This document shows, piece by piece, positions 1 to 64,000 of a stretch of 64,000 nucleotides of DNA. This stretch comes from Psychrobacter sp. bablab_jr014. GTDB taxonomy: Bacteria; Pseudomonadota; Gammaproteobacteria; Pseudomonadales; Moraxellaceae. The notes under the pieces are model-generated. The model searched no databases. It had not been told where the DNA came from and worked only from the letters and a program-made list of their open reading frames with translations. The stretch spans positions 62,001-126,000 of the forward strand of contig NZ_JACDXT010000001.1 of NCBI RefSeq assembly GCF_016464015.1. The letters run 5' to 3'. Numbering within the stretch: the first letter of the stretch is position 1; the number at the start of each line of letters is the position of its first letter. The translations under genes were made by a program, and so were the position numbers.

Positions 1-1
1 T

Positions 2-133
2 ATGAGTTCTATCATAGAGCAGCTAGAGTTTGCGAACATTTATAAAAGATTAAGAAAAGTAACGATTGTGGCAAGCTATCATCGCATTATGATGGACAAC
101 TGCCGCTTTGTATTGCAAACTGAGCGTCAATAA
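2..133 (+). CDS. Unidentified ORF end (43 residues visible)
   Basis: An open frame runs from an ATG at base 2 to a TAA at 131-133. It may be the 3' end of a longer gene that begins before the window, because the frame is still open at the left edge. The peptide is basic and hydrophobic (it contains YKRLRKVTIVASYHR). I do not recognise a family and see no domain. No ribosome-binding site can be judged because the upstream bases are missing. A clear intrinsic terminator lies about 140 bases downstream. Confidence 0.3.
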   Translation: MSSIIEQLEFANIYKRLRKVTIVASYHRIMMDNCRFVLQTERQ

Positions 134-270
134 ATAGGGGACAGCGTATGCATACAAGGATGCAGCTTATGTATTGATAAGCGGGCATATCTCAAGCGTG
201 TCGGATCATGTGTAAGCAGGGCGATGCTTGCGCACCGATAGGTAATACATCGTCTGAATGGATAGGTATG

Positions 271-304
271 AATAAGCACTGATATTTACAGTGCTTATTT
301 TTTT
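271..304 (+). terminator. Intrinsic terminator
   Basis: A perfect 11-bp stem (AATAAGCACTG, 271-281, with CAGTGCTTATT, 289-299) encloses a 7-base loop and runs into seven T residues. It would end transcription entering from the left edge. It separates that unit from the transporter that follows. Confidence 0.75.
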
Positions 305-360
305 ATTACTGCGCTGTCTAATTTGTGAGTTTTGATAATAATGATCAGGCTTACACCACC

Positions 361-381
361 GTGCCTGTGGGCACTTTTTTT
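361..381 (+). terminator. Terminator-like hairpin just ahead of an MFS start codon
   Basis: GTGCC (361-365) pairs with GGCAC (370-374) around a TGTG loop and is followed by seven T (375-381). The T-tract ends only about 10 bases before the preferred start codon at 392. It could be a second terminator in tandem with the one at 271-304, or an attenuator of the transporter gene. The stem is only 5 bp, so its strength is uncertain. Confidence 0.4.
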
Positions 382-391
382 GTTGGGCTTT

Positions 392-1585
392 ATGACACAT
401 GATATTAAGACGGGTAACGATACCCGCAATGTACAGTATATCCGTGTATTTCTGATGGGCATCAGCGCCTTTGTGGTCAATACCACAGAGTTTGTCCCTG
501 TGGCGCTGCTCAGTGACATTGCACGCGATTTTTCGATTACGACGGCGCAGACGGGATGGATGCTGACACTTTATGCGTGGATTGTGGCGGCGATGTCATT
601 ACCGCTGATGCTGATGACGGGCAAGCTTGAGCGCAAACGTTTGCTGCTGGGCTTGTTTGTGGTATTTATTGCCAGCCACATTTTATCGGTATTTGCGTGG
701 AACTTTCAGATATTGCTGATTAGCCGCGTGGGCATCGCGCTGTCGCATGCGATATTTTGGTCGATTACGGCAGCGATTGCGCTGCGCGTCGCTCCTGATG
801 GCAAAAAGGCTTTGGCACTCAGTGTCCTTGCCACAGGAACCTCATTGGCGATGGTTTTGGGCGTGCCATTAGGGCGACTGATTGGGCAATGGTTTGGCTG
901 GCGAGCAACCTTTGGCAGTATTGGCGGCATTGCGTTTTTGGTATTTATTTTACAGTTTAAGCTACTCCCGACCATGCCAAGTATGTTTGATGGGTCAGTG
1001 AAAAAAGTCCCTGAGCTGCTTAAAAATCCATTACTCGTTTGCCTGTATCTGTTTTGCTTTGTGGTGTTCACCGCGCATTACGCTGCGTATTCGTATATCG
1101 AACCCTTTATGCGCGAGATTGGCAATATTAGTGAAAACTTTGCAACCTTTGTCCTATTGCTGTTTGGCGGTGCGGGCATCATCGGTAGTGTAATATTTAG
1201 CCGCTTTGGTGAGCGTGGTAGTACGCGCCTGATGCTTGGTTCTATCGTGCTGATGCTGGTGTCGATGCTGCTACTATTACCTGTGATATCGTCAACGTGG
1301 GGATTATCCGCAGTGACACTCATTTGGGGCACAGCGCTGATGCTGTTGATGCTGTGTATTCAAGCCAAGGTCATCATGATTGATGTGAGCGCACAAGATG
1401 TGGTGATGTCGATGTTCTCAGGCATTATTAATCTGGGCATTGGCACAGGCGCGCTACTCGGCGGCTATGCGGTGACTCATATTGCGCTATCGAGCGTGGG
1501 CTTTGTTGGCGCGGCGGTCGCAGCCATTGCATTGATCCTCATGATATTTATGCTTACGCGTTTTCGCTCGCTACGTTATAGCTGA
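392..1585 (+). CDS. MFS sugar/drug exporter, SotB-like
   Basis: A 12-helix major facilitator of the DHA1 drug-proton antiporter group, closest in appearance to the sugar efflux transporter SotB. Early residues include the block SAFVVNTTEFVPVALL, a hallmark of SotB/AraJ-type exporters, then a GKLERKRLLLG loop corresponding to the MFS motif between helices 2 and 3. It would sit in the inner membrane and export small solutes by proton exchange; the substrate cannot be read from sequence. The frame is open from 332, but residues encoded before 392 fall in a terminator-like hairpin and do not look like transporter, so I prefer ATG 392 (397 residues). No strong Shine-Dalgarno is visible. It converges with the symporter gene across a shared terminator. 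Confidence 0.8.
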   Translation: MTHDIKTGNDTRNVQYIRVFLMGISAFVVNTTEFVPVALLSDIARDFSITTAQTGWMLTLYAWIVAAMSLPLMLMTGKLERKRLLLGLFVVFIASHILSVFAWNFQILLISRVGIALSHAIFWSITAAIALRVAPDGKKALALSVLATGTSLAMVLGVPLGRLIGQWFGWRATFGSIGGIAFLVFILQFKLLPTMPSMFDGSVKKVPELLKNPLLVCLYLFCFVVFTAHYAAYSYIEPFMREIGNISENFATFVLLLFGGAGIIGSVIFSRFGERGSTRLMLGSIVLMLVSMLLLLPVISSTWGLSAVTLIWGTALMLLMLCIQAKVIMIDVSAQDVVMSMFSGIINLGIGTGALLGGYAVTHIALSSVGFVGAAVAAIALILMIFMLTRFRSLRYS

Positions 1586-1600
1586 TATTAAAAGTATTGA

Positions 1601-1635
1601 AAAAAAACCAGCCTTATATTCGGGCTGGTTTTTTT
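1601..1635. terminator. Bidirectional intrinsic terminator
   Basis: AACCAGCC and GGGCTGGTT form a stem flanked by an A-tract on the left and a T-tract on the right, so it works in both directions. It lies between the convergent MFS exporter and the dicarboxylate/amino acid symporter. Confidence 0.85.
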
Positions 1636-1662
1636 ATGAAGCATAGATTTGTCGGAGTATGG

Positions 1663-2931
1663 CTAAGCCTCATTGAGCACCAAAGACTCCTCGGCATCGA
1701 CTGGCGCATCTTTGTGTTTTTCGCTTTGATCAACAATCTTGGCACCGACCAAATCACCCACAACATTACCAAAGGTAAAAATCATATCGACCAAAATATT
1801 AATACCTGCTGTCAGTGCCACAATCTCAATGGGCAAGCCAGCTTGCGTAAATACGATGGACATACCAATCAAGCCTGCGCCAGGTACGCCAGCCGTACCC
1901 ACAGCAGCCATAGTACCAATGATGACGATAGTCGCAAGCTCTGGCGTGGACAAGGTCATACCCATAATCTCTGCCGCAAAAATAACCGCAACACCAAAAC
2001 GTATGGCCGTACCATTCATATTGATAGTGGCGCCGATAGGCAGAGTCAGTTTGGCAACGCGCTCACCGATTCCCGCTTTTTCTGCGCATTTGATAGTGAC
2101 AGGTAGCGTTCCGATGCTGCTGCTGGTCACAAAGGATGTGAAGGCTGCTTCTTTGATGTCTTTATAAAACTGAATGACTTTAATGCCGAAAAGTTTCATC
2201 ATGATAGGAAAGGCGACGCCGACCAATACCAGTACGCCAAGATAAGACGTCCCGATAAATTTACCCAAGGCGATGGCGGTATCAAAACCTTGAGTACCAA
2301 AGGTATTGGCTGTAATCCCAAGCACACCGATAGGCGCATACACCAGAATACCGCTCAAAACTTTAGAGACCACCTCGTTCCCTGCCTCTAAAAGCTTGAA
2401 TAAAAACTCACCCATCTCTTGTTGTTTTTTATCGGTTGAATGTCGCATGAACAAAATGGCCAAACCAAAGACTACCGATACAAAGACAACGGCTAAGATA
2501 TCGCCATTGGCAAAGGCACTAAAAATATTGCTGGGCACCATACCGAGCAGTGTGTCAATAAAAGAAGGGCGGGCAGGCGTGTCCATGACCACCTCGGTTG
2601 GCAGAGAAAACCCCGCACCAGGATTGGTGATTTTTGCCAACAAGATACCGATAACGACAGCGACACCTGTTGATAACAGGTAAAAGGGGAAGATTTTTAA
2701 GCCAATGCGCCCAAGCTCTTTGGGGTTTGAGTGATTGACAGCGACCATCAAAGAAAAGACGACCAAGGGGATAACAATCATTTTTAATAAGTTTAAGAAC
2801 AAACTGCCAAGTGGTGCTAAGAAGCTGCTGTAATCACCTAAGACAACACCAAGTAAAATACCAATTAAAAAACCACCTGTCATTTTTACCATAAACGACA
2901 TACCGGTATACCACTGCCAAATACTTTTCAT
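1663..2931 (-). CDS. Dicarboxylate/amino acid:cation symporter (SDF family)
   Basis: A GltP/DctA-type secondary transporter of 422 residues that would import a dicarboxylate or acidic/neutral amino acid with Na+ or H+ across the inner membrane. Visible family marks are the serine-rich hairpin TSSSIGTLPVT, the unwound helix-7 motif written here NMNGT (about residues 304-308), and the second hairpin GVPGAGLIGMS. The usual motif is NMDGT; the Asp is Asn at residue 306 here. The ATG at 2931 is preceded by a strong GGAGGG at about 5 bases; an upstream in-frame start at 2943 has no such site. The C-terminus is short and acidic. The substrate is not predictable from the sequence, and I avoid a gene symbol for that reason. 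Confidence 0.92.
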   Translation of the reverse strand: MKSIWQWYTGMSFMVKMTGGFLIGILLGVVLGDYSSFLAPLGSLFLNLLKMIVIPLVVFSLMVAVNHSNPKELGRIGLKIFPFYLLSTGVAVVIGILLAKITNPGAGFSLPTEVVMDTPARPSFIDTLLGMVPSNIFSAFANGDILAVVFVSVVFGLAILFMRHSTDKKQQEMGEFLFKLLEAGNEVVSKVLSGILVYAPIGVLGITANTFGTQGFDTAIALGKFIGTSYLGVLVLVGVAFPIMMKLFGIKVIQFYKDIKEAAFTSFVTSSSIGTLPVTIKCAEKAGIGERVAKLTLPIGATINMNGTAIRFGVAVIFAAEIMGMTLSTPELATIVIIGTMAAVGTAGVPGAGLIGMSIVFTQAGLPIEIVALTAGINILVDMIFTFGNVVGDLVGAKIVDQSEKHKDAPVDAEESLVLNEA

Positions 2932-3585
2932 GACTCCCTCCAATAACTATCAATGCAACCTATAGATGTTCAAAGAGGGCAGAGCGTCTGGCACTAAAAA
3001 GGCAAGTATAGACACTCCATTGTCCACTTTATCAAAATATAGATTGGTGCCAACCAAATAAAAAATACAGAAGATGCAGACCGTTCCTTCGTCCGCAAAT
3101 TAAAATTCTGAAATAGTAAAGATATATTCTATAAGTGAAATATGATACTAACTATCAAGAGTCAACAGAACAAAGGAAAAATAGTATGGCAGGCATGAGT
3201 TTTTTTCTTGCAAAGAAAACAAAAAAATACTAGAAAAAGAGAAATTTTGCTTACTATTTGGGCATAAAGCAGTATGTATCGATACACAATGAGTCTTTTG
3301 AATGAGTGTAAAATACCTGTTCATCAAAATAAGCTGAACAGTCAAGACAAAATATAGCGTATTAATATATTTTAGTATACTAAAGTTCGCTAAAATTCCA
3401 AAAATCAGTGTAATAAGATATCCAAACAAGAGCATCTTTAGCATAAGGTCTGTTTTCTTATCACATTATGAGCCATAATGCGGTGAAATAATTTTGTTAC
3501 CTATTGTTAAGTTTGAGCCGATGCTATGTATAATGCACCAGCACAAGAGTTTCTAACCTCACGCCCTTAATAAGAAGATTTTATT
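2932..3585. other. Intergenic region upstream of malic enzyme and symporter
   Basis: AT-rich, with no convincing gene; a 98-codon minus-strand frame at 3148-3444 has no ribosome-binding site and an implausible composition. It must hold the divergent promoters of the symporter and maeA. A perfect 14-bp palindrome, TTTAGTATACTAAA, sits at 3371-3384. A TATAAT at 3529-3534 is a plausible -10 box for maeA, but no good -35 stands at ideal spacing. Confidence 0.5.
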
Positions 3586-5268
3586 ATGTCACATAAGCGT
3601 CCCTTATATATCCCTGTTGCTGGCCCTGCTCTTTTAGAGACGCCTTTACTTAATAAAGGAAGTGCCTTTACCGCAGAAGAGCGTAATAGCTTTAATCTGA
3701 CGGGTCTATTACCCCATAACATTGAGACGATCGAAGAGCAATCTTTGCGCGCTTATCATCAGCTGCGCTCATTTACGAATGATATGGACAAGCATATCTA
3801 CTTGCGTAATATCCAAGACACCAACGAAACCTTGTTTTACCATTTGGTTGAACAGCACATCGAAGAAATCATGCCGCTCATCTATACCCCAACCGTGGGG
3901 CAGGCATGTGAAAAATTCTCACAAATTTATCGTCGCAAACGTGGGTTGTTCATCTCTTATCCTGAGCGTCATCAAATCGATGACATCTTACACAACGCCA
4001 CCAAACAAAACGTTAAGGTCATCGTTGTGACGGATGGCGAGCGTATTCTAGGCTTGGGCGACCAAGGTATCGGCGGCATGGGTATTCCGATTGGTAAGTT
4101 GTCTTTGTATACTGCTTGTGGTGGTATCAGCCCAGCGTATTGCTTACCTATCTTGCTTGATGTCGGCACCAACAACCAGCAGCTGATTGATGATCCTATG
4201 TATATGGGCTGGCGCAACCCGCGTATCTCTGGTGAAGAGTATGACGAATTTGTAGACTTGTTCATTCAAGCCATCAAACGCCGCTGGCCAGATGCTTTGC
4301 TACAGTTTGAAGACTTTGCGCAGGCCAACGCCACACCGCTATTAGAAAAATACCGCGACCAGCTGTGCTGCTTTAATGATGACATTCAAGGTACGGCGGC
4401 GGTATCGGTCGGTACATTGATTGCCGCTTGCCAAAATAAAGGTCAAAAATTAAGCGAGCAAAAAATTGCCTTTTTAGGAGCAGGTTCGGCAGGTTGTGGT
4501 ATTGCTGAGCATATCGTGCGCCAAATGCAACGTGAAGGTTTAACAGAAGCGCAAGCGCGTAGCCAAGTGTTCATGGTGGATCGCTATGGTCTACTTACTG
4601 ATAGCATGACAGAGCTACAAAAGTTCCAAGTGCCTTTAGTACAAAAAGAATCAGCGATTGCGCATTGGGACAAGAGCAACAAACTGGGCTTGGCACAAGT
4701 GGTTAAGCAAGGCGGCGTTACGGTACTGTTCGGTGTCAGTGGCCAAAAAGGTCTGTTTACCCAAGAAGTCGTCGAAGCACTGTGCGCGAATACTGAGCAC
4801 CCAATCGTATTGCCACTATCAAACCCAACGTCACGCGTAGAAGCAACCCCGCAAGAGATTATGAATTGGAGTCGTGGCAAAGCCATCATTGCGACAGGTA
4901 GCCCATTCCCGAATACGACATGTAATGGTCAGTCGTATGAAGTGTCTCAGTGTAATAACAGCTACATCTTCCCTGGCATTGGTCTTGGCGCGTTAGCAGC
5001 GGGCGCCACAGGCATTAGCGACAATATGCTGATGGCGGCGAGCCAAGCGCTGGCAGACATTTCTATGGAATATGAAAAAGCACCTGGTGCGATCTTGCCA
5101 CCGATCAATGTGATTCGCGAAATCAGCGAAAAAATCGCTTATGCTGTGGCTGTGCAAGCCGTTGAAGACAAGCTTGCGCTACATGATACGGAAGAAAACT
5201 TGCTCCGCCGTATTAAGGCAAACTTTTGGTTGCCTGAATACCGCAACTATCGCCGTACCTCGTTTTAA
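3586..5268 (+). CDS. maeA: NAD-dependent malic enzyme
   Basis: Oxidatively decarboxylates malate to pyruvate, yielding NADH and CO2 in the cytoplasm. At 560 residues it is the size of E. coli MaeA (SfcA). Family marks in order: the [13 protein letters not shown] segment, [29 protein letters not shown] carrying metal-binding acids, and the Rossmann motif [14 protein letters not shown]. The neighbouring dicarboxylate/amino acid symporter could feed C4 acids into this reaction, but that is inference and the genes are divergently transcribed. The ATG at 3586 has a weak AAGAAG upstream. The gene ends at a strong bidirectional terminator shared with the convergent EAL-domain gene. Confidence 0.96.
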
Positions 5269-5286
5269 TCGATAACCGCGATATGT

Positions 5287-5330
5287 AAAAAGCCCAATAC
5301 TACGATAAAAAGTAGTGTTGGGCTTTTTTT
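5287..5330. terminator. Bidirectional intrinsic terminator
   Basis: An AAAAAGCCCAA arm pairs with TTGGGCTTTTTTT, and an inner TACTAC / GTAGT pairing extends the stem. It lies between maeA and the convergent PAS-GGDEF-EAL gene and can serve both. Confidence 0.85.
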
Positions 5331-5391
5331 GTGTAAGCCAGTATTGAACTGACTATAAAACATAAAGGCTTTAAAATAATGAGGAGCGCGG

Positions 5392-7101
5392 TCAGTTTGC
5401 CGCGTCATCCGCGGCGTGTTGGTCTATCAGAAGTTGGGTTGCTGTCTCTGCAGACATCGGCCTGCCAAACCAATAGCCTTGCGCATATTGGCAGCCCATA
5501 TTATTTAGTAGCTCGGCCTGTTCGCGCATTTCAATGCCTTCTGCAACCACACCCATTTCTAATGCTTTGGCCAAGTCCAAAATGGCTTTAACAATCGCAC
5601 TTTGAGTCGGGTCAGAGATGATTTTTGATATAAAGCTTTTATCTATTTTTATAAAGTCAAAGTCATACTCTTGTAAATAGCTGAGTGAGGCATATCCTGT
5701 ACCAAAGTCATCCAATGCCAGCTTGACGCCCAAGTTTTTTATTTTCATCAGCTGGTACTGGACGTTGCTGTGCCGAAGCATTAGCGATGATTCGGTCATC
5801 TCAATATGCAGTTGCTCAGGATAAATACGGTATTGTGTAATAAGACCACTGATAAATTCATAAAAGTTGGGTTGACTAAACTCTGCGGCCTCAGCATTAA
5901 TACAAATATGTTGACAAAATCCCATACCCAGCCATGTGTTTAGCTGCTGCGCAATCTGTTCTGCCATCTGCAAAAACAGGTCAAATGACAGCTTGTGCTT
6001 AATAATGGCTTCAATAAAATGAACGGGTTTAAGAAGGCCTCGGGTTGGATGCTGCCAGCGCACCAACGCCTCAAAGCCGACAATCATTCCAGTACTCAAT
6101 TCAATCTTAGGCTGGTAATGAGGCACAAACTGCGCGTCTTGAATCGCGCCGCGCAGCTCGGCTTCGAGCTGTAAACGCTGGTCATTGTCCAAATCGAGCT
6201 GCGGATTGTACCAATAAATATCATCGCCGCCTTGTTGCTTGACATATTGCATCGCTTTTTCGGCATATTGCAGCAAATCATGCATTTGCTTGCTGTTTTC
6301 GGGCGCATAGCTGATGCCTACAGAAATCTTGAGGTAAATGGGGTGTTTATTGGTGACAAACGGACGCTCACACATCTGCATCAAGCTGTCCAGCTCATTA
6401 CGTACTAAATTGGCGTCAATAAACTCAAACAGCATGGCAAAATCATCGCTACCAAAGTGCGAAAAGATATGCATGTTTTTTAATTGCAAATCGGTCACAC
6501 GCTTGGCAAACTGCTGTACCAACGTATCAGCATGCTCTTGTCCCAAAGTGTTGGCGAGCATGCGATAATGATCAATATTAATCCGTACAATCACCACTTC
6601 GCGGTAGCTGTCTAATAATAAATCGCTGGTTTGGCTTAAAAACACTTTACGGTTGGGCAACTGCGTTAGTTGGTCATAGTTGCTTAAATGTGAAACACGC
6701 TCAAGCGTCTCTGTATTCGGACAGGTGTCTTTGACCATGCCAATATGATAATAGCCATCTGACAGCTCAATACGCCGAAAGGTAATATGACAATCGAGCG
6801 TCTGACCATAGCGGGTGGTCAGCGATAAGTTGTTTTGGTAGTAGCCGTACTCGTCCAATCGATAAGCAATATCTTTTAAAATGCGCTGCTCTCGCTGACC
6901 CAAAAACTTACGCGCATAAATCCCTAAAGGACGACCAACCAAAAAGGTCTCGCTGTAGCCAACCATCACTTCATACGCTGCATTCACCCACATATAGCGC
7001 AAATCGGCATCAAGAATAAAAATAGCATCGTCAAACCGACTACACAGTTTAACCAGTAGTTGTTCTTTGTGGGTCTCGGATAGGGGAGTAAAATCCTTCA
7101 T
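5392..7101 (-). CDS. PAS-GGDEF-EAL protein, probable c-di-GMP phosphodiesterase
   Basis: A cytosolic signalling protein of about 569 residues with no clear membrane segment. An N-terminal PAS domain (FDDAIFILDADLRYMWVN region) is followed by a GGDEF domain and a C-terminal EAL domain. The GGDEF signature is replaced by GSDDF, so cyclase activity is doubtful. The EAL domain keeps its key motifs: EALVRW, the DDFGTGYASL loop, KIDKSFI, VVAEGIE and AQGYWFGRP. I infer a phosphodiesterase controlled by PAS, with the GGDEF domain perhaps acting as a GTP sensor. The frame extends to 7176, but residues before the Met at 7101 do not look like domain sequence, so I chose 7101; the ribosome-binding site is weak either way. 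Confidence 0.9.
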   Translation of the reverse strand: MKDFTPLSETHKEQLLVKLCSRFDDAIFILDADLRYMWVNAAYEVMVGYSETFLVGRPLGIYARKFLGQREQRILKDIAYRLDEYGYYQNNLSLTTRYGQTLDCHITFRRIELSDGYYHIGMVKDTCPNTETLERVSHLSNYDQLTQLPNRKVFLSQTSDLLLDSYREVVIVRINIDHYRMLANTLGQEHADTLVQQFAKRVTDLQLKNMHIFSHFGSDDFAMLFEFIDANLVRNELDSLMQMCERPFVTNKHPIYLKISVGISYAPENSKQMHDLLQYAEKAMQYVKQQGGDDIYWYNPQLDLDNDQRLQLEAELRGAIQDAQFVPHYQPKIELSTGMIVGFEALVRWQHPTRGLLKPVHFIEAIIKHKLSFDLFLQMAEQIAQQLNTWLGMGFCQHICINAEAAEFSQPNFYEFISGLITQYRIYPEQLHIEMTESSLMLRHSNVQYQLMKIKNLGVKLALDDFGTGYASLSYLQEYDFDFIKIDKSFISKIISDPTQSAIVKAILDLAKALEMGVVAEGIEMREQAELLNNMGCQYAQGYWFGRPMSAETATQLLIDQHAADDAAN

Positions 7102-7281
7102 AATATCAGCCTGTACAGGATAATAAACGCGCTTATCTGTCTTGTGCCGCCTGCCGTAGCATCCTACCAAGGTCAAGAGCGCCCCATGTTTGATTTCTTA
7201 AGCACAGATATGGGTAGACGCGACATATCATTTAAGATACCAAAATTATTGCAAAAATATCAATAAATCATAGACTTAAAA

Positions 7282-7550
7282 TAGGGCGTGTTGAACATTC
7301 GCAAATAGGCACTGCTGATTGCTAAAATTGTTCCAGACAAGGCACAAAGCGACGATAATTCAGATGCCTTAGCGAGATTTGTAACACAGTATGGGGCAAT
7401 TTTAGCATCAGCCCGCAGGGACAGGACTCTTTTTTGCCGCTTCATCGTTAAAAATAAGCGCTTAGAATGACTAAACTTATTATTTTTAACCTCGAATCGC
7501 CTAAAAAATAGTCGCTGTCAGTGCCATGGTCTAATGGTCAACACGCCCTA
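7282..7550. mobile_element. MITE-like element with 18-bp terminal inverted repeats
   Basis: TAGGGCGTGTTGAACATT at 7282-7299 and the reverse complement of TAGGGCGTGTTGACCATT at 7533-7550 match at 17 of 18 positions and bound 269 bp. If the outer TA on each side is counted as target duplication, the geometry fits transposons that duplicate TA. No transposase is inside; a 61-codon minus frame at 7260-7445 crosses the left end and looks non-functional. An inner inverted repeat lies near 7447-7490. The element sits between the EAL gene and nadC, so it interrupts no gene. A solo copy of the terminal 13 bases occurs at 52486. Confidence 0.7.
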
Positions 7551-7624
7551 GTATACCTACAAATATTCCTATACGACGGTATAAATAAAAGTAGCCACTC
7601 CATTGTAGCGTATGTTCAGACCCT

Positions 7625-8485
7625 TTAAGCCGTCACAAAATCAAGGCCAATATCCAGCGCGGTGCTGCTGTGTGTCAGATAACCCATAGCAATAAAGTCC
7701 ACGCCTGTTTTTGCGACTGCCTGCACGGTCTCAGGGGTGATGCCGCCTGATGCTTCAGTTTGGGCGCGACCTTGGCACATGGTGATGGCTTTTTTCAGCG
7801 TCTCAGGCGACATGTTGTCAAGCAGTACCAACGTTGCTCCTGCATCCAGCGCGGCGGCTAATTGCTCGAGCGTATCGACTTCTACCTCAATCGGCACAAG
7901 GTGTCCTGCATGCGCGCGCGCCTGCGTGATGGCGGTAGCAATATCGCCCACGATGGCAATGTGATTGTCTTTGATTAAAATCGCATCGTCCAAACCCATA
8001 CGATGATTGCGCCCGCCGCCGCAGCGTACGGCGTACTTTTGTAAGAGTCGCAGCCCTGGAATGGTCTTGCGCGTGCAGGTGATGTTGGCGGGATACTCAG
8101 CGACACTATCGACAATACGGCGCGTATCAGTAGCAATACCGCTCAAATGGGTCATAAAGTTCAGCGCAGTACGCTCGGCGGTGAGCAGGTGACGTGCATT
8201 GCCTTCGACCGTTGCCAGCACGGTGCCCGCCTCCACGCTTATGCCGTCGCTCACCACTGCCTGAAAATCAATCGCCTTATCGACCAATAAAAACGCCAAA
8301 CGCGCCAAGTCCAAACCGCACACCACGCCTGCTTGACGCGCGCGAATATGTAGCTTTGCCTGCATATCGGCAGGAATAGTCGCCTGCGAGGTGATGTCGC
8401 CACGACGCCCCAAATCTTCAATAAGCGCCTGCTCAACAAACGGCGTTAATATCACATCGTCCAATGCTGCTTGGGTCTGACTCAT
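7625..8485 (-). CDS. nadC: Nicotinate-nucleotide pyrophosphorylase (carboxylating)
   Basis: Converts quinolinate and PRPP to nicotinate mononucleotide, the third step of de novo NAD synthesis. Recognisable segments are RKTIPGLR, KYAVRCGGGRNHRMGL with substrate-binding basic residues, ILIKDNH, VEVEVDTLEQ and the ASGGIT phosphate-binding loop. I take ATG 8485 (286 residues) because AAGGGG stands 8 bases upstream; the frame is open to 8530 without support. A NadQ-type palindrome lies about 80-106 bases upstream of the start, so the gene is probably repressed when NAD is plentiful. No terminator is evident before the MITE. Confidence 0.96.
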   Translation of the reverse strand: MSQTQAALDDVILTPFVEQALIEDLGRRGDITSQATIPADMQAKLHIRARQAGVVCGLDLARLAFLLVDKAIDFQAVVSDGISVEAGTVLATVEGNARHLLTAERTALNFMTHLSGIATDTRRIVDSVAEYPANITCTRKTIPGLRLLQKYAVRCGGGRNHRMGLDDAILIKDNHIAIVGDIATAITQARAHAGHLVPIEVEVDTLEQLAAALDAGATLVLLDNMSPETLKKAITMCQGRAQTEASGGITPETVQAVAKTGVDFIAMGYLTHSSTALDIGLDFVTA

Positions 8486-8564
8486 CGCTTGCCCCTTTTG
8501 ACTGTCATTAAGCATGTTTAATAGCGCCACTGACTTTGTACTTATAACAAGTCATTGTTAGCAT

Positions 8565-8591
8565 TATTTAAACTCAAATTGAGCATAAATA
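8565..8591. promoter_or_regulatory. Putative NadQ operator upstream of nadC
   Basis: A near-perfect 27-bp palindrome: TATTTA (8565-8570), two bases, CTCAA, a central A, TTGAG, two bases, TAAATA (8586-8591). Only the two-base spacers break the symmetry. The same architecture and almost the same bases recur upstream of nadA at 9875-9901. The encoded NadQ-like regulator lies between the two sites. Repressor binding is inferred, not shown. Confidence 0.7.
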
Positions 8592-8644
8592 TAACGTACT
8601 ATGACCGCTTAGGCAAGCCTTTACATGATATACCTACTCAAGGT

Positions 8645-9658
8645 TTATTTACGTTTGGGTAATTTGCTGTCCATCAGTAGACTTTGCAATTCAATATCAT
8701 GGCAAAAACGGTACAGCTTGGCAGGGCGTCCGCGCTGGGCGCTGCTGCTTTTTCCTGTGGGCTTCACGAGGTTTTGGGTGTCTAACAGACGGCGAAAATT
8801 TTGTTTGTGTAATCGCATACCAGATAAGGCTTCAACGCTTTGTTGCAACTGCGATAAGGTAAAGACCTCAGGCATCAAGCCAAAAATCAGCGGCTGATAT
8901 TCAATCTTCGCCCGCAAACGCGAGATGGCGGTGGCAATTACGCGCCGATGGTCATAATACATGGGTGTGCCTATAATCTGTGACCACTCGGCAGGCAGTT
9001 TGCTGGGCTGATAGTTGGGCGCTTCGGGTATCAAGCCCGCCTCGTACAGCATCTCGTAACGCAGTAGCGTATGCTCTGCCGCCCAGCCGTAATCCTCATA
9101 GCGTCCTGCATGGATATCAGCGATAGCGTCGGCGCTGAGCGTATCGCCCACGCCCCAACACAAACAGATCCGCTGCTGACGGCGCTGCATGGTCGTAGCG
9201 TCATCCGCCTCATTCGCCCATGCCAGTAAGGCAGGCACAATCAGCGCGCCAATCATTTCAGGCACGCCGTCCAGATGATTTTCCCATGGAAAATAGTCGT
9301 ACCAGTCGCGCCATAAGGCTTGGCTTTGCTGGTGCACGGTTTCGCTTTCTTGTACCAAACCCAAATAACTGACATATACCAGCGCGTGCCCTTCAATATT
9401 GCGGCGGTTGGTATCCACAAAGGTATACAGCTGCTCAAGATAACCAAGCGGCTGCTGGGTTTGCTCCTCAACCCATTGGCGCACCCCTGCCTGCAAGGAG
9501 CGATGCAGCGGCATCAAAGGGCCATTGGGCAACAATTTGCCTTGGTCTACAGTCAATACGCGGGCGCTGTGCTCAGTAATGGCTATCAGTACGGCGACCA
9601 CTTCGGTCGTGCCGCTGCCTTCTTTGTGGGCATGAGAATAGGACAATGTCATAAGCAA
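8645..9658 (-). CDS. nadQ: NadQ/NrtR-like transcriptional regulator of NAD synthesis
   Basis: About 337 residues with two domains. The N-terminal part is a Nudix-like fold in which the catalytic box is degenerate (RQWVEEQTQQPLG in place of the REVxEExG pattern), suggesting ligand sensing and not hydrolysis. The C-terminal part is a winged helix-turn-helix of the NrtR type, seen in QNFRRLLDTQNLV and RGRPAKLYRF. Such proteins repress NAD genes. The position between nadC and nadA and the paired palindromes upstream of both support this job. The start may be the TTG at 9658, with AAGG about 9 bases upstream, or the ATG two codons later at 9652. The exact subfamily (NadQ or NrtR) should be checked by alignment. 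Confidence 0.8.
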   Translation of the reverse strand: MLMTLSYSHAHKEGSGTTEVVAVLIAITEHSARVLTVDQGKLLPNGPLMPLHRSLQAGVRQWVEEQTQQPLGYLEQLYTFVDTNRRNIEGHALVYVSYLGLVQESETVHQQSQALWRDWYDYFPWENHLDGVPEMIGALIVPALLAWANEADDATTMQRRQQRICLCWGVGDTLSADAIADIHAGRYEDYGWAAEHTLLRYEMLYEAGLIPEAPNYQPSKLPAEWSQIIGTPMYYDHRRVIATAISRLRAKIEYQPLIFGLMPEVFTLSQLQQSVEALSGMRLHKQNFRRLLDTQNLVKPTGKSSSAQRGRPAKLYRFCHDIELQSLLMDSKLPKRK

Positions 9659-9709
9659 TCAAAGTTACCTTAAAATCAAATGGGTTTGGAGTATTTGTAT
9701 TTATTACGG

Positions 9710-9754
9710 GCACGGCAGCTAAGGCAGATGCGTCTGCCGGCCGTGCTTACTTTT
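9710..9754. other. Strong nested hairpin in the nadQ-nadA divergent region
   Basis: GCACGGC (9710-9716) pairs with GCCGTGC (9740-9746), and inside it GGCAGA (9723-9728) pairs with TCTGCC (9733-9738) around TGCG. On the plus strand it is followed by a T-rich run (TTACTTTTT), as in a terminator. No plus-strand gene ends here. On the minus strand it would lie in the nadQ leader. It may be an orphan terminator or a leader structure. Confidence 0.5.
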
Positions 9755-9874
9755 TATAATGCTCACAAGTATAGCGTGAATGCCGTTACAGATGCTGCCC
9801 TTGTCATCATCAGATGTAGCGATTTTACAGCGCGCGTCGGTCATTAATTTATATTTGGATATAAAAACCCCTTG

Positions 9875-9901
9875 TATTTATACTCAAAAAGAGCATAATT
9901 A
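9875..9901. promoter_or_regulatory. Putative NadQ operator overlapping the nadA promoter
   Basis: TATTTA, two bases, CTCAA, A, AAGAG, two bases, then TAATTA: the same layout as the nadC site at 8565-8591, with most bases identical (shared core ACTCAAA..GAGCATAA). A possible -35 TTGTAT (9872-9877) and -10 CATAAT (9894-9899) with a 16-bp spacer overlap it, so bound repressor would block RNA polymerase. The start codon of nadA is 30 bases downstream. Confidence 0.7.
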
Positions 9902-9930
9902 TAAGCACAACGACAGACAACGAGGCTGCT

Positions 9931-11070
9931 ATGACCGACTTTCCTTATGATGCGCCCAAGCTAAGCGACAACAACAAGCGCGTACATGCGCTCGATATCG
10001 AATATGCCAAGGCAAAAATCCCTGCTGAGCTGCCACGCTCGGAGCGTCTAATTGTTGAGGCGAACATCAAACGCTTGCTCAAAGAGCACAATGCAGTGCT
10101 GGTCGCCCATTATTACGTTGACCCCTTTATCCAAGAGTTGGCGCTCGCCACAGGCGGCTGTGTGGGTGATTCGCTAGAAATGGCACGATTTGGTCAAGCG
10201 CACAGCGCACAAACCCTGATCGTCGCGGGCGTACGCTTTATGGGTGAGTCGGCAAAGATTTTAAGCATGGAAAAAACCGTGCTGATGCCTGATTTGGAAG
10301 CAGAGTGTTCACTCGATTTGGGCTGCCCTGCTGATGAGTTTGCCGCCTTTTGCGACGCACACCCTGAGCGCACCGTGGTGGTCTACGCCAACACCAGCGC
10401 GGCGGTCAAAGCACGCGCCGATTGGGTCGTGACCTCTTCGGTTGGGCTGGACATCGTGACCCACCTGCACGAGCAAGGCAAACGCATCATTTGGGGACCT
10501 GACCGTCATTTGGGCAGCTACATCGCCAAAGAAACGGGCGCGGACATGCTGCTGTGGCAAGGCTCGTGTCTGGTACACAATGAGTTTAAGGCGACTGAGC
10601 TTGAGCAATTAAAAGCCGAGCACCCTAATGCCAAAGTCTTGGTACACCCTGAGTCGCCTGACAGTGTGGTAGCGCTTGCCGATGTGGTCGGCTCAACCAG
10701 CAAGCTATTAAAAGCCACCTATGAGATGGACGTCGATACCTTTATTGTAGCCACCGACCTTGGCATCTTGCACGAGATGAAAAAACGCTCACCGCACAAG
10801 CAGTTCCTAGCCGCGCCGACTGCAGGCGAAAGCGCCAGCTGTAAGAGCTGCGCGTTTTGTCCGTGGATGGCAATGAATGGCTTACAAGCGATTGAGCAGT
10901 GTTTGTTAAATAAAAGCGGCGAAATTGTCTTAACGCCTGAGCTTGCCGAAGCCGCCAAAAAACCATTACAGCGCATGCTGGACTTTGCCCAAACCAAGCA
11001 AAAGAACGTAACGGCAAGCGGCGATATCGTCCAAGACCGCGCGCTATTTACCCATGTCGGAGCAGCCTAA
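9931..11070 (+). CDS. nadA: Quinolinate synthase
   Basis: Condenses iminoaspartate with dihydroxyacetone phosphate to give quinolinate, using a [4Fe-4S] cluster. The 379-residue length fits the longer NadA class of gamma-proteobacteria. Segments seen: [47 protein letters not shown] and the C-terminal cluster region [19 protein letters not shown] 9931 has GAGG 6 bases upstream. It is followed directly by nadB and the two form an operon under the palindromic operator at 9875-9901. Confidence 0.96.
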
Positions 11071-11071
11071 C

Positions 11072-12916
11072 ATGTCCAAGCCAACCAACACGATAGAGGC
11101 CAACACTACCGTACCTGCGATATCTGTGGACGCCATGCAACATACGGATGTGTTGATTATCGGTGCTGGTTTGGCTGGACTGAGCGCAGCATTGTCATTG
11201 CCTGAGCACCTCAACATCACCGTGCTGAGCAAATCGGCGCTGGAGGCATGTTCCAGCCACTACGCGCAAGGCGGCATCGCGGCAAGTCTGGATAAAAATG
11301 ACAGCGTACATGCGCATGTGACGGATACGCTGATTGCGGGCGCGGCATTGTGCGATGCAGACAACACGCAGCGCATCTTAAGCGCGGGGCAAACGGCGAT
11401 TGAATGGCTGTGCGCGCAAGGCGTGCCCTTTACCCAAGAGCCTATGAGCACCGATGAGACAGGCAGCAACGCGCTACACTTAACCAAAGAAGGCGGGCAT
11501 GGCTGCCGCCGTGTGGCACATGCTGAGGACGCGACTGGGCGCTACGTCATGCAGACCTTGATTGCCAAGGCGCAAGCGGCGGATAATATTACCTTATTAC
11601 CCTATCACGAAGCCTTGTCTTTACTCACCACAGACACGCCAGCGGGCACACGCTGCTGTGGGGCGCACATCTACGCCAGCGACAGTGATACGGTTATCAC
11701 CATACACAGCGCGGCGGTGATACTTGCCAGCGGCGGTTTGGGGCAGATGTTTGCGCGTGCCAGCGCCCCTGATGTGTGTGTCGGTGATGGCGTGATGATG
11801 GCATGGCAGGCAGGTTGCCGCTTGGCAAACTTGGAGTTTGTGCAGTTTCACCCCACAGGGCTTGCACTGGCGGGTAGTAGTTTTTTAATCTCCGAAGCCT
11901 TACGCGGGGAAGGCGCGCATTTATACTGCCCAAAGACAGGCAAGCGTTTTATGCTCGACTATGATGCCCGCGCTGAGCTGGCGCCGCGTGATATCGTCGC
12001 CCGCGCCATCGCGACCGAAATTCAAAACAATGGCTTAGGCTACGTGCATTTAAACATCAGCCACTTGCCCGCCGAATTTATTACCGCGCATTTCCCGCAG
12101 ATTTATCAGACGCTACTCACGCACAGCATCGACATGACGCGCGCCCCCATTCCTGTCGCGCCGACTGCGCATTATAGCTGTGGCGGTGTGGTCGCGGACG
12201 CTGATGGCATGACCGATGTGCAAGGGCTGTATGCCGCTGGGGAAGTCGCTTATACGGGGCTGCATGGCGCAAACCGTTTGGCGAGTAACTCCTTGCTCGA
12301 ATGCGTGGTCGTCGGTCGCAATATCGCCGCGCATTTGCCGCAATATCTGGCTAATCAAACGCTCTGGCAAGCACCAAGCGTGGATAATGTTTTGCCCATG
12401 GCCCTACCCGATACTGTTGTTAAGAAAAGCAAGGCTAAGAAGAACAAGGCTAAGCAAAGCAGCGACCATCAAAACACAAATACTCGCTTTACAGACAGCC
12501 ACTTGCCCAAAGCAGTCGCTGATGTAGCAGGTGCGCTTAAACCCCTGATGAGCAGCAACATGGGCATCACGCGTACAGAAGCAGGCTTACGCGAAGCCTT
12601 GCAGCAAGTGCATTCTTGGCAAAATGACGTCCAGCAAGGGATAGACAACACCTCCAACCCAAGCATATCTGAACAGATTGCTTACCAGCGTATCCAGCGG
12701 CAGCTGTCTTTAGCGGCGCTGATGCTGCAATCAGCACGGCTACGCTGTGAAAGCCGCGGCGGACACATGCGTTCAGATTTTCCAATGACCCATGATAAGG
12801 CAGCGGTCAGTGTCATTGCACCTATCGCACCAAATGTGGACAGCAGCTTGTCTTATCAACCGCTGCGACAAATAGCAGCCATGCCCGCAAGTTACGCGCT
12901 GTGTCCTGCGTGTTAA
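11072..12916 (+). CDS. nadB: L-aspartate oxidase
   Basis: A flavoprotein oxidising L-aspartate to iminoaspartate, which NadA uses at once; the pairing in one operon fits that hand-off. It has the FAD motif DVLIIGAGLAGLSAAL, SSHYAQGGIAAS, the active-site region KEGGHGCRRVAHAEDATG, PRDIVARAI, PTAHYSCGGV and GLHGANRLASNSLLE. I prefer ATG 11072, one base after the nadA stop, because GGAG lies 9 bases upstream; an earlier ATG at 11054 would overlap nadA. About 614 residues, longer than E. coli NadB (540). A lysine-rich stretch with KKSKAKKNKAKQ near residues 449-475 accounts for part of the excess and lies between the FAD/capping part and the C-terminal helical domain. Confidence 0.95.
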   Translation: MSKPTNTIEANTTVPAISVDAMQHTDVLIIGAGLAGLSAALSLPEHLNITVLSKSALEACSSHYAQGGIAASLDKNDSVHAHVTDTLIAGAALCDADNTQRILSAGQTAIEWLCAQGVPFTQEPMSTDETGSNALHLTKEGGHGCRRVAHAEDATGRYVMQTLIAKAQAADNITLLPYHEALSLLTTDTPAGTRCCGAHIYASDSDTVITIHSAAVILASGGLGQMFARASAPDVCVGDGVMMAWQAGCRLANLEFVQFHPTGLALAGSSFLISEALRGEGAHLYCPKTGKRFMLDYDARAELAPRDIVARAIATEIQNNGLGYVHLNISHLPAEFITAHFPQIYQTLLTHSIDMTRAPIPVAPTAHYSCGGVVADADGMTDVQGLYAAGEVAYTGLHGANRLASNSLLECVVVGRNIAAHLPQYLANQTLWQAPSVDNVLPMALPDTVVKKSKAKKNKAKQSSDHQNTNTRFTDSHLPKAVADVAGALKPLMSSNMGITRTEAGLREALQQVHSWQNDVQQGIDNTSNPSISEQIAYQRIQRQLSLAALMLQSARLRCESRGGHMRSDFPMTHDKAAVSVIAPIAPNVDSSLSYQPLRQIAAMPASYALCPAC

Positions 12917-13052
12917 AAAATGCTTTAACAATAATAAATCACGCTTAGCGCAGTGGTTGTGACTGATTGGGCACAAATGTTGCCTACATTATCGCGGCAT
13001 ACCAAGCCTACTGTGCTAGAATCATGGGTTTGCGCCACCAACGAGCCGACCC

Positions 13053-13964
13053 ATGCAAAGCTTTATTACCCTTCTCCTTGTCCTAATGCCCTTATTCATT
13101 GGCTTTGCGATTCCTGTCACCCCGCGTATGGCGCAAACAGCAGACAAAGCGCTGTCGTATTTGGTGTTTGTCATTTTGACCTTGATTGGTATTGAGTTGT
13201 CACAGGTGCATGGGCTGAGCAGTCAGCTTGGCGACATTGCCCTATACGTGGCGGTGCTGTCAATTTTGACAGTGGGTACAGGACTGGTGGCGCTCTTATG
13301 GTTTGACCGCTTTAAGCCGTGGCGCAGTAAAAACAATGCCGAAAAAGGCAGTCAGCACCGCATCAGTATCCGTGGCAGCCTAATACAGGTGGTGTGCGTG
13401 GTGATTGGCTTTGTGATTGGGCATTTTTTGCCGACCGCTTATCTGCCGCCAGAGAATGCCATGACCGTGCTGTTAATGCTGCTGATTTTGCTCGTAGGTA
13501 TTGGACTCAAAGGCTCAGGCATTACCCTAAAAGAAGTGATGCTCAATCGGCGCGGCGTAGAAATCAGCGTGATTTTTACGCTGGCGGTACTCGTGGGCGG
13601 GCTGGGCTTTGCTATGCTCTTTCGTGAGGTGTCGTGGACACAAGGACTGGCGCTCGCCTCAGGGTTTGGCTGGTATTCACTCTCGGCGATTGTGATGACC
13701 GATGCCTATGGCGCCGTCTGGGGCAGCGTGGCGCTGTTTAACGACTTAATCCGTGAGTTTTTCGCCCTGCTATTTATTCCGATGGTGATGCGCCAGTACC
13801 CCTCAGCGGCGGTGGGTCTGGGCGGTGCGACCAGCTTGGACTTTACCTTGCCTGTCATTCAGCAATCAGGCGGCTTGACGGTCGTGCCCCTTGCCATCAG
13901 CTTTGGCTTTATTATTAATATTGTCTCGCCTGTGCTGATGGTGGTGTTTGCGGCGTTTGGCTGA
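13053..13964 (+). CDS. lysO: Lysine exporter LysO family
   Basis: An inner-membrane protein of 303 residues with about eight hydrophobic segments, matching the LysO (YbjE) family that exports L-lysine and toxic analogues. Typical pieces are LTLIGIELSQ near the start and the C-terminal block SGFGWYSLSAIVMTDAYG followed by LFNDLIREFFALL, which holds the conserved acidic residues. The start ATG 13053 has only a weak GAG upstream. It stands alone, 136 bases after nadB, so it may have its own promoter. No lysine riboswitch is visible in that gap. Confidence 0.85.
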   Translation: MQSFITLLLVLMPLFIGFAIPVTPRMAQTADKALSYLVFVILTLIGIELSQVHGLSSQLGDIALYVAVLSILTVGTGLVALLWFDRFKPWRSKNNAEKGSQHRISIRGSLIQVVCVVIGFVIGHFLPTAYLPPENAMTVLLMLLILLVGIGLKGSGITLKEVMLNRRGVEISVIFTLAVLVGGLGFAMLFREVSWTQGLALASGFGWYSLSAIVMTDAYGAVWGSVALFNDLIREFFALLFIPMVMRQYPSAAVGLGGATSLDFTLPVIQQSGGLTVVPLAISFGFIINIVSPVLMVVFAAFG

Positions 13965-14012
13965 GTGACGATAACAAGTAACGGAGCTCCGCTTTCTTTA
14001 CTGGTGCGGGCG

Positions 14013-14252
14013 CTATTCGAACACATCGCATTGGCGGGCACACTCGCCGTATAACTGCTCAGCAGATTTATACTTAAAGTTTTGCAAGTCATGTACGTCA
14101 TCGCCTGCTATGAGTATGACACGCCGCTGCTTTTCCTCGATAGTATTGATACCCAATGCTTTGGAATGCGCATCTGTAAAGGCATTGTCTGTCACCAAGT
14201 ACCTGTCTGCACAGTTATACATGCGAATGCGTTCAGGTGCGATACCGTGCAT
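14013..14252 (-). pseudogene. Unidentified ORF remnant
   Basis: A 79-codon minus-strand frame with protein-like composition (for example KYKSAEQLYGECARQCDVFE at its C-terminus) directly downstream of the unknown membrane protein at 14304. The frame stays open for about 13 codons before the first ATG and then meets a stop, and that ATG lacks a ribosome-binding site. This looks like the 3' part of a decayed gene. I cannot name a family. It could instead be a chance frame. Confidence 0.35.
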
Positions 14253-14303
14253 GAATATCAGTTTGTTTTTGAAAATGCAAACATATCGCGCTTATTGTCA
14301 ATA

Positions 14304-15509
14304 TCACGCCAGTGGCAAGTCTGTCATCACCCGACACGTCTCATCATGCCAGTCGATAAACTGTGCAATCGCCTCAGGCGTATCAGAATTAGCGTCTTGA
14401 CCACAGATAGTGTCTATATAACGACAAGCGCGGTAACGGATCGCAAAAGTGTCATACGTGCTGAGCCATTGTGCGCGTGCCTGCCTATTGTCCGCATGGT
14501 CGTCCATGTCGCTATTATTGTCCGCATCATGAGAAAGCCATTGGGGACTGGCTGGCGGCGTTTTATCCAGCTCGCCTGTTTGCGTGACTTCTGCCATACG
14601 CCAAGGCTTAGCAGTCAGGCGGGCGCGAAAACAGTGCTGCGCTTGGCACAGATGCACATAGTTGCTGTCGGCATGCAGGTGTTGGAACAATGCCGTTACC
14701 GCATTATCGCTCGGTAAAAAAGTATCGTGCATGACAATAATGCGAAAGCCTGCGGGCGTTTGGTACAGTCGCAAGCATGCGGTAGACTGCTCTTTGACAT
14801 ACTGCTGTAGCCGCTCAGTCATATAGGGCTGGAGCGAGTCCAAATGCGCTTGCTGACGCTGCTGCTGCTCAGCCTCTTCCTTGCTGGCTTGTCGCCACAG
14901 TATCGCCACAGCGAGAAATAAATAGCCAAGCAGCCACAGCCATGACAGCGACTGAGCGGCAATGATGCTCGCCAGCGCAATCGCCACCACGACCATAAAC
15001 CACATTTGTTTTTTAATCGCTGACGGGCTGTCCGCTGCACCAGCGCTTTCCATAATGCCCGTAGCGCGCTTGGTATCATAAATATTGGGATAACGCTGAC
15101 TTAACAAGTCGGCATTATCTACATCAATAATGGCAATATTATTCACATTGGCGACCTGAGCGCCATAGCGGTTGCGGGTGACCATCAGTCGTGTGTCGCT
15201 ATCATGGTTTTTGCTCAGGCGGTCGCCTGTTGTATGTTGCCACGTTTGCTCAAAGAGTATCGGCTCACGGATAGGAATACCGTTTTGTGCGTTGTACTCT
15301 TCATCACGCTCACGGCGCAAAATGTCCGTTCCCGCCTGCCAGCACTGGTACGCGTCACTGACCCGCGTTTTGGCATGCGCCTGCGCCGCTGCCTGACTGT
15401 CATCCGACCAGCCATAGCGCTTGATGGTGACTTGCCGCTTGTTATCACCGCCTTCACGCACGGCTTGAAATCGCTGTTTGTACTCTGCCCAATACTTGGG
15501 GATACGCAT
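14304..15509 (-). CDS. Conserved hypothetical protein with a central membrane hairpin
   Basis: About 401 residues. I recall it as a widespread family of unknown function but cannot name it. The N-terminal part is soluble and contains VTRNRYGAQVANVNNIAIID (about residues 108-128). Two closely spaced membrane helices follow (about residues 168-205). A soluble C-terminal half carries LYQTPAGFRIIVMHD and the cysteine-bearing LCQAQHCFRARLTAKPWRM near residue 295. Both ends would face the same side of the membrane. The C-terminus (DLPLA) looks natural, so the gene seems intact. It is downstream of the two ubiquinone hydroxylase genes on the same strand with a 42-base gap, so it may be cotranscribed. 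No function should be inferred from that alone. Confidence 0.75.
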   Translation of the reverse strand: MRIPKYWAEYKQRFQAVREGGDNKRQVTIKRYGWSDDSQAAAQAHAKTRVSDAYQCWQAGTDILRRERDEEYNAQNGIPIREPILFEQTWQHTTGDRLSKNHDSDTRLMVTRNRYGAQVANVNNIAIIDVDNADLLSQRYPNIYDTKRATGIMESAGAADSPSAIKKQMWFMVVVAIALASIIAAQSLSWLWLLGYLFLAVAILWRQASKEEAEQQQRQQAHLDSLQPYMTERLQQYVKEQSTACLRLYQTPAGFRIIVMHDTFLPSDNAVTALFQHLHADSNYVHLCQAQHCFRARLTAKPWRMAEVTQTGELDKTPPASPQWLSHDADNNSDMDDHADNRQARAQWLSTYDTFAIRYRACRYIDTICGQDANSDTPEAIAQFIDWHDETCRVMTDLPLA

Positions 15510-15551
15510 ACGGGTGTGCTCTTTACTGATAAAAAGTTATGGCTGTAAGAT

Positions 15552-16802
15552 TTACAAGCCGCTCGCCTGCTTGGCAAATAAGCGCATCAGCGGTTTGATT
15601 TTACTGACGCGGTACATGCCGATATGGCGCAGCTGCTGCACAGGTTTTGAGGACGCAAGGCTACCTGCAAACAGCCAGTTGAGTGCCGAAAAGCTGTGCA
15701 TCATCAGGCTGTTGTGCGGACGGCGGCGGCGCTCATACGCACGCAGACTGCTGTACGCACCCCATGTGCAATAGCCGCTACGCTCATAATCGGATAATAA
15801 TTGCTCGCTTAGGGCTTTAACATCAAGCATGCCTAAGTTTAAGCCTTGTCCTGCCAACGGGTGGACACCGTGCGCGGCATCACCGATTAAGGCAAGGTTG
15901 TGTTTGACATAAGACTTGGCCTGCTGAGCGTTTAAGTCAAAGCTGGCGATGGACTCAATCGCCTCAATCTTGCCCAGCTCATAGCCGCACGCCGCCGCAA
16001 GTGCGTCTGCCAGCTGGCGTGGTGTCTCGTTTAGCAATTCTTGGGCACGGTGTTTGGGCAACGTCCAGACGATAGATTGCCAATGCTGCGGGTGGGCTTT
16101 GTCCGCGTCTGTGATGTCGGCAAGCGGCAATAGCGCCAGTGTGCCTGTAGGCAGCATGGCTTGGCGGGCGGTTTGCTGATGCGGTTTTTCGGTCTGAATC
16201 GCGCAGCAAATGGCAGTCTGTTTATAGTCCAAAGTATCAAGAGCAATACCCGCCTGCTGGCGCACCATCGAGCCGCGTCCATCTGCACCGATAAGCAACT
16301 TCCCCACTATTTCTGTACCGTCAGCCAGCTGCACGCGGTAGCCTGTCTCCTCGCCCACATGCTCAAGCTGCTGCACCTTTTGCCCATATTGCAAAGTCAC
16401 ATAGTCACGCACATCCTCATCTTGCAAGCGCTGCCATAAGGCGTGTTCGATGACCGCAGGCTCGACCATGCTGCCGAGCAAGGGTTGTGGCGCGATGTCA
16501 TCTTGGAACAGCAATTCGCCCATGCCATCCCGCTGCCAGACGTGCATTTGGGTATAGTCGGCTTTGCGCTCGGAAGCGATAATTTGCTGCCAAACGCCAA
16601 TCTGTTTAAACAGCTCAATACTGGCAAGGCTCAGCGCATATACGCGCGCATCGCGCTTGTCCAAGGCACGCTGCCAGTCGGCATCCGTGCGTAAGGAACG
16701 TGCGTCAATCAAGGTAACAGGGCATTTCGCTTGCGCAAGTGTTAATGCAAGGCTTGCGCCCACGATACCGCCGCCGATAATGAGGGTATGGTCGTGCTTC
16801 AT
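15552..16802 (-). CDS. FAD-dependent ubiquinone hydroxylase (UbiI/UbiF/VisC group)
   Basis: A flavin monooxygenase of 416 residues that would hydroxylate the aromatic ring during ubiquinone synthesis. It has the N-terminal dinucleotide motif IIGGGIVGASLALTLA, the middle LIGADGRGSMVRQQAGI, and the C-terminal flavin motif LIGDAAHGVHPLAGQGLNLG. ATG 16802 has AAGGAA 7 bases upstream; the frame opens at 16832 without such a site. It follows ubiH at once, so both form an operon. Sequence alone does not tell whether it acts at ring position 5 (UbiI), 6 (UbiF) or several. Confidence 0.88.
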   Translation of the reverse strand: MKHDHTLIIGGGIVGASLALTLAQAKCPVTLIDARSLRTDADWQRALDKRDARVYALSLASIELFKQIGVWQQIIASERKADYTQMHVWQRDGMGELLFQDDIAPQPLLGSMVEPAVIEHALWQRLQDEDVRDYVTLQYGQKVQQLEHVGEETGYRVQLADGTEIVGKLLIGADGRGSMVRQQAGIALDTLDYKQTAICCAIQTEKPHQQTARQAMLPTGTLALLPLADITDADKAHPQHWQSIVWTLPKHRAQELLNETPRQLADALAAACGYELGKIEAIESIASFDLNAQQAKSYVKHNLALIGDAAHGVHPLAGQGLNLGMLDVKALSEQLLSDYERSGYCTWGAYSSLRAYERRRRPHNSLMMHSFSALNWLFAGSLASSKPVQQLRHIGMYRVSKIKPLMRLFAKQASGL

Positions 16803-16832
16803 AACCGTTCCTTTATTCTTTATTGTTGTCAT

Positions 16833-18137
16833 TTAAGCCTTCAAACCCATCGCATAATTGGCGACTAAGGGCTTGATATTTGGTAACTTATCAAAGGCAA
16901 TCAGCGCGCCATTACGCACAAATTTTACCAGCGGATTGGGATGGGTAAAGCCATGTACCACCGCATCACAAAACCGAATCACGCGCTTTTGGTCACGCTG
17001 GCGCGCCGTCTCATAGCGCTTTAATAGGTTGGCATTGCCGATATCGCCGCCGTGTGTCGCCTGATGCTTGAGCATTTTTGCCAATACGTGCGCGTCACGC
17101 ATACATAGGTTAAAGCCTTGTCCTGCCACAGGGTGCAAGGTGTGCGCGGCATTGCCCATAATCACGCAGCGCCCTTGAACCTGACGCTGTGCCAGCACGC
17201 GGGTCAAAGGATACGCGCCGCGACGACCTGCAGCGATAAACGTGCCTGCCCGCTGTCCAAAGGCCTCCTGCAAGGTTTGCAAAAAGTGCGCGTCGTCATT
17301 CAGATATTGTTCTTCTTCGCCTTTGGGGCAAATCCACACCACCGAGCGGCGGTGTCCTTGTTGCTGCGCATCATTGCCATTGCCATCAGCGTCCGTCAGG
17401 GGCAATACTGCCAAAGGTCCTGCGGGGCTAAAGCGCTCAATCGCTGCATGCTCATGCCCTTTGTCCGTCTCGACCACACCAACGATGGCGGTTTGTTGAT
17501 AATCATAAGTGACGGTGCTGATACCGAGCAGTGGACGCACGCTGGAGTCGCGCCCATCGCAAGCCACGAGCAATCGCGCTGTTGCGGTATGCATGGCGGC
17601 ATCGTCAGCGCCGTTATCAGTTAAGGTATAGCCGACACTGACCTGCTGGTCGTCTGTCTCGCTGACCTCTTGTACTGACGCGCCATCAATTAAGGTAATG
17701 AGTGGCGAGGCTTTCGCAGCGAGCAGCAGCTCACGCCCGAGCCATGCGTTTTCCATCACTTGACCGAACGATTCGACCTGCTCTTCGTCTTTATTTAAAC
17801 TCGCCGCGCCAAAGCTCCCCTGCTCGCTAATCTGTACCGAGTCGATGCGGCAGGCATGGCTTTGTAGCGCTGACCACAGCCCGATTTCTTGATAAATCTG
17901 CACCGTGCGGCGGGACAAGGCAGTATTGCGGCTGTCCAAATAATGACTGCGCTTGGGGTCAGCATCGGGGCTGATATCAGGATAGCGTGCTTTTTCCAGC
18001 AAGGTGCTGGTTATACCATTATGCGCGAGCAGCAGTGCAAACGACAGCCCCACATGCCCACCACCAACAATCAGCACTTGCGGTATCGCCGTCTGGTCAT
18101 GGTCTTGGGCGGCTGTTTTGTTGTTGACACTCTCCAT
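16833..18137 (-). CDS. ubiH: Ubiquinone biosynthesis hydroxylase UbiH-like
   Basis: Second flavin monooxygenase of the pair, 434 residues. Motifs: VLIVGGGHVGLSFALLLA, the DSRNTALSRRTVQIYQEIG segment typical of UbiH, LLVACDGRDSSVRPLLGI, and VIMGNAAHTLHPVAGQGFNL. UbiH hydroxylates position 1 of the ubiquinone ring in the soluble or membrane-peripheral Ubi complex. ATG 18137 has GAGGTG close upstream. It is the first gene of a minus-strand group with the second hydroxylase and the unknown membrane protein. The UbiH rather than UbiI/UbiF assignment is moderately sure. Confidence 0.82.
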   Translation of the reverse strand: MESVNNKTAAQDHDQTAIPQVLIVGGGHVGLSFALLLAHNGITSTLLEKARYPDISPDADPKRSHYLDSRNTALSRRTVQIYQEIGLWSALQSHACRIDSVQISEQGSFGAASLNKDEEQVESFGQVMENAWLGRELLLAAKASPLITLIDGASVQEVSETDDQQVSVGYTLTDNGADDAAMHTATARLLVACDGRDSSVRPLLGISTVTYDYQQTAIVGVVETDKGHEHAAIERFSPAGPLAVLPLTDADGNGNDAQQQGHRRSVVWICPKGEEEQYLNDDAHFLQTLQEAFGQRAGTFIAAGRRGAYPLTRVLAQRQVQGRCVIMGNAAHTLHPVAGQGFNLCMRDAHVLAKMLKHQATHGGDIGNANLLKRYETARQRDQKRVIRFCDAVVHGFTHPNPLVKFVRNGALIAFDKLPNIKPLVANYAMGLKA

Positions 18138-18764
18138 CTCTCACCTCACGATGCCGATGGTTGATACTCTAAAGCGGCGATAAACGCGCATACTCGGTAC
18201 CAACGCAATGATATTATTATTAAGCGGCAATAGCGTCCGCGTGTTGTTTTTGCAGCAAATAGAGTATCACAAATCGCCCAAAAATCTGTGCGGACGTCTG
18301 TTATTTTATATAGACCCGCGTTGGGTAAATATAGTCAAATCAAGTTAAAAATGGTACGGCGAGATTAAAGGCTATTTTTTGCAGCATCAAAAGACGAAGT
18401 CACAGCAAGCAAGGAAAATAGCCTTTAATCGAAGGAAAATAGCCTTTAATCGAGTGTGTTTTTAACGCTATATCATTTTTATTTTGGCTTTACTATAAAT
18501 TGCTCAGCTTACTGATACAACCGACCTGCGCCGCGCCTACCCGCACGGACAGCGATTGCAATCGGCATACAAAAACGCGGACGTGAATGCGCGCTTATTA
18601 CTTGAATTTTAAAAACTATCAACCATAATGAAAGACGTACACCCGCTGCATCATTAAGCAACTTGCAGCCTGTGCTACCGTATTAACAATACGTATTGCT
18701 GATATGTTTTTTATATATCGTCCAATATGCGCTGCATATGGGCAACCAATACAAGGATATTCGC
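18138..18764. other. Intergenic region between ubiH and phoH
   Basis: Divergent promoter region of about 600 bp with no gene that I can support. Its main structure is the repeat group at 18363-18452. The remainder is AT-rich and unremarkable. Confidence 0.5.
18363..18452. repeat. 21-bp tandem repeat with an inverted partner
   Basis: The 21-bp unit AAGGAAAATAGCCTTTAATCG occurs twice head to tail (18411-18431 and 18432-18452) without mismatch. The inverse, GATTAAAGGCTATTTT, lies at 18363-18378. The inverted copy can pair with either direct copy, giving a long hairpin with alternative partners. It may be a terminator-like or regulatory structure, or the trace of a local duplication. Confidence 0.65.
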
Positions 18765-19850
18765 TTGACTGACACTATGAGCCGCCATGTAACGTTTGAA
18801 TCACTCACGCCAGCACAGCTCAAGACCGTGCTCGGTGAATATAATAACCACATCAAATACTTACAAGACCGTTTAGACATTAAAATAAATCAGCGCCAAG
18901 GCGACTTTTTGTTGACAGGGGACATCACCGCTGTCGAGCACGCCGAGCGCGTCTTATACAAAATGGCTGACGAAGCCCAAAACCAGAAAACCAAAGACAT
19001 CAGCCCTGAAGAACTGCACCTCATCATCCAGTCGAGCATCGCGCGTGATGAGGACGAAGAAGACGAGACTGACGACAGCGAGCATGATGACGACGCGCCC
19101 AATGACTTTACACCGATTAGCTTGCGTACGCGCAAAGGTCGTATCATTCCGCGAGGCGGCAATCAGCAGCGCTATGTCAAAAATGTCTTAACCTCAGATG
19201 TTTCATTCGGTATTGGCCCTGCAGGTACAGGTAAGACTTACCTTGCCGTGGCGTGCGCGGTCGATATGATGGAGCGCAATGAGATTGAACGTATCTTGCT
19301 GGTACGTCCTGCGGTCGAAGCGGGTGAAAAGTTGGGCTTCTTGCCTGGTGACTTGACCCAGAAAATCGACCCGTATCTGCGCCCTCTTTATGATGCGCTG
19401 TATGAAATGCTCGGCTTTGAAAAGGTCGGCAAAATGATTGAGCGCCAAATCATCGAAGTTGCACCCCTAGCCTATATGCGCGGACGCACACTTAACAACT
19501 CGTTTGTGATTTTGGATGAAGCGCAAAACACCACGCCTGAACAAATGAAAATGTTCCTAACCCGTTTGGGCTTTGGCTCACGTGCGGTCATCACAGGCGA
19601 CATCACACAGGTCGATTTGCCTCGCGGACACAAATCAGGTCTCGCGCAAGCTTTAGACATTTTGAGTGGTATTGAAGAGATTCACATCACCAAGTTTGGC
19701 TCAAAAGACGTGGTACGTCACCAGCTGGTACAAAAAATCGTCGAAGCGTACGACGTGTTTGATGAAGAGCAAGAAATCCTTAAAGAGCGCCGCAAGCAAG
19801 AGCGCCTACGAGAACAAGAAGCCGCCCGCGTTAAAAGCGACGCTGAATAA
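18765..19850 (+). CDS. ybeZ: PhoH-like ATPase (YbeZ)
   Basis: A cytosolic RNA-linked P-loop ATPase of the PhoH family. Walker A is [16 protein letters not shown] and Walker B is [20 protein letters not shown]. YbeZ works with the endonuclease YbeY, encoded next, in 16S rRNA maturation. I prefer the TTG at 18765 because AAGGA is 7 bases upstream, giving 361 residues; ATG 18777 is a possible alternative, and the frame is open from 18696. An acidic run around residues 95-112 ([15 protein letters not shown]) separates the N-terminal domain from the ATPase. A terminator stands between this gene and ybeY, so coupling of the two may be partial. Confidence 0.9.
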
Positions 19851-19872
19851 ATCAGCTTTTATGTTAAGCCGC

Positions 19873-19907
19873 AAAAAAAAGACCAGATACGCTATCTGGT
19901 CTTTTTT
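19873..19907. terminator. Intrinsic terminator after phoH
   Basis: A 9-bp perfect stem, GACCAGATA with TATCTGGTC, encloses CGC, preceded by eight A and followed by six T. It lies between two genes usually cotranscribed in other proteobacteria. Confidence 0.85.
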
Positions 19908-19938
19908 ATGGCAATACACGCAATCATAAGGACACGAT

Positions 19939-20529
19939 ATGAACGACAATGCCCAAGAGTACACAGAAGATAGTGCAGATTCAGGCGTCTATATCAGCTT
20001 TGCTGAGGGTATGGACGAGGCACTTGCCAACCATTACGCGCCCGAGCGCTTGCAATCGTTATTTGATAGCACATTAGGCTATATCAGCGCGCAGATGCAG
20101 CAAGGTTTGGTACTGCCTTATTTTGCACAGATAGACGCAGACACATGGCAGGATAGGGACAAAACGGTCGATATGTATGTTACGAGCCCGACCGAGGGAC
20201 GCGCCATTAACCTTGAGGCACGCGGCAAAGATTACGCAACCAATATTTTATCTTACCCAAGCGACTTGCCCGCCGATGTCTTGCCCATGATGCCTGAGAT
20301 ACCACTGGGTGAACTGATTGTCTGTCATGAGGTGGTTGTCCAGCAAGCCAAAGAGCAGCACAAAACCCTTGAGCAGCACATCAGTCATTTGTTTGTGCAT
20401 GGTCTATTGCATCTGTTTGGCTTTGACCATGAATTGGGCGCGGCTGAGCAAGCCGAAATGGAAGGCTTTGAGATTGCGATTTTGGCGCAACATGGCTTGC
20501 CCAATCCGTATCTTGCTGACGAAGAGTAA
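19939..20529 (+). CDS. ybeY: Endoribonuclease YbeY (rRNA maturation factor)
   Basis: A zinc-dependent RNase needed for 16S rRNA 3' end maturation and ribosome quality control. The metal site is plain: HLFVHGLLHLFGFDHE, with three His. AAGGA stands 7 bases before ATG 19939. At 196 residues it is about 40 longer than E. coli YbeY (155); much of the excess is at the N-terminus before the conserved NILSYPSDLP segment. The preceding gene encodes its usual partner PhoH/YbeZ. Confidence 0.94.
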   Translation: MNDNAQEYTEDSADSGVYISFAEGMDEALANHYAPERLQSLFDSTLGYISAQMQQGLVLPYFAQIDADTWQDRDKTVDMYVTSPTEGRAINLEARGKDYATNILSYPSDLPADVLPMMPEIPLGELIVCHEVVVQQAKEQHKTLEQHISHLFVHGLLHLFGFDHELGAAEQAEMEGFEIAILAQHGLPNPYLADEE

Positions 20530-20533
20530 GCAT

Positions 20534-20572
20534 AAAAAAGGACGCGCTCATATATTTAGCGCGTCCTTTTTT
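20534..20572. terminator. Bidirectional intrinsic terminator
   Basis: AAAAAAGGACGCGCT (20534-20548) and AGCGCGTCCTTTTTT (20558-20572) form a perfect 15-bp stem including A and T tracts. It serves the convergent ybeY and mscS genes. Confidence 0.88.
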
Positions 20573-20608
20573 ATATAACTATTTTAAATTTTATTTTAAT
20601 AAATGCAT

Positions 20609-21565
20609 TTACTTATCTTGATTGGCTTCACTGGCAGAAGCGGCATTGACAGCAGCATCGTTACCCTTGGCAAGGTTTGGCGCATTGTCATCAGGCGTTG
20701 GTGACGGCAGCTTGTTTGCAGCACTCATACTGCTAACTAACGTGTCTAGCCCTTTAACATGCAAGCTGCGCTGCGGGAATGGAATCTCAATGTGTTCGCT
20801 ATCAAGTGCGTATTTGAATTCTTCTAACAGCGCACACTGCATCGACCACCAGTCGTCGTTGGTTGTCCAGACGTTTAAGGTCAAGTCGACTGAGTTGTCA
20901 CCCAAATTGGTCACACGCACAATCGGTGCAGGGTCTTTAAAGGCAACAGGATTTTCATCTGCCAGCTTTAACATTAACTGCTTGGCCGTTTTAATATCCG
21001 CATCATAGCCAATGCCGATAGTGATGTCCACACGGCGATTGGGCAGCATGGTATAGTTGGTGGTCGCTGAAGTGGTAATGTCGCCATTTGGGATAACAAT
21101 AGCGTGATTGTTCACGGTCGTGATGTGCGTATTGACTAAGGTAATCTCAGTCACTGTACCCGTGTAGCCCTGAATCTGCACATAGTCACCACGCACAAAC
21201 GGACGGAATACCACAATCATAATGCCTGCGGCAAAGTTAGATAATTGGTCTTTTAATGACAGACCAATCGCAACCGCTGCACCACCTAAGATAGCAACGA
21301 CAGACGTGGTCTGTACACCGACGTTATTTAACGCGGCAAGCACCACAACCACCATCAGCAAACCATATAAAATACGGCCTAAAAAGCTGGCAACGGTTGC
21401 GTCCAAACGACTGCGGGTCATCAAACGATCTACGACTTTAATGACCTTTTTGGCGAGCCACTGCCCGACCACAAAAATGATGATTGCCAGCACAACTTTG
21501 GTCAATAAGACCAATGCGTTATCCGCCAACGTGCCAATATCAATGCTGTATCCTAAAAATTCCAT
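20609..21565 (-). CDS. mscS: Small-conductance mechanosensitive channel MscS
   Basis: An inner-membrane channel that opens under membrane tension on hypo-osmotic shock. The 318 residues hold three N-terminal helices; the third, pore-lining helix is the Gly/Ala-rich AILGGAAVAIGLSLKDQLSN. The beta domain follows with FRPFVRGDYVQI. The C-terminus has a longer hydrophilic tail (about 40 residues, rich in Asn, Ala and Asp) than E. coli MscS (286 residues). AAAAGGGCGG before ATG 21565 gives a good ribosome-binding site. Confidence 0.93.
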   Translation of the reverse strand: MEFLGYSIDIGTLADNALVLLTKVVLAIIIFVVGQWLAKKVIKVVDRLMTRSRLDATVASFLGRILYGLLMVVVVLAALNNVGVQTTSVVAILGGAAVAIGLSLKDQLSNFAAGIMIVVFRPFVRGDYVQIQGYTGTVTEITLVNTHITTVNNHAIVIPNGDITTSATTNYTMLPNRRVDITIGIGYDADIKTAKQLMLKLADENPVAFKDPAPIVRVTNLGDNSVDLTLNVWTTNDDWWSMQCALLEEFKYALDSEHIEIPFPQRSLHVKGLDTLVSSMSAANKLPSPTPDDNAPNLAKGNDAAVNAASASEANQDK

Positions 21566-22042
21566 AGCCGCCCTTTTCTGTCTTTTGTGTTCTTATCAGC
21601 ATCATACGCTGTGCGCATGATGGGTTATTGTCATCTTTCTTAGCGTCGTCTTAGTAACACAGAGCAGTACTCTGCTGCCGCTCGTCTGCTTTTTCTTGGT
21701 GCGTATCATAACATGTGCGCTAATAGTATCACCATGGGCATGACCAATGGCACTATTGAGCGTATCAACTGCTTATTATGCTTAGTGTTCGTGTATATTT
21801 GGTAGGGTGGTTTGTATGGTTTCGGATATTCGCTACCCAAGAGGTCGATGGTTTGTTACGCTGGTACTTTGTTATATACTGATTGACGACACAATCACAG
21901 CTATAACTGCCCCATAAAATAACAACGCATATGGCAGCTGCCTTGTCAGAGCAACAGCGCACCCCTACATAAACAGCTATGGGCGATAGGCACGATTGTT
22001 GATGCTGCTTACTGTATATTATTTAGCATAAGGATGAATCAC
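21566..22042. other. Intergenic region between mscS and a hypothetical gene
   Basis: Divergent promoter region. A 10-bp inverted repeat with one mismatch (CATCATACGC at 21600-21609, GCGCATGATG at 21613-21622) sits about 35 bases upstream of mscS and could be an operator or leader hairpin. A 65-codon minus frame at 21765-21962 has no support as a gene. Confidence 0.45.
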
Positions 22043-22807
22043 TTGAGTGACTTTGATACTACTGATGACTTTGCGGAACATCTTGGCGATCGTTTGAATG
22101 AATCGTTTGCCGATATCTGGAAAAATGTCGCTCAAAATGTCAGAAAGCTATACAGCAAGACGACTGATAAATTCGAAGACGAAATGCGTCTGCCAGTCGC
22201 GCAAAAATATGTCAATGACGCCTTGCAAAAATTCGTCACTGACAATGTCGCCTCTATTTTAGAGCTGCGTGTTGAGCTGCATGATGAATGGTTTCGCCTG
22301 TTTTGTACCATCAATGTCGCGGGTATCTATGTCGAAGTGGCGAGCAACTTCAGCCTCGTCCATGCCCAACTGGATCGTAACGTCCAGCGTTTTGTCTTTG
22401 GGCAACTGACCTACACTGACGTGCTCAATCTGCGCTGTGAGTCTTTTGTGAAGCGTCAAGGTATTAAGCTTGCGGTTTGGTTTTATCATAAGGTACTAAA
22501 AAAAGACCCGCTGGGCGTGATTTTGACCTATATTAATATTGCCCGTGCTAAAGACGATATCATTTATTTAGACATCCATCGCTGGCTAAAAAACAACAAA
22601 AAAATCATGAGCGCGCTGCACAAAGTACAAGTCAACTATGGCGAAGTCGAAGAAGAGCAGCTAATATTAAAGACCCAAGTCAACTACCGCGACCTCATTG
22701 GCAGCGGACGCGGCGAAGACATCTTAGGCGATGAAGACGAGCCAGAGCTGATGCAAGGACCCATTAATCCTATAGATGATGCCACCGAACCGAGCGCAAC
22801 AACCTAA
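22043..22807 (+). CDS. Hypothetical protein of Moraxellaceae type
   Basis: A soluble protein of about 254 residues with no signal peptide or membrane helix. I do not recognise a domain. It starts with an acidic helical segment, has an aromatic middle (HDEWFRLFCTINVAGIYVEV) that may be a beta-rich domain, and ends in an acidic, Pro-rich tail. The TTG at 22043 has AAGGA 8 bases upstream; an in-frame ATG at 22034 lies too close to that site to use it. It is monocistronic, flanked by a bidirectional terminator, with codon use like its neighbours. Probably a real, lineage-restricted gene of unknown role. Confidence 0.7.
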   Translation: MSDFDTTDDFAEHLGDRLNESFADIWKNVAQNVRKLYSKTTDKFEDEMRLPVAQKYVNDALQKFVTDNVASILELRVELHDEWFRLFCTINVAGIYVEVASNFSLVHAQLDRNVQRFVFGQLTYTDVLNLRCESFVKRQGIKLAVWFYHKVLKKDPLGVILTYINIARAKDDIIYLDIHRWLKNNKKIMSALHKVQVNYGEVEEEQLILKTQVNYRDLIGSGRGEDILGDEDEPELMQGPINPIDDATEPSATT

Positions 22808-22845
22808 GCGTAAGGCAATAAAAAACGAACCATAACACCCAGTAT

Positions 22846-22883
22846 AAAAAAGCCTCCAAACCACAATGTTTGGGGGCTTTTTT
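22846..22883. terminator. Bidirectional intrinsic terminator
   Basis: AAAAAAGCC..CCAAA pairs with TTTGG..GGCTTTTTT around an 8-base loop. It lies between the hypothetical gene and the convergent fpr. Confidence 0.82.
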
Positions 22884-22931
22884 ATACACAAAATCATTTA
22901 CGACTAAAGAAAGACTGTCGCCAGCATTAGC

Positions 22932-23744
22932 TTACCAATAGTTTTCGACCGCAATATTGCCTTCACCGCGGCGATTCATCACCAGCCCCAATGACTTTAA
23001 CGCCTCTTTGGTGTCGTCCACCATCTCAGGGTTGCCGCACAGCATCACATGGCTATGCTCAGTCGCCAGCGGCAAACCCACATGCGCTTGTAATGTACCG
23101 TCCAATAACAGCTTGGGCAAGCGCTCATTGAGTACACCGTCATGCGTCTCACGGGTGATGATGGGCACAAATATCAGTTTGGCAGGGCTATCTACCAAAC
23201 TGCCAAAGTCGTCTTCCAAGGTTTTGATTTTGTCCACATACGCCAGCTCGGCTTCGCTACGCGCACTGTATGCCAATACGATATGCTCGTAGTCTTCCCA
23301 CGTTTTTAAGTCTTGAAGCATCGACAAAAACGGCGCAACGCCCGTACCTGTCGCGAGCAGCCACAAGTCTTTGGGCAAAGGCGCTTGATAGCGTGCTAGA
23401 GTCAAAAAGCCAAACGGCGTGGTATTTAATAAAAGGGTATCGCCGACTTCTAAATGCTGCAACTGCGAGGTAAACGCGCCATCAGGAATGACGATAGAAA
23501 AGAATTCCAGCACCTCGTCAAAGGGTGACGACACAATGGAATAAGCACGAAAGACCGCTTCGTCTTCGACGTGCTCGCCACTATCTTGGTGGTAGCAAAG
23601 CTGCGTCGGGTTGACGCCCAAGCGCACAAACTGCCCTGCAGTAAATTTAAAGCTGGTAGGACGGGTGACCGTAAAGCTAAACAAATTGGGCGTCCAAGTG
23701 GTTTTGCTCAGCACCTTGACGGTTTGGATATTATTTTCGCTCAT
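22932..23744 (-). CDS. fpr: Ferredoxin/flavodoxin-NADP+ reductase
   Basis: An FAD enzyme of 270 residues that exchanges electrons between NADPH and ferredoxin or flavodoxin; in gamma-proteobacteria it supports oxidative-stress defence and iron-sulphur metabolism. FAD-binding motif RAYSIVSSP and the NADP-binding GTGVAPFLSMLQD are present, as is an aromatic C-terminal end (ENYW) typical of the bacterial Fpr subclass. It lies on the same strand as nuo but behind the nuo terminator, so it is probably transcribed separately. Confidence 0.93.
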   Translation of the reverse strand: MSENNIQTVKVLSKTTWTPNLFSFTVTRPTSFKFTAGQFVRLGVNPTQLCYHQDSGEHVEDEAVFRAYSIVSSPFDEVLEFFSIVIPDGAFTSQLQHLEVGDTLLLNTTPFGFLTLARYQAPLPKDLWLLATGTGVAPFLSMLQDLKTWEDYEHIVLAYSARSEAELAYVDKIKTLEDDFGSLVDSPAKLIFVPIITRETHDGVLNERLPKLLLDGTLQAHVGLPLATEHSHVMLCGNPEMVDDTKEALKSLGLVMNRRGEGNIAVENYW

Positions 23745-23800
23745 AGCATATTGTCTTTAATCAGGATAAGAATGAATCGCGGTAAGATAAAAACAGCATA

Positions 23801-23841
23801 TAAAAAAGATGCGCCAAGCTTATCATAAACTGGCGCATCTT
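23801..23841 (-). terminator. Terminator of the nuo operon
   Basis: AAGATGCGCCA (23807-23817) and TGGCGCATCTT (23831-23841) form an 11-bp perfect stem; on the minus strand it ends in a T-tract (23801-23808 read in reverse). It stands 47 bases after the nuoN stop. Confidence 0.82.
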
Positions 23842-23887
23842 GGGCTGTCTCAGCGTATCGCAGTCGTGACTGCGTTGGCGCGTAAGC

Positions 23888-25366
23888 TTACCAAATCGCT
23901 GCTAAGGTTGACCATTCAATCATCTTGGCAGGCAAAATACCAAAGTACAAGACCATCGCCGTCACTGCCAGCACCATGATACCGCCCATACGTCCCGCCC
24001 ATGCTTTATTGACATCAAACTCGATGTGGGCTTTGGGACGCTTAAATAAGGTTAGCATCACGCGCAAGTAGTAGTACAGACCGATGGCACTACCTAAGAT
24101 AATCATACCTGCTAAGAACCAGCCCCCTGTTTGTACTACCGTTAGGATAGCAAACAGCTTGGTAATTAGACCTGCAGTCAGCGGTACACCCGCCAGTGAG
24201 AGCATCATGATGGTCATGACCGCCGTCAAAATCGGACGACGCCAAAACAGTCCTTGATAATGCACCAAGTCGTCTGCCTCGCCTGAATTTCGATAAGGAC
24301 TCGATATCAAGGTCACCACGCCAAACGCACCGATAGAGGTAAAAGCATATACTGCCATATACATACTGCCGACCGTGGTCGCTGCAGCGGTCGCACTGAC
24401 GATAACAATCAGTACATACCCCATGTGCGCAATCGATGAATAACCAAGGATGCGTTTCACATTGTTTTGACGTACAGCCAATAAGTTACCGACCAAGACA
24501 GACAAGCACGCCATGACAATCAAGACAATCTGCACGCTTGGCAAGGCAAGCAGCGCAGTGTCCAATAAAAAGCGAATCGCCAAGGCAATGGTCGCAACTT
24601 TAGACACCGAAGCCAGATAAGTCGCCACTGGCGCGGGCGCACCCTCGTATACATCAGGCGTCCACGCATGAAATGGCGCGGCCGACAGTTTAAACGCGAT
24701 ACCAAACAGCATCAGCGCCGCACCCAAGATGAGGATTGGCGAGCCGAACAACTGCGGCAAGACCGCACTGATAGAACGGAACGCCAGTGAGCCCACTTCC
24801 GCATAGATAAATGCCATACCCATCAAGAGCGTCGCCGATGCGGTAGCAGAGAGTACCAGATACTTGAGCCCCGACTCCAGCGAGCGCTCACGCAAGTAAG
24901 TGTAGGCAAGCATACCGTATAGCGGTACAGACAACAGCTCAAGGCTCATAAAGAACGCCGCCATGTGCTGCGCGCAGACCATCAGTAGCGCGCCTGCGGT
25001 TGACAGCAGCATCAGCAAATACAGCTCGTCTTTATTGTCTTTTAGGTTACTTAAATAAGCATACGATAAGGTGGAGCACGCGAGCGCACACACGAGCACA
25101 ATCAGCATGTTAAAGCGGGCAAAGTTGTCCACCACAAACAGCTGGTCAATGGTTGGCGCGGCCGTACTAACACCAAACACCCCAAAAATCTGTAGCGCCA
25201 ACAGTACCAAACTGACGTTTAAGCCCACCATGGTCACTGTCGCGGTAACGGTGTGCGAGCGTTTTACGGTGATGGCAATCATGACCAGCAGTATCGTCAA
25301 TACCACCACAATCACAGGTGCGTAAGGCATTAGCCCCATCAAATCACTCATTACAAATTCATTCAT
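23888..25366 (-). CDS. nuoN: NADH-quinone oxidoreductase subunit N
   Basis: Membrane-arm proton-pumping subunit of complex I, antiporter-like, 492 residues with about 14 helices. Seen are the helix-5 Glu (FFMSLELLSVPLYG), the Lys-bearing ATYLASVSKVATIALA, and the YSSIAHMGYVLI segment. It is the last gene of the nuo operon, 3 bases after nuoM, and is followed by a terminator. TTAGG upstream serves as ribosome-binding site and partly overlaps the nuoM stop, which suggests translational coupling. Confidence 0.96.
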   Translation of the reverse strand: MNEFVMSDLMGLMPYAPVIVVVLTILLVMIAITVKRSHTVTATVTMVGLNVSLVLLALQIFGVFGVSTAAPTIDQLFVVDNFARFNMLIVLVCALACSTLSYAYLSNLKDNKDELYLLMLLSTAGALLMVCAQHMAAFFMSLELLSVPLYGMLAYTYLRERSLESGLKYLVLSATASATLLMGMAFIYAEVGSLAFRSISAVLPQLFGSPILILGAALMLFGIAFKLSAAPFHAWTPDVYEGAPAPVATYLASVSKVATIALAIRFLLDTALLALPSVQIVLIVMACLSVLVGNLLAVRQNNVKRILGYSSIAHMGYVLIVIVSATAAATTVGSMYMAVYAFTSIGAFGVVTLISSPYRNSGEADDLVHYQGLFWRRPILTAVMTIMMLSLAGVPLTAGLITKLFAILTVVQTGGWFLAGMIILGSAIGLYYYLRVMLTLFKRPKAHIEFDVNKAWAGRMGGIMVLAVTAMVLYFGILPAKMIEWSTLAAIW

Positions 25367-25369
25367 GAC

Positions 25370-26995
25370 CTAACGAGCCTCCATTGCATCAAGCAGTTGC
25401 GTATTGATTGAACCGCCATCGCTATAAACATAAGCATTACTAATCCACTGCATCGCATGGCTGGACGTATCCAATATAGGCTGTGGGTATAGACCGAGCC
25501 AAATCAAGCCCGCCGCAAGAAGCAACAGCAATGACAGCTCGCGCTTGCCCAAATCTTTAAGACGGCGCTCTGGCAATCCATGCTGCTTGGTCGCTTGAAA
25601 CGCCACTTGTTTAATGTTGTTTTGTCCAAATAAGGCACGATAAATCAAAATCAGTGAATACAGACCTGCCAAGACCAAACTGATCGTCGCCAATACGACA
25701 AACGTAGGATAAGCGGCAAACGAGCCGAGCAAAATCATAAACTCGCCAATAAAGTTACCTGTGCCTGGAATACCAAGGAGCGCAGCACAGAAGAACATCA
25801 GCACAGGCGCATAGTAGCGGAACTGACCCCACATACCGCCCATCAAGGTCAAATCACGCGTATGTAGACGCTCATAAATCTGACCTGCCATGATGAATAG
25901 TGCCGCCGAGCTTAAACCATGTGCCAGCATCTGAATCATCAAGCCTTGTAAGCTGAGCAGCGAGCCGACATAGATGGCGAGTACCACAAAGCCCATGTGC
26001 GAAATACTGGTATACGCCAGCAGACGCTTCATATCGGTCTGCATAAAGGCAAGCCACGCACCGTAAAAAATACCAATCGTACCCAAAGTAATCGCAATCG
26101 GCGCAAACTCTTGTGATGCGGCAGGAAATAATGGCAATACAAAACGAATCAAGCCATAAGCGGCCGTCTTAATCAACACCCCTGCCAAGTCCACCGAACC
26201 TGCGGTTGGGGCTTGCGCATGCGCGTCAGGCAGCCAGCCATGAAACGGCATCACAGGCAACTTGACCGCAAAACCGATAAAGAAGCACAGCATGATGGGA
26301 TATTCCCAGCCGCCAAGTGGCGTACCGAGCAAATCATTGTAGTTAAAGCTGACCGCGCCTCTATAGTTATAATTAATCAGTACCAGCATCAAGATGCCGA
26401 CGAGCATAATCAAACCTGAGGCTTGGGTATAAATAAAGAACTTGGTCGCCGCATATTCTTTGGTTTTGCCGCCGACCACATCATGACCCCAAAGGGCAAT
26501 CAAGAAGTAAATCGGAACCAGCATCATCTCCCAAAAGAAGAAGAATAAGAACATATCGATGGCAAGAAACACCCCGATAACGCCGCCCAAGCTCCACAGC
26601 AAGTTTAAATGGAAAAAGCCCACACGGCGCTGAATCTCATTCCAAGAACATGCCACCGCTGCCACACCGAGCAATCCTGTCAAGCCAATCATTAATAGCG
26701 ACATACCGTCCATCGCTAGATGAAAGCTGATACCGAAATCAGGTATCCAAGGCAAAACAAACTGTGCTGTCCACGGCGTGGCCGCTTGAGCGCCAATGGC
26801 TTGCTCACTCATACCAGCAAACTGCCCTGACTGCCACAGTACCAGCGTCAATGCAAAGGTCAGCATCATACCAATAAGCGCAATCCAGCGCGGCAAGCGC
26901 TTATTAAACCGCTCTACCACCCAACACAGCAATCCGGCAATAAAAGGTATTGCAATCAATGCTGGCAGCATCCAATTTTGTTGAAACTCCATCAT
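25370..26995 (-). CDS. nuoM: NADH-quinone oxidoreductase subunit M
   Basis: Antiporter-like membrane subunit, 541 residues, in the middle of the complex I membrane arm. FFFFWEMMLVPIYFLI carries the key Glu, and LAGVLIKTAAYGLIRF the channel Lys. YTSISHMGFVVLAIYV matches the conserved helix. It begins one base after the nuoL stop with an ATGATG doublet, so the start may be 26995 or 26992. Confidence 0.96.
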   Translation of the reverse strand: MMEFQQNWMLPALIAIPFIAGLLCWVVERFNKRLPRWIALIGMMLTFALTLVLWQSGQFAGMSEQAIGAQAATPWTAQFVLPWIPDFGISFHLAMDGMSLLMIGLTGLLGVAAVACSWNEIQRRVGFFHLNLLWSLGGVIGVFLAIDMFLFFFFWEMMLVPIYFLIALWGHDVVGGKTKEYAATKFFIYTQASGLIMLVGILMLVLINYNYRGAVSFNYNDLLGTPLGGWEYPIMLCFFIGFAVKLPVMPFHGWLPDAHAQAPTAGSVDLAGVLIKTAAYGLIRFVLPLFPAASQEFAPIAITLGTIGIFYGAWLAFMQTDMKRLLAYTSISHMGFVVLAIYVGSLLSLQGLMIQMLAHGLSSAALFIMAGQIYERLHTRDLTLMGGMWGQFRYYAPVLMFFCAALLGIPGTGNFIGEFMILLGSFAAYPTFVVLATISLVLAGLYSLILIYRALFGQNNIKQVAFQATKQHGLPERRLKDLGKRELSLLLLLAAGLIWLGLYPQPILDTSSHAMQWISNAYVYSDGGSINTQLLDAMEAR

Positions 26996-26996
26996 G

Positions 26997-28871
26997 TTAT
27001 ACCACCGTCATCATTACCAGCACCAACAGCACAGCCATACCCAAGCCAAAGCTTGCTGCATAACCTCGAAGTGAGCCCGTCTGCGTCGCAGACAATGCCT
27101 TATTCCCCGCCGACACCAGCATGGGCAAAATGTTCCACGTCTTATCAACAGGGTCAGATTTAAGCAAGCGCCCGATGAGCAAAAAGGGCTTCACAAACAC
27201 CACATCGTACAAGGCATCAAAGCCTAAACCGTGATAGCACCATTGATACAAGGCATTGCCCACACGTGATGCTTTGAAGCGCGTCAGCATACGTCCCTTG
27301 TCCAGCACATACAGTACGACTGCAATCAGCAAACCAATACCCATCGCCGACATCGCGATAATCTCTGCCGTATGCTTGCCATGCGCCTCGCCTGCCAGCT
27401 CCATCATGTGCCCAACACTTTCAGGCAAGACGCCTTGTAGTGGTGGCGTAATCCACGCACCCACCGCCGTTGATAGCACGAGCAGCACGCTCAGTGGCAA
27501 CCAGTACGACACGCCTGACAATTTGTGCGCGTGTGTCTTTTCTTCACCAAAGAACACAATCCAAATCATACGGAACGTGTATAGCGCGGTTAAAAACGCC
27601 CCGAACACGCCCATATAGAACAGATACTGATGCCCTGTGGCATAGACTTCCCACAAGATGGCTTCTTTAGAATAAAAGCCGACCGTCACCCACGGAATCG
27701 CCGCAAGTGCCCCGCCACCAATGACAAAGCACCAAAAGACCAGCGGAATCTTGTGACGCAAGCCGCCCATCTTAAAAATATTTTGCTCATGATGAACAGA
27801 TAAAATCACCGCACCTGAGGCTAAGAACAGCAGTGCCTTAAAGAACGCGTGGCTCATCAAATGGAACACCGCGCCTTGCCATGCACCGACGCCGAGCGCC
27901 AAAAACATATAGCCAATCTGACTCATGGTCGAGTATGCCAAAATACGCTTGATGTCCGTTTGCGCCAGCGCACAAAAACCCGCGACAATCAGCGTAATCG
28001 CACCCACAGCGCCGACCCAATACAGCAGCACACCAGGCGTTAATAAGAACAAAGGATGCATACGTGCAATTAAGTACACGCCTGCCGTGACCATCGTCGC
28101 CGCGTGAATCAATGCCGATACAGGCGTCGGACCTGCCATCGCATCCGCCAGCCACGTATGTAGCGGAATCTGCGCCGACTTACCCATCGCGCCGCCGACC
28201 AACATCATCGTGGTCAATACCATCGTTGGGTTATTGACCGTAAACACCTCTGGCGCACGGGTGATAATGTCTTGAATGTTTAACGTACCAAACTCGCGGA
28301 ACAATAAGAATAAACCAAAGGCCAAGAACACATCGCCCACACGCGTAACCGTAAATGCCTTGATTGCCGCACGCCCATTGGCGCGCTCATGATAATAAAA
28401 ACCAATCAGCAAATAAGAGCAGATACCCACGCCTTCCCAGCCGAGGTACAGCAGTAATAAGTTGTCGCCCAAGACCAGCAAAAGCATACTGGCAACGAAC
28501 AGGTTCATGTAGCTAAAAAAGCGGGCAAAGCCTGTTTCGCCATCCATATACCATGACGCGAACAAATGAATTAAAAAGCCCACGCCCGTAATAACACCCG
28601 TCATGGTCAAGGCAAGACCATCAAAGCTGAGGCTAAAACCAGGCGCAAAATCGCCGACCTGAAACCACGTCCATAGCGGCAGCTGTACCACCTCGCCCGC
28701 AGGATAAGTGGTTAAAAAAGTAAAGCTGACAAACGCCGCCGTGAGTGCCGAGAGTAGCATACTGCCCACCCCAACCACAGTCGCTGCCATCTGTGACAAG
28801 CGGTCACGCATAAAGGCTAAAATCAAAAAGCCAATGAGCGGAAATATAAAGGTGAATGGTAATAAACTCAT
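26997..28871 (-). CDS. nuoL: NADH-quinone oxidoreductase subunit L
   Basis: The distal antiporter-like subunit of complex I, 624 residues, with the long lateral helix near its C-terminus. Conserved pieces: LLYLGWEGVGICSYLLIGFY, AMAGPTPVSALIHAATMVTAG and AYSTMSQIGYMFLALG. AAAGGA lies upstream of ATG 28871. The gap after nuoK is only 4 bases. Confidence 0.96.
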   Translation of the reverse strand: MSLLPFTFIFPLIGFLILAFMRDRLSQMAATVVGVGSMLLSALTAAFVSFTFLTTYPAGEVVQLPLWTWFQVGDFAPGFSLSFDGLALTMTGVITGVGFLIHLFASWYMDGETGFARFFSYMNLFVASMLLLVLGDNLLLLYLGWEGVGICSYLLIGFYYHERANGRAAIKAFTVTRVGDVFLAFGLFLLFREFGTLNIQDIITRAPEVFTVNNPTMVLTTMMLVGGAMGKSAQIPLHTWLADAMAGPTPVSALIHAATMVTAGVYLIARMHPLFLLTPGVLLYWVGAVGAITLIVAGFCALAQTDIKRILAYSTMSQIGYMFLALGVGAWQGAVFHLMSHAFFKALLFLASGAVILSVHHEQNIFKMGGLRHKIPLVFWCFVIGGGALAAIPWVTVGFYSKEAILWEVYATGHQYLFYMGVFGAFLTALYTFRMIWIVFFGEEKTHAHKLSGVSYWLPLSVLLVLSTAVGAWITPPLQGVLPESVGHMMELAGEAHGKHTAEIIAMSAMGIGLLIAVVLYVLDKGRMLTRFKASRVGNALYQWCYHGLGFDALYDVVFVKPFLLIGRLLKSDPVDKTWNILPMLVSAGNKALSATQTGSLRGYAASFGLGMAVLLVLVMMTVV

Positions 28872-28875
28872 GACA

Positions 28876-29268
28876 TCATCCTTTCATCTCATTGGCGCTA
28901 TCGACATCTAAATGCCCGCGCTTATGATAAAACTGCAACAATATGGCAAGACCGATCGAGGCCTCAGCCGCTGCTAAGGTCAAAATAAAGATAAACATAA
29001 TCTGTCCATCAGGGTCTGCCCAGCGACTGCCCGCCACAACGAACGCCAGCGCTGCCGCATTCATCATAATCTCAAGGCTCATCAGCATGAATAAAAAATT
29101 GCGGCGTACCATGACACCGCATAGCCCGATAGCAAACAAAATCCCTGCCAGTATCAGACCGTGCGTCATCGGAATCGAACCCAGTACTGCTACCGTATCC
29201 GCCATCGGTGGCACATAGCCCGCCACCTCATGCGCAAAAGGCTCTACTGCATTTACTGCTTGTACCAT
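28876..29268 (-). CDS. nuoK: NADH-quinone oxidoreductase subunit K, N-terminally extended
   Basis: Small membrane subunit of complex I with three helices and two conserved Glu residues ([14 protein letters not shown] and [12 protein letters not shown]). The family normally begins with a segment like [13 protein letters not shown]; here about 33 residues precede it, giving 130 residues against about 100. The longer form is supported by AAGGAG 8 bases before ATG 29268, which overlaps the nuoJ stop (TGATG); a GTG at 29271 is also possible. A later in-frame Met (near residue 22) has no visible site. Confidence 0.93.
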
Positions 29269-29903
29269 CACTCAGACTCCTTTTGTGCCTTACGCGATTT
29301 GCCCACATAATCTTTGGGGTCGACCAACTCGTACTCATACGGCTTTGGCGCCTTGGCGGGCTTATCATAGTCAATGGCATCATCCAACGACTTTTTGCCC
29401 AAGTGATAGGCCGCAACCAGTGCTGCTAATAATAAGAGCGCTGCCACTTCGACAATCATCACATATTGCCCAAACAGCGACACACCGACCGCTTTTGCCG
29501 ATACTGTCGTGCCACCAATCATCGCCGCCTCATTCGGCTGCAGCCCAATCATGGCGTACAGTACGATGGCGATAATAATGGTAAGTCCTGTCGGTACTGC
29601 CCACGTCTTGGCATCCAGCCAGCGCTCTTCACGCGCATCGCTGTCCATGCCAAGGTTTAGCATCATGATCACAAAGACGAACAGCACCAAAATCGCGCCC
29701 GCGTAGACCACAATCTCAAGCGCACCAGCAAAGGGCGCCCCTAAAACAAAGAAGATACCCGCTACGGCTAACAGCGACACAATCATCGACAAAATAGCGT
29801 GTACAGGATTGGCGTGAATCACCACACGCAGGCTGGCAAAAATCGCCACCGCGGCAAGCGAATAAAAACCCACCAAATCGGGATTGTTCAAAAACTCCAT
29901 CAT
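29268..29903 (-). CDS. nuoJ: NADH-quinone oxidoreductase subunit J
   Basis: Five-helix membrane subunit at the join of the complex I arms, 211 residues. The conserved [19 protein letters not shown] helix is clear. The C-terminal tail ([20 protein letters not shown]) is hydrophilic and a little long. It overlaps nuoI at an ATGATG, with starts at 29903 or 29900 equally possible, and overlaps nuoK at its stop. Confidence 0.95.
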
Positions 29904-30460
29904 GGCAGTAAGCTCCGTAGATCCACAGGGGCAGCTTCGTTTTGGGCAGCGCCTTTTGGCTTGTCTGCCACCGCCATACCCGTCACGCGATAGTAATTAT
30001 AGTTGGGATATTTACCCGGCCCTGAGATGAGCAGATGCTCTTTTTCATAGACTAAGTTTTGGCGCACATACTCGCCCAGCTCAAAATCAGGAGTCAGCTG
30101 AATGGCAGTCGTCGGACACGCCTCTTCGCACATCCCGCAAAAGATGCAACGCGAAAAGTTGATACGGAAAAACTCAGGATACCAGCGCCCATCGTCACGT
30201 TCTGCCTTTTGCAGCGAGATACAGCCGACAGGACAGGCGACCGCACACAGGTTACACGCCACGCAGCGCTCGTCCCCATCAGGGTCACGCGTCAGGACAA
30301 TGCGTCCACGAAAGCGCGGCGGCACAGGTACGGGCTGCTCAGGATACAAAATGGTATCACGCGGTCTGAGCGCATGACTGTTGACCATCCACATACTACG
30401 GACAATGGTAAAAATACCAACGACGGTCTTTTTTATGCTCGTAAAAAAAGGTGCTAACAT
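29900..30460 (-). CDS. nuoI: NADH-quinone oxidoreductase subunit I
   Basis: Carries clusters N6a and N6b of complex I, bridging the peripheral arm and the quinone site. Two eight-iron-type motifs are intact: [15 protein letters not shown] and [16 protein letters not shown] chose ATG 30460 (186 residues) because AAGGAAA lies just upstream; the frame opens at 30493 without a site. There is a gap of about 110 bases after nuoH, the second longest in the operon. Confidence 0.95.
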
Positions 30461-30572
30461 GGAACTTTCCTTTGCGTATTTTGCAATGCTCACTCAATGA
30501 AGTTCGCTTTTATCACAACAAACGCGCTCGCCAATGAGCCGTTTTTTATTCTTAGGTCTCATGCACTAGGCA

Positions 30573-31607
30573 CTACGCCATCATTAACATCACCGCCGCT
30601 GTCGCCAGCAGGTTGATTAAAGTCACAGGCAAGCACACTTTCCAGCCAAAATTCATCACCTGATCATAGCGTGGGCGCATGAGCGAGCCACGCGCTAGAA
30701 CAAACATGGTCATAAAAAATAACGTCTTTATCATGAACCAAAACGCAGGTGGAATAAACGGAATATCAAGGTTAAACGGTGCCAGCCAGCCGCCAAAAAA
30801 CAGACACGTCATCAGCGAAGAAATTAGCACCACGTTGACATACTCACCGATAAAGAACATACCAAACTTCATGCCCGAATACTCGACATGATACCCTTCG
30901 GCAAGCTCTTGCTCGGCTTCGGGTTGGTCAAAAGGATGACGGTGCGTTACCGCAACCCCTGCCACCACAAAGGTCAAAAATCCCAAAAATTGCGGAATGA
31001 TATACCAGCCATCCGCTTGTGCTTCGACAATCGCGCGTAGGTTAAATGAGCCTGTCAACGCCACCACGCCCATCAAGGACAAGCCCAAAAAGACCTCGTA
31101 ACTGATGGTTTGCGCCGCAGAACGTAAGCCACCAAGTAGCGAGAATTTGTTCGCTGACGCCCAGCCACCGAACATCACCGCGTATACCGCGATACCTGCC
31201 ATCGCAAAGAAGAACAAAATGCCAATGTCCCAATCTGCCACGCCAAGGGTCGGCGATACAGGAATGATGGCAAAAGAGGCAAGCGCGGTAAACATCGCCA
31301 CCGCAGGCGCTAAGGTAAAGATAAACTTATCGGTAAAATTAGGCGTCCAGTCTTCTTTAAAGAAGATTTTAAGCATATCGGCGACCAGCTGTAGCGAACC
31401 AAAGGGGCCAACACGGTTTGGACCATAGCGGTCTTGCCACAATGCCAACATACGGCGTTCATAAACAATCATTAAGGCGGCGACAATAACCACCGCCAAA
31501 AAGATAACAATCGACTGCCCGACCATAAATAAAATCGACCAGGTGTCTTGGCTTAACGTGTTTGCCAAAAAGCTTGGCACCTCAGGGATAATACGGGTCA
31601 CTTGCAT
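30573..31607 (-). CDS. nuoH: NADH-quinone oxidoreductase subunit H
   Basis: Membrane subunit forming much of the quinone-binding chamber, 344 residues, eight helices. Marks: [16 protein letters not shown], the helix [36 protein letters not shown] with conserved acids, and the MRPRYDQ end. AGGAG 8 bases before ATG 31607 fixes the start, one base after the nuoG stop; the frame is open to 31670 inside nuoG. Confidence 0.95.
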
Positions 31608-31608
31608 A

Positions 31609-34600
31609 TCACATCTCCTGTGCGGTGCTGGCAGCACGTGTGTCTTGAGCCAAGCGCTCAGCGTCATCATGCATCAGCCCTGTGGTGGTCACAGGCGCCG
31701 CAACTTTTTGTACCGACGCTGGCAGCTGACTGTTCAAAATCGGCACTTGTCCTGACAGATAGCCAATACAGCCCTCTGCCAAATACGGCACGATGCTAAC
31801 GGGCAAGGTCACGTCGGTACCATCAACGGTAATCATCAGATAGTCTCCCGCCACAACGCCCCACGCCTGCGCATCGTCTTGTGCGATATACCACATCGGC
31901 GCAATCATTTGCGTTGCAACCAGTGGACTGCGTGATGCCATTGGCGAGCTGGCGTACAGATTGTACAGCGGCACGAGCTTGGCTTGATGATGTGCCATAT
32001 CGGTGCTTGGCATATGGCGACTTTCAGGCGCGACATACTGACGCGGTGCAAGACGTGGTAAGCTGTCGAACAGACGTACGCCTGCATCGCCATTTTTAAG
32101 ATGACCACCGACCTTGTCTTGGTATTTGTTCCATGCTTGTGGCGAGTTCCAGCCTGCCGACTGCGCGAACGGAATCATCGCGCTTGGGGTTTTGTCGCCA
32201 CTATAGCCTTCCATAGAGAAGGTTAAGCTGGTGTCCAAATCCTTAGGCTGCATCGGCTCGTGTACCGAAATGGGCGCACGCATGGCAGTACGACCTGAAT
32301 AACGGCGCGGCTCACGGGCAATTTTTAGCCCCGTAATACGGTAGTCAGCATCAGGCGCGGCGTTTTTGATATCCGCAAGTTTGGGATGCGTAGCAATCAA
32401 GGCATTAATCACATCATCAAGCTGCGTCCAGTCCACAGGCTTGCCTTCGAGGTTGCTGTGTACCGCATGCAGCCAGCGCCAGCCTTCTTTAATACCGCTC
32501 ATCGGATGATAGTAGCGGTTGTCATAGACTTGGAAAAAGCGCTGGGCGCGACCTTCGGCAGAGACGAGCGTGCCGTCCGCTTCAGCAAAGCTTGCCGCTG
32601 GCAATACGATATCGGCATGGCTGTGCCAATCGAGCAGCTGATGATCCAGCGCAATCACGGTCTTGTCACTGAGCAGCTGCGCCAGCTTGTCTTCAGTCAT
32701 CACATCGGTCAGCTGATTTTCAGCGACCACGACGACATCAAAGTCATTCGCCAGCAGTTCTTCTACCGATTTACCGCCGAGCAGCGACACACCGATGCTG
32801 TTGGCATCAGGAACCGCGAGGTAAATACCCGCCACTCTTGCGTAATCGGTATTTTCCTCTAGCAGCTCTAGCGCGTCCGCAGGCTCACGCTCAAGGTCAT
32901 CTTGCGCGTCTTTGTTGGTGCCTGTTTCAGGTTTGTCAGGTTTTGCCGCCAGCTCTTGGTCGTCCTCAAGCGCATCGCCCGCTTGCTCATCGGCTGCCGC
33001 TTGCGCGGCACGGACACGCGCATTGTGCGCTTCGATATGCTCATGCTCGTGGTCTTGGATGGCGGTACGTTTGGCGCTTAGCGCTTGGGTAATTTGCGCC
33101 GCCGCTTCAATAACCGCGACCGAATATAGGCTGCTGCCTGAGACCACCAGTGGCTTGTCTGCGCCAATCAAATCATACGCGATTTGCTGGGCAAGCGCGT
33201 ACATGGGGTCGTCATGGTCATCACTTGGCGCGCTCAGCTCAGCGCGTACTTCGGGCAAGCTATCAATCGCTTCGGCAACTTTAAAGCCCAATTGTGCGAT
33301 GTCTTCAGGCGTCGCCACACAGCTGACTTTGCTGATGTCATCAAGCTTGGTTTGTGCCACGTCGATGATATAAACAGGGCTTTTTGCGCCTTGGCTGATA
33401 CGCTGCACAGGCTCAGCAAGCCACGGCTGAGTTTTGGTCGCCGCCGCCATTTTTACCGCTTCATTTTTTGCCGACTGGCGGATAGACAGTGCCACACGTG
33501 CCGCCGTTTGCGTGATGTCTTCACCCAAGACTAGCACCGCATCGTGTTTTTCGATATCGGTTAAGGTAGGGTTATAAATCCCGTCCGTGCTAAGCACCTC
33601 GATACATTTATTGACCAAGGTTTGCTGCTGGTGGTTCAGACCCGTTGAGTAGTTGTCAAAGCCGACCAGGTTTTTTAGGGCAAAGTTGGTCTCAAGGCTG
33701 GCACGCGGTGAGCCAATACCGATGACCTTTTTGTCTTTAATGCGTTTGATGGTTTCATCGAGCGCATAGTCGATGCTGATTTTGGCGTGTTTGTCATTAA
33801 TACGCTCAAGCGCTTGGGTTGGGCGGTCAGCGCGGTTGACGTAACCATAACCAAAGCGACCACGGTCACATAAGAAGTAACGGTTGACGTCGCCGTTATA
33901 GCGGTTTTCGATACGACGCAACTCGCCATAGCGCTCCCCTGCCGAGGTGTTACAGCCGACTGAGCAGCCATGACAGATGCTCGGCGCATACTGCATGTCC
34001 CATTTGCGGTTGTAGCGGTCAGAGTGCGTCTTATCGGTGAACACCCCTGTTGGGCAGACTTCGGTTAAGTTGCCCGAAAACTCACTTTCAAACTGTCCGT
34101 CTTTGTCACGACCAAAGTACACGCGGTTGTTTGACGCATACACGCCCAAATCTTCACCACCTGCGTAGTCTTTATAAAAACGCACACAGCGATAGCACGC
34201 GATGCAGCGGTTCATCTCATGCGCGATAAAAGGTCCAAGCTCTTGGTTGTGGTGCGTGCGCTTGGTAAAGCGGTAACGGCGGCGGTTGTGCCCTGACATA
34301 TAGGTCATGTCTTGTAAGTGGCAATGTCCGCCCTCTTCGCAGGTTGGGCAATCGTGCGGGTGGTTGGTCATGAGCAGCTCGACCATAGATTTACGAAACG
34401 CTTTGGCTTCGTCATCGGTCACTGAAATGTACATATCATCGCTCGGCGCGACCATGCATGACATGACCAAGCGGCCGCGACCTGCTTCTAAATCTTCTTT
34501 GGACTGGTACTGCTTAACCGCGCACTGACGGCATGAGCCGACTGAACCGAGCGCGGGATGATAACAAAAATACGGCACATCAATGCCAAGGGACAGACAC

Positions 34601-34665
34601 GCCTGTAATAGGTTGTCCGCGCCATCGACTTCAACGGTGCTTCCATCAATATGAATGACTGCCAT
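31609..34665 (-). CDS. nuoG: NADH-quinone oxidoreductase subunit G, with acidic insertion
   Basis: The largest peripheral subunit of complex I. N-terminal cluster motifs are all present: the [2Fe-2S] region [39 protein letters not shown], and the extra distal cluster site [10 protein letters not shown] molybdopterin-oxidoreductase-like domain follows. At 1018 residues it is about 110 longer than E. coli NuoG (908). Much of the excess is a charged, Ala-, Glu- and Asp-rich, probably disordered stretch at about residues 530-608, with no frame disruption. AAGGAG stands just before ATG 34665. Confidence 0.95.
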
Positions 34666-34675
34666 GCCGCTCTCC

Positions 34676-36097
34676 TTATTTCGCTGCTGACTGCTGACTG
34701 GCAGCGTCTATGACATCTTCACCGACCCCTTGGACGATTTTTTGGTCAAACTCAGGGCGGAAATATTTGATCGCACTCATTAGCGGCTCCATAGCACCTG
34801 GGGCATGAGCGCAAAAAGTCTTGCCAATCCACAAATCGCGGGTCAAGCCTTCTAGTTTTTCGACATCGCCGACTTGTCCTTCACCATCATTGATGGCGGT
34901 CAAAATCTTGACCCCCCATGGCAGACCATCACGGCAGGGCGTACACCAGCCACACGACTCACGTTGAAAGAAAATCTCCAGATTGCGTACCAATGGCACC
35001 ATGTCTTGTGCCTCATCGACGACCATGATCAAACCTGTGCCCATACGGCTGCCTGCCTTTTGAATGGGGTCAAAATCCATCACCACATCTAAATGCTCAG
35101 CGGTCAAAAAGTCGGTCGATGCGCCGCCAGGCAACCATGCTTTGAGCGTGCGCCCCTCTTGCATGCCGCCTGCAAAGTCTTCGATAATCTCGCGTGCGGT
35201 GTAGCCAAAAGGCAACTCCCAAAGACCAGGATCATTAACCAGACCTGAGCAGCCAAACAGCTTGGTGCCTGGGGTTTCGCTTGCGCCTTTGTCTTTAGGC
35301 AAGTTCTGATACCATTCGCTACCGTTTAACACGATGGCGGGCACGTTATTGAGCGTTTCGACGTTGTTGACCACGGTTGGGCGACCCCATGCCCCTGCCA
35401 CTTGTGGAAATGGCGGCTTGGTACGTGGGTTTGCGCGGCGACCTTCTAGGCAGTTAATCAATGCTGTTTCTTCACCGCAAATATAACGCCCAGCACCTGT
35501 GTGTACGTGCAAATCAAAGCTAAAATCTGAGCCTAAAATATTGTCGCCGACCAGATTGTTTGCCTTTAGCTCATCAATCGCCGCCATCAAGCGCTCAGCG
35601 GCTAAAATATATTCACCGCGAATAAAGATATAGCCTGCGGTTGCACCGATGACATACGCTGAAATCAGCATGCCTTCGATAAGCTGCATCGGCAGACGCT
35701 CCATCAACAGACGGTCTTTAAACGTGCCTGGCTCCATTTCATCAGCATTACAAACAAGGTAACGCGGCCCCCCATCGGGTGGCGCCATCAGTGACCACTT
35801 GATACCCGCTGGGAAACCTGCACCGCCGCGCCCTTTGACCACCGCATCTTTGATGGTTTTTAAAATCTCTTCAGGCGGCTTCGACAGTGCCATTTTTAGC
35901 GCTTCAAACCCTTGTAAGGATTCATAAGTGGCCAAATCAAGCACCGCGTCATGATGCGCCAAGCGCCATGTTAATGGCTTGGTCTTACTGTTCGCGGTTT
36001 CTTTATCGCCATAAATAGGGATGCGCTGCTTGTTCAGCTGGCTTGGGGCTTTACCCTGACCACGTTTGGCAATTTGCTCAGCAATCGTTAATCTCAT
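34676..36097 (-). CDS. nuoF: NADH-quinone oxidoreductase subunit F
   Basis: Binds NADH and FMN and carries cluster N3, 473 residues. [13 protein letters not shown] and [16 protein letters not shown] are the NADH/FMN loops; [12 protein letters not shown] plus the later CAH hold the [4Fe-4S] cluster. Its ATG overlaps the nuoE stop by 4 bases (ATGA), which implies coupled translation. The order E-F-G is standard. Confidence 0.96.
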
Positions 36098-36603
36098 GCG
36101 TATAGCTCCAGTAGTTGGGCGACATCGTCAGGCTGTACAGGACCGTACGTGTCCTCGTCAATCAACACCGCAGGACCTTTGTCACAGTTGCCAAGGCAGC
36201 AGATGGGCAACAAGGTAAAGCGTCCATCAGCAGTCGTCTGTCCGTACTCAATACCCAGCTCTGTACGCAGGCGCGCTGACAGTGCCTCATAGCCTGTTAG
36301 GTAACAGGCCACCGAATCACAAATCAAAATCACATGACGACCGACGGGCTGACGGTAAATGCGGTTAAAAAAGGTCGCAACCCCTTCAACGTCAGTGACA
36401 GGAATATCGAGCATATTGGCGACGGCATTGACTTGGGCATCATTGACCCAGCCGTTACGTTTTTGCACGATTTTTAGCGCATCTAATGAGGCAGCACGGG
36501 CGTGCGGGTAATGATGCATGTACTCATGAATGGCGGCAATTTCGCTCGCGGTTAGGATGCTCTCGACATCGACTTTGGGCGCTTTGTCAGAAACTATCTT
36601 CAT
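36094..36603 (-). CDS. nuoE: NADH-quinone oxidoreductase subunit E
   Basis: Thioredoxin-fold subunit with [2Fe-2S] cluster N1a, 169 residues. Ligand cysteines are in CDSVAC and CLGNC. A 134-base gap separates it from nuoCD, the longest within the operon; I see no clear hairpin or gene in that gap. AGGA lies about 13 bases before ATG 36603, a rather long distance. Confidence 0.95.
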
Positions 36604-36737
36604 AATCTTTTGTTATCCTCACTCATCACGCAATCAGTGACCTGACGGCGTCTGGTGTGCCTCTTGGCGATACTGGTATGAATACTCTTTTTGTGATTGC
36701 CTCACGCTTGACGCAAGGCAAAATTTTTATGTTGCAT

Positions 36738-38510
36738 TTAGCGGTCACAATCCGCCATGACGATATCAATCGATGCCAGATACATAATCGCATCAGATAC
36801 CAGCGAGCCATTAATCACCGATGGCATCTGCTGCAAATGCGCAAACGTCGGGGTGCGAATGCGCGTGCGATAGCTCATGGTGGCGCGATCTGAGGTCACA
36901 TAATAACTGTTGATGCCTTTGGTCGCTTCAACCATCATCGCGCTCTCGCCAGCGGGCATTACAGGGCCCCACGATACCGATAAGAAGTGGTTAATCAAAG
37001 TCTCAATGTCGTTTAGCGTGCGGTCTTTGGGTGGTGGTACAGCCAGCGGATGGTCAGCCTTATACGGACCTTGCGGCATATGGTCAAGACACTGACGGAT
37101 GATGCGCAGCGACTGACGAATCTCTTCAACCTTGATCACGCAGCGGTCGTAGGCATCGCCGTTGTAACCAATCGGCACTTCAAAATCAAAGTTTTCATAG
37201 CCCATGTATGGACGCGCTTTACGCAAGTCAAAATCAATACCTGTGGCACGTAAACCTGCGCCTGTCACGCCCCATGCGAGGGCTTGCTTGGCATCGTACT
37301 GTGCCACGTTTTGGGTACGTCCTTTTAATACGCTGTTTTGCAGCGCTGCTTTGACATATTCATCCAAACGCTTGGGCATCCAGTCAAGGAACTCGCGCAC
37401 CAAACGCTGCCAGCCGCGTGGCAAGTCCGCTGCTGTGCCACCGATGCGGAACCACGCAGGATGCATGCGATAGCCTGTCACCGCCTCTATCACGTCATAG
37501 GCTTTTTGGCGGTCGGTAAACATATAGAATACAGGCGTCATACCACCGGCATCCTGAATAAAGGTACCGACATACAATAAGTTATTGGTAATACGGAAAA
37601 ATTCACTCATCATCACGCGGATGGTTTGAGCGCGGTCAGGCACGGTAATGCCCGCCAGCTTTTCGACCGCCATCACATACGGCAGCTCGTTCATCACCCC
37701 GCCGAGGTAATCAATACGGTCGGTATAGGGAATGTATGAGTGCCACGTCTGACGCTCTGCCATCTTTTCAGCGCCGCGATGGTGATAGCCAATATCAGGG
37801 ATACAATCGACCACTTCCTCACCGTCCAGCTGCAATACAAGACGGAACGCACCGTGCGCTGAAGGGTGATTAGGACCGATGTTTAGGAACATAAAGTCCT
37901 CATCACGCCCTGAGCGTTTCATGCCCCACTCTTCAGGCACAAAACGCAGGTTTTCTTGCTCGTATTGCTGCTTGGCGGTGTTCAAAAAGTACGGCGTAAA
38001 TTCAGTAGCGCGCGCGTGATACTCTTTACGCAGCGGATGCCCTTCCCAATATTTGGGCAGCAAAATACGTGTCAAATGTGGATGACCATCAAACACAATG
38101 CCGAACATGTCCCACACTTCGCGCTCATACCAGTTGGCGTTTGGCCAAATTTTAGTGGCGCTGGGTAGGCTTAGTGATTCTTCGCTTAATGCCACCTTAA
38201 TACGCACATCGCTGTTACGCTCTAGCGACATCAAGTGATAAAACACCGTAAAGTCACTGTCAGGCAAGCCTTGGCGGTGCTGGCGCAAACGCTCATCAAT
38301 GGCGGATAAGTCAAACAAAGTCACATACGGCTTTGGCAATGTACGCAGATACATCAACACATCAAGCACGTCATTACGCGATACCCAAACAGTAGGAATC
38401 TCGTCGACTGTCTGCTGCACCACAAACTTGCCCGCAAATTTTTGTTCCAGCTCCGTGATGACTGCTGGTACGGATTTGATCTTATCTTTATTTTCAACGA
38501 CCGTGACCAT
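36738..38510 (-). CDS. nuoCD: NADH-quinone oxidoreductase fused subunits C/D
   Basis: A natural fusion of 590 residues, as in E. coli and Pseudomonas. NuoC occupies about residues 1-190 (with the [19 protein letters not shown] region), then NuoD starts near residue 200 with [20 protein letters not shown], whose HPSAHG lines the quinone site. GYHHRGAEK and [10 protein letters not shown] also match. AAGGAAG lies upstream of ATG 38510. Confidence 0.96.
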
Positions 38511-38562
38511 GAATGATGTCTTCCTTCATTAATCCTAAAGGTACTATAATTGTGAGCGGGTG

Positions 38563-39234
38563 CTAATCGATACTGTCAGGGCTGCGCAAGTTTTTGACCG
38601 CGATTCTATCGGCTTGTTTGCGATCACGCTCAGGCGTCATCTGCGGCTGATAGATGCCTTGATCATTGACATAGATGCCTAACGGTCGACGCTCTTTAGT
38701 AATAGAGTCTTGCAGTAGCATCAACGCTTGGATCAAGGCCTCAGGGCGTGGCGGACAGCCTGGCACATAAACATCGACAGGAATGATTTTATCCACGCCT
38801 TGCACGACCGAATAGATATCGTACATACCGCCTGAGTTGGCACACGCGCCCATGGAGATGACCCACTTTGGCTCAAGCATTTGCTCGTACAGACGCTGAA
38901 TAACGGGCGCCATTTTAATAAAGCACGTACCTGCGACAATCATCACATCCGCCTGACGTGGGGAAGCACGAATAACCTCTGCGCCAAAGCGTGACAAATC
39001 GTGTACCGCTGTCAAGGTGGTGGCGTATTCTACGTAACAACAAGAAGTACCGAAGTTAAATGGCCATAGCGAATGCTTGCGTCCCCAGTTGGCACTGGCA
39101 TTTACCATCTCTTCTAGACGCCCCATAAACACATTTTTATTGACCTCATCTTCGATAGGGTCGTTTACGGTTTGGCGGGTCTGTGCAGGATAGGTTTCTG
39201 CATCAGGATCGGCTTTGGTCAATGTGTATTTCAT
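38563..39234 (-). CDS. nuoB: NADH-quinone oxidoreductase subunit B
   Basis: Holds terminal cluster N2, which passes electrons to quinone. The four ligand cysteines appear in [19 protein letters not shown] and [12 protein letters not shown] 39234 has AAAGG 9 bases upstream; an in-frame TTG at 39243 lies closer to it. About 223 residues, typical. Confidence 0.96.
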
Positions 39235-39319
39235 AACATACAACCTTTATATTCAGCACAAGGCAACAACCCACGACCTGAGCCGTTATCGTTGATACCT
39301 TTCGTGCCTGATTTTGGCG

Positions 39320-39946
39320 TTAGCGCAATTTAGTGTTCGATGAAGCCGCAGGCTGCGCAAAGTCTACAGACGTAATGTTGCCTGTAGTATTGATATGATC
39401 AATATTTTCTAAGTGACGACGATTGGCTTCGATGTTGTTTGAGACATTGATTTGTCCAGAAGACTGCGCAGGCACTTTGCCTGTTGGGTCAGTGACCAGC
39501 TCATCAACCCCATCAAAGCGGGTGATGTCTGCCAAATTAAAGCCAGCAGGCGCAGCAGATAAACGCGGGGTTTTGCGTCTTTTGTCCGCAGGCGCCCAAT
39601 TAAGCGCGCCCAGACTCAAGGCGTAAACCAGACCGATAAGCAAATCAATGATGAAGGTGGCAGCGGCAATATAGCCTGTCCAGCCTGACTCAAGAACAGA
39701 GACGGAATAGGCGTAGAGATAGAGGGCCTCTAAGTCGAAAATGACAAAAAAGATGGCCACCAAATAAAATTTAGCAGACAAACGAATACGGGCATTACCC
39801 GCTCCGGCAACACCCGCTTCAAAAATCTCTTCTTTTTGTGATCCTTTGGAACGTCCACCCAACAGACGGGGAACGGCAAGCATAAAGACGACCAAGCCGA
39901 TAGCGGCTAAAATAAAAGCAACGGCTGACCAATTTAAGGCAGACAT
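39320..39946 (-). CDS. nuoA: NADH-quinone oxidoreductase subunit A, C-terminally extended
   Basis: First gene of the operon. The conserved three-helix core is complete: FEAGVAGAGNARIRLSAKFY, then FFVIFDLEALYLYAYSV with its acidic pair, ending near GALNWAP at residue 119. The protein goes on for about 90 residues (total 208), against about 137-147 in E. coli or P. aeruginosa, with a polar tail rich in Asn, Thr and Ser. GAGGAG lies about 11 bases before ATG 39946. The frame is undisturbed, so the tail is genuine coding sequence unless a sequencing error removed an early stop. Confidence 0.94.
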   Translation of the reverse strand: MSALNWSAVAFILAAIGLVVFMLAVPRLLGGRSKGSQKEEIFEAGVAGAGNARIRLSAKFYLVAIFFVIFDLEALYLYAYSVSVLESGWTGYIAAATFIIDLLIGLVYALSLGALNWAPADKRRKTPRLSAAPAGFNLADITRFDGVDELVTDPTGKVPAQSSGQINVSNNIEANRRHLENIDHINTTGNITSVDFAQPAASSNTKLR

Positions 39947-40787
39947 GATAATACGCGCTCCTCACTCATTCGAGTGTCATAAGCCATCATCATCTAACAT
40001 ACCCTTTTTGGGTATATTTGACGCAGTAAAACACAAAGTGCTGTGTTGATAATAGCCAATTATCATGACGCTATGAATATGCGGCATATTGAATATATGT
40101 TTACCGCGACCCTAAACGAGCGCTTATCGTGTCGCTAGGTCAAATCATTAAATCAATATCATTTGTTCTCATGTCACTGATTTAATAATTCATTACAAAT
40201 CATGCCTTACGACATGACAACTGGCGTTGAATATCTATATATGTACATCAAATACCAAAGCCAAACAGACCCTGCTGATATACTGACAGTTATACACGAC
40301 ATAAGGTAGGAATAACGTGGTGTGTCAATAATAGGCTAGCAGTAAAATATAGTTAATAAAGGCGACAAAACGTCAATATTAACTTAATAGTTGCATGGCA
40401 GTGACAAAATATTATGTATTTATATATCTAGGTAGACATTGTAAACCAAATACACCTAATTGCAACCCACTAGACCCCTTGTACGCCCACTAAATAATGT
40501 GACATAACGTTGCTAAATTATACTCCACATAAGCCGAACGACATTAGAAAATATCATTACAGAAAGGCGTCTACAGCGGTATTTTAGCGACAAGAAAAAT
40601 AAAAAATTCTAAGTATTTTGACAGGTATCACTTGATAATACTCTTTGACATAAACTAACGAAATAACCAATATTATTCGCTATTTACCCGTCATTACTAC
40701 TGTTTGCTTTCATTTCATTACTTATAAGCTCGCTCTTTTTTCGCATCAGACCAAACCTTTATTTTGGCAAAAACATCCTTGCCGCAA
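39947..40787. other. Long non-coding region upstream of the nuo operon
   Basis: About 840 bp, AT-rich (runs such as TATGTATTTATATATC), with no ORF having a ribosome-binding site. It should contain the nuo promoter and leader. The only clear structure near nuoA is the palindrome at 39999-40015. I see no further gene or RNA that I can name. Confidence 0.5.
39999..40015. promoter_or_regulatory. Palindrome in the nuo leader
   Basis: ATACCC and GGGTAT flank five T: a perfect inverted repeat 53 bases upstream of nuoA. On the minus strand the loop is five A. It could be an operator for nuo control or an RNA hairpin. No T-tract follows on the minus strand, so it is not a terminator. Confidence 0.35.
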
Positions 40788-40826
40788 ATAAAAAAACAGC
40801 GCCCAAAAATTGAGCGCCGTTTCTTA
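40788..40826 (-). terminator. Intrinsic terminator of a short orphan transcript
   Basis: On the minus strand CGGCGCTC, loop AATTTTT, GGGCGCTG (eight pairs including two G-U), then seven T. No annotated minus-strand gene ends nearby; rnhB stops about 380 bases upstream. It therefore suggests a small transcript coming from around 41.0 kb. Confidence 0.65.
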
Positions 40827-40869
40827 CAATAAAATGTAAGACAATTTTACAAACCATCTTAGGCAAGAA

Positions 40870-40968
40870 TTATGTACTGGTCGGTCCACGGATACGCTTA
40901 ACCAACCTTTCCTGTCGTAAATTTAAAGCTCTGCTGCAGATAAGCCTGCGAGCATAATAGTAAGGCAT
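40870..40968 (-). CDS. Candidate small basic protein (32 residues)
   Basis: A minus-strand ATG-to-TAA frame starting MPYYYARR and ending KRIRGPTST, strongly basic, with three Tyr in a row. It overlaps the 23-residue frame at 40923-40994 in another register and lies before the terminator at 40788-40826. It has no Shine-Dalgarno of its own; translation could depend on the overlapping frame. The Tyr run recalls attenuator leader peptides, but no aromatic gene follows. Low certainty. Confidence 0.3.
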   Translation of the reverse strand: MPYYYARRLICSRALNLRQERLVKRIRGPTST

Positions 40969-40994
40969 TGCATTGATAAGCGTTTATTTATCAT
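40923..40994 (-). CDS. Candidate leader peptide or small protein (23 residues)
   Basis: A minus-strand frame starting MINKRLSMQC with AAAGGA 6 bases before the ATG, the best ribosome-binding site in this gap. The peptide has a basic start and a hydrophobic rest. It may be a small secreted or membrane peptide, or only a leader for the overlapping 32-residue frame. No homologue known to me. Confidence 0.3.
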   Translation of the reverse strand: MINKRLSMQCLTIMLAGLSAAEL

Positions 40995-41207
40995 ATCGTG
41001 TCCTTTGAAGTAGGTCGTCAATGCTACAACGAGAGGGAACCACTAACTTTATTGCTAAAGTGTATCTGAATGTATATTGTCGCCATATTACTACAAAATA
41101 TTTGCATGTAAAACGAAATATTACCTAAGATACAATTTCTTTGCCTATGATAAATAAGAGTTTTTTCCGAATAAACGGTATTATTATCGATGGTTTTAAC
41201 GCGTGGA

Positions 41208-42059
41208 TTATGTTGCAACTAAACGCTTAATCGGCCCAAAACTGCGCCGATGTTCAGCCAATATTCCACGCGTTTCGATGGCTTCTAAATGCGCTTTGGT
41301 TGGATAGCCTTTATGCTTATCAATGGCATAGTGGGGATATTGCTCTGCTAAGGCATACATCTGCGCATCACGACTGACTTTTGCCAAGATACTCGCGGCA
41401 GCAATACTGCTGTGGCGCGCATCGCCCTTTACCCATGCTTCAGAAACGATAGCATCATGGGGTACGCCAATGCGCTCAAACTCAGCAATATCCCATTCAG
41501 GACAGCGATTGCCATCGAACAGCGCCTGCACTATCGGTAGGCGCGTCGCATTCTTAAGCGCATGATTACCCGCCATACATTTAATCAATATCTCAACCAC
41601 CAAACGCATACCCAGCATGGTCGCCTGCAAGATATTGACTTGATCAATCACCGCGGCAGGTACGTCTGCAATCACATAACCAAGTGCGTGCTGCTGCACC
41701 AATGGATACAGCGTATCGCGCTTTTTTTCGCTGAGCTTTTTGGAGTCGGTCAAAATGCTGAGCGGCGTCTCGTTTAACACGCCCTCCTCAATCAAGCCTG
41801 ACCACGACGCGGGTAATATTGCTGCTCCGACCGTCACACTGCCCAGTAATGGCCCACGCCCTGCTTCATCTATCCCGATTTGCAGCATCTCTTTTGGTTC
41901 TTGCACAAAAAACGCATCAATCGCCTGCGGATGCAGCTTCCCTGTCAATGTGATTGGCGCGGCAAGGCTAATGCACTGACCTTGATGCATGACGTGCGTT
42001 ATCTGCTCATAAATCTCTATCATCGCTTCGACTGACATAAATAGGCTCTTACTCATCAT
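41208..42059 (-). CDS. rnhB: Ribonuclease HII
   Basis: Removes ribonucleotides and RNA primers from DNA-RNA hybrids. Catalytic motif [15 protein letters not shown] has the first Asp-Glu pair; further on come [32 protein letters not shown] and the HKGYPTKAH segment. The conserved core starts about 60 residues after the chosen Met, so the protein is longer at the N-terminus than E. coli RnhB (198). The true start is uncertain among 42059, 42056, 42038 and 42023; the frame is open into lpxB to 42146. It follows lpxB on the same strand, the common lpxB-rnhB order. Confidence 0.9.
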
Positions 42060-42093
42060 TGATATGAAATACGGATTACCATAAACACAGCGG

Positions 42094-43386
42094 TTATTGG
42101 TACATTGAGCGACGCTGCGCATGCTCATGCAGATACCACGCCTCAATCACACTGTCTGCTGGGCTGTGGTTGCTTTGCTGCTCAAGTGTGGTTTTGGTCG
42201 CGATAAGCGCACGCAGCTGTTCTTCATAAGCCCGTGATTGTAGCTGCTGCTTGATGGTGCGGCTGATATTTGCGCCATTGGCGTCCTCTTGAATCAATTC
42301 AGGCACAATCATGTCTTGCGCCAAAATATTAGGCAGCGCCACATAGGGAACTTTCACCAGACGCTTGGCGATTTGATACGTTAAGTTGTTCAGCTGATAC
42401 ATCACGACCATCGGGCGTTCAAGTAACATCGCTTCAAGCGTGGCCGTCCCTGAGGCCAACAATATCAAATCCGCCGCTGCCATCGCCTGTTGGCTAAAGT
42501 TTGGCTGCGAGGCATCGTACACCACGACAATGGCTTGCTGCATCGCCTCTGGATAACTATCTACAATATCTTGTACGATATATTGATGGTTTTGGTCGAC
42601 AGTCGGAATGATAAAGCACAGCTCTGGGTCAAGTATCAGCAGTTTTTGAATGCCTTCAAGCATCGGCGGCAAAATTGCGGTGATTTCACTGCGCCGAGAA
42701 CCTGGCATCACGCAGATTAAATGACTCACCACCTCAAAGCGCTGGGTAAAATACTGCTGCAAGCCATCATGATGCCACACCAAAGCACTGCGCTGTTTCA
42801 TCATTGGCGTCTCAATCAGTGCCTTATCTAGCGTATGCAATAGCGGATGCCCCACACATACGGCAGGATGTCCGTAACGCTCATAAACAGGTAATTCAAA
42901 AGGAAACAAACACAAGACCAGATGCGTCGCTGCCATAATGCCGTGAATGCGCGACTCACGCCATGCCCAAATAGATGGGCTGACATATTGCACGCAAAAC
43001 ACGCCTTTGGGCTTGAGCTTTTTTGCTACGCGCAGGTTAAAGTCAGGCGCATCTACGCCAACGAACCAATCAATCTTTTCTTTGGCAAATGCCTCCAGCA
43101 GCTCACGGCGCGCTTGGAGCAAATCGGGCAACTGAGAGAGCACTTCCACCAAGCCCATGACCGCAAGGCGCTCTAGCGGAAAAATACTGTGCAGCCCTTC
43201 AGCACGCATCTTGTCACCGCCAACACCGACCCACACGATATCGCCGCGCAGCGCATTCATTTGCCGCATAAAGTCTGCGCCCAAGCTGTCGCCTGACACT
43301 TCACCAGCGACAATACCAATAATCAATGGCGGGTTGGATGCTGTGGCGGCATTTGGCACAGCGGGCAAGGATGTCGAATCACTCAT
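42094..43386 (-). CDS. lpxB: Lipid-A-disaccharide synthase
   Basis: A GT-B glycosyltransferase that joins UDP-diacylglucosamine and lipid X to make the lipid A disaccharide at the inner membrane. [18 protein letters not shown] at the N-terminus and [14 protein letters not shown] in the middle are diagnostic; MPGSRRSEI opens the UDP-binding half. 430 residues, a little above E. coli (382), with an N-terminal Ala/Pro-rich lead and a polar C-terminus. It is followed by rnhB. Confidence 0.95.
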
Positions 43387-43563
43387 AGCAGGCTCTTAAT
43401 GTCTGATGCAATCAATATAAAGGGGAAATAACCCGCAAGTATAACAAAGTTTTGTTTTTCACATTCCAGTTATCAGGGAATTAACTTGCGACAACGCTTG
43501 TCAACCTCAGGTTTTGTCCGCATAATGGATTACTCCTATTCATTAGCTAGACGACAGATAATC

Positions 43564-44646
43564 ATGACAACACCAGCTACTCATAATGCAGATATTGATG
43601 ACGTGAATATTGAACAATTCATTCCTTTGATTACCCCAAGCGAGCTAAAAAAAGAGCTACCACTCACCGACGCAGCATACAATACTGTATTGCACGGTCG
43701 CCAAACCATCCAAAACATTTTGGATGGCAAAGACAAGCGTATCTTTGTGGTTATCGGCCCTTGCTCCATCCATGACATCAAGGCCGCGCACGAGTATGCC
43801 GACCGCTTAGCCACATTGGCAAAAGAGATTGAAGACTCTATCTTTGTCGTCATGCGTGTCTATTTTGAAAAGCCGCGTACCACCGTCGGCTGGAAAGGCT
43901 TGATTAATGACCCTGACATGAACGACAGCTTTGATATTGAAAAAGGCCTGCGTACCGCGCGTAAGCTATTGATTGACCTCAATGAAAAAGGTCTGCCCTG
44001 TGCCACCGAAGCGCTTGACCCAAATACGCCGCAGTACATCCAAGATCTAATCAGCTGGTCAGCGATTGGCGCGCGTACCACCGAGAGCCAAACGCACCGC
44101 GAAATGAGCTCAGGCTTGTCTTGCCCAGTCGGCTTTAAAAACGGTACTGATGGCGGTATGACAGTTGCGGTTAACGCCATGCAAGCGGTCAAAGCAGGTC
44201 ACAGCTTCCTTGGTCTGTCTTCAGACGGTCAAGTGTCTATCATCAAATCAAAAGGCAACCCATACGCGCACGTGGTACTACGCGGCGGTAACGGCAAGCC
44301 AAACTATGATGAAACGGCGGTTGCCCAAGCAGAAAACGAGCTAGAAAAAGGCAAAACCAGCACCAAAATTATGATTGACTCAAGTCATGCCAACTCAGGC
44401 AAAGACCCATACTTGCAGCCGATGGTCATCCAAAACGTGGCTGAGCAAATCGCCAATGGCAACAAATCTATCATTGGTCTGATGATTGAAAGCCACCTAA
44501 AAGGCGGGCGCCAAGACTTAACTGCTGACCTCAGCAAGTTAGAATACGGCAAATCAATCACCGATGGCTGCCTTGACTGGGAAAGCACGGTCGCCGCGCT
44601 AAACAACTTGCGCGACACCATCAAAGACGTATTGCCAAACCGTTAA
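43564..44646 (+). CDS. 3-deoxy-7-phosphoheptulonate synthase, class I
   Basis: First enzyme of the shikimate pathway (AroF/AroG/AroH type), condensing phosphoenolpyruvate and erythrose 4-phosphate. Metal and substrate segments: VVIGPCSIHD, MRVYFEKPRTTVGWKGLIND, ARTTESQTHREMSSGLSCPV, FKNGTDGG, and DSSHANSGKDP. The N-terminal regulatory helix is present, so feedback inhibition by an aromatic amino acid is likely; which one cannot be read with confidence. I chose ATG 43564 (360 residues, close to E. coli's 350-356); the frame is open from 43486. The ribosome-binding site is weak. It converges with pepN. Confidence 0.93.
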   Translation: MTTPATHNADIDDVNIEQFIPLITPSELKKELPLTDAAYNTVLHGRQTIQNILDGKDKRIFVVIGPCSIHDIKAAHEYADRLATLAKEIEDSIFVVMRVYFEKPRTTVGWKGLINDPDMNDSFDIEKGLRTARKLLIDLNEKGLPCATEALDPNTPQYIQDLISWSAIGARTTESQTHREMSSGLSCPVGFKNGTDGGMTVAVNAMQAVKAGHSFLGLSSDGQVSIIKSKGNPYAHVVLRGGNGKPNYDETAVAQAENELEKGKTSTKIMIDSSHANSGKDPYLQPMVIQNVAEQIANGNKSIIGLMIESHLKGGRQDLTADLSKLEYGKSITDGCLDWESTVAALNNLRDTIKDVLPNR

Positions 44647-44658
44647 TTGCATAACACA

Positions 44659-44693
44659 CAAAAAAGCCCATCACAGACGATGGGCTTTTTTTT
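44659..44693. terminator. Intrinsic terminator after DAHP synthase
   Basis: AGCCCATC and GATGGGCT form a perfect 8-bp stem around ACAGAC, with A-tract before and eight T after. It lies just 13 bases past the stop codon. Confidence 0.87.
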
Positions 44694-44720
44694 GGCTGGG
44701 ATTTTACAATTATTGCCTGA

Positions 44721-44753
44721 TAAAAAACGATTTCACGATAAGGATGTATCGTT
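44721..44753 (-). terminator. Possible pepN terminator
   Basis: On the minus strand AACGAT and ATCGTT can pair around a 16-base loop and run into six T. The stem is short, so this is a weaker candidate than the one at 44659-44693, which could also serve pepN. Confidence 0.4.
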
Positions 44754-44814
44754 AAGTATAGAGCGCTGCCCTATGGTTTCAGCAGCACCGTATAGTTATC
44801 ACCTTTCACCAAAA

Positions 44815-47445
44815 TTAGCGGTTTGCCGCGCCCAATACACTGTCCAAGCTTTCACGCACGTGCTTAGATTGCGCTTTGTCTCTAAGCGCTTGCAAATGAC
44901 GCTGCGCCATCTCGCGTTTACTCGGTACTAAAGTGTACCAACGAGCCAGCACTTGTACCAAGCGTGAGGCAATCACAGGGTTGCTCTCATCCAGCTTTGC
45001 CACTGCTTGGGTGTATAAGTCCAAGCCTTCAGGCGTCCATAAGACCGTAGGCTGGGTGGTAAAGGCGCTGATGACTGAGCGCACACGGTTGGGCGTGTTC
45101 CAATCAAAGTCAGGATGCGCGAGCAGTGCCTCGATGTCAGCAACACTGACTTGCTCTGCCGATGCCTGCGCGCTAAACCACAAATCAATGACCAAGTCAT
45201 CGGCTTTAAAGCGCTCATAAAAGTCATGCAGCTGCGCCTCGTAGCCTGATACTTGATGATCCACCAAGACCTTGAGCGCGCCAAAGCGTTCAGTCATACA
45301 GGCCGCCGACTCATACTGCTGCACCGTCCACTCTGCCGCGTTATTAACACCTGCGGTTAATGCCATATCTAACACCACATTACGCAGCGCACGCATGCTA
45401 CGCGCCTCGGCGCTGTCATCATAGTCAGTGATAGGCATTGACTCATAAAGTGGCTGCCACACGTCCGCCAAATGCGTCGCGACTTGCTGATACAAGCCAT
45501 CGCGCTTGGCTTTGACCACATCTGGATCGTAATCGGTGCTGATGCCCGATGCCAACTCGCGCGGAGATGGAATATCGAGCAGACGCGCCGCCAGCATGGC
45601 GTCTTCTTTTGCTAAGTTTGGTAGCGTGTTTGCTAATGCATCTAGATAAACTGCTGGTGCATGGTTTTGTAGCAAGATGCGATTGACCAGCATTTGCGTC
45701 ACCTGCCAGCGGTTAAAACCATTGGTCTCATGCGTCAATAAGAACGCCAAGTCGGCATCTTGATAGTCAAAGTTCAGCTGCACAGGCGCGCTAAAGTCGC
45801 GCAGTAGCGATACCACAGGCGCGCCCGTGATATTATCAAAGCGATAAGTCTGCGTCTCTTTATCGAGCAGCAGCATGTCTTCGGCGACGATTTTCCCTGA
45901 GTCTTTATCAAACACAGCCGTTGCGACAGGAATGGGTAGTGCCTTTGGTGCGTCAAAACCAGCTACATGGCGCGTCTTTTGCGTCAAGGTAATCTCAAGC
46001 GTTTGCGTTTCGGCATCATAATTTTGATGCCCTGAGACCACAGGGGTGCCTGGCTGACGATACCAATCGATAAACGACAATACACGCTCATCGGCAACGC
46101 TCAGCGCCGATAAAAAGTCCTCAACCGTCACCGCCTGCCCATCGTAACGGCGGAAATATTCATCCGTACCTTGACGGAATTTTTCTTTACCCAGCATATT
46201 AGCGAGCATACGCACGATTTCTGCGCCTTTTTCATATACTGTCGTGGTGTAGAAATTATTAATCTCAACAAAGCTCTCAGGACGTACAGGATGCGCCAGT
46301 GGACCTGCATCTTCATTAAACTGGTAAGCACGCAAGGTCGCGACATCGTCAATACGCTGCACCGCTGCTGACTGCTGATCGGCAGAAAACGACTGGTCGC
46401 GAAACACGGTAAAGCCTTCTTTTAAGCACAGCTGAAACCAATCGCGGCAGGTGATGCGGTTGCCCGTCCAGTTATGAAAATATTCGTGCGCGATGACGGC
46501 TTTGACATTAAAGCTGCGTGCATCGGTCGTGGTTTCAGGGCTTGAGAGCACGCACGCGGTGTTAAAGATATTTAAGCCCTTATTTTCCATCGCACCCATA
46601 TTAAACTGACTGACCGCCACAATCATATAACGGTCGAGATCATAAACACAGCCGTAGTTGTCTTCATCCCACGCCATGGCGTCTTTGAGCGCTTGCATAC
46701 CCACGTGACATTTATCCATGTCTGCCGCCTTGGCATACACCTCAAGCAACACCTCGCGTCCATCGCTCGTGGTGTAATGGTCGGTCAATACGTCTAGATT
46801 CGCCACCACGCAGGCGAATAAGTAACTGGGCTTGTGCGTGGGGTCATGCCAGATGGCGTAATGGCGCTCAGGCGCGTCCGCCACCTCGCCTTGCTCAACC
46901 AAATTACCGTTGGCAAGTAGCGTCGGATAGCGCTTGTCCGCTTCCAAACGTGTGGTAAATACCGACAATACGTCAGGGCGGTCAGGATACGGCGTGATTC
47001 TGCGAAAACCTTCAGGCTCACATTGAGTGACGAACATGGTCTCGTCCCCCGTACCTGCTTTATATAAGCCCTCTAGCATCGTGTTGGTCTGCGGGCAAAT
47101 ACGCACCTCTGTGCGTAGCTCAAATGTCGCTGGCGCATCATGCAGCGTCAAGCGGCCATCGCTGTGCGTATAAGCGCTGTCATTCACACGCGCATCATCA
47201 ATATACAGCGCCTCAATGTGCATATCTTCTGCGTACAGCGACACCTCGCCTGCCACGTCTCGCGTGATTTGTAGACGTCCTTCGACCGTCGCATCGTCTT
47301 CAAACAGACGAATATCCAGCGCGACATTTTCGATTGTATATTTTGGTGCTTCATAGTCACGCAGATATATTTTTTGTGGTTCAGGCTGGTGCGCAGGCGC
47401 ATCAGGTACAGCAGTATCGATGATTTGAGAGTCATTATTAGCCAT
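44815..47445 (-). CDS. pepN: Aminopeptidase N
   Basis: A cytosolic zinc aminopeptidase (M1 family) of 876 residues that trims N-terminal amino acids in the last steps of protein breakdown. The GAMENKG substrate motif is followed by the zinc site HEYFHNWTGNRITCRDW and the downstream Glu in LKEGFTVFRDQ. A long helical C-terminal domain follows. ATG 47445 has AGGA 6 bases upstream; the frame is open to 47502, but that part is a hydrophobic run with no support. A terminator-like hairpin sits in its leader at 47482-47513. Confidence 0.95.
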   Translation of the reverse strand: MANNDSQIIDTAVPDAPAHQPEPQKIYLRDYEAPKYTIENVALDIRLFEDDATVEGRLQITRDVAGEVSLYAEDMHIEALYIDDARVNDSAYTHSDGRLTLHDAPATFELRTEVRICPQTNTMLEGLYKAGTGDETMFVTQCEPEGFRRITPYPDRPDVLSVFTTRLEADKRYPTLLANGNLVEQGEVADAPERHYAIWHDPTHKPSYLFACVVANLDVLTDHYTTSDGREVLLEVYAKAADMDKCHVGMQALKDAMAWDEDNYGCVYDLDRYMIVAVSQFNMGAMENKGLNIFNTACVLSSPETTTDARSFNVKAVIAHEYFHNWTGNRITCRDWFQLCLKEGFTVFRDQSFSADQQSAAVQRIDDVATLRAYQFNEDAGPLAHPVRPESFVEINNFYTTTVYEKGAEIVRMLANMLGKEKFRQGTDEYFRRYDGQAVTVEDFLSALSVADERVLSFIDWYRQPGTPVVSGHQNYDAETQTLEITLTQKTRHVAGFDAPKALPIPVATAVFDKDSGKIVAEDMLLLDKETQTYRFDNITGAPVVSLLRDFSAPVQLNFDYQDADLAFLLTHETNGFNRWQVTQMLVNRILLQNHAPAVYLDALANTLPNLAKEDAMLAARLLDIPSPRELASGISTDYDPDVVKAKRDGLYQQVATHLADVWQPLYESMPITDYDDSAEARSMRALRNVVLDMALTAGVNNAAEWTVQQYESAACMTERFGALKVLVDHQVSGYEAQLHDFYERFKADDLVIDLWFSAQASAEQVSVADIEALLAHPDFDWNTPNRVRSVISAFTTQPTVLWTPEGLDLYTQAVAKLDESNPVIASRLVQVLARWYTLVPSKREMAQRHLQALRDKAQSKHVRESLDSVLGAANR

Positions 47446-47481
47446 GGTCATTCCTATAATTATGATAAAAAACGTGGCGAT

Positions 47482-47513
47482 AAAAAATAAAAACGCGGGC
47501 ATTTAACCTGCGT
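47482..47513 (-). terminator. Terminator-like hairpin in the pepN leader
   Basis: Minus strand: ACGCAGG pairs with CCCGCGT (one mismatch) around a 7-base loop, then TTTTATTTTTT. It ends about 37 bases before the pepN start. No upstream minus-strand gene needs terminating here, so it could be an attenuator of pepN or a barrier to antisense transcription. Confidence 0.45.
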
Positions 47514-47792
47514 CTTTGTCCTTACCCTAGCATGTAGCAGCACTGGCGTATAGCTGATAATAAATGCATGATAGAAAAAATATACCTTAATAAAAATATT
47601 GAGCATTATGTACGTATTTAAATGTCATTTTTGCTACCAAAGTTATATTGTAATACTCAGCAAACTTTGACATTATTTACAGTAATGCTACTTACATAAA
47701 TTAACACTGATTTTAATATGAGTAGCTATTGTAGCGCATTCATTATAAGTCAGATTATAAAACATACCGCTGTTAAAATTCAGGAGAAAACC
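47514..47792. other. Divergent promoter region of pepN and the Pal-like gene
   Basis: AT-rich, no ORF with support. A TTGACA at 47667-47672 is a good -35 for the Pal-like gene, but the matching -10 is poor. The pepN-side hairpin is listed separately. Confidence 0.4.
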
Positions 47793-48311
47793 ATGTCTAC
47801 ACGTATTGCTAAAATCGCTGCGTTAACCGCATTATCTACTGCTGTGGCTATCACAACAGGCTGTGCAACCAAGCGCACAACGTCAGAAGTTGTGGTAGCA
47901 CCACTTGGCGTACCCGCAGGCCAAGTTGGCTATGCAGGTGCCGTAGTTGTTGATAATCCAAACGCTGTTGTCACTGCGGCAGACAACTTACAAGCTGTTG
48001 TAAACTTTGCTTTTGACAGTAGCGCGCTTGATGCCGAAGCGGTTGCCGTTCTTAGCCAACATGCCAACCTCCTACGCAGCAACCCAGCCGCTGGCGTGAT
48101 GATTGCAGGTCACACCGATGAGCGTGGTAGTCGTGAGTACAACATGGCATTGGGCGAGCGTCGTGCGCGTTCAGTTGCCAACTATCTTGCCAGCCAAGGT
48201 GTATCGACTGCCAATATCCAAACCATTAGCTATGGTGAAGAGCGTCCTGTAGCGACAGGCACGACCGAAGCGGCCTATGCTCAAAACCGCCGCGCTGAAC
48301 TGTCTTATTAA
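47793..48311 (+). CDS. OmpA-family lipoprotein, Pal-like
   Basis: A 172-residue outer-membrane lipoprotein. The signal peptide ends in a lipobox (AITTGC), so Cys 23 or so would be lipidated. A short linker leads to a C-terminal OmpA-like peptidoglycan-binding domain with VNFAFDSSALDAEA and GHTDERGSREYNMALGERRA. It would anchor the outer membrane to peptidoglycan. No tolB or tolA is near, so it may be the Tol-Pal lipoprotein or a paralogue. CAGGAG before ATG 47793 is an excellent ribosome-binding site; the frame is open from 47718. It ends at a strong terminator. Confidence 0.9.
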   Translation: MSTRIAKIAALTALSTAVAITTGCATKRTTSEVVVAPLGVPAGQVGYAGAVVVDNPNAVVTAADNLQAVVNFAFDSSALDAEAVAVLSQHANLLRSNPAAGVMIAGHTDERGSREYNMALGERRARSVANYLASQGVSTANIQTISYGEERPVATGTTEAAYAQNRRAELSY

Positions 48312-48372
48312 TTGGCAAGTGATGACTGAATTAGCGGCTTTGCATTTATAAACCGCTATAAAAACTCAGCTC

Positions 48373-48410
48373 AAAAAAACCCAATCATGCTACCATGATT
48401 GGGTTTTTTT
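48373..48410. terminator. Intrinsic terminator after the Pal-like gene
   Basis: ACCCAATCATG and CATGATTGGGT pair perfectly around CTAC; A-tract before and seven T after. It ends 28 bases before the next start codon. Confidence 0.88.
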
Positions 48411-48437
48411 ATGCCTTTTTGACTGTATCATGTGCCT

Positions 48438-49169
48438 ATGACTGCCAACGCCCTGCCCTTTGATCTATCTTCTATAAGCGTAACGCGCCTAAATGATCAT
48501 ACCCATTACGCCAGCGCAAAGCTCATGCCAGTTGCGTCTCCAGCCTATATACATTGGCAAGTACCGTTTGTAAGTGACAAATACACTCGCCAGACACTGT
48601 CTCAGTGCTTATGGCAATATATACTACCCATCGAACAAGATGCGCCCACACAAGTCCGCCAAAAGCGTCAAAGACAACGTGCAGGCGTGCGTTCATTACT
48701 GCGCTATTTATTGGACGATTTAGCTATCGTTGATACGCTTAATGACAGCCGCTTTCCCTACCGCTTGGTAAACACAGGCTATTACGTTTGTTTTAGTCAT
48801 TCAGGTGATTCGGTTGCGGTGGCATTATCCAAAATGGGCGCAGTAGGCATCGATATAGAAACACAAGCCGTCAAATGGCGCATTGCCCAGCGTTTTTATC
48901 ATGCTGATGATATTCGCCAGCTGCAAGCGTTATCGATTAATGAGCGTGCACAGGTCAGTCAATGGCTGTGGCAAATTAAAGAAAGCTTGATTAAAATCCA
49001 TCAGTATACGCTGGCGCAAGGCTTGGGTATCTATTATCCACATTTGGTCGCAGCGTTGATTACTGTCAGCAACAAACCAACTGCACCGATCAGCTTGATA
49101 CTAGATAGTCATACTGTGCATATCACGCATACGTCCAGTATGGCAATCGTTTATCAAAACACTGCTTAA
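48438..49169 (+). CDS. 4'-phosphopantetheinyl transferase superfamily protein
   Basis: Transfers phosphopantetheine from CoA to a carrier-protein serine. The signature is present: VGIDIE with magnesium ligands, then WQIKESLIK about 50 residues later. At 243 residues it belongs to the Sfp/EntD-like size class, not the small AcpS class. The carrier it serves is not in this window. ATG 48438 follows a GTG six bases earlier in frame; neither has a clear ribosome-binding site. It ends at a bidirectional terminator. Confidence 0.85.
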   Translation: MTANALPFDLSSISVTRLNDHTHYASAKLMPVASPAYIHWQVPFVSDKYTRQTLSQCLWQYILPIEQDAPTQVRQKRQRQRAGVRSLLRYLLDDLAIVDTLNDSRFPYRLVNTGYYVCFSHSGDSVAVALSKMGAVGIDIETQAVKWRIAQRFYHADDIRQLQALSINERAQVSQWLWQIKESLIKIHQYTLAQGLGIYYPHLVAALITVSNKPTAPISLILDSHTVHITHTSSMAIVYQNTA

Positions 49170-49194
49170 CACAATTTTAAAAACCATCACGCAC

Positions 49195-49223
49195 AAAAAA
49201 AGCGACCCACTAGGTCGCTTTTT
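49195..49223. terminator. Bidirectional intrinsic terminator
   Basis: AAAAAAAGCGACC and GGTCGCTTTTT form the stem around CACTA. It serves the phosphopantetheinyl transferase gene and the convergent outer-membrane protein gene. Confidence 0.83.
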
Positions 49224-49249
49224 CTGTCTTGGTATCAACCAGTCACTTA

Positions 49250-50062
49250 TTAGAAGCGGTAAGTCGCACCTAATTTAACGATTGGCATCCACTCTAGGTA
49301 GTCTTCATCTTCTAATTCTTGCTTAATTTTTTCCTCAGCCAATGCACCACCTGCGCCGCTGGCGTTCACTTTAGCAGTAGTTTTACCTAGATATGCTGCA
49401 CCTAGCTCGCCGAATACACCAAAGTTATTGGTGATGTTTGGACGGAAGCCAATGGTAGCATAAGGAGCTAATTTATTACGGTGTTCTAACTCAGCAGTTA
49501 CACTGCCAACTTCAGCTAAATCACCACGAGTTAAGTCAAAATCTGCGTCAGCATTTGGCGTACCTACATAATAGCGGGCGCCGTCTACTGGATAATAACC
49601 ATTTTCACCTGCGTCTTCTGCATTAGCAGTAGCAGTAATATCGTTGTCAGGAACAATGATACCTGCACCTACTGTGAACCAGTTGGCTGCTGGACGTAGC
49701 TGCACACCTAAGTATGGGTTGCTGAAATCTGTATCTACATCGTAGTTTACGTCGTTTGCATCAAAGTCGCCGCCAAATAAATCAGCAACATCGCCACCTG
49801 CCCAACCTGCTTGGATTTCAGTCTTATCGTTCAGACCCCAAGCAACGTTTGCACCATAACCTAGTGTACCTACTTCAGCACTTACTGCGGCTGGATGTGT
49901 AACCGTATCAAAGAAAGTCTTGGTACCACCAACAACAGCACCAGTAGTATTACGAACAACGCCCGCATCTTCATTATAGCCATAAGCCACAGGCTCAGCA
50001 GCCATTGCCGCAGTAGATACCAATACAGCTGCAGATACAGCGGTCAATTTAACTAATTTCAT
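49250..50062 (-). CDS. Outer-membrane beta-barrel protein
   Basis: 270 residues with a clear Sec signal peptide (MKLVKLTAVSAAVLVSTAAMA) and a mature part of alternating aromatic and polar strands ending in YRF, the C-terminal Phe that guides beta-barrel assembly. Several acidic loops (such as FDANDVNYDVDTDF) could bind cations. It resembles OmpW/Omp25-type barrels, but I cannot assign a substrate. GAGGAG before ATG 50062 is a strong ribosome-binding site, suggesting high expression. The leader has a direct repeat at 50089-50119. Confidence 0.82.
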   Translation of the reverse strand: MKLVKLTAVSAAVLVSTAAMAAEPVAYGYNEDAGVVRNTTGAVVGGTKTFFDTVTHPAAVSAEVGTLGYGANVAWGLNDKTEIQAGWAGGDVADLFGGDFDANDVNYDVDTDFSNPYLGVQLRPAANWFTVGAGIIVPDNDITATANAEDAGENGYYPVDGARYYVGTPNADADFDLTRGDLAEVGSVTAELEHRNKLAPYATIGFRPNITNNFGVFGELGAAYLGKTTAKVNASGAGGALAEEKIKQELEDEDYLEWMPIVKLGATYRF

Positions 50063-50601
50063 GTCGTGCTCCTCAAATATAGAACAATATGTCTAAGACT
50101 AAAAAATGTCTAAGACTAACAACGGTGCTGCCTTTTTCGCTTGAATTTTAAACAATCACCTTATGCAGCAGATTAAAACAAGTTTGCTGCCAAAAGTCAC
50201 GCTACTAAATCGTGATTTTATTTGCCATTGTGTAACCATTACAGGGATATTGTAAGGAATGCTACCAATATGGTTATCTTGTTCCTTTCATGTTAAATAA
50301 AGGTAAAAACAAGCGTCACAATCCGCGGGATATCAAGCGGTTATTCACTTTCTTCCTACTTTTTTGTGATTGTTCCTTGGATAAATGTGTCTATACTTTT
50401 ACATACTCTATGGCATTACAATCGGCGTACGCCAAATACGTGTAAAAGGCCGTCAAATGGTCACTCAAGTAATATTTTGGCATACTTTCTTGCAAAATTG
50501 AGCGATTGTTACGTTATTTACCAAATGCGTACACAAATGAGTCTCTGTCTTTATATAAACGCTCCTATATCTCTTAGCCTCAGCCACAGTAAACGCTGCT
50601 A
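50063..50601. other. Intergenic region upstream of the outer-membrane protein gene
   Basis: AT-rich, with no supported ORF. It holds the 14-bp direct repeat at 50089-50119 and the promoter of the outer-membrane protein gene. The right end is downstream of the acyl-CoA ligase; I see no strong terminator there. Confidence 0.45.
50089..50119. repeat. 14-bp direct repeat in an outer-membrane protein leader
   Basis: ATGTCTAAGACTAA occurs at 50089-50102 and again at 50106-50119, a 17-base period. Within each copy, GTCTAAGAC is itself a palindrome. It lies 27 bases upstream of the start codon and may be a tandem regulator-binding site. Confidence 0.45.
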
Positions 50602-52263
50602 TTAGCCATCACCATACATCTCTCTCATGACTTTTTTGTCATGCTTGCCGACCGAGGTTTTAGGCAACTCATCTACGAATTTAAACTGACTGGGTACGCC
50701 ATACTTTGGAATGATGCCACGGCTGACTGCTTGCTCAGCGACTTTGGCAATGTCTGCGGCGGTAGTGTCTTGGCAGTCAGGTTTGAGCACCACCAATGCC
50801 AAGGGACGCTCGCCCCACTCTTTATCACGCACGCCAATGACAGATACGTCCGCGACAGCAGGATGTAAAGACAAAATGGTCTCTATCTCTAAAGAAGAAA
50901 TCCACTCGCCGCCTGATTTAATCACATCTTTTAAGCGGTCAGTGATTTTTATTGTACCTGCACTGGTCATATAGGCGATGTCTTGAGTGTGCATGTAACC
51001 ATGCGCCCACAGCTCCGCGCCCTTATCCTCGTTTTTAAAATAGCTTTGTGTGAGCCATGGGGCACGTAAGACCAGCTCGCCCGTTTTGTTTTCGCCAATG
51101 AGTGGCTGCGTGTAGTCCTCTCCCCAGATTTTGGCATCGACCATTAAAATGGGTTTGCCCGTCATACAGCGGCGGTTAATGTCGTCCTCTGCCGTTTTCT
51201 CTGCTTCATTAAGACTAAAGTCACTTAAGCTAATCAGTGGTGCGGTCTCAGACATGCCATAGCCTGTGTATACTTCAATGCCTTGTGCCAACGCCGTCTT
51301 TGCTAAGCCTTCGGTCAAGCGCGAGCCACCAATAATCATTTTTAAGCCATTAAATGTCACAGTCTGACTCTGCGCTTCTTTCAGCAGCATTTGTAAGATC
51401 GTTGGCACACAATGGGTGATGCTAACGTTTTCGTTGACTATCAAGTCGAGCAAACGCTCGGGGACATAGCGTCCTGGATATACCTGTTTGAGTCCCATCA
51501 TGGTGGCAGTAAACGGAAATCCCCATGCGTGTACATGAAACATCGGCGTCATAGGCATATACACATCACCATAGCTCACGCCTTGCTTGTCAGGCAGAAT
51601 ACCGAGCGACGCGGCCTCCGCCATAGTGTGTAGTACCAACTGACGATGGCTAAAAAATACGCCTTTAGGATCGCCTGTCGTGCCTGAGGTGTAAAAAGTG
51701 GTAGCGATGGTGTTTTCGTCAAAATCGGGAAAATCAAAGCTATCGCTGGCGTTATCAAGTAGCGTCTCGTACTCGCCTATCAAGCGCGTCTGCGAAGCGT
51801 CAAACACACTGTCTGCACTCACGCCATTGTCATCGAGCCAAATAATATGCTCGATGCTGGAGTTGTCAAATTGATAGTCTTTGACCAGCGGCGCAAATTC
51901 AGAATTGAGCAGTAAAACTTTGGGCTTGGCATGATTGATGGTATAGAGGATTTTTTCTGGAGATAAGCGGATATTGACGGTTTGCAAAACATATTGCGAC
52001 ATTGGCACAGCAAAGTAGGATTCAAGATAACGATGGCTGTCCCAATCCATGATCGCGACCACATCACCTGCTTCGAGATTAAGACCAGCCAGCACATTCG
52101 CCAATTTGGCAATGCGGCCAAAAAAATCGGCGTAACGAAAGCGGTGCTTGTCCGCGTAGATAATTTCTTGGTCTAAAGAGACCGTCTTAGCGCGGTTTAA
52201 CAGCTGTTTGATAAGTAGTGGATAGACGTACGCATCAGGCGCAGCCATATAGGCTAAAGACAT
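50602..52263 (-). CDS. Fatty acyl-CoA ligase (AMP-forming)
   Basis: Activates a fatty acid with ATP and CoA for beta-oxidation; the overall look is of a medium-chain AlkK-type ligase of 553 residues. The ATP loop is FYTSGTTGDPKGVFFSHRQL, followed by YTGYGMSETAPL, and the C-terminal catalytic Lys is in KTSVGKHDKK. ATG 52263 has AAGGA 8 bases upstream. It stands alone on the minus strand. The chain length preferred is not determinable. Confidence 0.9.
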   Translation of the reverse strand: MSLAYMAAPDAYVYPLLIKQLLNRAKTVSLDQEIIYADKHRFRYADFFGRIAKLANVLAGLNLEAGDVVAIMDWDSHRYLESYFAVPMSQYVLQTVNIRLSPEKILYTINHAKPKVLLLNSEFAPLVKDYQFDNSSIEHIIWLDDNGVSADSVFDASQTRLIGEYETLLDNASDSFDFPDFDENTIATTFYTSGTTGDPKGVFFSHRQLVLHTMAEAASLGILPDKQGVSYGDVYMPMTPMFHVHAWGFPFTATMMGLKQVYPGRYVPERLLDLIVNENVSITHCVPTILQMLLKEAQSQTVTFNGLKMIIGGSRLTEGLAKTALAQGIEVYTGYGMSETAPLISLSDFSLNEAEKTAEDDINRRCMTGKPILMVDAKIWGEDYTQPLIGENKTGELVLRAPWLTQSYFKNEDKGAELWAHGYMHTQDIAYMTSAGTIKITDRLKDVIKSGGEWISSLEIETILSLHPAVADVSVIGVRDKEWGERPLALVVLKPDCQDTTAADIAKVAEQAVSRGIIPKYGVPSQFKFVDELPKTSVGKHDKKVMREMYGDG

Positions 52264-52485
52264 GGGCAACTTCCTTGTATAAGCGCAGGGCGCAGTGACA
52301 TCATTGTCAAGCGATTAAAAGCAGACAAGCGCCTGCAAAAAATCACTAACACGTTGATGGTATGAAAAAGTAACTGCAAAGTAAAGCGGCTAATACAGAC
52401 ATCCTTGCCCGTACGCGTTTGCGCTTTGTCATACTCGCCAAGGTCTTCTTCTGATACGCTGACAGCGCGCTTTATTGTCTTGATA

Positions 52486-52498
52486 TAGGGCGTGTTGA
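52486..52498. mobile_element. Solo terminal repeat of the MITE-like element
   Basis: TAGGGCGTGTTGA matches exactly the first 13 bases of the terminal repeat at 7282. The flanking bases do not match the inside of that element on either side, and no second end is near. It lies 26 bases past the stop of the MFS gene, so it is likely the remnant of a deleted or diverged copy. Confidence 0.5.
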
Positions 52499-52523
52499 AT
52501 ATAAAATAAAAACAAGCAATCCA

Positions 52524-53804
52524 TTAGCGGGCGCGTTTGGTCTTAATCATGCCAAAACTTGCGATTAATAAGGCTAAGGTTTGCACGCATAAGAGCAGCG
52601 CCACCGTCCAACCCCACTCGCCCGCGGCATACGCTATGCCGCATGCCCACGCACCTATCGTACCACCCGCGTAATACGCCATATAGTACAGACCTGATGC
52701 CAATGAGCGTCCTGTTTTGACATTTACGGCAATATAGCTGATGGTCGCCGACTGCGTAATAAAGACGCCTGAAGACATAATCGTCAAACCAACGACGATG
52801 CCCCACAGCGGCGACACGAGCGTAATCAGTGCGCCGCACATCGACATCATCACCGCAGCTCGCACGGTACGCGCTGCTCCAAAACGCTGCAATAAGCGCG
52901 TCGATAGCGGCGTAATGACCACACCAATCAGATAAACGGCAAAGATATTGGCCAACGCTCCAGTACTCAAAAAGTAAGGAGATTCTGCCAAATGCAAATT
53001 GATAAAGGTAAAGCAGCCAACCAGTGAAAACAGCACGCATGCGCCCAATAAACAGGCGGTCACCACATAGCGGTTGGTTAAATGCGCGCCAAGGGTCTGT
53101 ATGGCGGAGGCAAAGTTGGCATTGGGTACAAAGCGGCGCGACTGCGGCAAGGTCTTAGCTGCCCATACCGCACCGATGAGCGTCATCACACCCATCACAT
53201 AATAGCCATTACGCCAGCCGATCCATTCGTGCATATGCCCCAGTAAAAAACGCCCCATAAAGCCGCCAAAGACTGTGCCTGACACATAAAAAGACATCAG
53301 GCTGGTCAGCGCCTTGCCCTCAAACTCCTCGCCCACATAGGCAATCGTTACGACCGTAATGCCTGGGACGGACAACCCTTGTAAAAAGCGCAACACGCCG
53401 AGCCAACCGATACTTGGACTTAATGCAATCAGCGCCGTAGGAATGGCTAAGAACAAGAGCGCACCAACGATAAAGGACTTGCGCCCTATGGCGTCTGAGA
53501 GCATCCCCAAAAAGGGGGACATCAGCGCAATCGCCATTACCGTTGCGCCCACCATCATACCGACCTGCACTTCGGTCGCTAAAAAATCCACCATTAACAC
53601 GGGCAAAATCGCTTGAATAGAATAGACCTGCAAAAAGGCAAACATGCCAATCATGCCGATGGTAAGTTTAACAAGCCAAGACGGATCGGGCGCAGGCACT
53701 GTCTCGGCGCGGGAGTTGGGTATAGCAGTATTTTTCACAAGAAAGCTGACTGTATGAGGCGCTGTTGCTGCGCTAAAAGAATAAAACCAGTGATGCGCGC
53801 GCAT
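52524..53804 (-). CDS. MFS transporter, YnfM-like
   Basis: A 12-helix major facilitator of about 426 residues. The helix 2-3 loop is LSDAIGRKSFIVGALLF, and RFLQGLSVPGITVVTIAYVGEEF is like YnfM-type efflux carriers. Substrate unknown. The first 40 residues are polar and may be partly untranslated: ATG 53804 has no good ribosome-binding site, and an alternative GTG near residue 23 is possible. It is on the same strand as the acyl-CoA ligase, separated by about 260 bases that contain the solo MITE end. Confidence 0.82.
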   Translation of the reverse strand: MRAHHWFYSFSAATAPHTVSFLVKNTAIPNSRAETVPAPDPSWLVKLTIGMIGMFAFLQVYSIQAILPVLMVDFLATEVQVGMMVGATVMAIALMSPFLGMLSDAIGRKSFIVGALLFLAIPTALIALSPSIGWLGVLRFLQGLSVPGITVVTIAYVGEEFEGKALTSLMSFYVSGTVFGGFMGRFLLGHMHEWIGWRNGYYVMGVMTLIGAVWAAKTLPQSRRFVPNANFASAIQTLGAHLTNRYVVTACLLGACVLFSLVGCFTFINLHLAESPYFLSTGALANIFAVYLIGVVITPLSTRLLQRFGAARTVRAAVMMSMCGALITLVSPLWGIVVGLTIMSSGVFITQSATISYIAVNVKTGRSLASGLYYMAYYAGGTIGAWACGIAYAAGEWGWTVALLLCVQTLALLIASFGMIKTKRAR

Positions 53805-53898
53805 GACTGAGCGAAAAGATAGCCGCGCATCATAACACGGCTACAACGATATTGGCGGAATGAAGGATAGAACCAATGGTCTACACGAACGATAAAAC

Positions 53899-54339
53899 TT
53901 ATGCGTCAATAGCAGCTGCCAATTGGGTAGCGAGCTGAGCCAATTCGCTATGGTCAGCATTTTGATTGGCGTGCTTGCCAAGCTCATGGATGCTGGTTGG
54001 AATCAGATGCATATGATAATGAAAAATAGACTGCCCTGCTTCGGCATGATTCAGCTGCATCTGTACGATACCTTGACGATTAAAAACCTCGCGCTGCGCC
54101 TGCATGACTTTTTTAGCAGTACTGATGACCGCAGTGGCGTCTTCGAGCGCCAAGTCGCTTAGCTCAACTGCGGCCGCTTTTGGTACGACCAAGACGTGTC
54201 CTGTTGCTTGCGGCATGATGTCCATAAATGCCAATGTTTTGTCGTCTTCATAAACCTTATGACAGGGAATCTCACCACGAATAATTTTGGCAATGATGTT
54301 ATCGTTATCGTAATTGTTAGCGCTGGTTTGCTCGCTCAT
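53899..54339 (-). CDS. HIT-family nucleotide hydrolase
   Basis: A small cytosolic protein of 146 residues of the HinT type, which hydrolyses adenosine phosphoramidates. The HIT motif is HYHMHLIP near the C-terminus, and the IIRGEIPCHKVYEDD and MPQATGHVLVVPK segments are typical. ATG 54339 has AAGGA and AAGAG upstream; the frame is open to 54402 without support. It lies downstream of lolA behind a terminator. Confidence 0.93.
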   Translation of the reverse strand: MSEQTSANNYDNDNIIAKIIRGEIPCHKVYEDDKTLAFMDIMPQATGHVLVVPKAAAVELSDLALEDATAVISTAKKVMQAQREVFNRQGIVQMQLNHAEAGQSIFHYHMHLIPTSIHELGKHANQNADHSELAQLATQLAAAIDA

Positions 54340-54453
54340 GCTCTTATCCTTATCCATCATAAAAATTGTTCTACTAGTCATTGGCATTTTTAGCCGCTTC
54401 ACATCTTAGCACGCACTCACCTATCTCGACACGATAGAAGGACAAACACATAC

Positions 54454-54484
54454 AAAAAAAGCAGACCCAACGGCCTGCTTTTCT
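54454..54484 (-). terminator. Intrinsic terminator after lolA
   Basis: On the minus strand AAAAGCAG and CTGCTTTTTTT flank a 10-base loop. It stands about 25 bases past the lolA stop and before the HIT gene start. Confidence 0.65.
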
Positions 54485-54508
54485 ATCATAATGCGCGTGC
54501 GTACGTAT

Positions 54509-55192
54509 TTACTGATTAATCACGTCCACGCCTTTTGGTGGCGTAAAGTTAAACTGACTGCTGCTGATGCTTGAATTAAGCTTGATATTACTAAACTTGA
54601 TTGAGGTCGTTTGACCGAGCGAATCATTAAGCACCATCATTACAGGTTTACCGCCGCTAAAGCTCACGGATAAGTTTTTGAAGTTGGCATCACTTGACTT
54701 TGGATATAGCACATAGTAGTTCTTGCTGTTGTACGGCTGCGTGATTTTAAAGTTTTTATCAATTTTATCAGGATCGCCTGACAACAATAGCGCTGGTGTG
54801 TTACCCACTTGATTGTCGACCTTTTGCTTGGTCACTTGCTCTAAGTCTTTATCATAGACCCATAGCGCATTGCCGTTCGCTACAATCAACTGTTCTGATG
54901 GTGATTTGGTTTCCCAGCGAAAGCGGTTCGGACGTTGCACATTCATTGAACCACTAAACGTGCCATTTTTTGCGCCTTTGGTGGTTTGCGTAAAGTTTGC
55001 AGTCATACTTTTGGTGTTGCTAAGTAAATCGTTTAAGCGTTTTGCCGCGACTAGATTATCAGCTGCTGCTGCATTGGCGCTTTGGGTCATCGCTGCCATC
55101 GGTGCGGCGACCCCAATCGTCGTCAACAATGCACCTGCTAATGCACCACTCATAATTTTTTGTTTTACTGTGCTGTGGGTTGATACCGTCAT
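54509..55192 (-). CDS. lolA: Outer-membrane lipoprotein carrier LolA
   Basis: Periplasmic chaperone that carries lipoproteins from LolCDE to LolB. A long signal peptide (about 42 residues, ending ANA) leads to the mature part with TKSMTANFTQTT, the FRWETKSPSEQLIVANG block and LSGDPDKIDKNFK, all typical of LolA. ATG 55192 has GAGGA 7 bases upstream. About 227 residues. It is monocistronic with a terminator after it. Confidence 0.93.
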   Translation of the reverse strand: MTVSTHSTVKQKIMSGALAGALLTTIGVAAPMAAMTQSANAAAADNLVAAKRLNDLLSNTKSMTANFTQTTKGAKNGTFSGSMNVQRPNRFRWETKSPSEQLIVANGNALWVYDKDLEQVTKQKVDNQVGNTPALLLSGDPDKIDKNFKITQPYNSKNYYVLYPKSSDANFKNLSVSFSGGKPVMMVLNDSLGQTTSIKFSNIKLNSSISSSQFNFTPPKGVDVINQ

Positions 55193-55567
55193 GGTTTGTC
55201 CTCTCATAATAAAAAATAAATATGCAAATTATCATTGTCTAAAAGGCAGCAAGTTAACTGCGGTTTACTTGTTGTTGGTAGCAGACTTACACATCTAAAC
55301 CACGCTGTGTCTAACCTCGATTATGGCGTTTAATCACGCGTCCTAAATCCATGATAAATAGGCCATTAATCAATAAATATTGATTAAACAAAGTCAGCCA
55401 ATCAGCCTGTTACCAATCGATAAGCACAGTGTGCCAGCTTTTTTATTACGCGCCTAGTCTTCAATTGCAATCAATACTACACGCCTGCTACAGCCTTGTA
55501 ACGGCACTCTATCCTTTAATCTACCGGTATTTATGCCTACTTTTGTTGGTTAAAAACAGCTTAGATA
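55193..55567. other. Intergenic region upstream of lolA
   Basis: No gene seen. It includes the lolA promoter and, at 55366-55387, a perfect 10-bp inverted repeat with a 2-base centre. Confidence 0.4.
55366..55387. promoter_or_regulatory. Perfect inverted repeat upstream of lolA
   Basis: TTAATCAATA and TATTGATTAA flank AA. It lies about 175 bases upstream of the lolA start. It is a possible operator; there is no T-tract to make it a terminator. Confidence 0.35.
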
Positions 55568-55603
55568 TAAAAAAACCTTCACAACCTAAGTCATGAAGGC
55601 TCT
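55568..55603 (-). terminator. Terminator of rplU-rpmA
   Basis: Minus strand: CCTTCA pairs with TGAAGG around a 12-base loop, then seven T. It stands just over 50 bases past the rpmA stop. Confidence 0.65.
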
Positions 55604-55655
55604 TTATATAAATGCGCGACTACTCAAAGTAGCGGTACATTTATAATATCAGTGC

Positions 55656-55913
55656 TTATGCACTCTCAACGCTAACATAGCGGCGGTTGAATTTGCCTTT
55701 AGTCGCAAATTTAACAACACCGTCATTTAAAGCGAATAGCGTGTGGTCACGACCCATGCCTACGCCTTCACCTGCGTGAAATTCAGTGCCACGCTGACGT
55801 ACGATGATGTTACCAGCAACAACAGCTTGGTCGCCGAATACTTTTACGCCCAACATTTTTGGGTTTGAATCACGACCGTTACGAGTCGAGCCGGCAGCTT
55901 TTTTATGTGCCAT
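55656..55913 (-). CDS. rpmA: 50S ribosomal protein L27
   Basis: An 85-residue ribosomal protein near the peptidyl-transferase centre. It begins [17 protein letters not shown], the standard start in proteobacteria, and shows [23 protein letters not shown] lies 8 bases before ATG 55913. It follows rplU in the usual order, with a 113-base gap. Confidence 0.97.
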
Positions 55914-56026
55914 GAGAAAATCTCCTTGTTAATGTGAGTATCGCGGTGCGATATCGTTAAAGCCTAAAGACTTATATCAGCATACAATAGTTTTAAAAAA
56001 CTTTTAAAATACAGTAGTACTTAATA

Positions 56027-56338
56027 TTAAGCGTTGATGGCTTTGATTTTTAACAAGGTGTACCATTGGCGGTGACCTTGCTCTTTGTGGTAGTGCTTAC
56101 GACGGTTATGCTTGATGATGCGAACTTTTTCGCCGCGACCGTGCTTCACTACTTCTGCTTCAACGCTTGCGCCTTCAACGACTGGCTGACCGATTTTTAC
56201 GTCATCACCGTCTACAACCATCAATACGTCTTCAACTTTAACAGTGTCGCCAGCTTCAGCTTTTAGTAGCTCAACTTTTAGCAATTCGTCAACAACAACA
56301 CGGTGCTGCTTACCACCACTTTTGATTACTGCGTACAT
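56027..56338 (-). CDS. rplU: 50S ribosomal protein L21
   Basis: 103 residues, normal for L21. It starts [14 protein letters not shown] and ends with the basic [15 protein letters not shown] segment. ATG 56338 has GGAG 8 bases upstream; the frame is open to 56395 but that part is not L21. It is divergent from ispB, a very common arrangement in gamma-proteobacteria. Confidence 0.97.
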
Positions 56339-56686
56339 GATATGACTCCGCTTAACCCGTGTGCCGTGGCTGATTTGATACCAGCGCTTCATCAACGAAC
56401 ACGACAGGGAAAAATTAAAGGCAAAATTTTACGTTTTTTTCACGATAAAATCAAGTAAAGCAAAGACTTTTTGCTAAAAATTGCGCAGTGCATGAATGAC
56501 TGTCTTAGTATTGTGCTGGTTTATCGCTATTTTGTAGGTGCCTGCACGATTCGCCCTTTGTTTACATAAGGGCTATGCTATTATGAGCGCCTGTTAGACT
56601 GGCGCGTGCTTGGCTGTGCGCTTTTCTAAACGCCTTTATTATTATGATAATTTTCTTTTGCCCTTTTTGATTGTGACGATATTTTT
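56339..56686. other. Divergent promoter region of rplU and ispB
   Basis: About 350 bp, AT-rich, with no ORF or clear hairpin. It holds both promoters. I see nothing else in it. Confidence 0.45.
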
Positions 56687-57709
56687 ATGACCGATACTTC
56701 ATTATCTCGCCCATCGACCGCGCCAACATCTTTAAGCTACGCCGATATCCAAAGCATCGTCGCTGATGATTTTGAGATTATGGACAAGCAAGTATTTGGC
56801 AGTCTTAATTCTAAAGTACAGCTGGTGATGAGTGTCTCACAGCATGTGATTAATGCGGGCGGCAAGCGGATGCGCCCACTGATTACCCTGCTCTGCGCGC
56901 GTATGCTAAACGATGCACCATCCAAAGAGGCGATGCATCTGGCAGCCATCACCGAGATGCTGCACACCGCAACACTGGTACACGATGATGTGATTGATGA
57001 GTCGGGTCAGCGCCGCGGCAAACCGACCGCCAATGCGACGTGGGACAATGCCACCGCCGTTTTGGTTGGTGATTATCTGATTGCGCGCGCGTTTAATTTG
57101 CTGGTCGGCTTTCAAAGCCTACCGCTGTTACAGCTGTTTTCAGACGGTACGTGCGACATTGCTGAGGGTGAGGTATTGCAGCTCCAGCATCAGCACAACC
57201 CGAGCGCAACCGAGGCAGATTATCTTGCCATTATTGACGGTAAGACCTCACGCCTGTTTATGATGGCGACGCAAGGGGCGGCAATTTTGCAAAACAAAAC
57301 CGAGCATTTGCAGGCGCTGGCAGACTTTGGGCAGCATTTTGGCAATGCATTTCAAATCATTGATGATGTGCTCGATTACAGCGGCGACAGCGAAGTGATG
57401 GGCAAAAACTTGGGCGATGACTTGGCAGAAGGCAAGCCGACTTTGCCAACGATTCAGGCGCTAGCACTGCTCAAAGACAATGATAAAGCAGGTTTTGATA
57501 AGCTGCGTATCGCAGTACAAACGGGCAAAACCGACAATGCTGAGGCGCTGATTGCGTTAGTGCGCGAATCAGGTGCATTAGAATATTGCCGCAAACGGGC
57601 ACTTGAAGAGACAGCATTGGCACAACAGGCGCTAGAGACACTGCCTGATAATCGCTATCGTCAAGGCTTGTATCAACTGACCGAGCTTGCCAGCGCACGC
57701 TTGGTATAG
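56687..57709 (+). CDS. ispB: Polyprenyl (octaprenyl) diphosphate synthase
   Basis: Extends farnesyl diphosphate with isopentenyl diphosphate to the long side chain of ubiquinone. The two aspartate-rich motifs are LVHDDVIDE and IIDDVLDY, and GGKRMRPL is the substrate-binding segment. 340 residues. The UbiA-pathway partners here are the two hydroxylases at 15.5-18.1 kb. A terminator follows 33 bases after the stop. Confidence 0.94.
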   Translation: MTDTSLSRPSTAPTSLSYADIQSIVADDFEIMDKQVFGSLNSKVQLVMSVSQHVINAGGKRMRPLITLLCARMLNDAPSKEAMHLAAITEMLHTATLVHDDVIDESGQRRGKPTANATWDNATAVLVGDYLIARAFNLLVGFQSLPLLQLFSDGTCDIAEGEVLQLQHQHNPSATEADYLAIIDGKTSRLFMMATQGAAILQNKTEHLQALADFGQHFGNAFQIIDDVLDYSGDSEVMGKNLGDDLAEGKPTLPTIQALALLKDNDKAGFDKLRIAVQTGKTDNAEALIALVRESGALEYCRKRALEETALAQQALETLPDNRYRQGLYQLTELASARLV

Positions 57710-57742
57710 CGCACTATGTTTGTTACAAAGCTAGATTGTGAT

Positions 57743-57777
57743 AATGCCGTTTAAATTGAAATAAGCGGCATTTTTTA
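57743..57777 (+). terminator. Intrinsic terminator after ispB
   Basis: AATGCCG and CGGCATT pair around a 16-base loop and lead into six T. Confidence 0.75.
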
Positions 57778-58245
57778 TACTCTTTCATGAGTTTCTATAT
57801 TTTAAAAATAATAATACATGGCATGGCAAGGTATAACGCTTGCAATAGCACTGTAATTAATTCACAATAGTCTGTTTTTTCTTATTTATTAGTAAGCAGT
57901 CATCACGATATCTTTTTACTGGCGGCTTATTGTTTGCCACTCACACACTTCCTACCTTACACACGTCTATATACGTTACTTTACACAGTAAAAGCTTAAC
58001 TTATCTTAACTTTACAAGGGGCTACAGTCTGTGTACAAAGCAAATTTTTACAATCATTTCAGAATAATTTGCGCGAAATATTTAATACATAACAAAAAGT
58101 AACAATCTATAAATGAAGCTGTGCTTAACCCTGTTATCAGTAGGTATTAGGGGTAAGTCTTGTATTTCGGTGCTTTCTAGCCAAAACCGTGGGTAAAAAG
58201 GTTTTTATATGCTTTTTTGCGCCTTTTTCTATAGACTGTTTAGGG
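57778..58245. other. Intergenic region upstream of the efflux operon
   Basis: AT-rich, no supported ORF and no regulator gene. Together with 58246-58452 it forms the promoter and leader region of the RND operon. Confidence 0.45.
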
Positions 58246-58277
58246 TTGACTGTTGGGTATACCCTATAGTTTATAAT
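58246..58277 (+). promoter_or_regulatory. Candidate RND-operon promoter with internal palindrome
   Basis: TTGACT (58246-58251) and TATAAT (58272-58277) are separated by 20 bases, with the palindrome GGGTATACCC (58255-58264) between them. A spacer of 19-20 bases with a central operator is the pattern of MerR-family promoters. If used, it gives a leader of about 170 bases. A plain repressor site is the alternative. Confidence 0.45.
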
Positions 58278-58452
58278 AGTTTCTCTTCTTTGATGCATTT
58301 TTGTTGGGTATGGGTGTCAAGCGTTGTCCATACGTTGCTGTATTTAGCACTTTTTTAATGCTTACTCATAAACAACTCGCTCAAAATGTCATTTCTAACT
58401 ACAGATTGAACAGACCACCCTTATTTATTTTAAAAGATTATCGAGGACATTG

Positions 58453-59829
58453 ATGAAGCACTCTTATCTTGCGCTTGTAATAGCATCTGTACTTTCTAGC
58501 GCGGTACTGGTCGGCTGTAGCAGTAAAGATGACGACGTCGAGGCTGCTGCCGCACAGCAAATGCCGCCGCCTGTCGTCAACGTCCAAACTGTCAGCTTTG
58601 AAACGGTACCTCAAGTTCAAACCTTTTCAGGACGTACTGCTGCTTATCAAACCGCGGACGTACGCCCACAAGTCAACGGCATTATCGATGAAGTGTTGTT
58701 CCGCGAAGGCAGTGTGGTGAAAAAGAATCAGCCACTCTATCGCATTAACCCTGACAACTATACATCGTCTATCGCGAGTGGTGAGGCTGCGGTACAACAA
58801 GCTCGCGCCAATTATCAAACGGCATTGGCCAACCGCGCCAGTGCTCAATCCGAAATCGTCAGTCAACAGGCGCAATTGGCGCAGGCACGAGATGATTTGA
58901 GCCGATTGGAAAAACTGGTTGCTATCGACGCCATCAGTGCTCAGCAGTACGAGCAGGCCAAAACCGCGGTACGCACGGCTCAAGCCGCGATAGATAGTGC
59001 GCGCGCAGCAGCAGCCCAAGCGCAAGCAGGTATCGAAAGCGCGAAGGCAGGTATTCAAACCGCGGAATCCACCTTAAACGCCAGCTCACTAGATTTGAGT
59101 CGTACCATCGTACGTGCGCCCATTTCAGGACGTACAGGTCGCTCAGATGTGACCGCAGGTGCACTCGTCAGTGCCAGCCAAACCAATCCATTGGTAACTG
59201 TCTCACGACTTGACCCTATCTATGTTGACATCAGTCAATCATCTTCAGACCTACTCAAGCTGCGTCAGCAACTCTCAAGTGGTAATGCGCAGGCGGGTAT
59301 GAATAGCGTTGAATTGGTATTAGAAGACGGCAGTGTTTATCCAATACGTGGTCAGTTGGCACTCTCTGAAGCCAAGGTTGACGAATCAACAGGTGCTGTC
59401 ACGCTACGGGCGGTATTCCCTAACGAAAAAAACATTCTACTGCCAGGCATGTATGTCACTGCACGCTTGACACAAAGCGTCTTAACCAATGCTGTACTGT
59501 TGCCACAAAGCGCTATTACACGCTCACCAAAGAGCGAAACGCAAGTGTATATCGTGGATAGTAACAACACCATCCAAGTACGCCCAGTAACCGTGAATGG
59601 TACGCATGAAGGCAAGTGGGTCGTCACTGACGGTCTGGCTGCAGGAGATAAGGTCGTCATTGTTGGTGGCTCAAAAGTCAAACCTGAACAACAAGTCAAA
59701 ACTGAACCTTATGTAGAGGAAGGCGCGCAACCAGCCACTGCTGCTAATGCACCTCGCTCACAGACGCCAGTACAAGCGGCAAGAGAGATGCAAGAAAAAG
59801 AAAAGCAAAACAATGCAGGCGCGAACTAA
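58453..59829 (+). CDS. RND efflux periplasmic adaptor (AcrA/MexA/AdeI type)
   Basis: Membrane-fusion subunit of a tripartite multidrug pump, 458 residues. The signal peptide ends in the lipobox VLVGC, so it is lipid-anchored in the inner membrane. The biotinyl-lipoyl half DEVLFREGSVVKKNQPLYRI is followed by a coiled-coil hairpin rich in Ala and Gln, then the second lipoyl half (RTIVRAPISGRTGRSDVTAG) and the beta-barrel. ATG 58453 has GAGGA 5 bases upstream. It is the first gene of the operon with the pump and the outer-membrane factor. Confidence 0.95.
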   Translation: MKHSYLALVIASVLSSAVLVGCSSKDDDVEAAAAQQMPPPVVNVQTVSFETVPQVQTFSGRTAAYQTADVRPQVNGIIDEVLFREGSVVKKNQPLYRINPDNYTSSIASGEAAVQQARANYQTALANRASAQSEIVSQQAQLAQARDDLSRLEKLVAIDAISAQQYEQAKTAVRTAQAAIDSARAAAAQAQAGIESAKAGIQTAESTLNASSLDLSRTIVRAPISGRTGRSDVTAGALVSASQTNPLVTVSRLDPIYVDISQSSSDLLKLRQQLSSGNAQAGMNSVELVLEDGSVYPIRGQLALSEAKVDESTGAVTLRAVFPNEKNILLPGMYVTARLTQSVLTNAVLLPQSAITRSPKSETQVYIVDSNNTIQVRPVTVNGTHEGKWVVTDGLAAGDKVVIVGGSKVKPEQQVKTEPYVEEGAQPATAANAPRSQTPVQAAREMQEKEKQNNAGAN

Positions 59830-59866
59830 CCTTATCCAAAAGATAGTAAAGACTTAGGGATTTACC

Positions 59867-62800
59867 ATGTCACGTTTTTTTATTAATCGCCCTATTTTCG
59901 CGTGGGTTATGGCCATTTTGGTCATGCTCCTCGGGGTGATATCGGTATTAAACTTACCGATTGAGCAGTATCCGCGTATTGCACCGCCGACGATTACGGT
60001 TAGTGCGACCTATCCTGGTGCGAACGCGCAGACCGTCGAAAACTCAGTTGTCCAGATTATCGAGCAGCGTATGAAAGGGCTTGATGGTCTGATGTATATG
60101 TCCTCATCCAGCTCCTCAAACGGTGGCGCTTCAACGACGCTGACCTTTGAAAACGGTACAGACCCCGATACGGCACAAGTACAGGTGCAAAATAAGCTAC
60201 AAGCAGCAATGTCCTCACTGCCTGAATCTGTACAGCGTCAAGGGGTCAACGTCAATAAATCATCCAGCAGCTTTTTGATGGTACAGGCTTTCATCTCTGA
60301 TGGCAGCCTTGATCGTAACGACATCGCCGATTACGTCAACTCTAATGTGGTTGATCAAATCAGTCGAGTAGAAGGTGTGGGTAATGTACAGGTGTTTGGT
60401 TCGGCCTATGCCATGCGTATTTGGCTCGACCCTGAGCGCTTACGCAGTTATAGCCTCATGCCCTCAGACATTGTCAGTGCAGTATCGGCGCAGAATGCGC
60501 AGGTATCAGCAGGTCAGCTCGGACAAGCACCTGCGGACACCGATCGTCAGGTTATCAGTGCGACAGTGACGCTCCAAAGTTATATGCAGACACCTGATGA
60601 ATTTAGAAACATCCTCTTAAAAACAGACAATTCAGGCGCACAAGTCCGCTTGGGAGATGTCGCTGATGTCGAGATTGGTAGTGAAAACTATGGCGTTGTC
60701 TCGCTATACAACGGCAAACAAGCAGCAGGTATGGGTATCAGCTTGGCGGCGGGAGCAAACGCCCTAGACACGCGTGAAGCTGTTGAAGCGCGCATGGCGG
60801 AGCTGGAGCAAAACTTCCCAGCAGGCCTAACCTCAGTGGTACCTTATGACACGACGCCATTCGTTAAGCTGTCTATTGAGCAAGTGGTACACACCTTACT
60901 TGAAGCGATCGCGCTGGTATTTGTGGTGATGTTCTTGTTCTTACAGAACTGGCGTGCGACCATTATTCCTACGCTTGCCGTACCTGTAGTATTGCTCGGT
61001 ACGTTTGCCGTCTTGTATGTTGCAGGCTTTAGTATCAACGTCTTGACCATGTTTGCGATGGTACTCTCCATCGGTCTTTTGGTCGATGATGCTATTGTCG
61101 TGGTCGAGAACGTCGAGCGTATCTTAGAAGAAGACCCGCATATCTCGATTAAAGATGCGACCATTCAGTCGATGGGCGAGATTAGCAAAGTTGTTATCGG
61201 TATTGCTTTGATTCTATCAGCGGTATTCGTACCGATGGCATTCTTTGGGGGCTCAACAGGGGTTATTTATCGTCAGTTTTCAATCACCCTGATTACCAGT
61301 ATGGTGCTCTCAGCCGCCGTTGCGCTTATTTTTACCCCTGCCCTATGTGCAACTTTGCTCAAGCGCAGTAAAAGCCATGATAAGAACAATCTTGATAATC
61401 AAAAAGGGTTCTTTGGTTGGTTTAACCGCAGCTTTAATAAGGCCAGTAGTAAGTACGAAGGTTTTGTCGGTAAGAGCTTTCGCTTTAAGTGGCTGTATCT
61501 GATCGGCTATGCCGCTATTATCGCGGTGATGGCACTGGTGTTCTTGCGCATTCCTGGCTCGTTCTTGCCTGAAGAAGACCAAGGCATCATGCTGACTATC
61601 GTGCAGCTACCTGCAGGTGCGCCTATCAATGACACTCAAGAAGTACTTGATAAGATTGAAACGTATTATAGTGAACAAGAAGCCGATAATGTTGCCTCCG
61701 TCTTTACCATTGCAGGCTTTAGCTTTGCAGGTCAGGGACAAAATATGGGCTTGGCATTCATACGCTTAAACGATTGGGAAAACCGTACAGGCGATGAAAA
61801 CACAGCGCAAGCCATTGCAGGGCGCGCGATGGGATTCTTTACCACCCAGCTTAATGAAGCTCAAGTCTTCGCCCTTGTACCGCCTGCCATTACGGAGCTG
61901 GGCAATGCCAGTGGCTTTGATTTAATGCTTCAAGACGTGGGTAACATCGGGCACGATGGCCTACTAGAAGCGCGTAACATGCTACTTGGCATGGCAGCGC
62001 AAAGTGATCAAGTGACCCAAGTGCGCCCCAATGGCCAAGAAGATGCCCCCCAGCTCAAAGTTAATGTGAACCAAGAGCAAGCTGCTGCTTATGGCTTATC
62101 ACTTGCTAATATTAACGGCGTGATTTCAACCGCTTGGGGCTCAGGCTATATCAACGACTTTATTGATCGTGGCCGTATTAAACGCGTTTATGTTCAAGGC
62201 GAGCCAAGCAGCCGTACCAATCCAGAAGACTTAGGCAAGTGGTATGTGCGTAACGATGTGGGCGATATGATTTCATTTGATGCCTTCTCAAACAGCGAGT
62301 GGGAAATGGCGTCACCGCGCCTCACCCGTTACAACAGCTTTTCTTCTATGAACTTGCAAGGTGAAGCCGCGCCAGGTTTGAGTAGTGGTGAAGCGATGAG
62401 CGCCATGGAAGATATGATTGCCAAGCTGCCAGAAGGTGTGGGCTATGAATGGACAGGCCTGTCATTAGAAGAACAAAAATCAGGCGCACAAGCCCCAATC
62501 TTGTATGCCATCTCGATTCTTGTGGTCTTTTTATGTTTGGCAGCACTGTATGAGAGTTGGTCTATCCCCTTCTCTGTGCTACTCGTTGTCCCGCTTGGGG
62601 TCTTGGGCGCTGCATTATTTACGTGGATGCGCGACTTTGCCAACGACATTTACTTACAGGTTGGTCTATTGACGGTCGTTGGTCTGTCCGCCAAAAACGC
62701 GATTTTGATTATTGAGTTTGCCAAAGACCACCAAGAGGAAGGTTATAGTCTCAAAGAGGCCGTCATGACGGCAGCACGTCAGCGCTTGCGTCCTATTATC

Positions 62801-63046
62801 ATGACCTCACTTGCCTTTGGTATTGGTGTTGTGCCATTATTCTTGGCGAATGGTGCAGGCTCAGGCAGTCAAAATGCCATTGGTACCAGTGTGCTTGGTG
62901 GGGTGATTAGTGCCACCTTGCTTGGTATTTTCTTTATCCCAATGTTCTATATTTGGGTGCGGGGTATCTTCCCGCACCACTATGATAAGCCGCCTGAAGA
63001 TGATGACGCTTATCAGCCCGCCAGTTTTGGAGACAATACACGATGA
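59867..63046 (+). CDS. RND multidrug efflux pump (HAE1; AcrB/MexB/AdeJ type)
   Basis: Proton-driven inner-membrane pump of 1059 residues with 12 helices and two large periplasmic loops. The start FFINRPIFAWVMAILVMLLG is typical of HAE1 pumps. Proton-relay residues are present: the double Asp in GLLVDDAIVVVENVERI and the Lys in GLSAKNAILIIEFAKD. It should export a wide range of hydrophobic or amphiphilic compounds. Its last codons overlap the next gene by 4 bases (ATGA). Confidence 0.96.
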   Translation: MSRFFINRPIFAWVMAILVMLLGVISVLNLPIEQYPRIAPPTITVSATYPGANAQTVENSVVQIIEQRMKGLDGLMYMSSSSSSNGGASTTLTFENGTDPDTAQVQVQNKLQAAMSSLPESVQRQGVNVNKSSSSFLMVQAFISDGSLDRNDIADYVNSNVVDQISRVEGVGNVQVFGSAYAMRIWLDPERLRSYSLMPSDIVSAVSAQNAQVSAGQLGQAPADTDRQVISATVTLQSYMQTPDEFRNILLKTDNSGAQVRLGDVADVEIGSENYGVVSLYNGKQAAGMGISLAAGANALDTREAVEARMAELEQNFPAGLTSVVPYDTTPFVKLSIEQVVHTLLEAIALVFVVMFLFLQNWRATIIPTLAVPVVLLGTFAVLYVAGFSINVLTMFAMVLSIGLLVDDAIVVVENVERILEEDPHISIKDATIQSMGEISKVVIGIALILSAVFVPMAFFGGSTGVIYRQFSITLITSMVLSAAVALIFTPALCATLLKRSKSHDKNNLDNQKGFFGWFNRSFNKASSKYEGFVGKSFRFKWLYLIGYAAIIAVMALVFLRIPGSFLPEEDQGIMLTIVQLPAGAPINDTQEVLDKIETYYSEQEADNVASVFTIAGFSFAGQGQNMGLAFIRLNDWENRTGDENTAQAIAGRAMGFFTTQLNEAQVFALVPPAITELGNASGFDLMLQDVGNIGHDGLLEARNMLLGMAAQSDQVTQVRPNGQEDAPQLKVNVNQEQAAAYGLSLANINGVISTAWGSGYINDFIDRGRIKRVYVQGEPSSRTNPEDLGKWYVRNDVGDMISFDAFSNSEWEMASPRLTRYNSFSSMNLQGEAAPGLSSGEAMSAMEDMIAKLPEGVGYEWTGLSLEEQKSGAQAPILYAISILVVFLCLAALYESWSIPFSVLLVVPLGVLGAALFTWMRDFANDIYLQVGLLTVVGLSAKNAILIIEFAKDHQEEGYSLKEAVMTAARQRLRPIIMTSLAFGIGVVPLFLANGAGSGSQNAIGTSVLGGVISATLLGIFFIPMFYIWVRGIFPHHYDKPPEDDDAYQPASFGDNTR

Positions 63047-64000
63047 GTTTTCGTTCTTTTATTCAGCCGCGTCCGAGCTTTGCACGCTTCGATGCTACGG
63101 TAGCAGGCACACGTATTTCTAAAGTGCGCCCAAGCCGTATCTTAGCGCTATCGGTATTGGCAATGAGCATCAGTGCTTGTAACACCATTCCTAAAGCCAA
63201 CCATACGCCTGTACTGGCCGAACCAAACATTCCTGTGAATGAGGCGTATGAAAATTTTGATGCAGAAACCACCAGCGATGCCAATCAGCCCAGTATTGCG
63301 GCTACTCGCTGGCAGAGTTTTTATACCGATGAGCGCCTAAAAGCGCTTATCGCCATGGGTCTAGAAAACAATAAAGACTTTGAAAGTGCGCGTCTTGCTA
63401 TTGAAAAGGCACGCGCGCAATATCAAATTACCGATATTGAAGACTTACCCACTATCAATGGCTCGGCAGGTTATACCCGTCAAGGCCAAAATTCAAACAG
63501 TAGCAGCAGCTACAATGTCAATCTAGGCTTGGCAAGTTACGAATTGGACTTTTGGGGACGTATTGCTAGCTTAAAAGATCAAGCCTTGCAAAATTTCTTA
63601 GCGACGAGCGCCGCCAAAGACGCCACGCAAATCAGCTTAATCAGCAATATCGCACAAAGCTATGCCAATCTAAGCTATAGTGCCGCACAGCTACAACTGG
63701 CTCAAGCCACCGTAGAGAGTCGCGAGCAGTCATTGCGTATTACTAACGCCCGTTTTGCAGCAGGTGTCGATGCCAAACTGCCGTCACTGCAAGCCAGTGC
63801 AGCACTTGACAATGCAAAGCTGTCTGTACTGACAGCCCAAAGCAGCTTGTTGACTGCGCGTAACGCATTGCAGTATCTGATTGGCGCGCCGATTCCACAA
63901 GCGCTGATACCCCAACCACAGGTCACTAACCTGACCAGTGAGACGATATTTAATGCAGGCTTGCCAAGCGAGCTATTGCGCTATCGTCCTGATATCTTAC
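63043..64000 (+). CDS. RND outer-membrane factor (OprM/AdeK type), cut by window end
   Basis: The ATG at 63043 overlaps the pump stop codon (ATGA). The frame stays open for 319 codons to the window edge, so the 3' part is missing. A lipobox (MSISAC) at about residue 46 marks a lipoprotein; the segment before it is unusually long for a signal peptide. TolC-family marks follow: TRWQSFYTDERLKALI, YELDFWGRI, ARFAAGVDAKL and LLRYRPDIL. It would form the outer-membrane channel of the pump. Confidence 0.93.
   Translation, partial: MSFRSFIQPRPSFARFDATVAGTRISKVRPSRILALSVLAMSISACNTIPKANHTPVLAEPNIPVNEAYENFDAETTSDANQPSIAATRWQSFYTDERLKALIAMGLENNKDFESARLAIEKARAQYQITDIEDLPTINGSAGYTRQGQNSNSSSSYNVNLGLASYELDFWGRIASLKDQALQNFLATSAAKDATQISLISNIAQSYANLSYSAAQLQLAQATVESREQSLRITNARFAAGVDAKLPSLQASAALDNAKLSVLTAQSSLLTARNALQYLIGAPIPQALIPQPQVTNLTSETIFNAGLPSELLRYRPDIL

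Follow-up and report, generated by a model that had tools for sequence, protein, structure and literature searches.

A predicted NadQ regulon of de novo NAD synthesis genes in Psychrobacter sp. bablab_jr014

The regulator gene and its product

Within the 64,000-nucleotide stretch of the Psychrobacter sp. bablab_jr014 genome analysed here (the window), a regulator gene is situated between nadC and nadA with a palindrome on either side of it, which raises the question of whether its product is a NadQ protein that controls these NAD genes from the two palindromes. The gene order, as determined from the open reading frames (ORFs) and family profiles, is nadC and nadQ on the minus strand followed by nadA-nadB on the plus strand. 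nadC, which encodes quinolinate phosphoribosyltransferase (7625-8485; TIGR00078, 336.4 bits against a cutoff of 198.4), was given the ATG at 8485 as its start, the ORF as listed reaching 8530. nadA encodes quinolinate synthase (9931-11070; TIGR00550, 358.8 bits, cutoff 262.9), and its end is overlapped by the start of nadB, the gene for L-aspartate oxidase (11054-12916; TIGR00551, 501 bits, cutoff 452.75). Clustering of nadQ with nadABC is a frequent trait of NadQ systems and is present here, the four genes being adjacent. For nadQ itself (8645-9652, minus strand), sequence comparison makes the ATG at 9652, common to the Psychrobacter orthologues, the most likely start; the closest named nadQ among the matches listed is that of Psychrobacter aestuarii SC35, at 91% identity.

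The product of 8645-9652 is, as judged from its sequence and predicted fold, the transcriptional regulator NadQ (COG4111). Residues 16-335 of its 337 match Agrobacterium tumefaciens NadQ (PDB 7q91) in a phmmer search with an E value of 4.7e-79, and a family profile of 22 sequences matches the A. tumefaciens protein at 5.2e-103. The AlphaFold model (mean pLDDT 71.8, pTM 0.73) matches crystal structures of A. tumefaciens NadQ whose titles name the native form, an ATP complex, an NAD complex and a DNA complex, the best match having a Z score of 28.6 and an rmsd of 3.2 over 285 residues at about 47% identity. The next structural matches are AraR and NrtR proteins (Z 14.6 to 16.8) and an Enterococcus MutT/nudix-family protein (Z 13.6), while the others, chiefly Nudix domains and hydrolases, score 9.4 and below. 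The sequence match and the fold both back the NadQ-like identity that an earlier note on this DNA had proposed.

The same note had described the protein as a degenerate Nudix domain joined to an NrtR-type winged helix, and this description was right. The Pfam family NrtR_WHD (PF21906) is matched at residues 259-318 (E 1.4e-20), and no Pfam match to NUDIX (PF00293) was found in the protein at E values up to 1. We take the stretch RQWVEEQT (residues 58-65) to be where the Nudix box would be expected, and glutamates 62-63 within it are not conserved among the 22 NadQ sequences. Structure comparison of the model supports an N-terminal domain that is Nudix-like in fold and lacks an intact Nudix hydrolase signature.

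Operators, promoters and the predicted regulon

The palindromes that the earlier note had reported upstream of nadC and at the nadA promoter are both present at the coordinates it claimed. Operator 1, predicted upstream of nadC at 8565-8591, reads TATTTAAACTCAAATTGAGCATAAATA, in which 11 of the 13 position pairs are complementary when compared by eye, and operator 2, predicted upstream of nadA-nadB at 9875-9901, reads TATTTATACTCAAAAAGAGCATAATTA, with 9 of 13 complementary; both predictions draw on the motif match and on conservation within the genus. The layout claimed for the pair (TATTTA, two bases, CTCAA, one base and then five, GCATAA) fits both sites when five bases are left free, and is one base over as written because a G was counted twice. 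Taken literally, with six free bases, it was discarded, having 0 matches in the genome. The form with five free bases is exact at both sites, and allowing up to two mismatches adds merely site 1 on the opposite strand; its reversed control gave 0 forward matches and 1 reverse.

Each operator has one mismatch to the NadQ operator consensus given in the text of Leyn et al. 2016 (PMC5343134), ttATRCTCannntGAGYATaa. Operator 1 has a perfect promoter-side half and its mismatch in the downstream half, and the mismatch of operator 2 falls in the half on the -10 side. When the genome was scanned (2,877,954 bases in 59 contigs), no further places with up to two mismatches to the consensus were found, and four had three mismatches; the order-0 expectation is 0.01, 0.25 and 3.7 places at up to one, two and three mismatches, respectively. 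The four were rejected as regulon members, since none is at a NAD gene and the reversed consensus used as a control gives 5 places at up to three mismatches (and 1 at up to two). One is next to a gene of a 3.9-kb contig, one next to an ORF that presumably encodes a protein like ribosomal protein S2, one next to an ORF presumably like LpxC, and the fourth inside what is presumably a repeat-protein ORF. The earlier note had suggested looking for the motif at other NAD genes such as nadE and nadD, and the genome scan did not extend the regulon to any of them in this genome. As delimited by this motif, the predicted regulon consists of nadA-nadB and nadC, perhaps with nadQ. In 11 congeners chosen for having the most sites (4 to 6 each), the sites with at most one mismatch are all at the nadQ locus. 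Some sites with two mismatches away from nadQ recur letter-identical in two or three Psychrobacter genomes (for example G033, G166 and G168).

Both operators coincide with promoter-like boxes. The candidate nadC promoter (8588-8616, minus strand) consists of TTGCCT (8616-8611), a 17-bp spacer and TATATT (8593-8588); it was located by a consensus scan and by conserved columns, and it overlaps the edge of operator 1. Among 58 distinct sequences upstream of nadC, CTTGC is conserved, as is TATATT at the operator edge. The candidate nadA promoter (9872-9899, plus strand) was recognized by conservation and consists of TTGTAT (9872-9877), a 16-bp spacer and CATAAT (9894-9899), boxes that score too low to pass the consensus scan. 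The 21-bp core of operator 2 takes up the spacer and reaches into the -10 box; among 59 distinct sequences upstream of nadA, CTTGTA is conserved and the operator continues into CATAAT. Promoter-like sites numbered 4 in the scan where 2.4 (sd 1.6) would be expected, a count not above chance, and therefore the promoter boxes rest on their conservation. For nadQ, a candidate -10 box is AGTATA at 9768-9773, reading TATACT on the minus strand, which is conserved at 0.97 or above in 59 aligned gaps; it is about 100 bp from operator 2, and autoregulation is therefore uncertain.

We consider it very likely that this locus is a local NadQ regulon in which the de novo NAD genes nadA-nadB and nadC are repressed sterically. 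NadQ would bind both of the similar palindromes, probably as a dimer. Bound NadQ would block RNA polymerase at nadA-nadB, where the operator takes up the interval from the -35 to the -10 box, and at nadC, where it overlaps the -10 box as well as the start region. A nucleotide held in the Nudix-like domain may tune this binding to the cell's state; the nucleotide would be ATP according to the title of the paper that calls the family ATP-responsive (Minazzato et al. 2022, J Struct Biol 214:107917), and perhaps also NAD, the PDB holding both ATP and NAD complexes of A. tumefaciens NadQ. The earlier note had suggested a regulon that responds to NAD, and the support for its reading does not extend to this choice of effector.

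Conservation of the sites and alternative readings

Within the genus, nadQ was found in 59 of 60 genomes and in all 55 of the more complete ones; the sole genome of the 60 with no match, G050, is 83% complete. From the 59 genomes and two more taken from the family-wide set 61 loci were cut, and a site with at most two mismatches is present between nadQ and nadA in 60/60 loci that have nadA in the cut, and between nadQ and nadC in 60/60 that have nadC. In G043 an IS200-type transposase gene separates nadQ from nadA, which has a perfect site at a distance of 86 bp. In G028 it is nadC that is separated from nadQ, by a TnpB-type gene, and a site with two mismatches lies 96 bp from nadC. With these two genomes included, sites are present at both nadA and nadC in 61/61 loci, so that absence of the motif from orthologous nadC and nadA promoters, which the earlier note had named as speaking against its proposal, was not seen. 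The insertions amount to a natural test of the operators: in two genomes a target has become separated from nadQ by insertion elements, and the operators stay with the targets. In G028 a DDE insertion-element gene contributes to the separation along with the TnpB-type gene (L015, L150 and L153 are the loci of G028 and G043).

Mean column conservation is 0.98 and 0.96 in the sites versus 0.52 and 0.51 elsewhere in the gaps, as calculated from 59 and 60 aligned rows with one very long nadQ-nadA gap excluded. A scan of named genomes, of which the best 80 of 145 loci were considered, included 75 Psychrobacter loci (L155-L226, L228, L231 and L234) from species largely the same as those in the genus set. 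Among these 75, a script counted sites on both sides of nadQ in 74; the remaining locus, L225, has both sites too, at coordinates that are shifted because its contig is short. An NrtR-like protein is encoded as a second regulator in two Psychrobacter genomes (L069:1453-2235 in G028 and L070 in G022, on contigs of 49 and 57 kb). The L069 protein has a recognisable NUDIX domain (PF00293, E 1.9e-12), and the ORF adjoining its gene is presumably an alpha/beta hydrolase.

Across the family, 73 of 149 genomes have some match to NadQ; in 50 of them (41 Psychrobacter, 7 Acinetobacter and 2 Moraxella) it covers most of the protein, and in 23 it is confined to the C-terminal part. A site with at most one mismatch occurs in all 50 genomes with NadQ versus 3 of the 99 without it, and the reversed pattern occurs in 1 of the 149. 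The Fisher p value for this co-occurrence, 1.7e-36, ignores shared ancestry and is too small on that account, the counts from related genomes not being independent. In two of the three exceptions (G164 and G134), a search out to about 1.5 kb from the site turned up neither nadA, nadB, nadC nor nadQ, and the third exception, G159, is 63% complete. Acinetobacter includes 18 genomes with the winged-helix match alone (31-38% identity) and 7 with NadQ, none having both, which points to NadQ and NrtR-type regulators substituting for one another in this genus. Eight of the nine NadQ loci of Acinetobacter and Moraxella (L116, L117 and L119-L124) have two sites between nadA and nadQ when up to three mismatches are allowed, spaced 34 bp apart in Acinetobacter and 31-32 bp in Moraxella, or about three helix turns; the ninth, L118, has one site between nadA and nadQ and one before nadC. 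The earlier note had proposed that NadQ acts at the two palindromes, and this gains support from the fit to the published motif, the co-occurrence of site and gene, and the persistence of the sites beside nadA and nadC despite insertion elements, from which we infer binding by the window's own NadQ.

Other readings of the locus have to be weighed against this one. Were the regulator an NrtR, which responds to ADP-ribose and has a recognisable Nudix domain, its winged-helix domain would be of the kind found here, and the predicted fold does match Shewanella NrtR at a Z score of 16.4. However, the NCBIfam NrtR model NF050029 gives the protein 59.9 bits where its cutoff is 400, through the C-terminal part alone, the protein has no Pfam NUDIX match whereas the NrtR-type protein of a congener does, and the match to NadQ is far stronger than that to NrtR; we regard this identity as very improbable. 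The palindromes might also serve a different factor, or be no more than promoter structures, and flank nadQ by chance; they do overlap promoter-like boxes, which would themselves be expected to be conserved. Against this, an independently published NadQ consensus fits both palindromes, their occurrence follows that of nadQ from genus to genus, and conservation of the 21-bp core reaches beyond the promoter hexamers, which leaves such a coincidence hardly credible. That NadQ might activate, rather than repress, one of the two promoters has a slim chance of being correct: operators in a spacer and over a -10 box and start region are where repression usually takes place, and NadQ is counted among the repressors of NAD genes in the introduction to PMC12421817. 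The reading that we retain is one in which NadQ would repress both promoters from the two palindromes.

The nadC operator and comparison with known systems

The two operators differ in how they depart from the consensus. In the 75 Psychrobacter loci among the best 80 of 145, with the sites taken by position, the promoter-side half of the nadC operator is perfect in 74 and the downstream half has at least one mismatch in 74, an identical 21-mer being present in 55. The nadA operator has the full consensus in 61 of the same 75 loci. Counter to a simple reading of this lopsidedness, the nadA operator of the window is itself one mismatch off the consensus. The lopsidedness may set a weaker repression of nadC, or it may reflect only constraints on the nadC start region. 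A speculative and rather unlikely extension is that selection keeps the nadC operator lopsided in such a way that NadQ would shut nadA-nadB before nadC, and quinolinate salvage through NadC would stay open while de novo synthesis is off. No report of a lopsided operator was found in the literature, which was searched for NadQ generally rather than for this point, and the genus-wide lopsided nadC operator is a mildly new detail. A study of NadQ in Psychrobacter was likewise not found in the literature searched, outside which lie most subscription journals and supplements.

Leyn et al. 2016 (PMC5343134), whose main text does not name Psychrobacter, describe there predicted NadQ regulons in seven lineages of Proteobacteria, with nadQ clustered with nadABC. 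The Psychrobacter locus has both the operator consensus and the nadABC clustering in common with the regulons described in that text, and differs from them in that the motif does not extend the regulon to nadE or nadD in this genome. Compared by sequence and fold, the regulator resembles A. tumefaciens NadQ (PDB 7q91-7q94) over nearly its whole length and in its Nudix-like and winged-helix fold, and the structural alignment puts their identity at about 47%. With Shewanella oneidensis NrtR (PDB 3gz5, 3gz6) it shares the C-terminal DNA-binding domain and the overall layout, but Psychrobacter NadQ lacks the recognisable Nudix domain of S. oneidensis NrtR. The locus is an ordinary, well conserved instance of the NadQ system already described, with the regulon intact throughout the sampled Psychrobacter genomes, and it leaves the known picture of NAD regulation unchanged.
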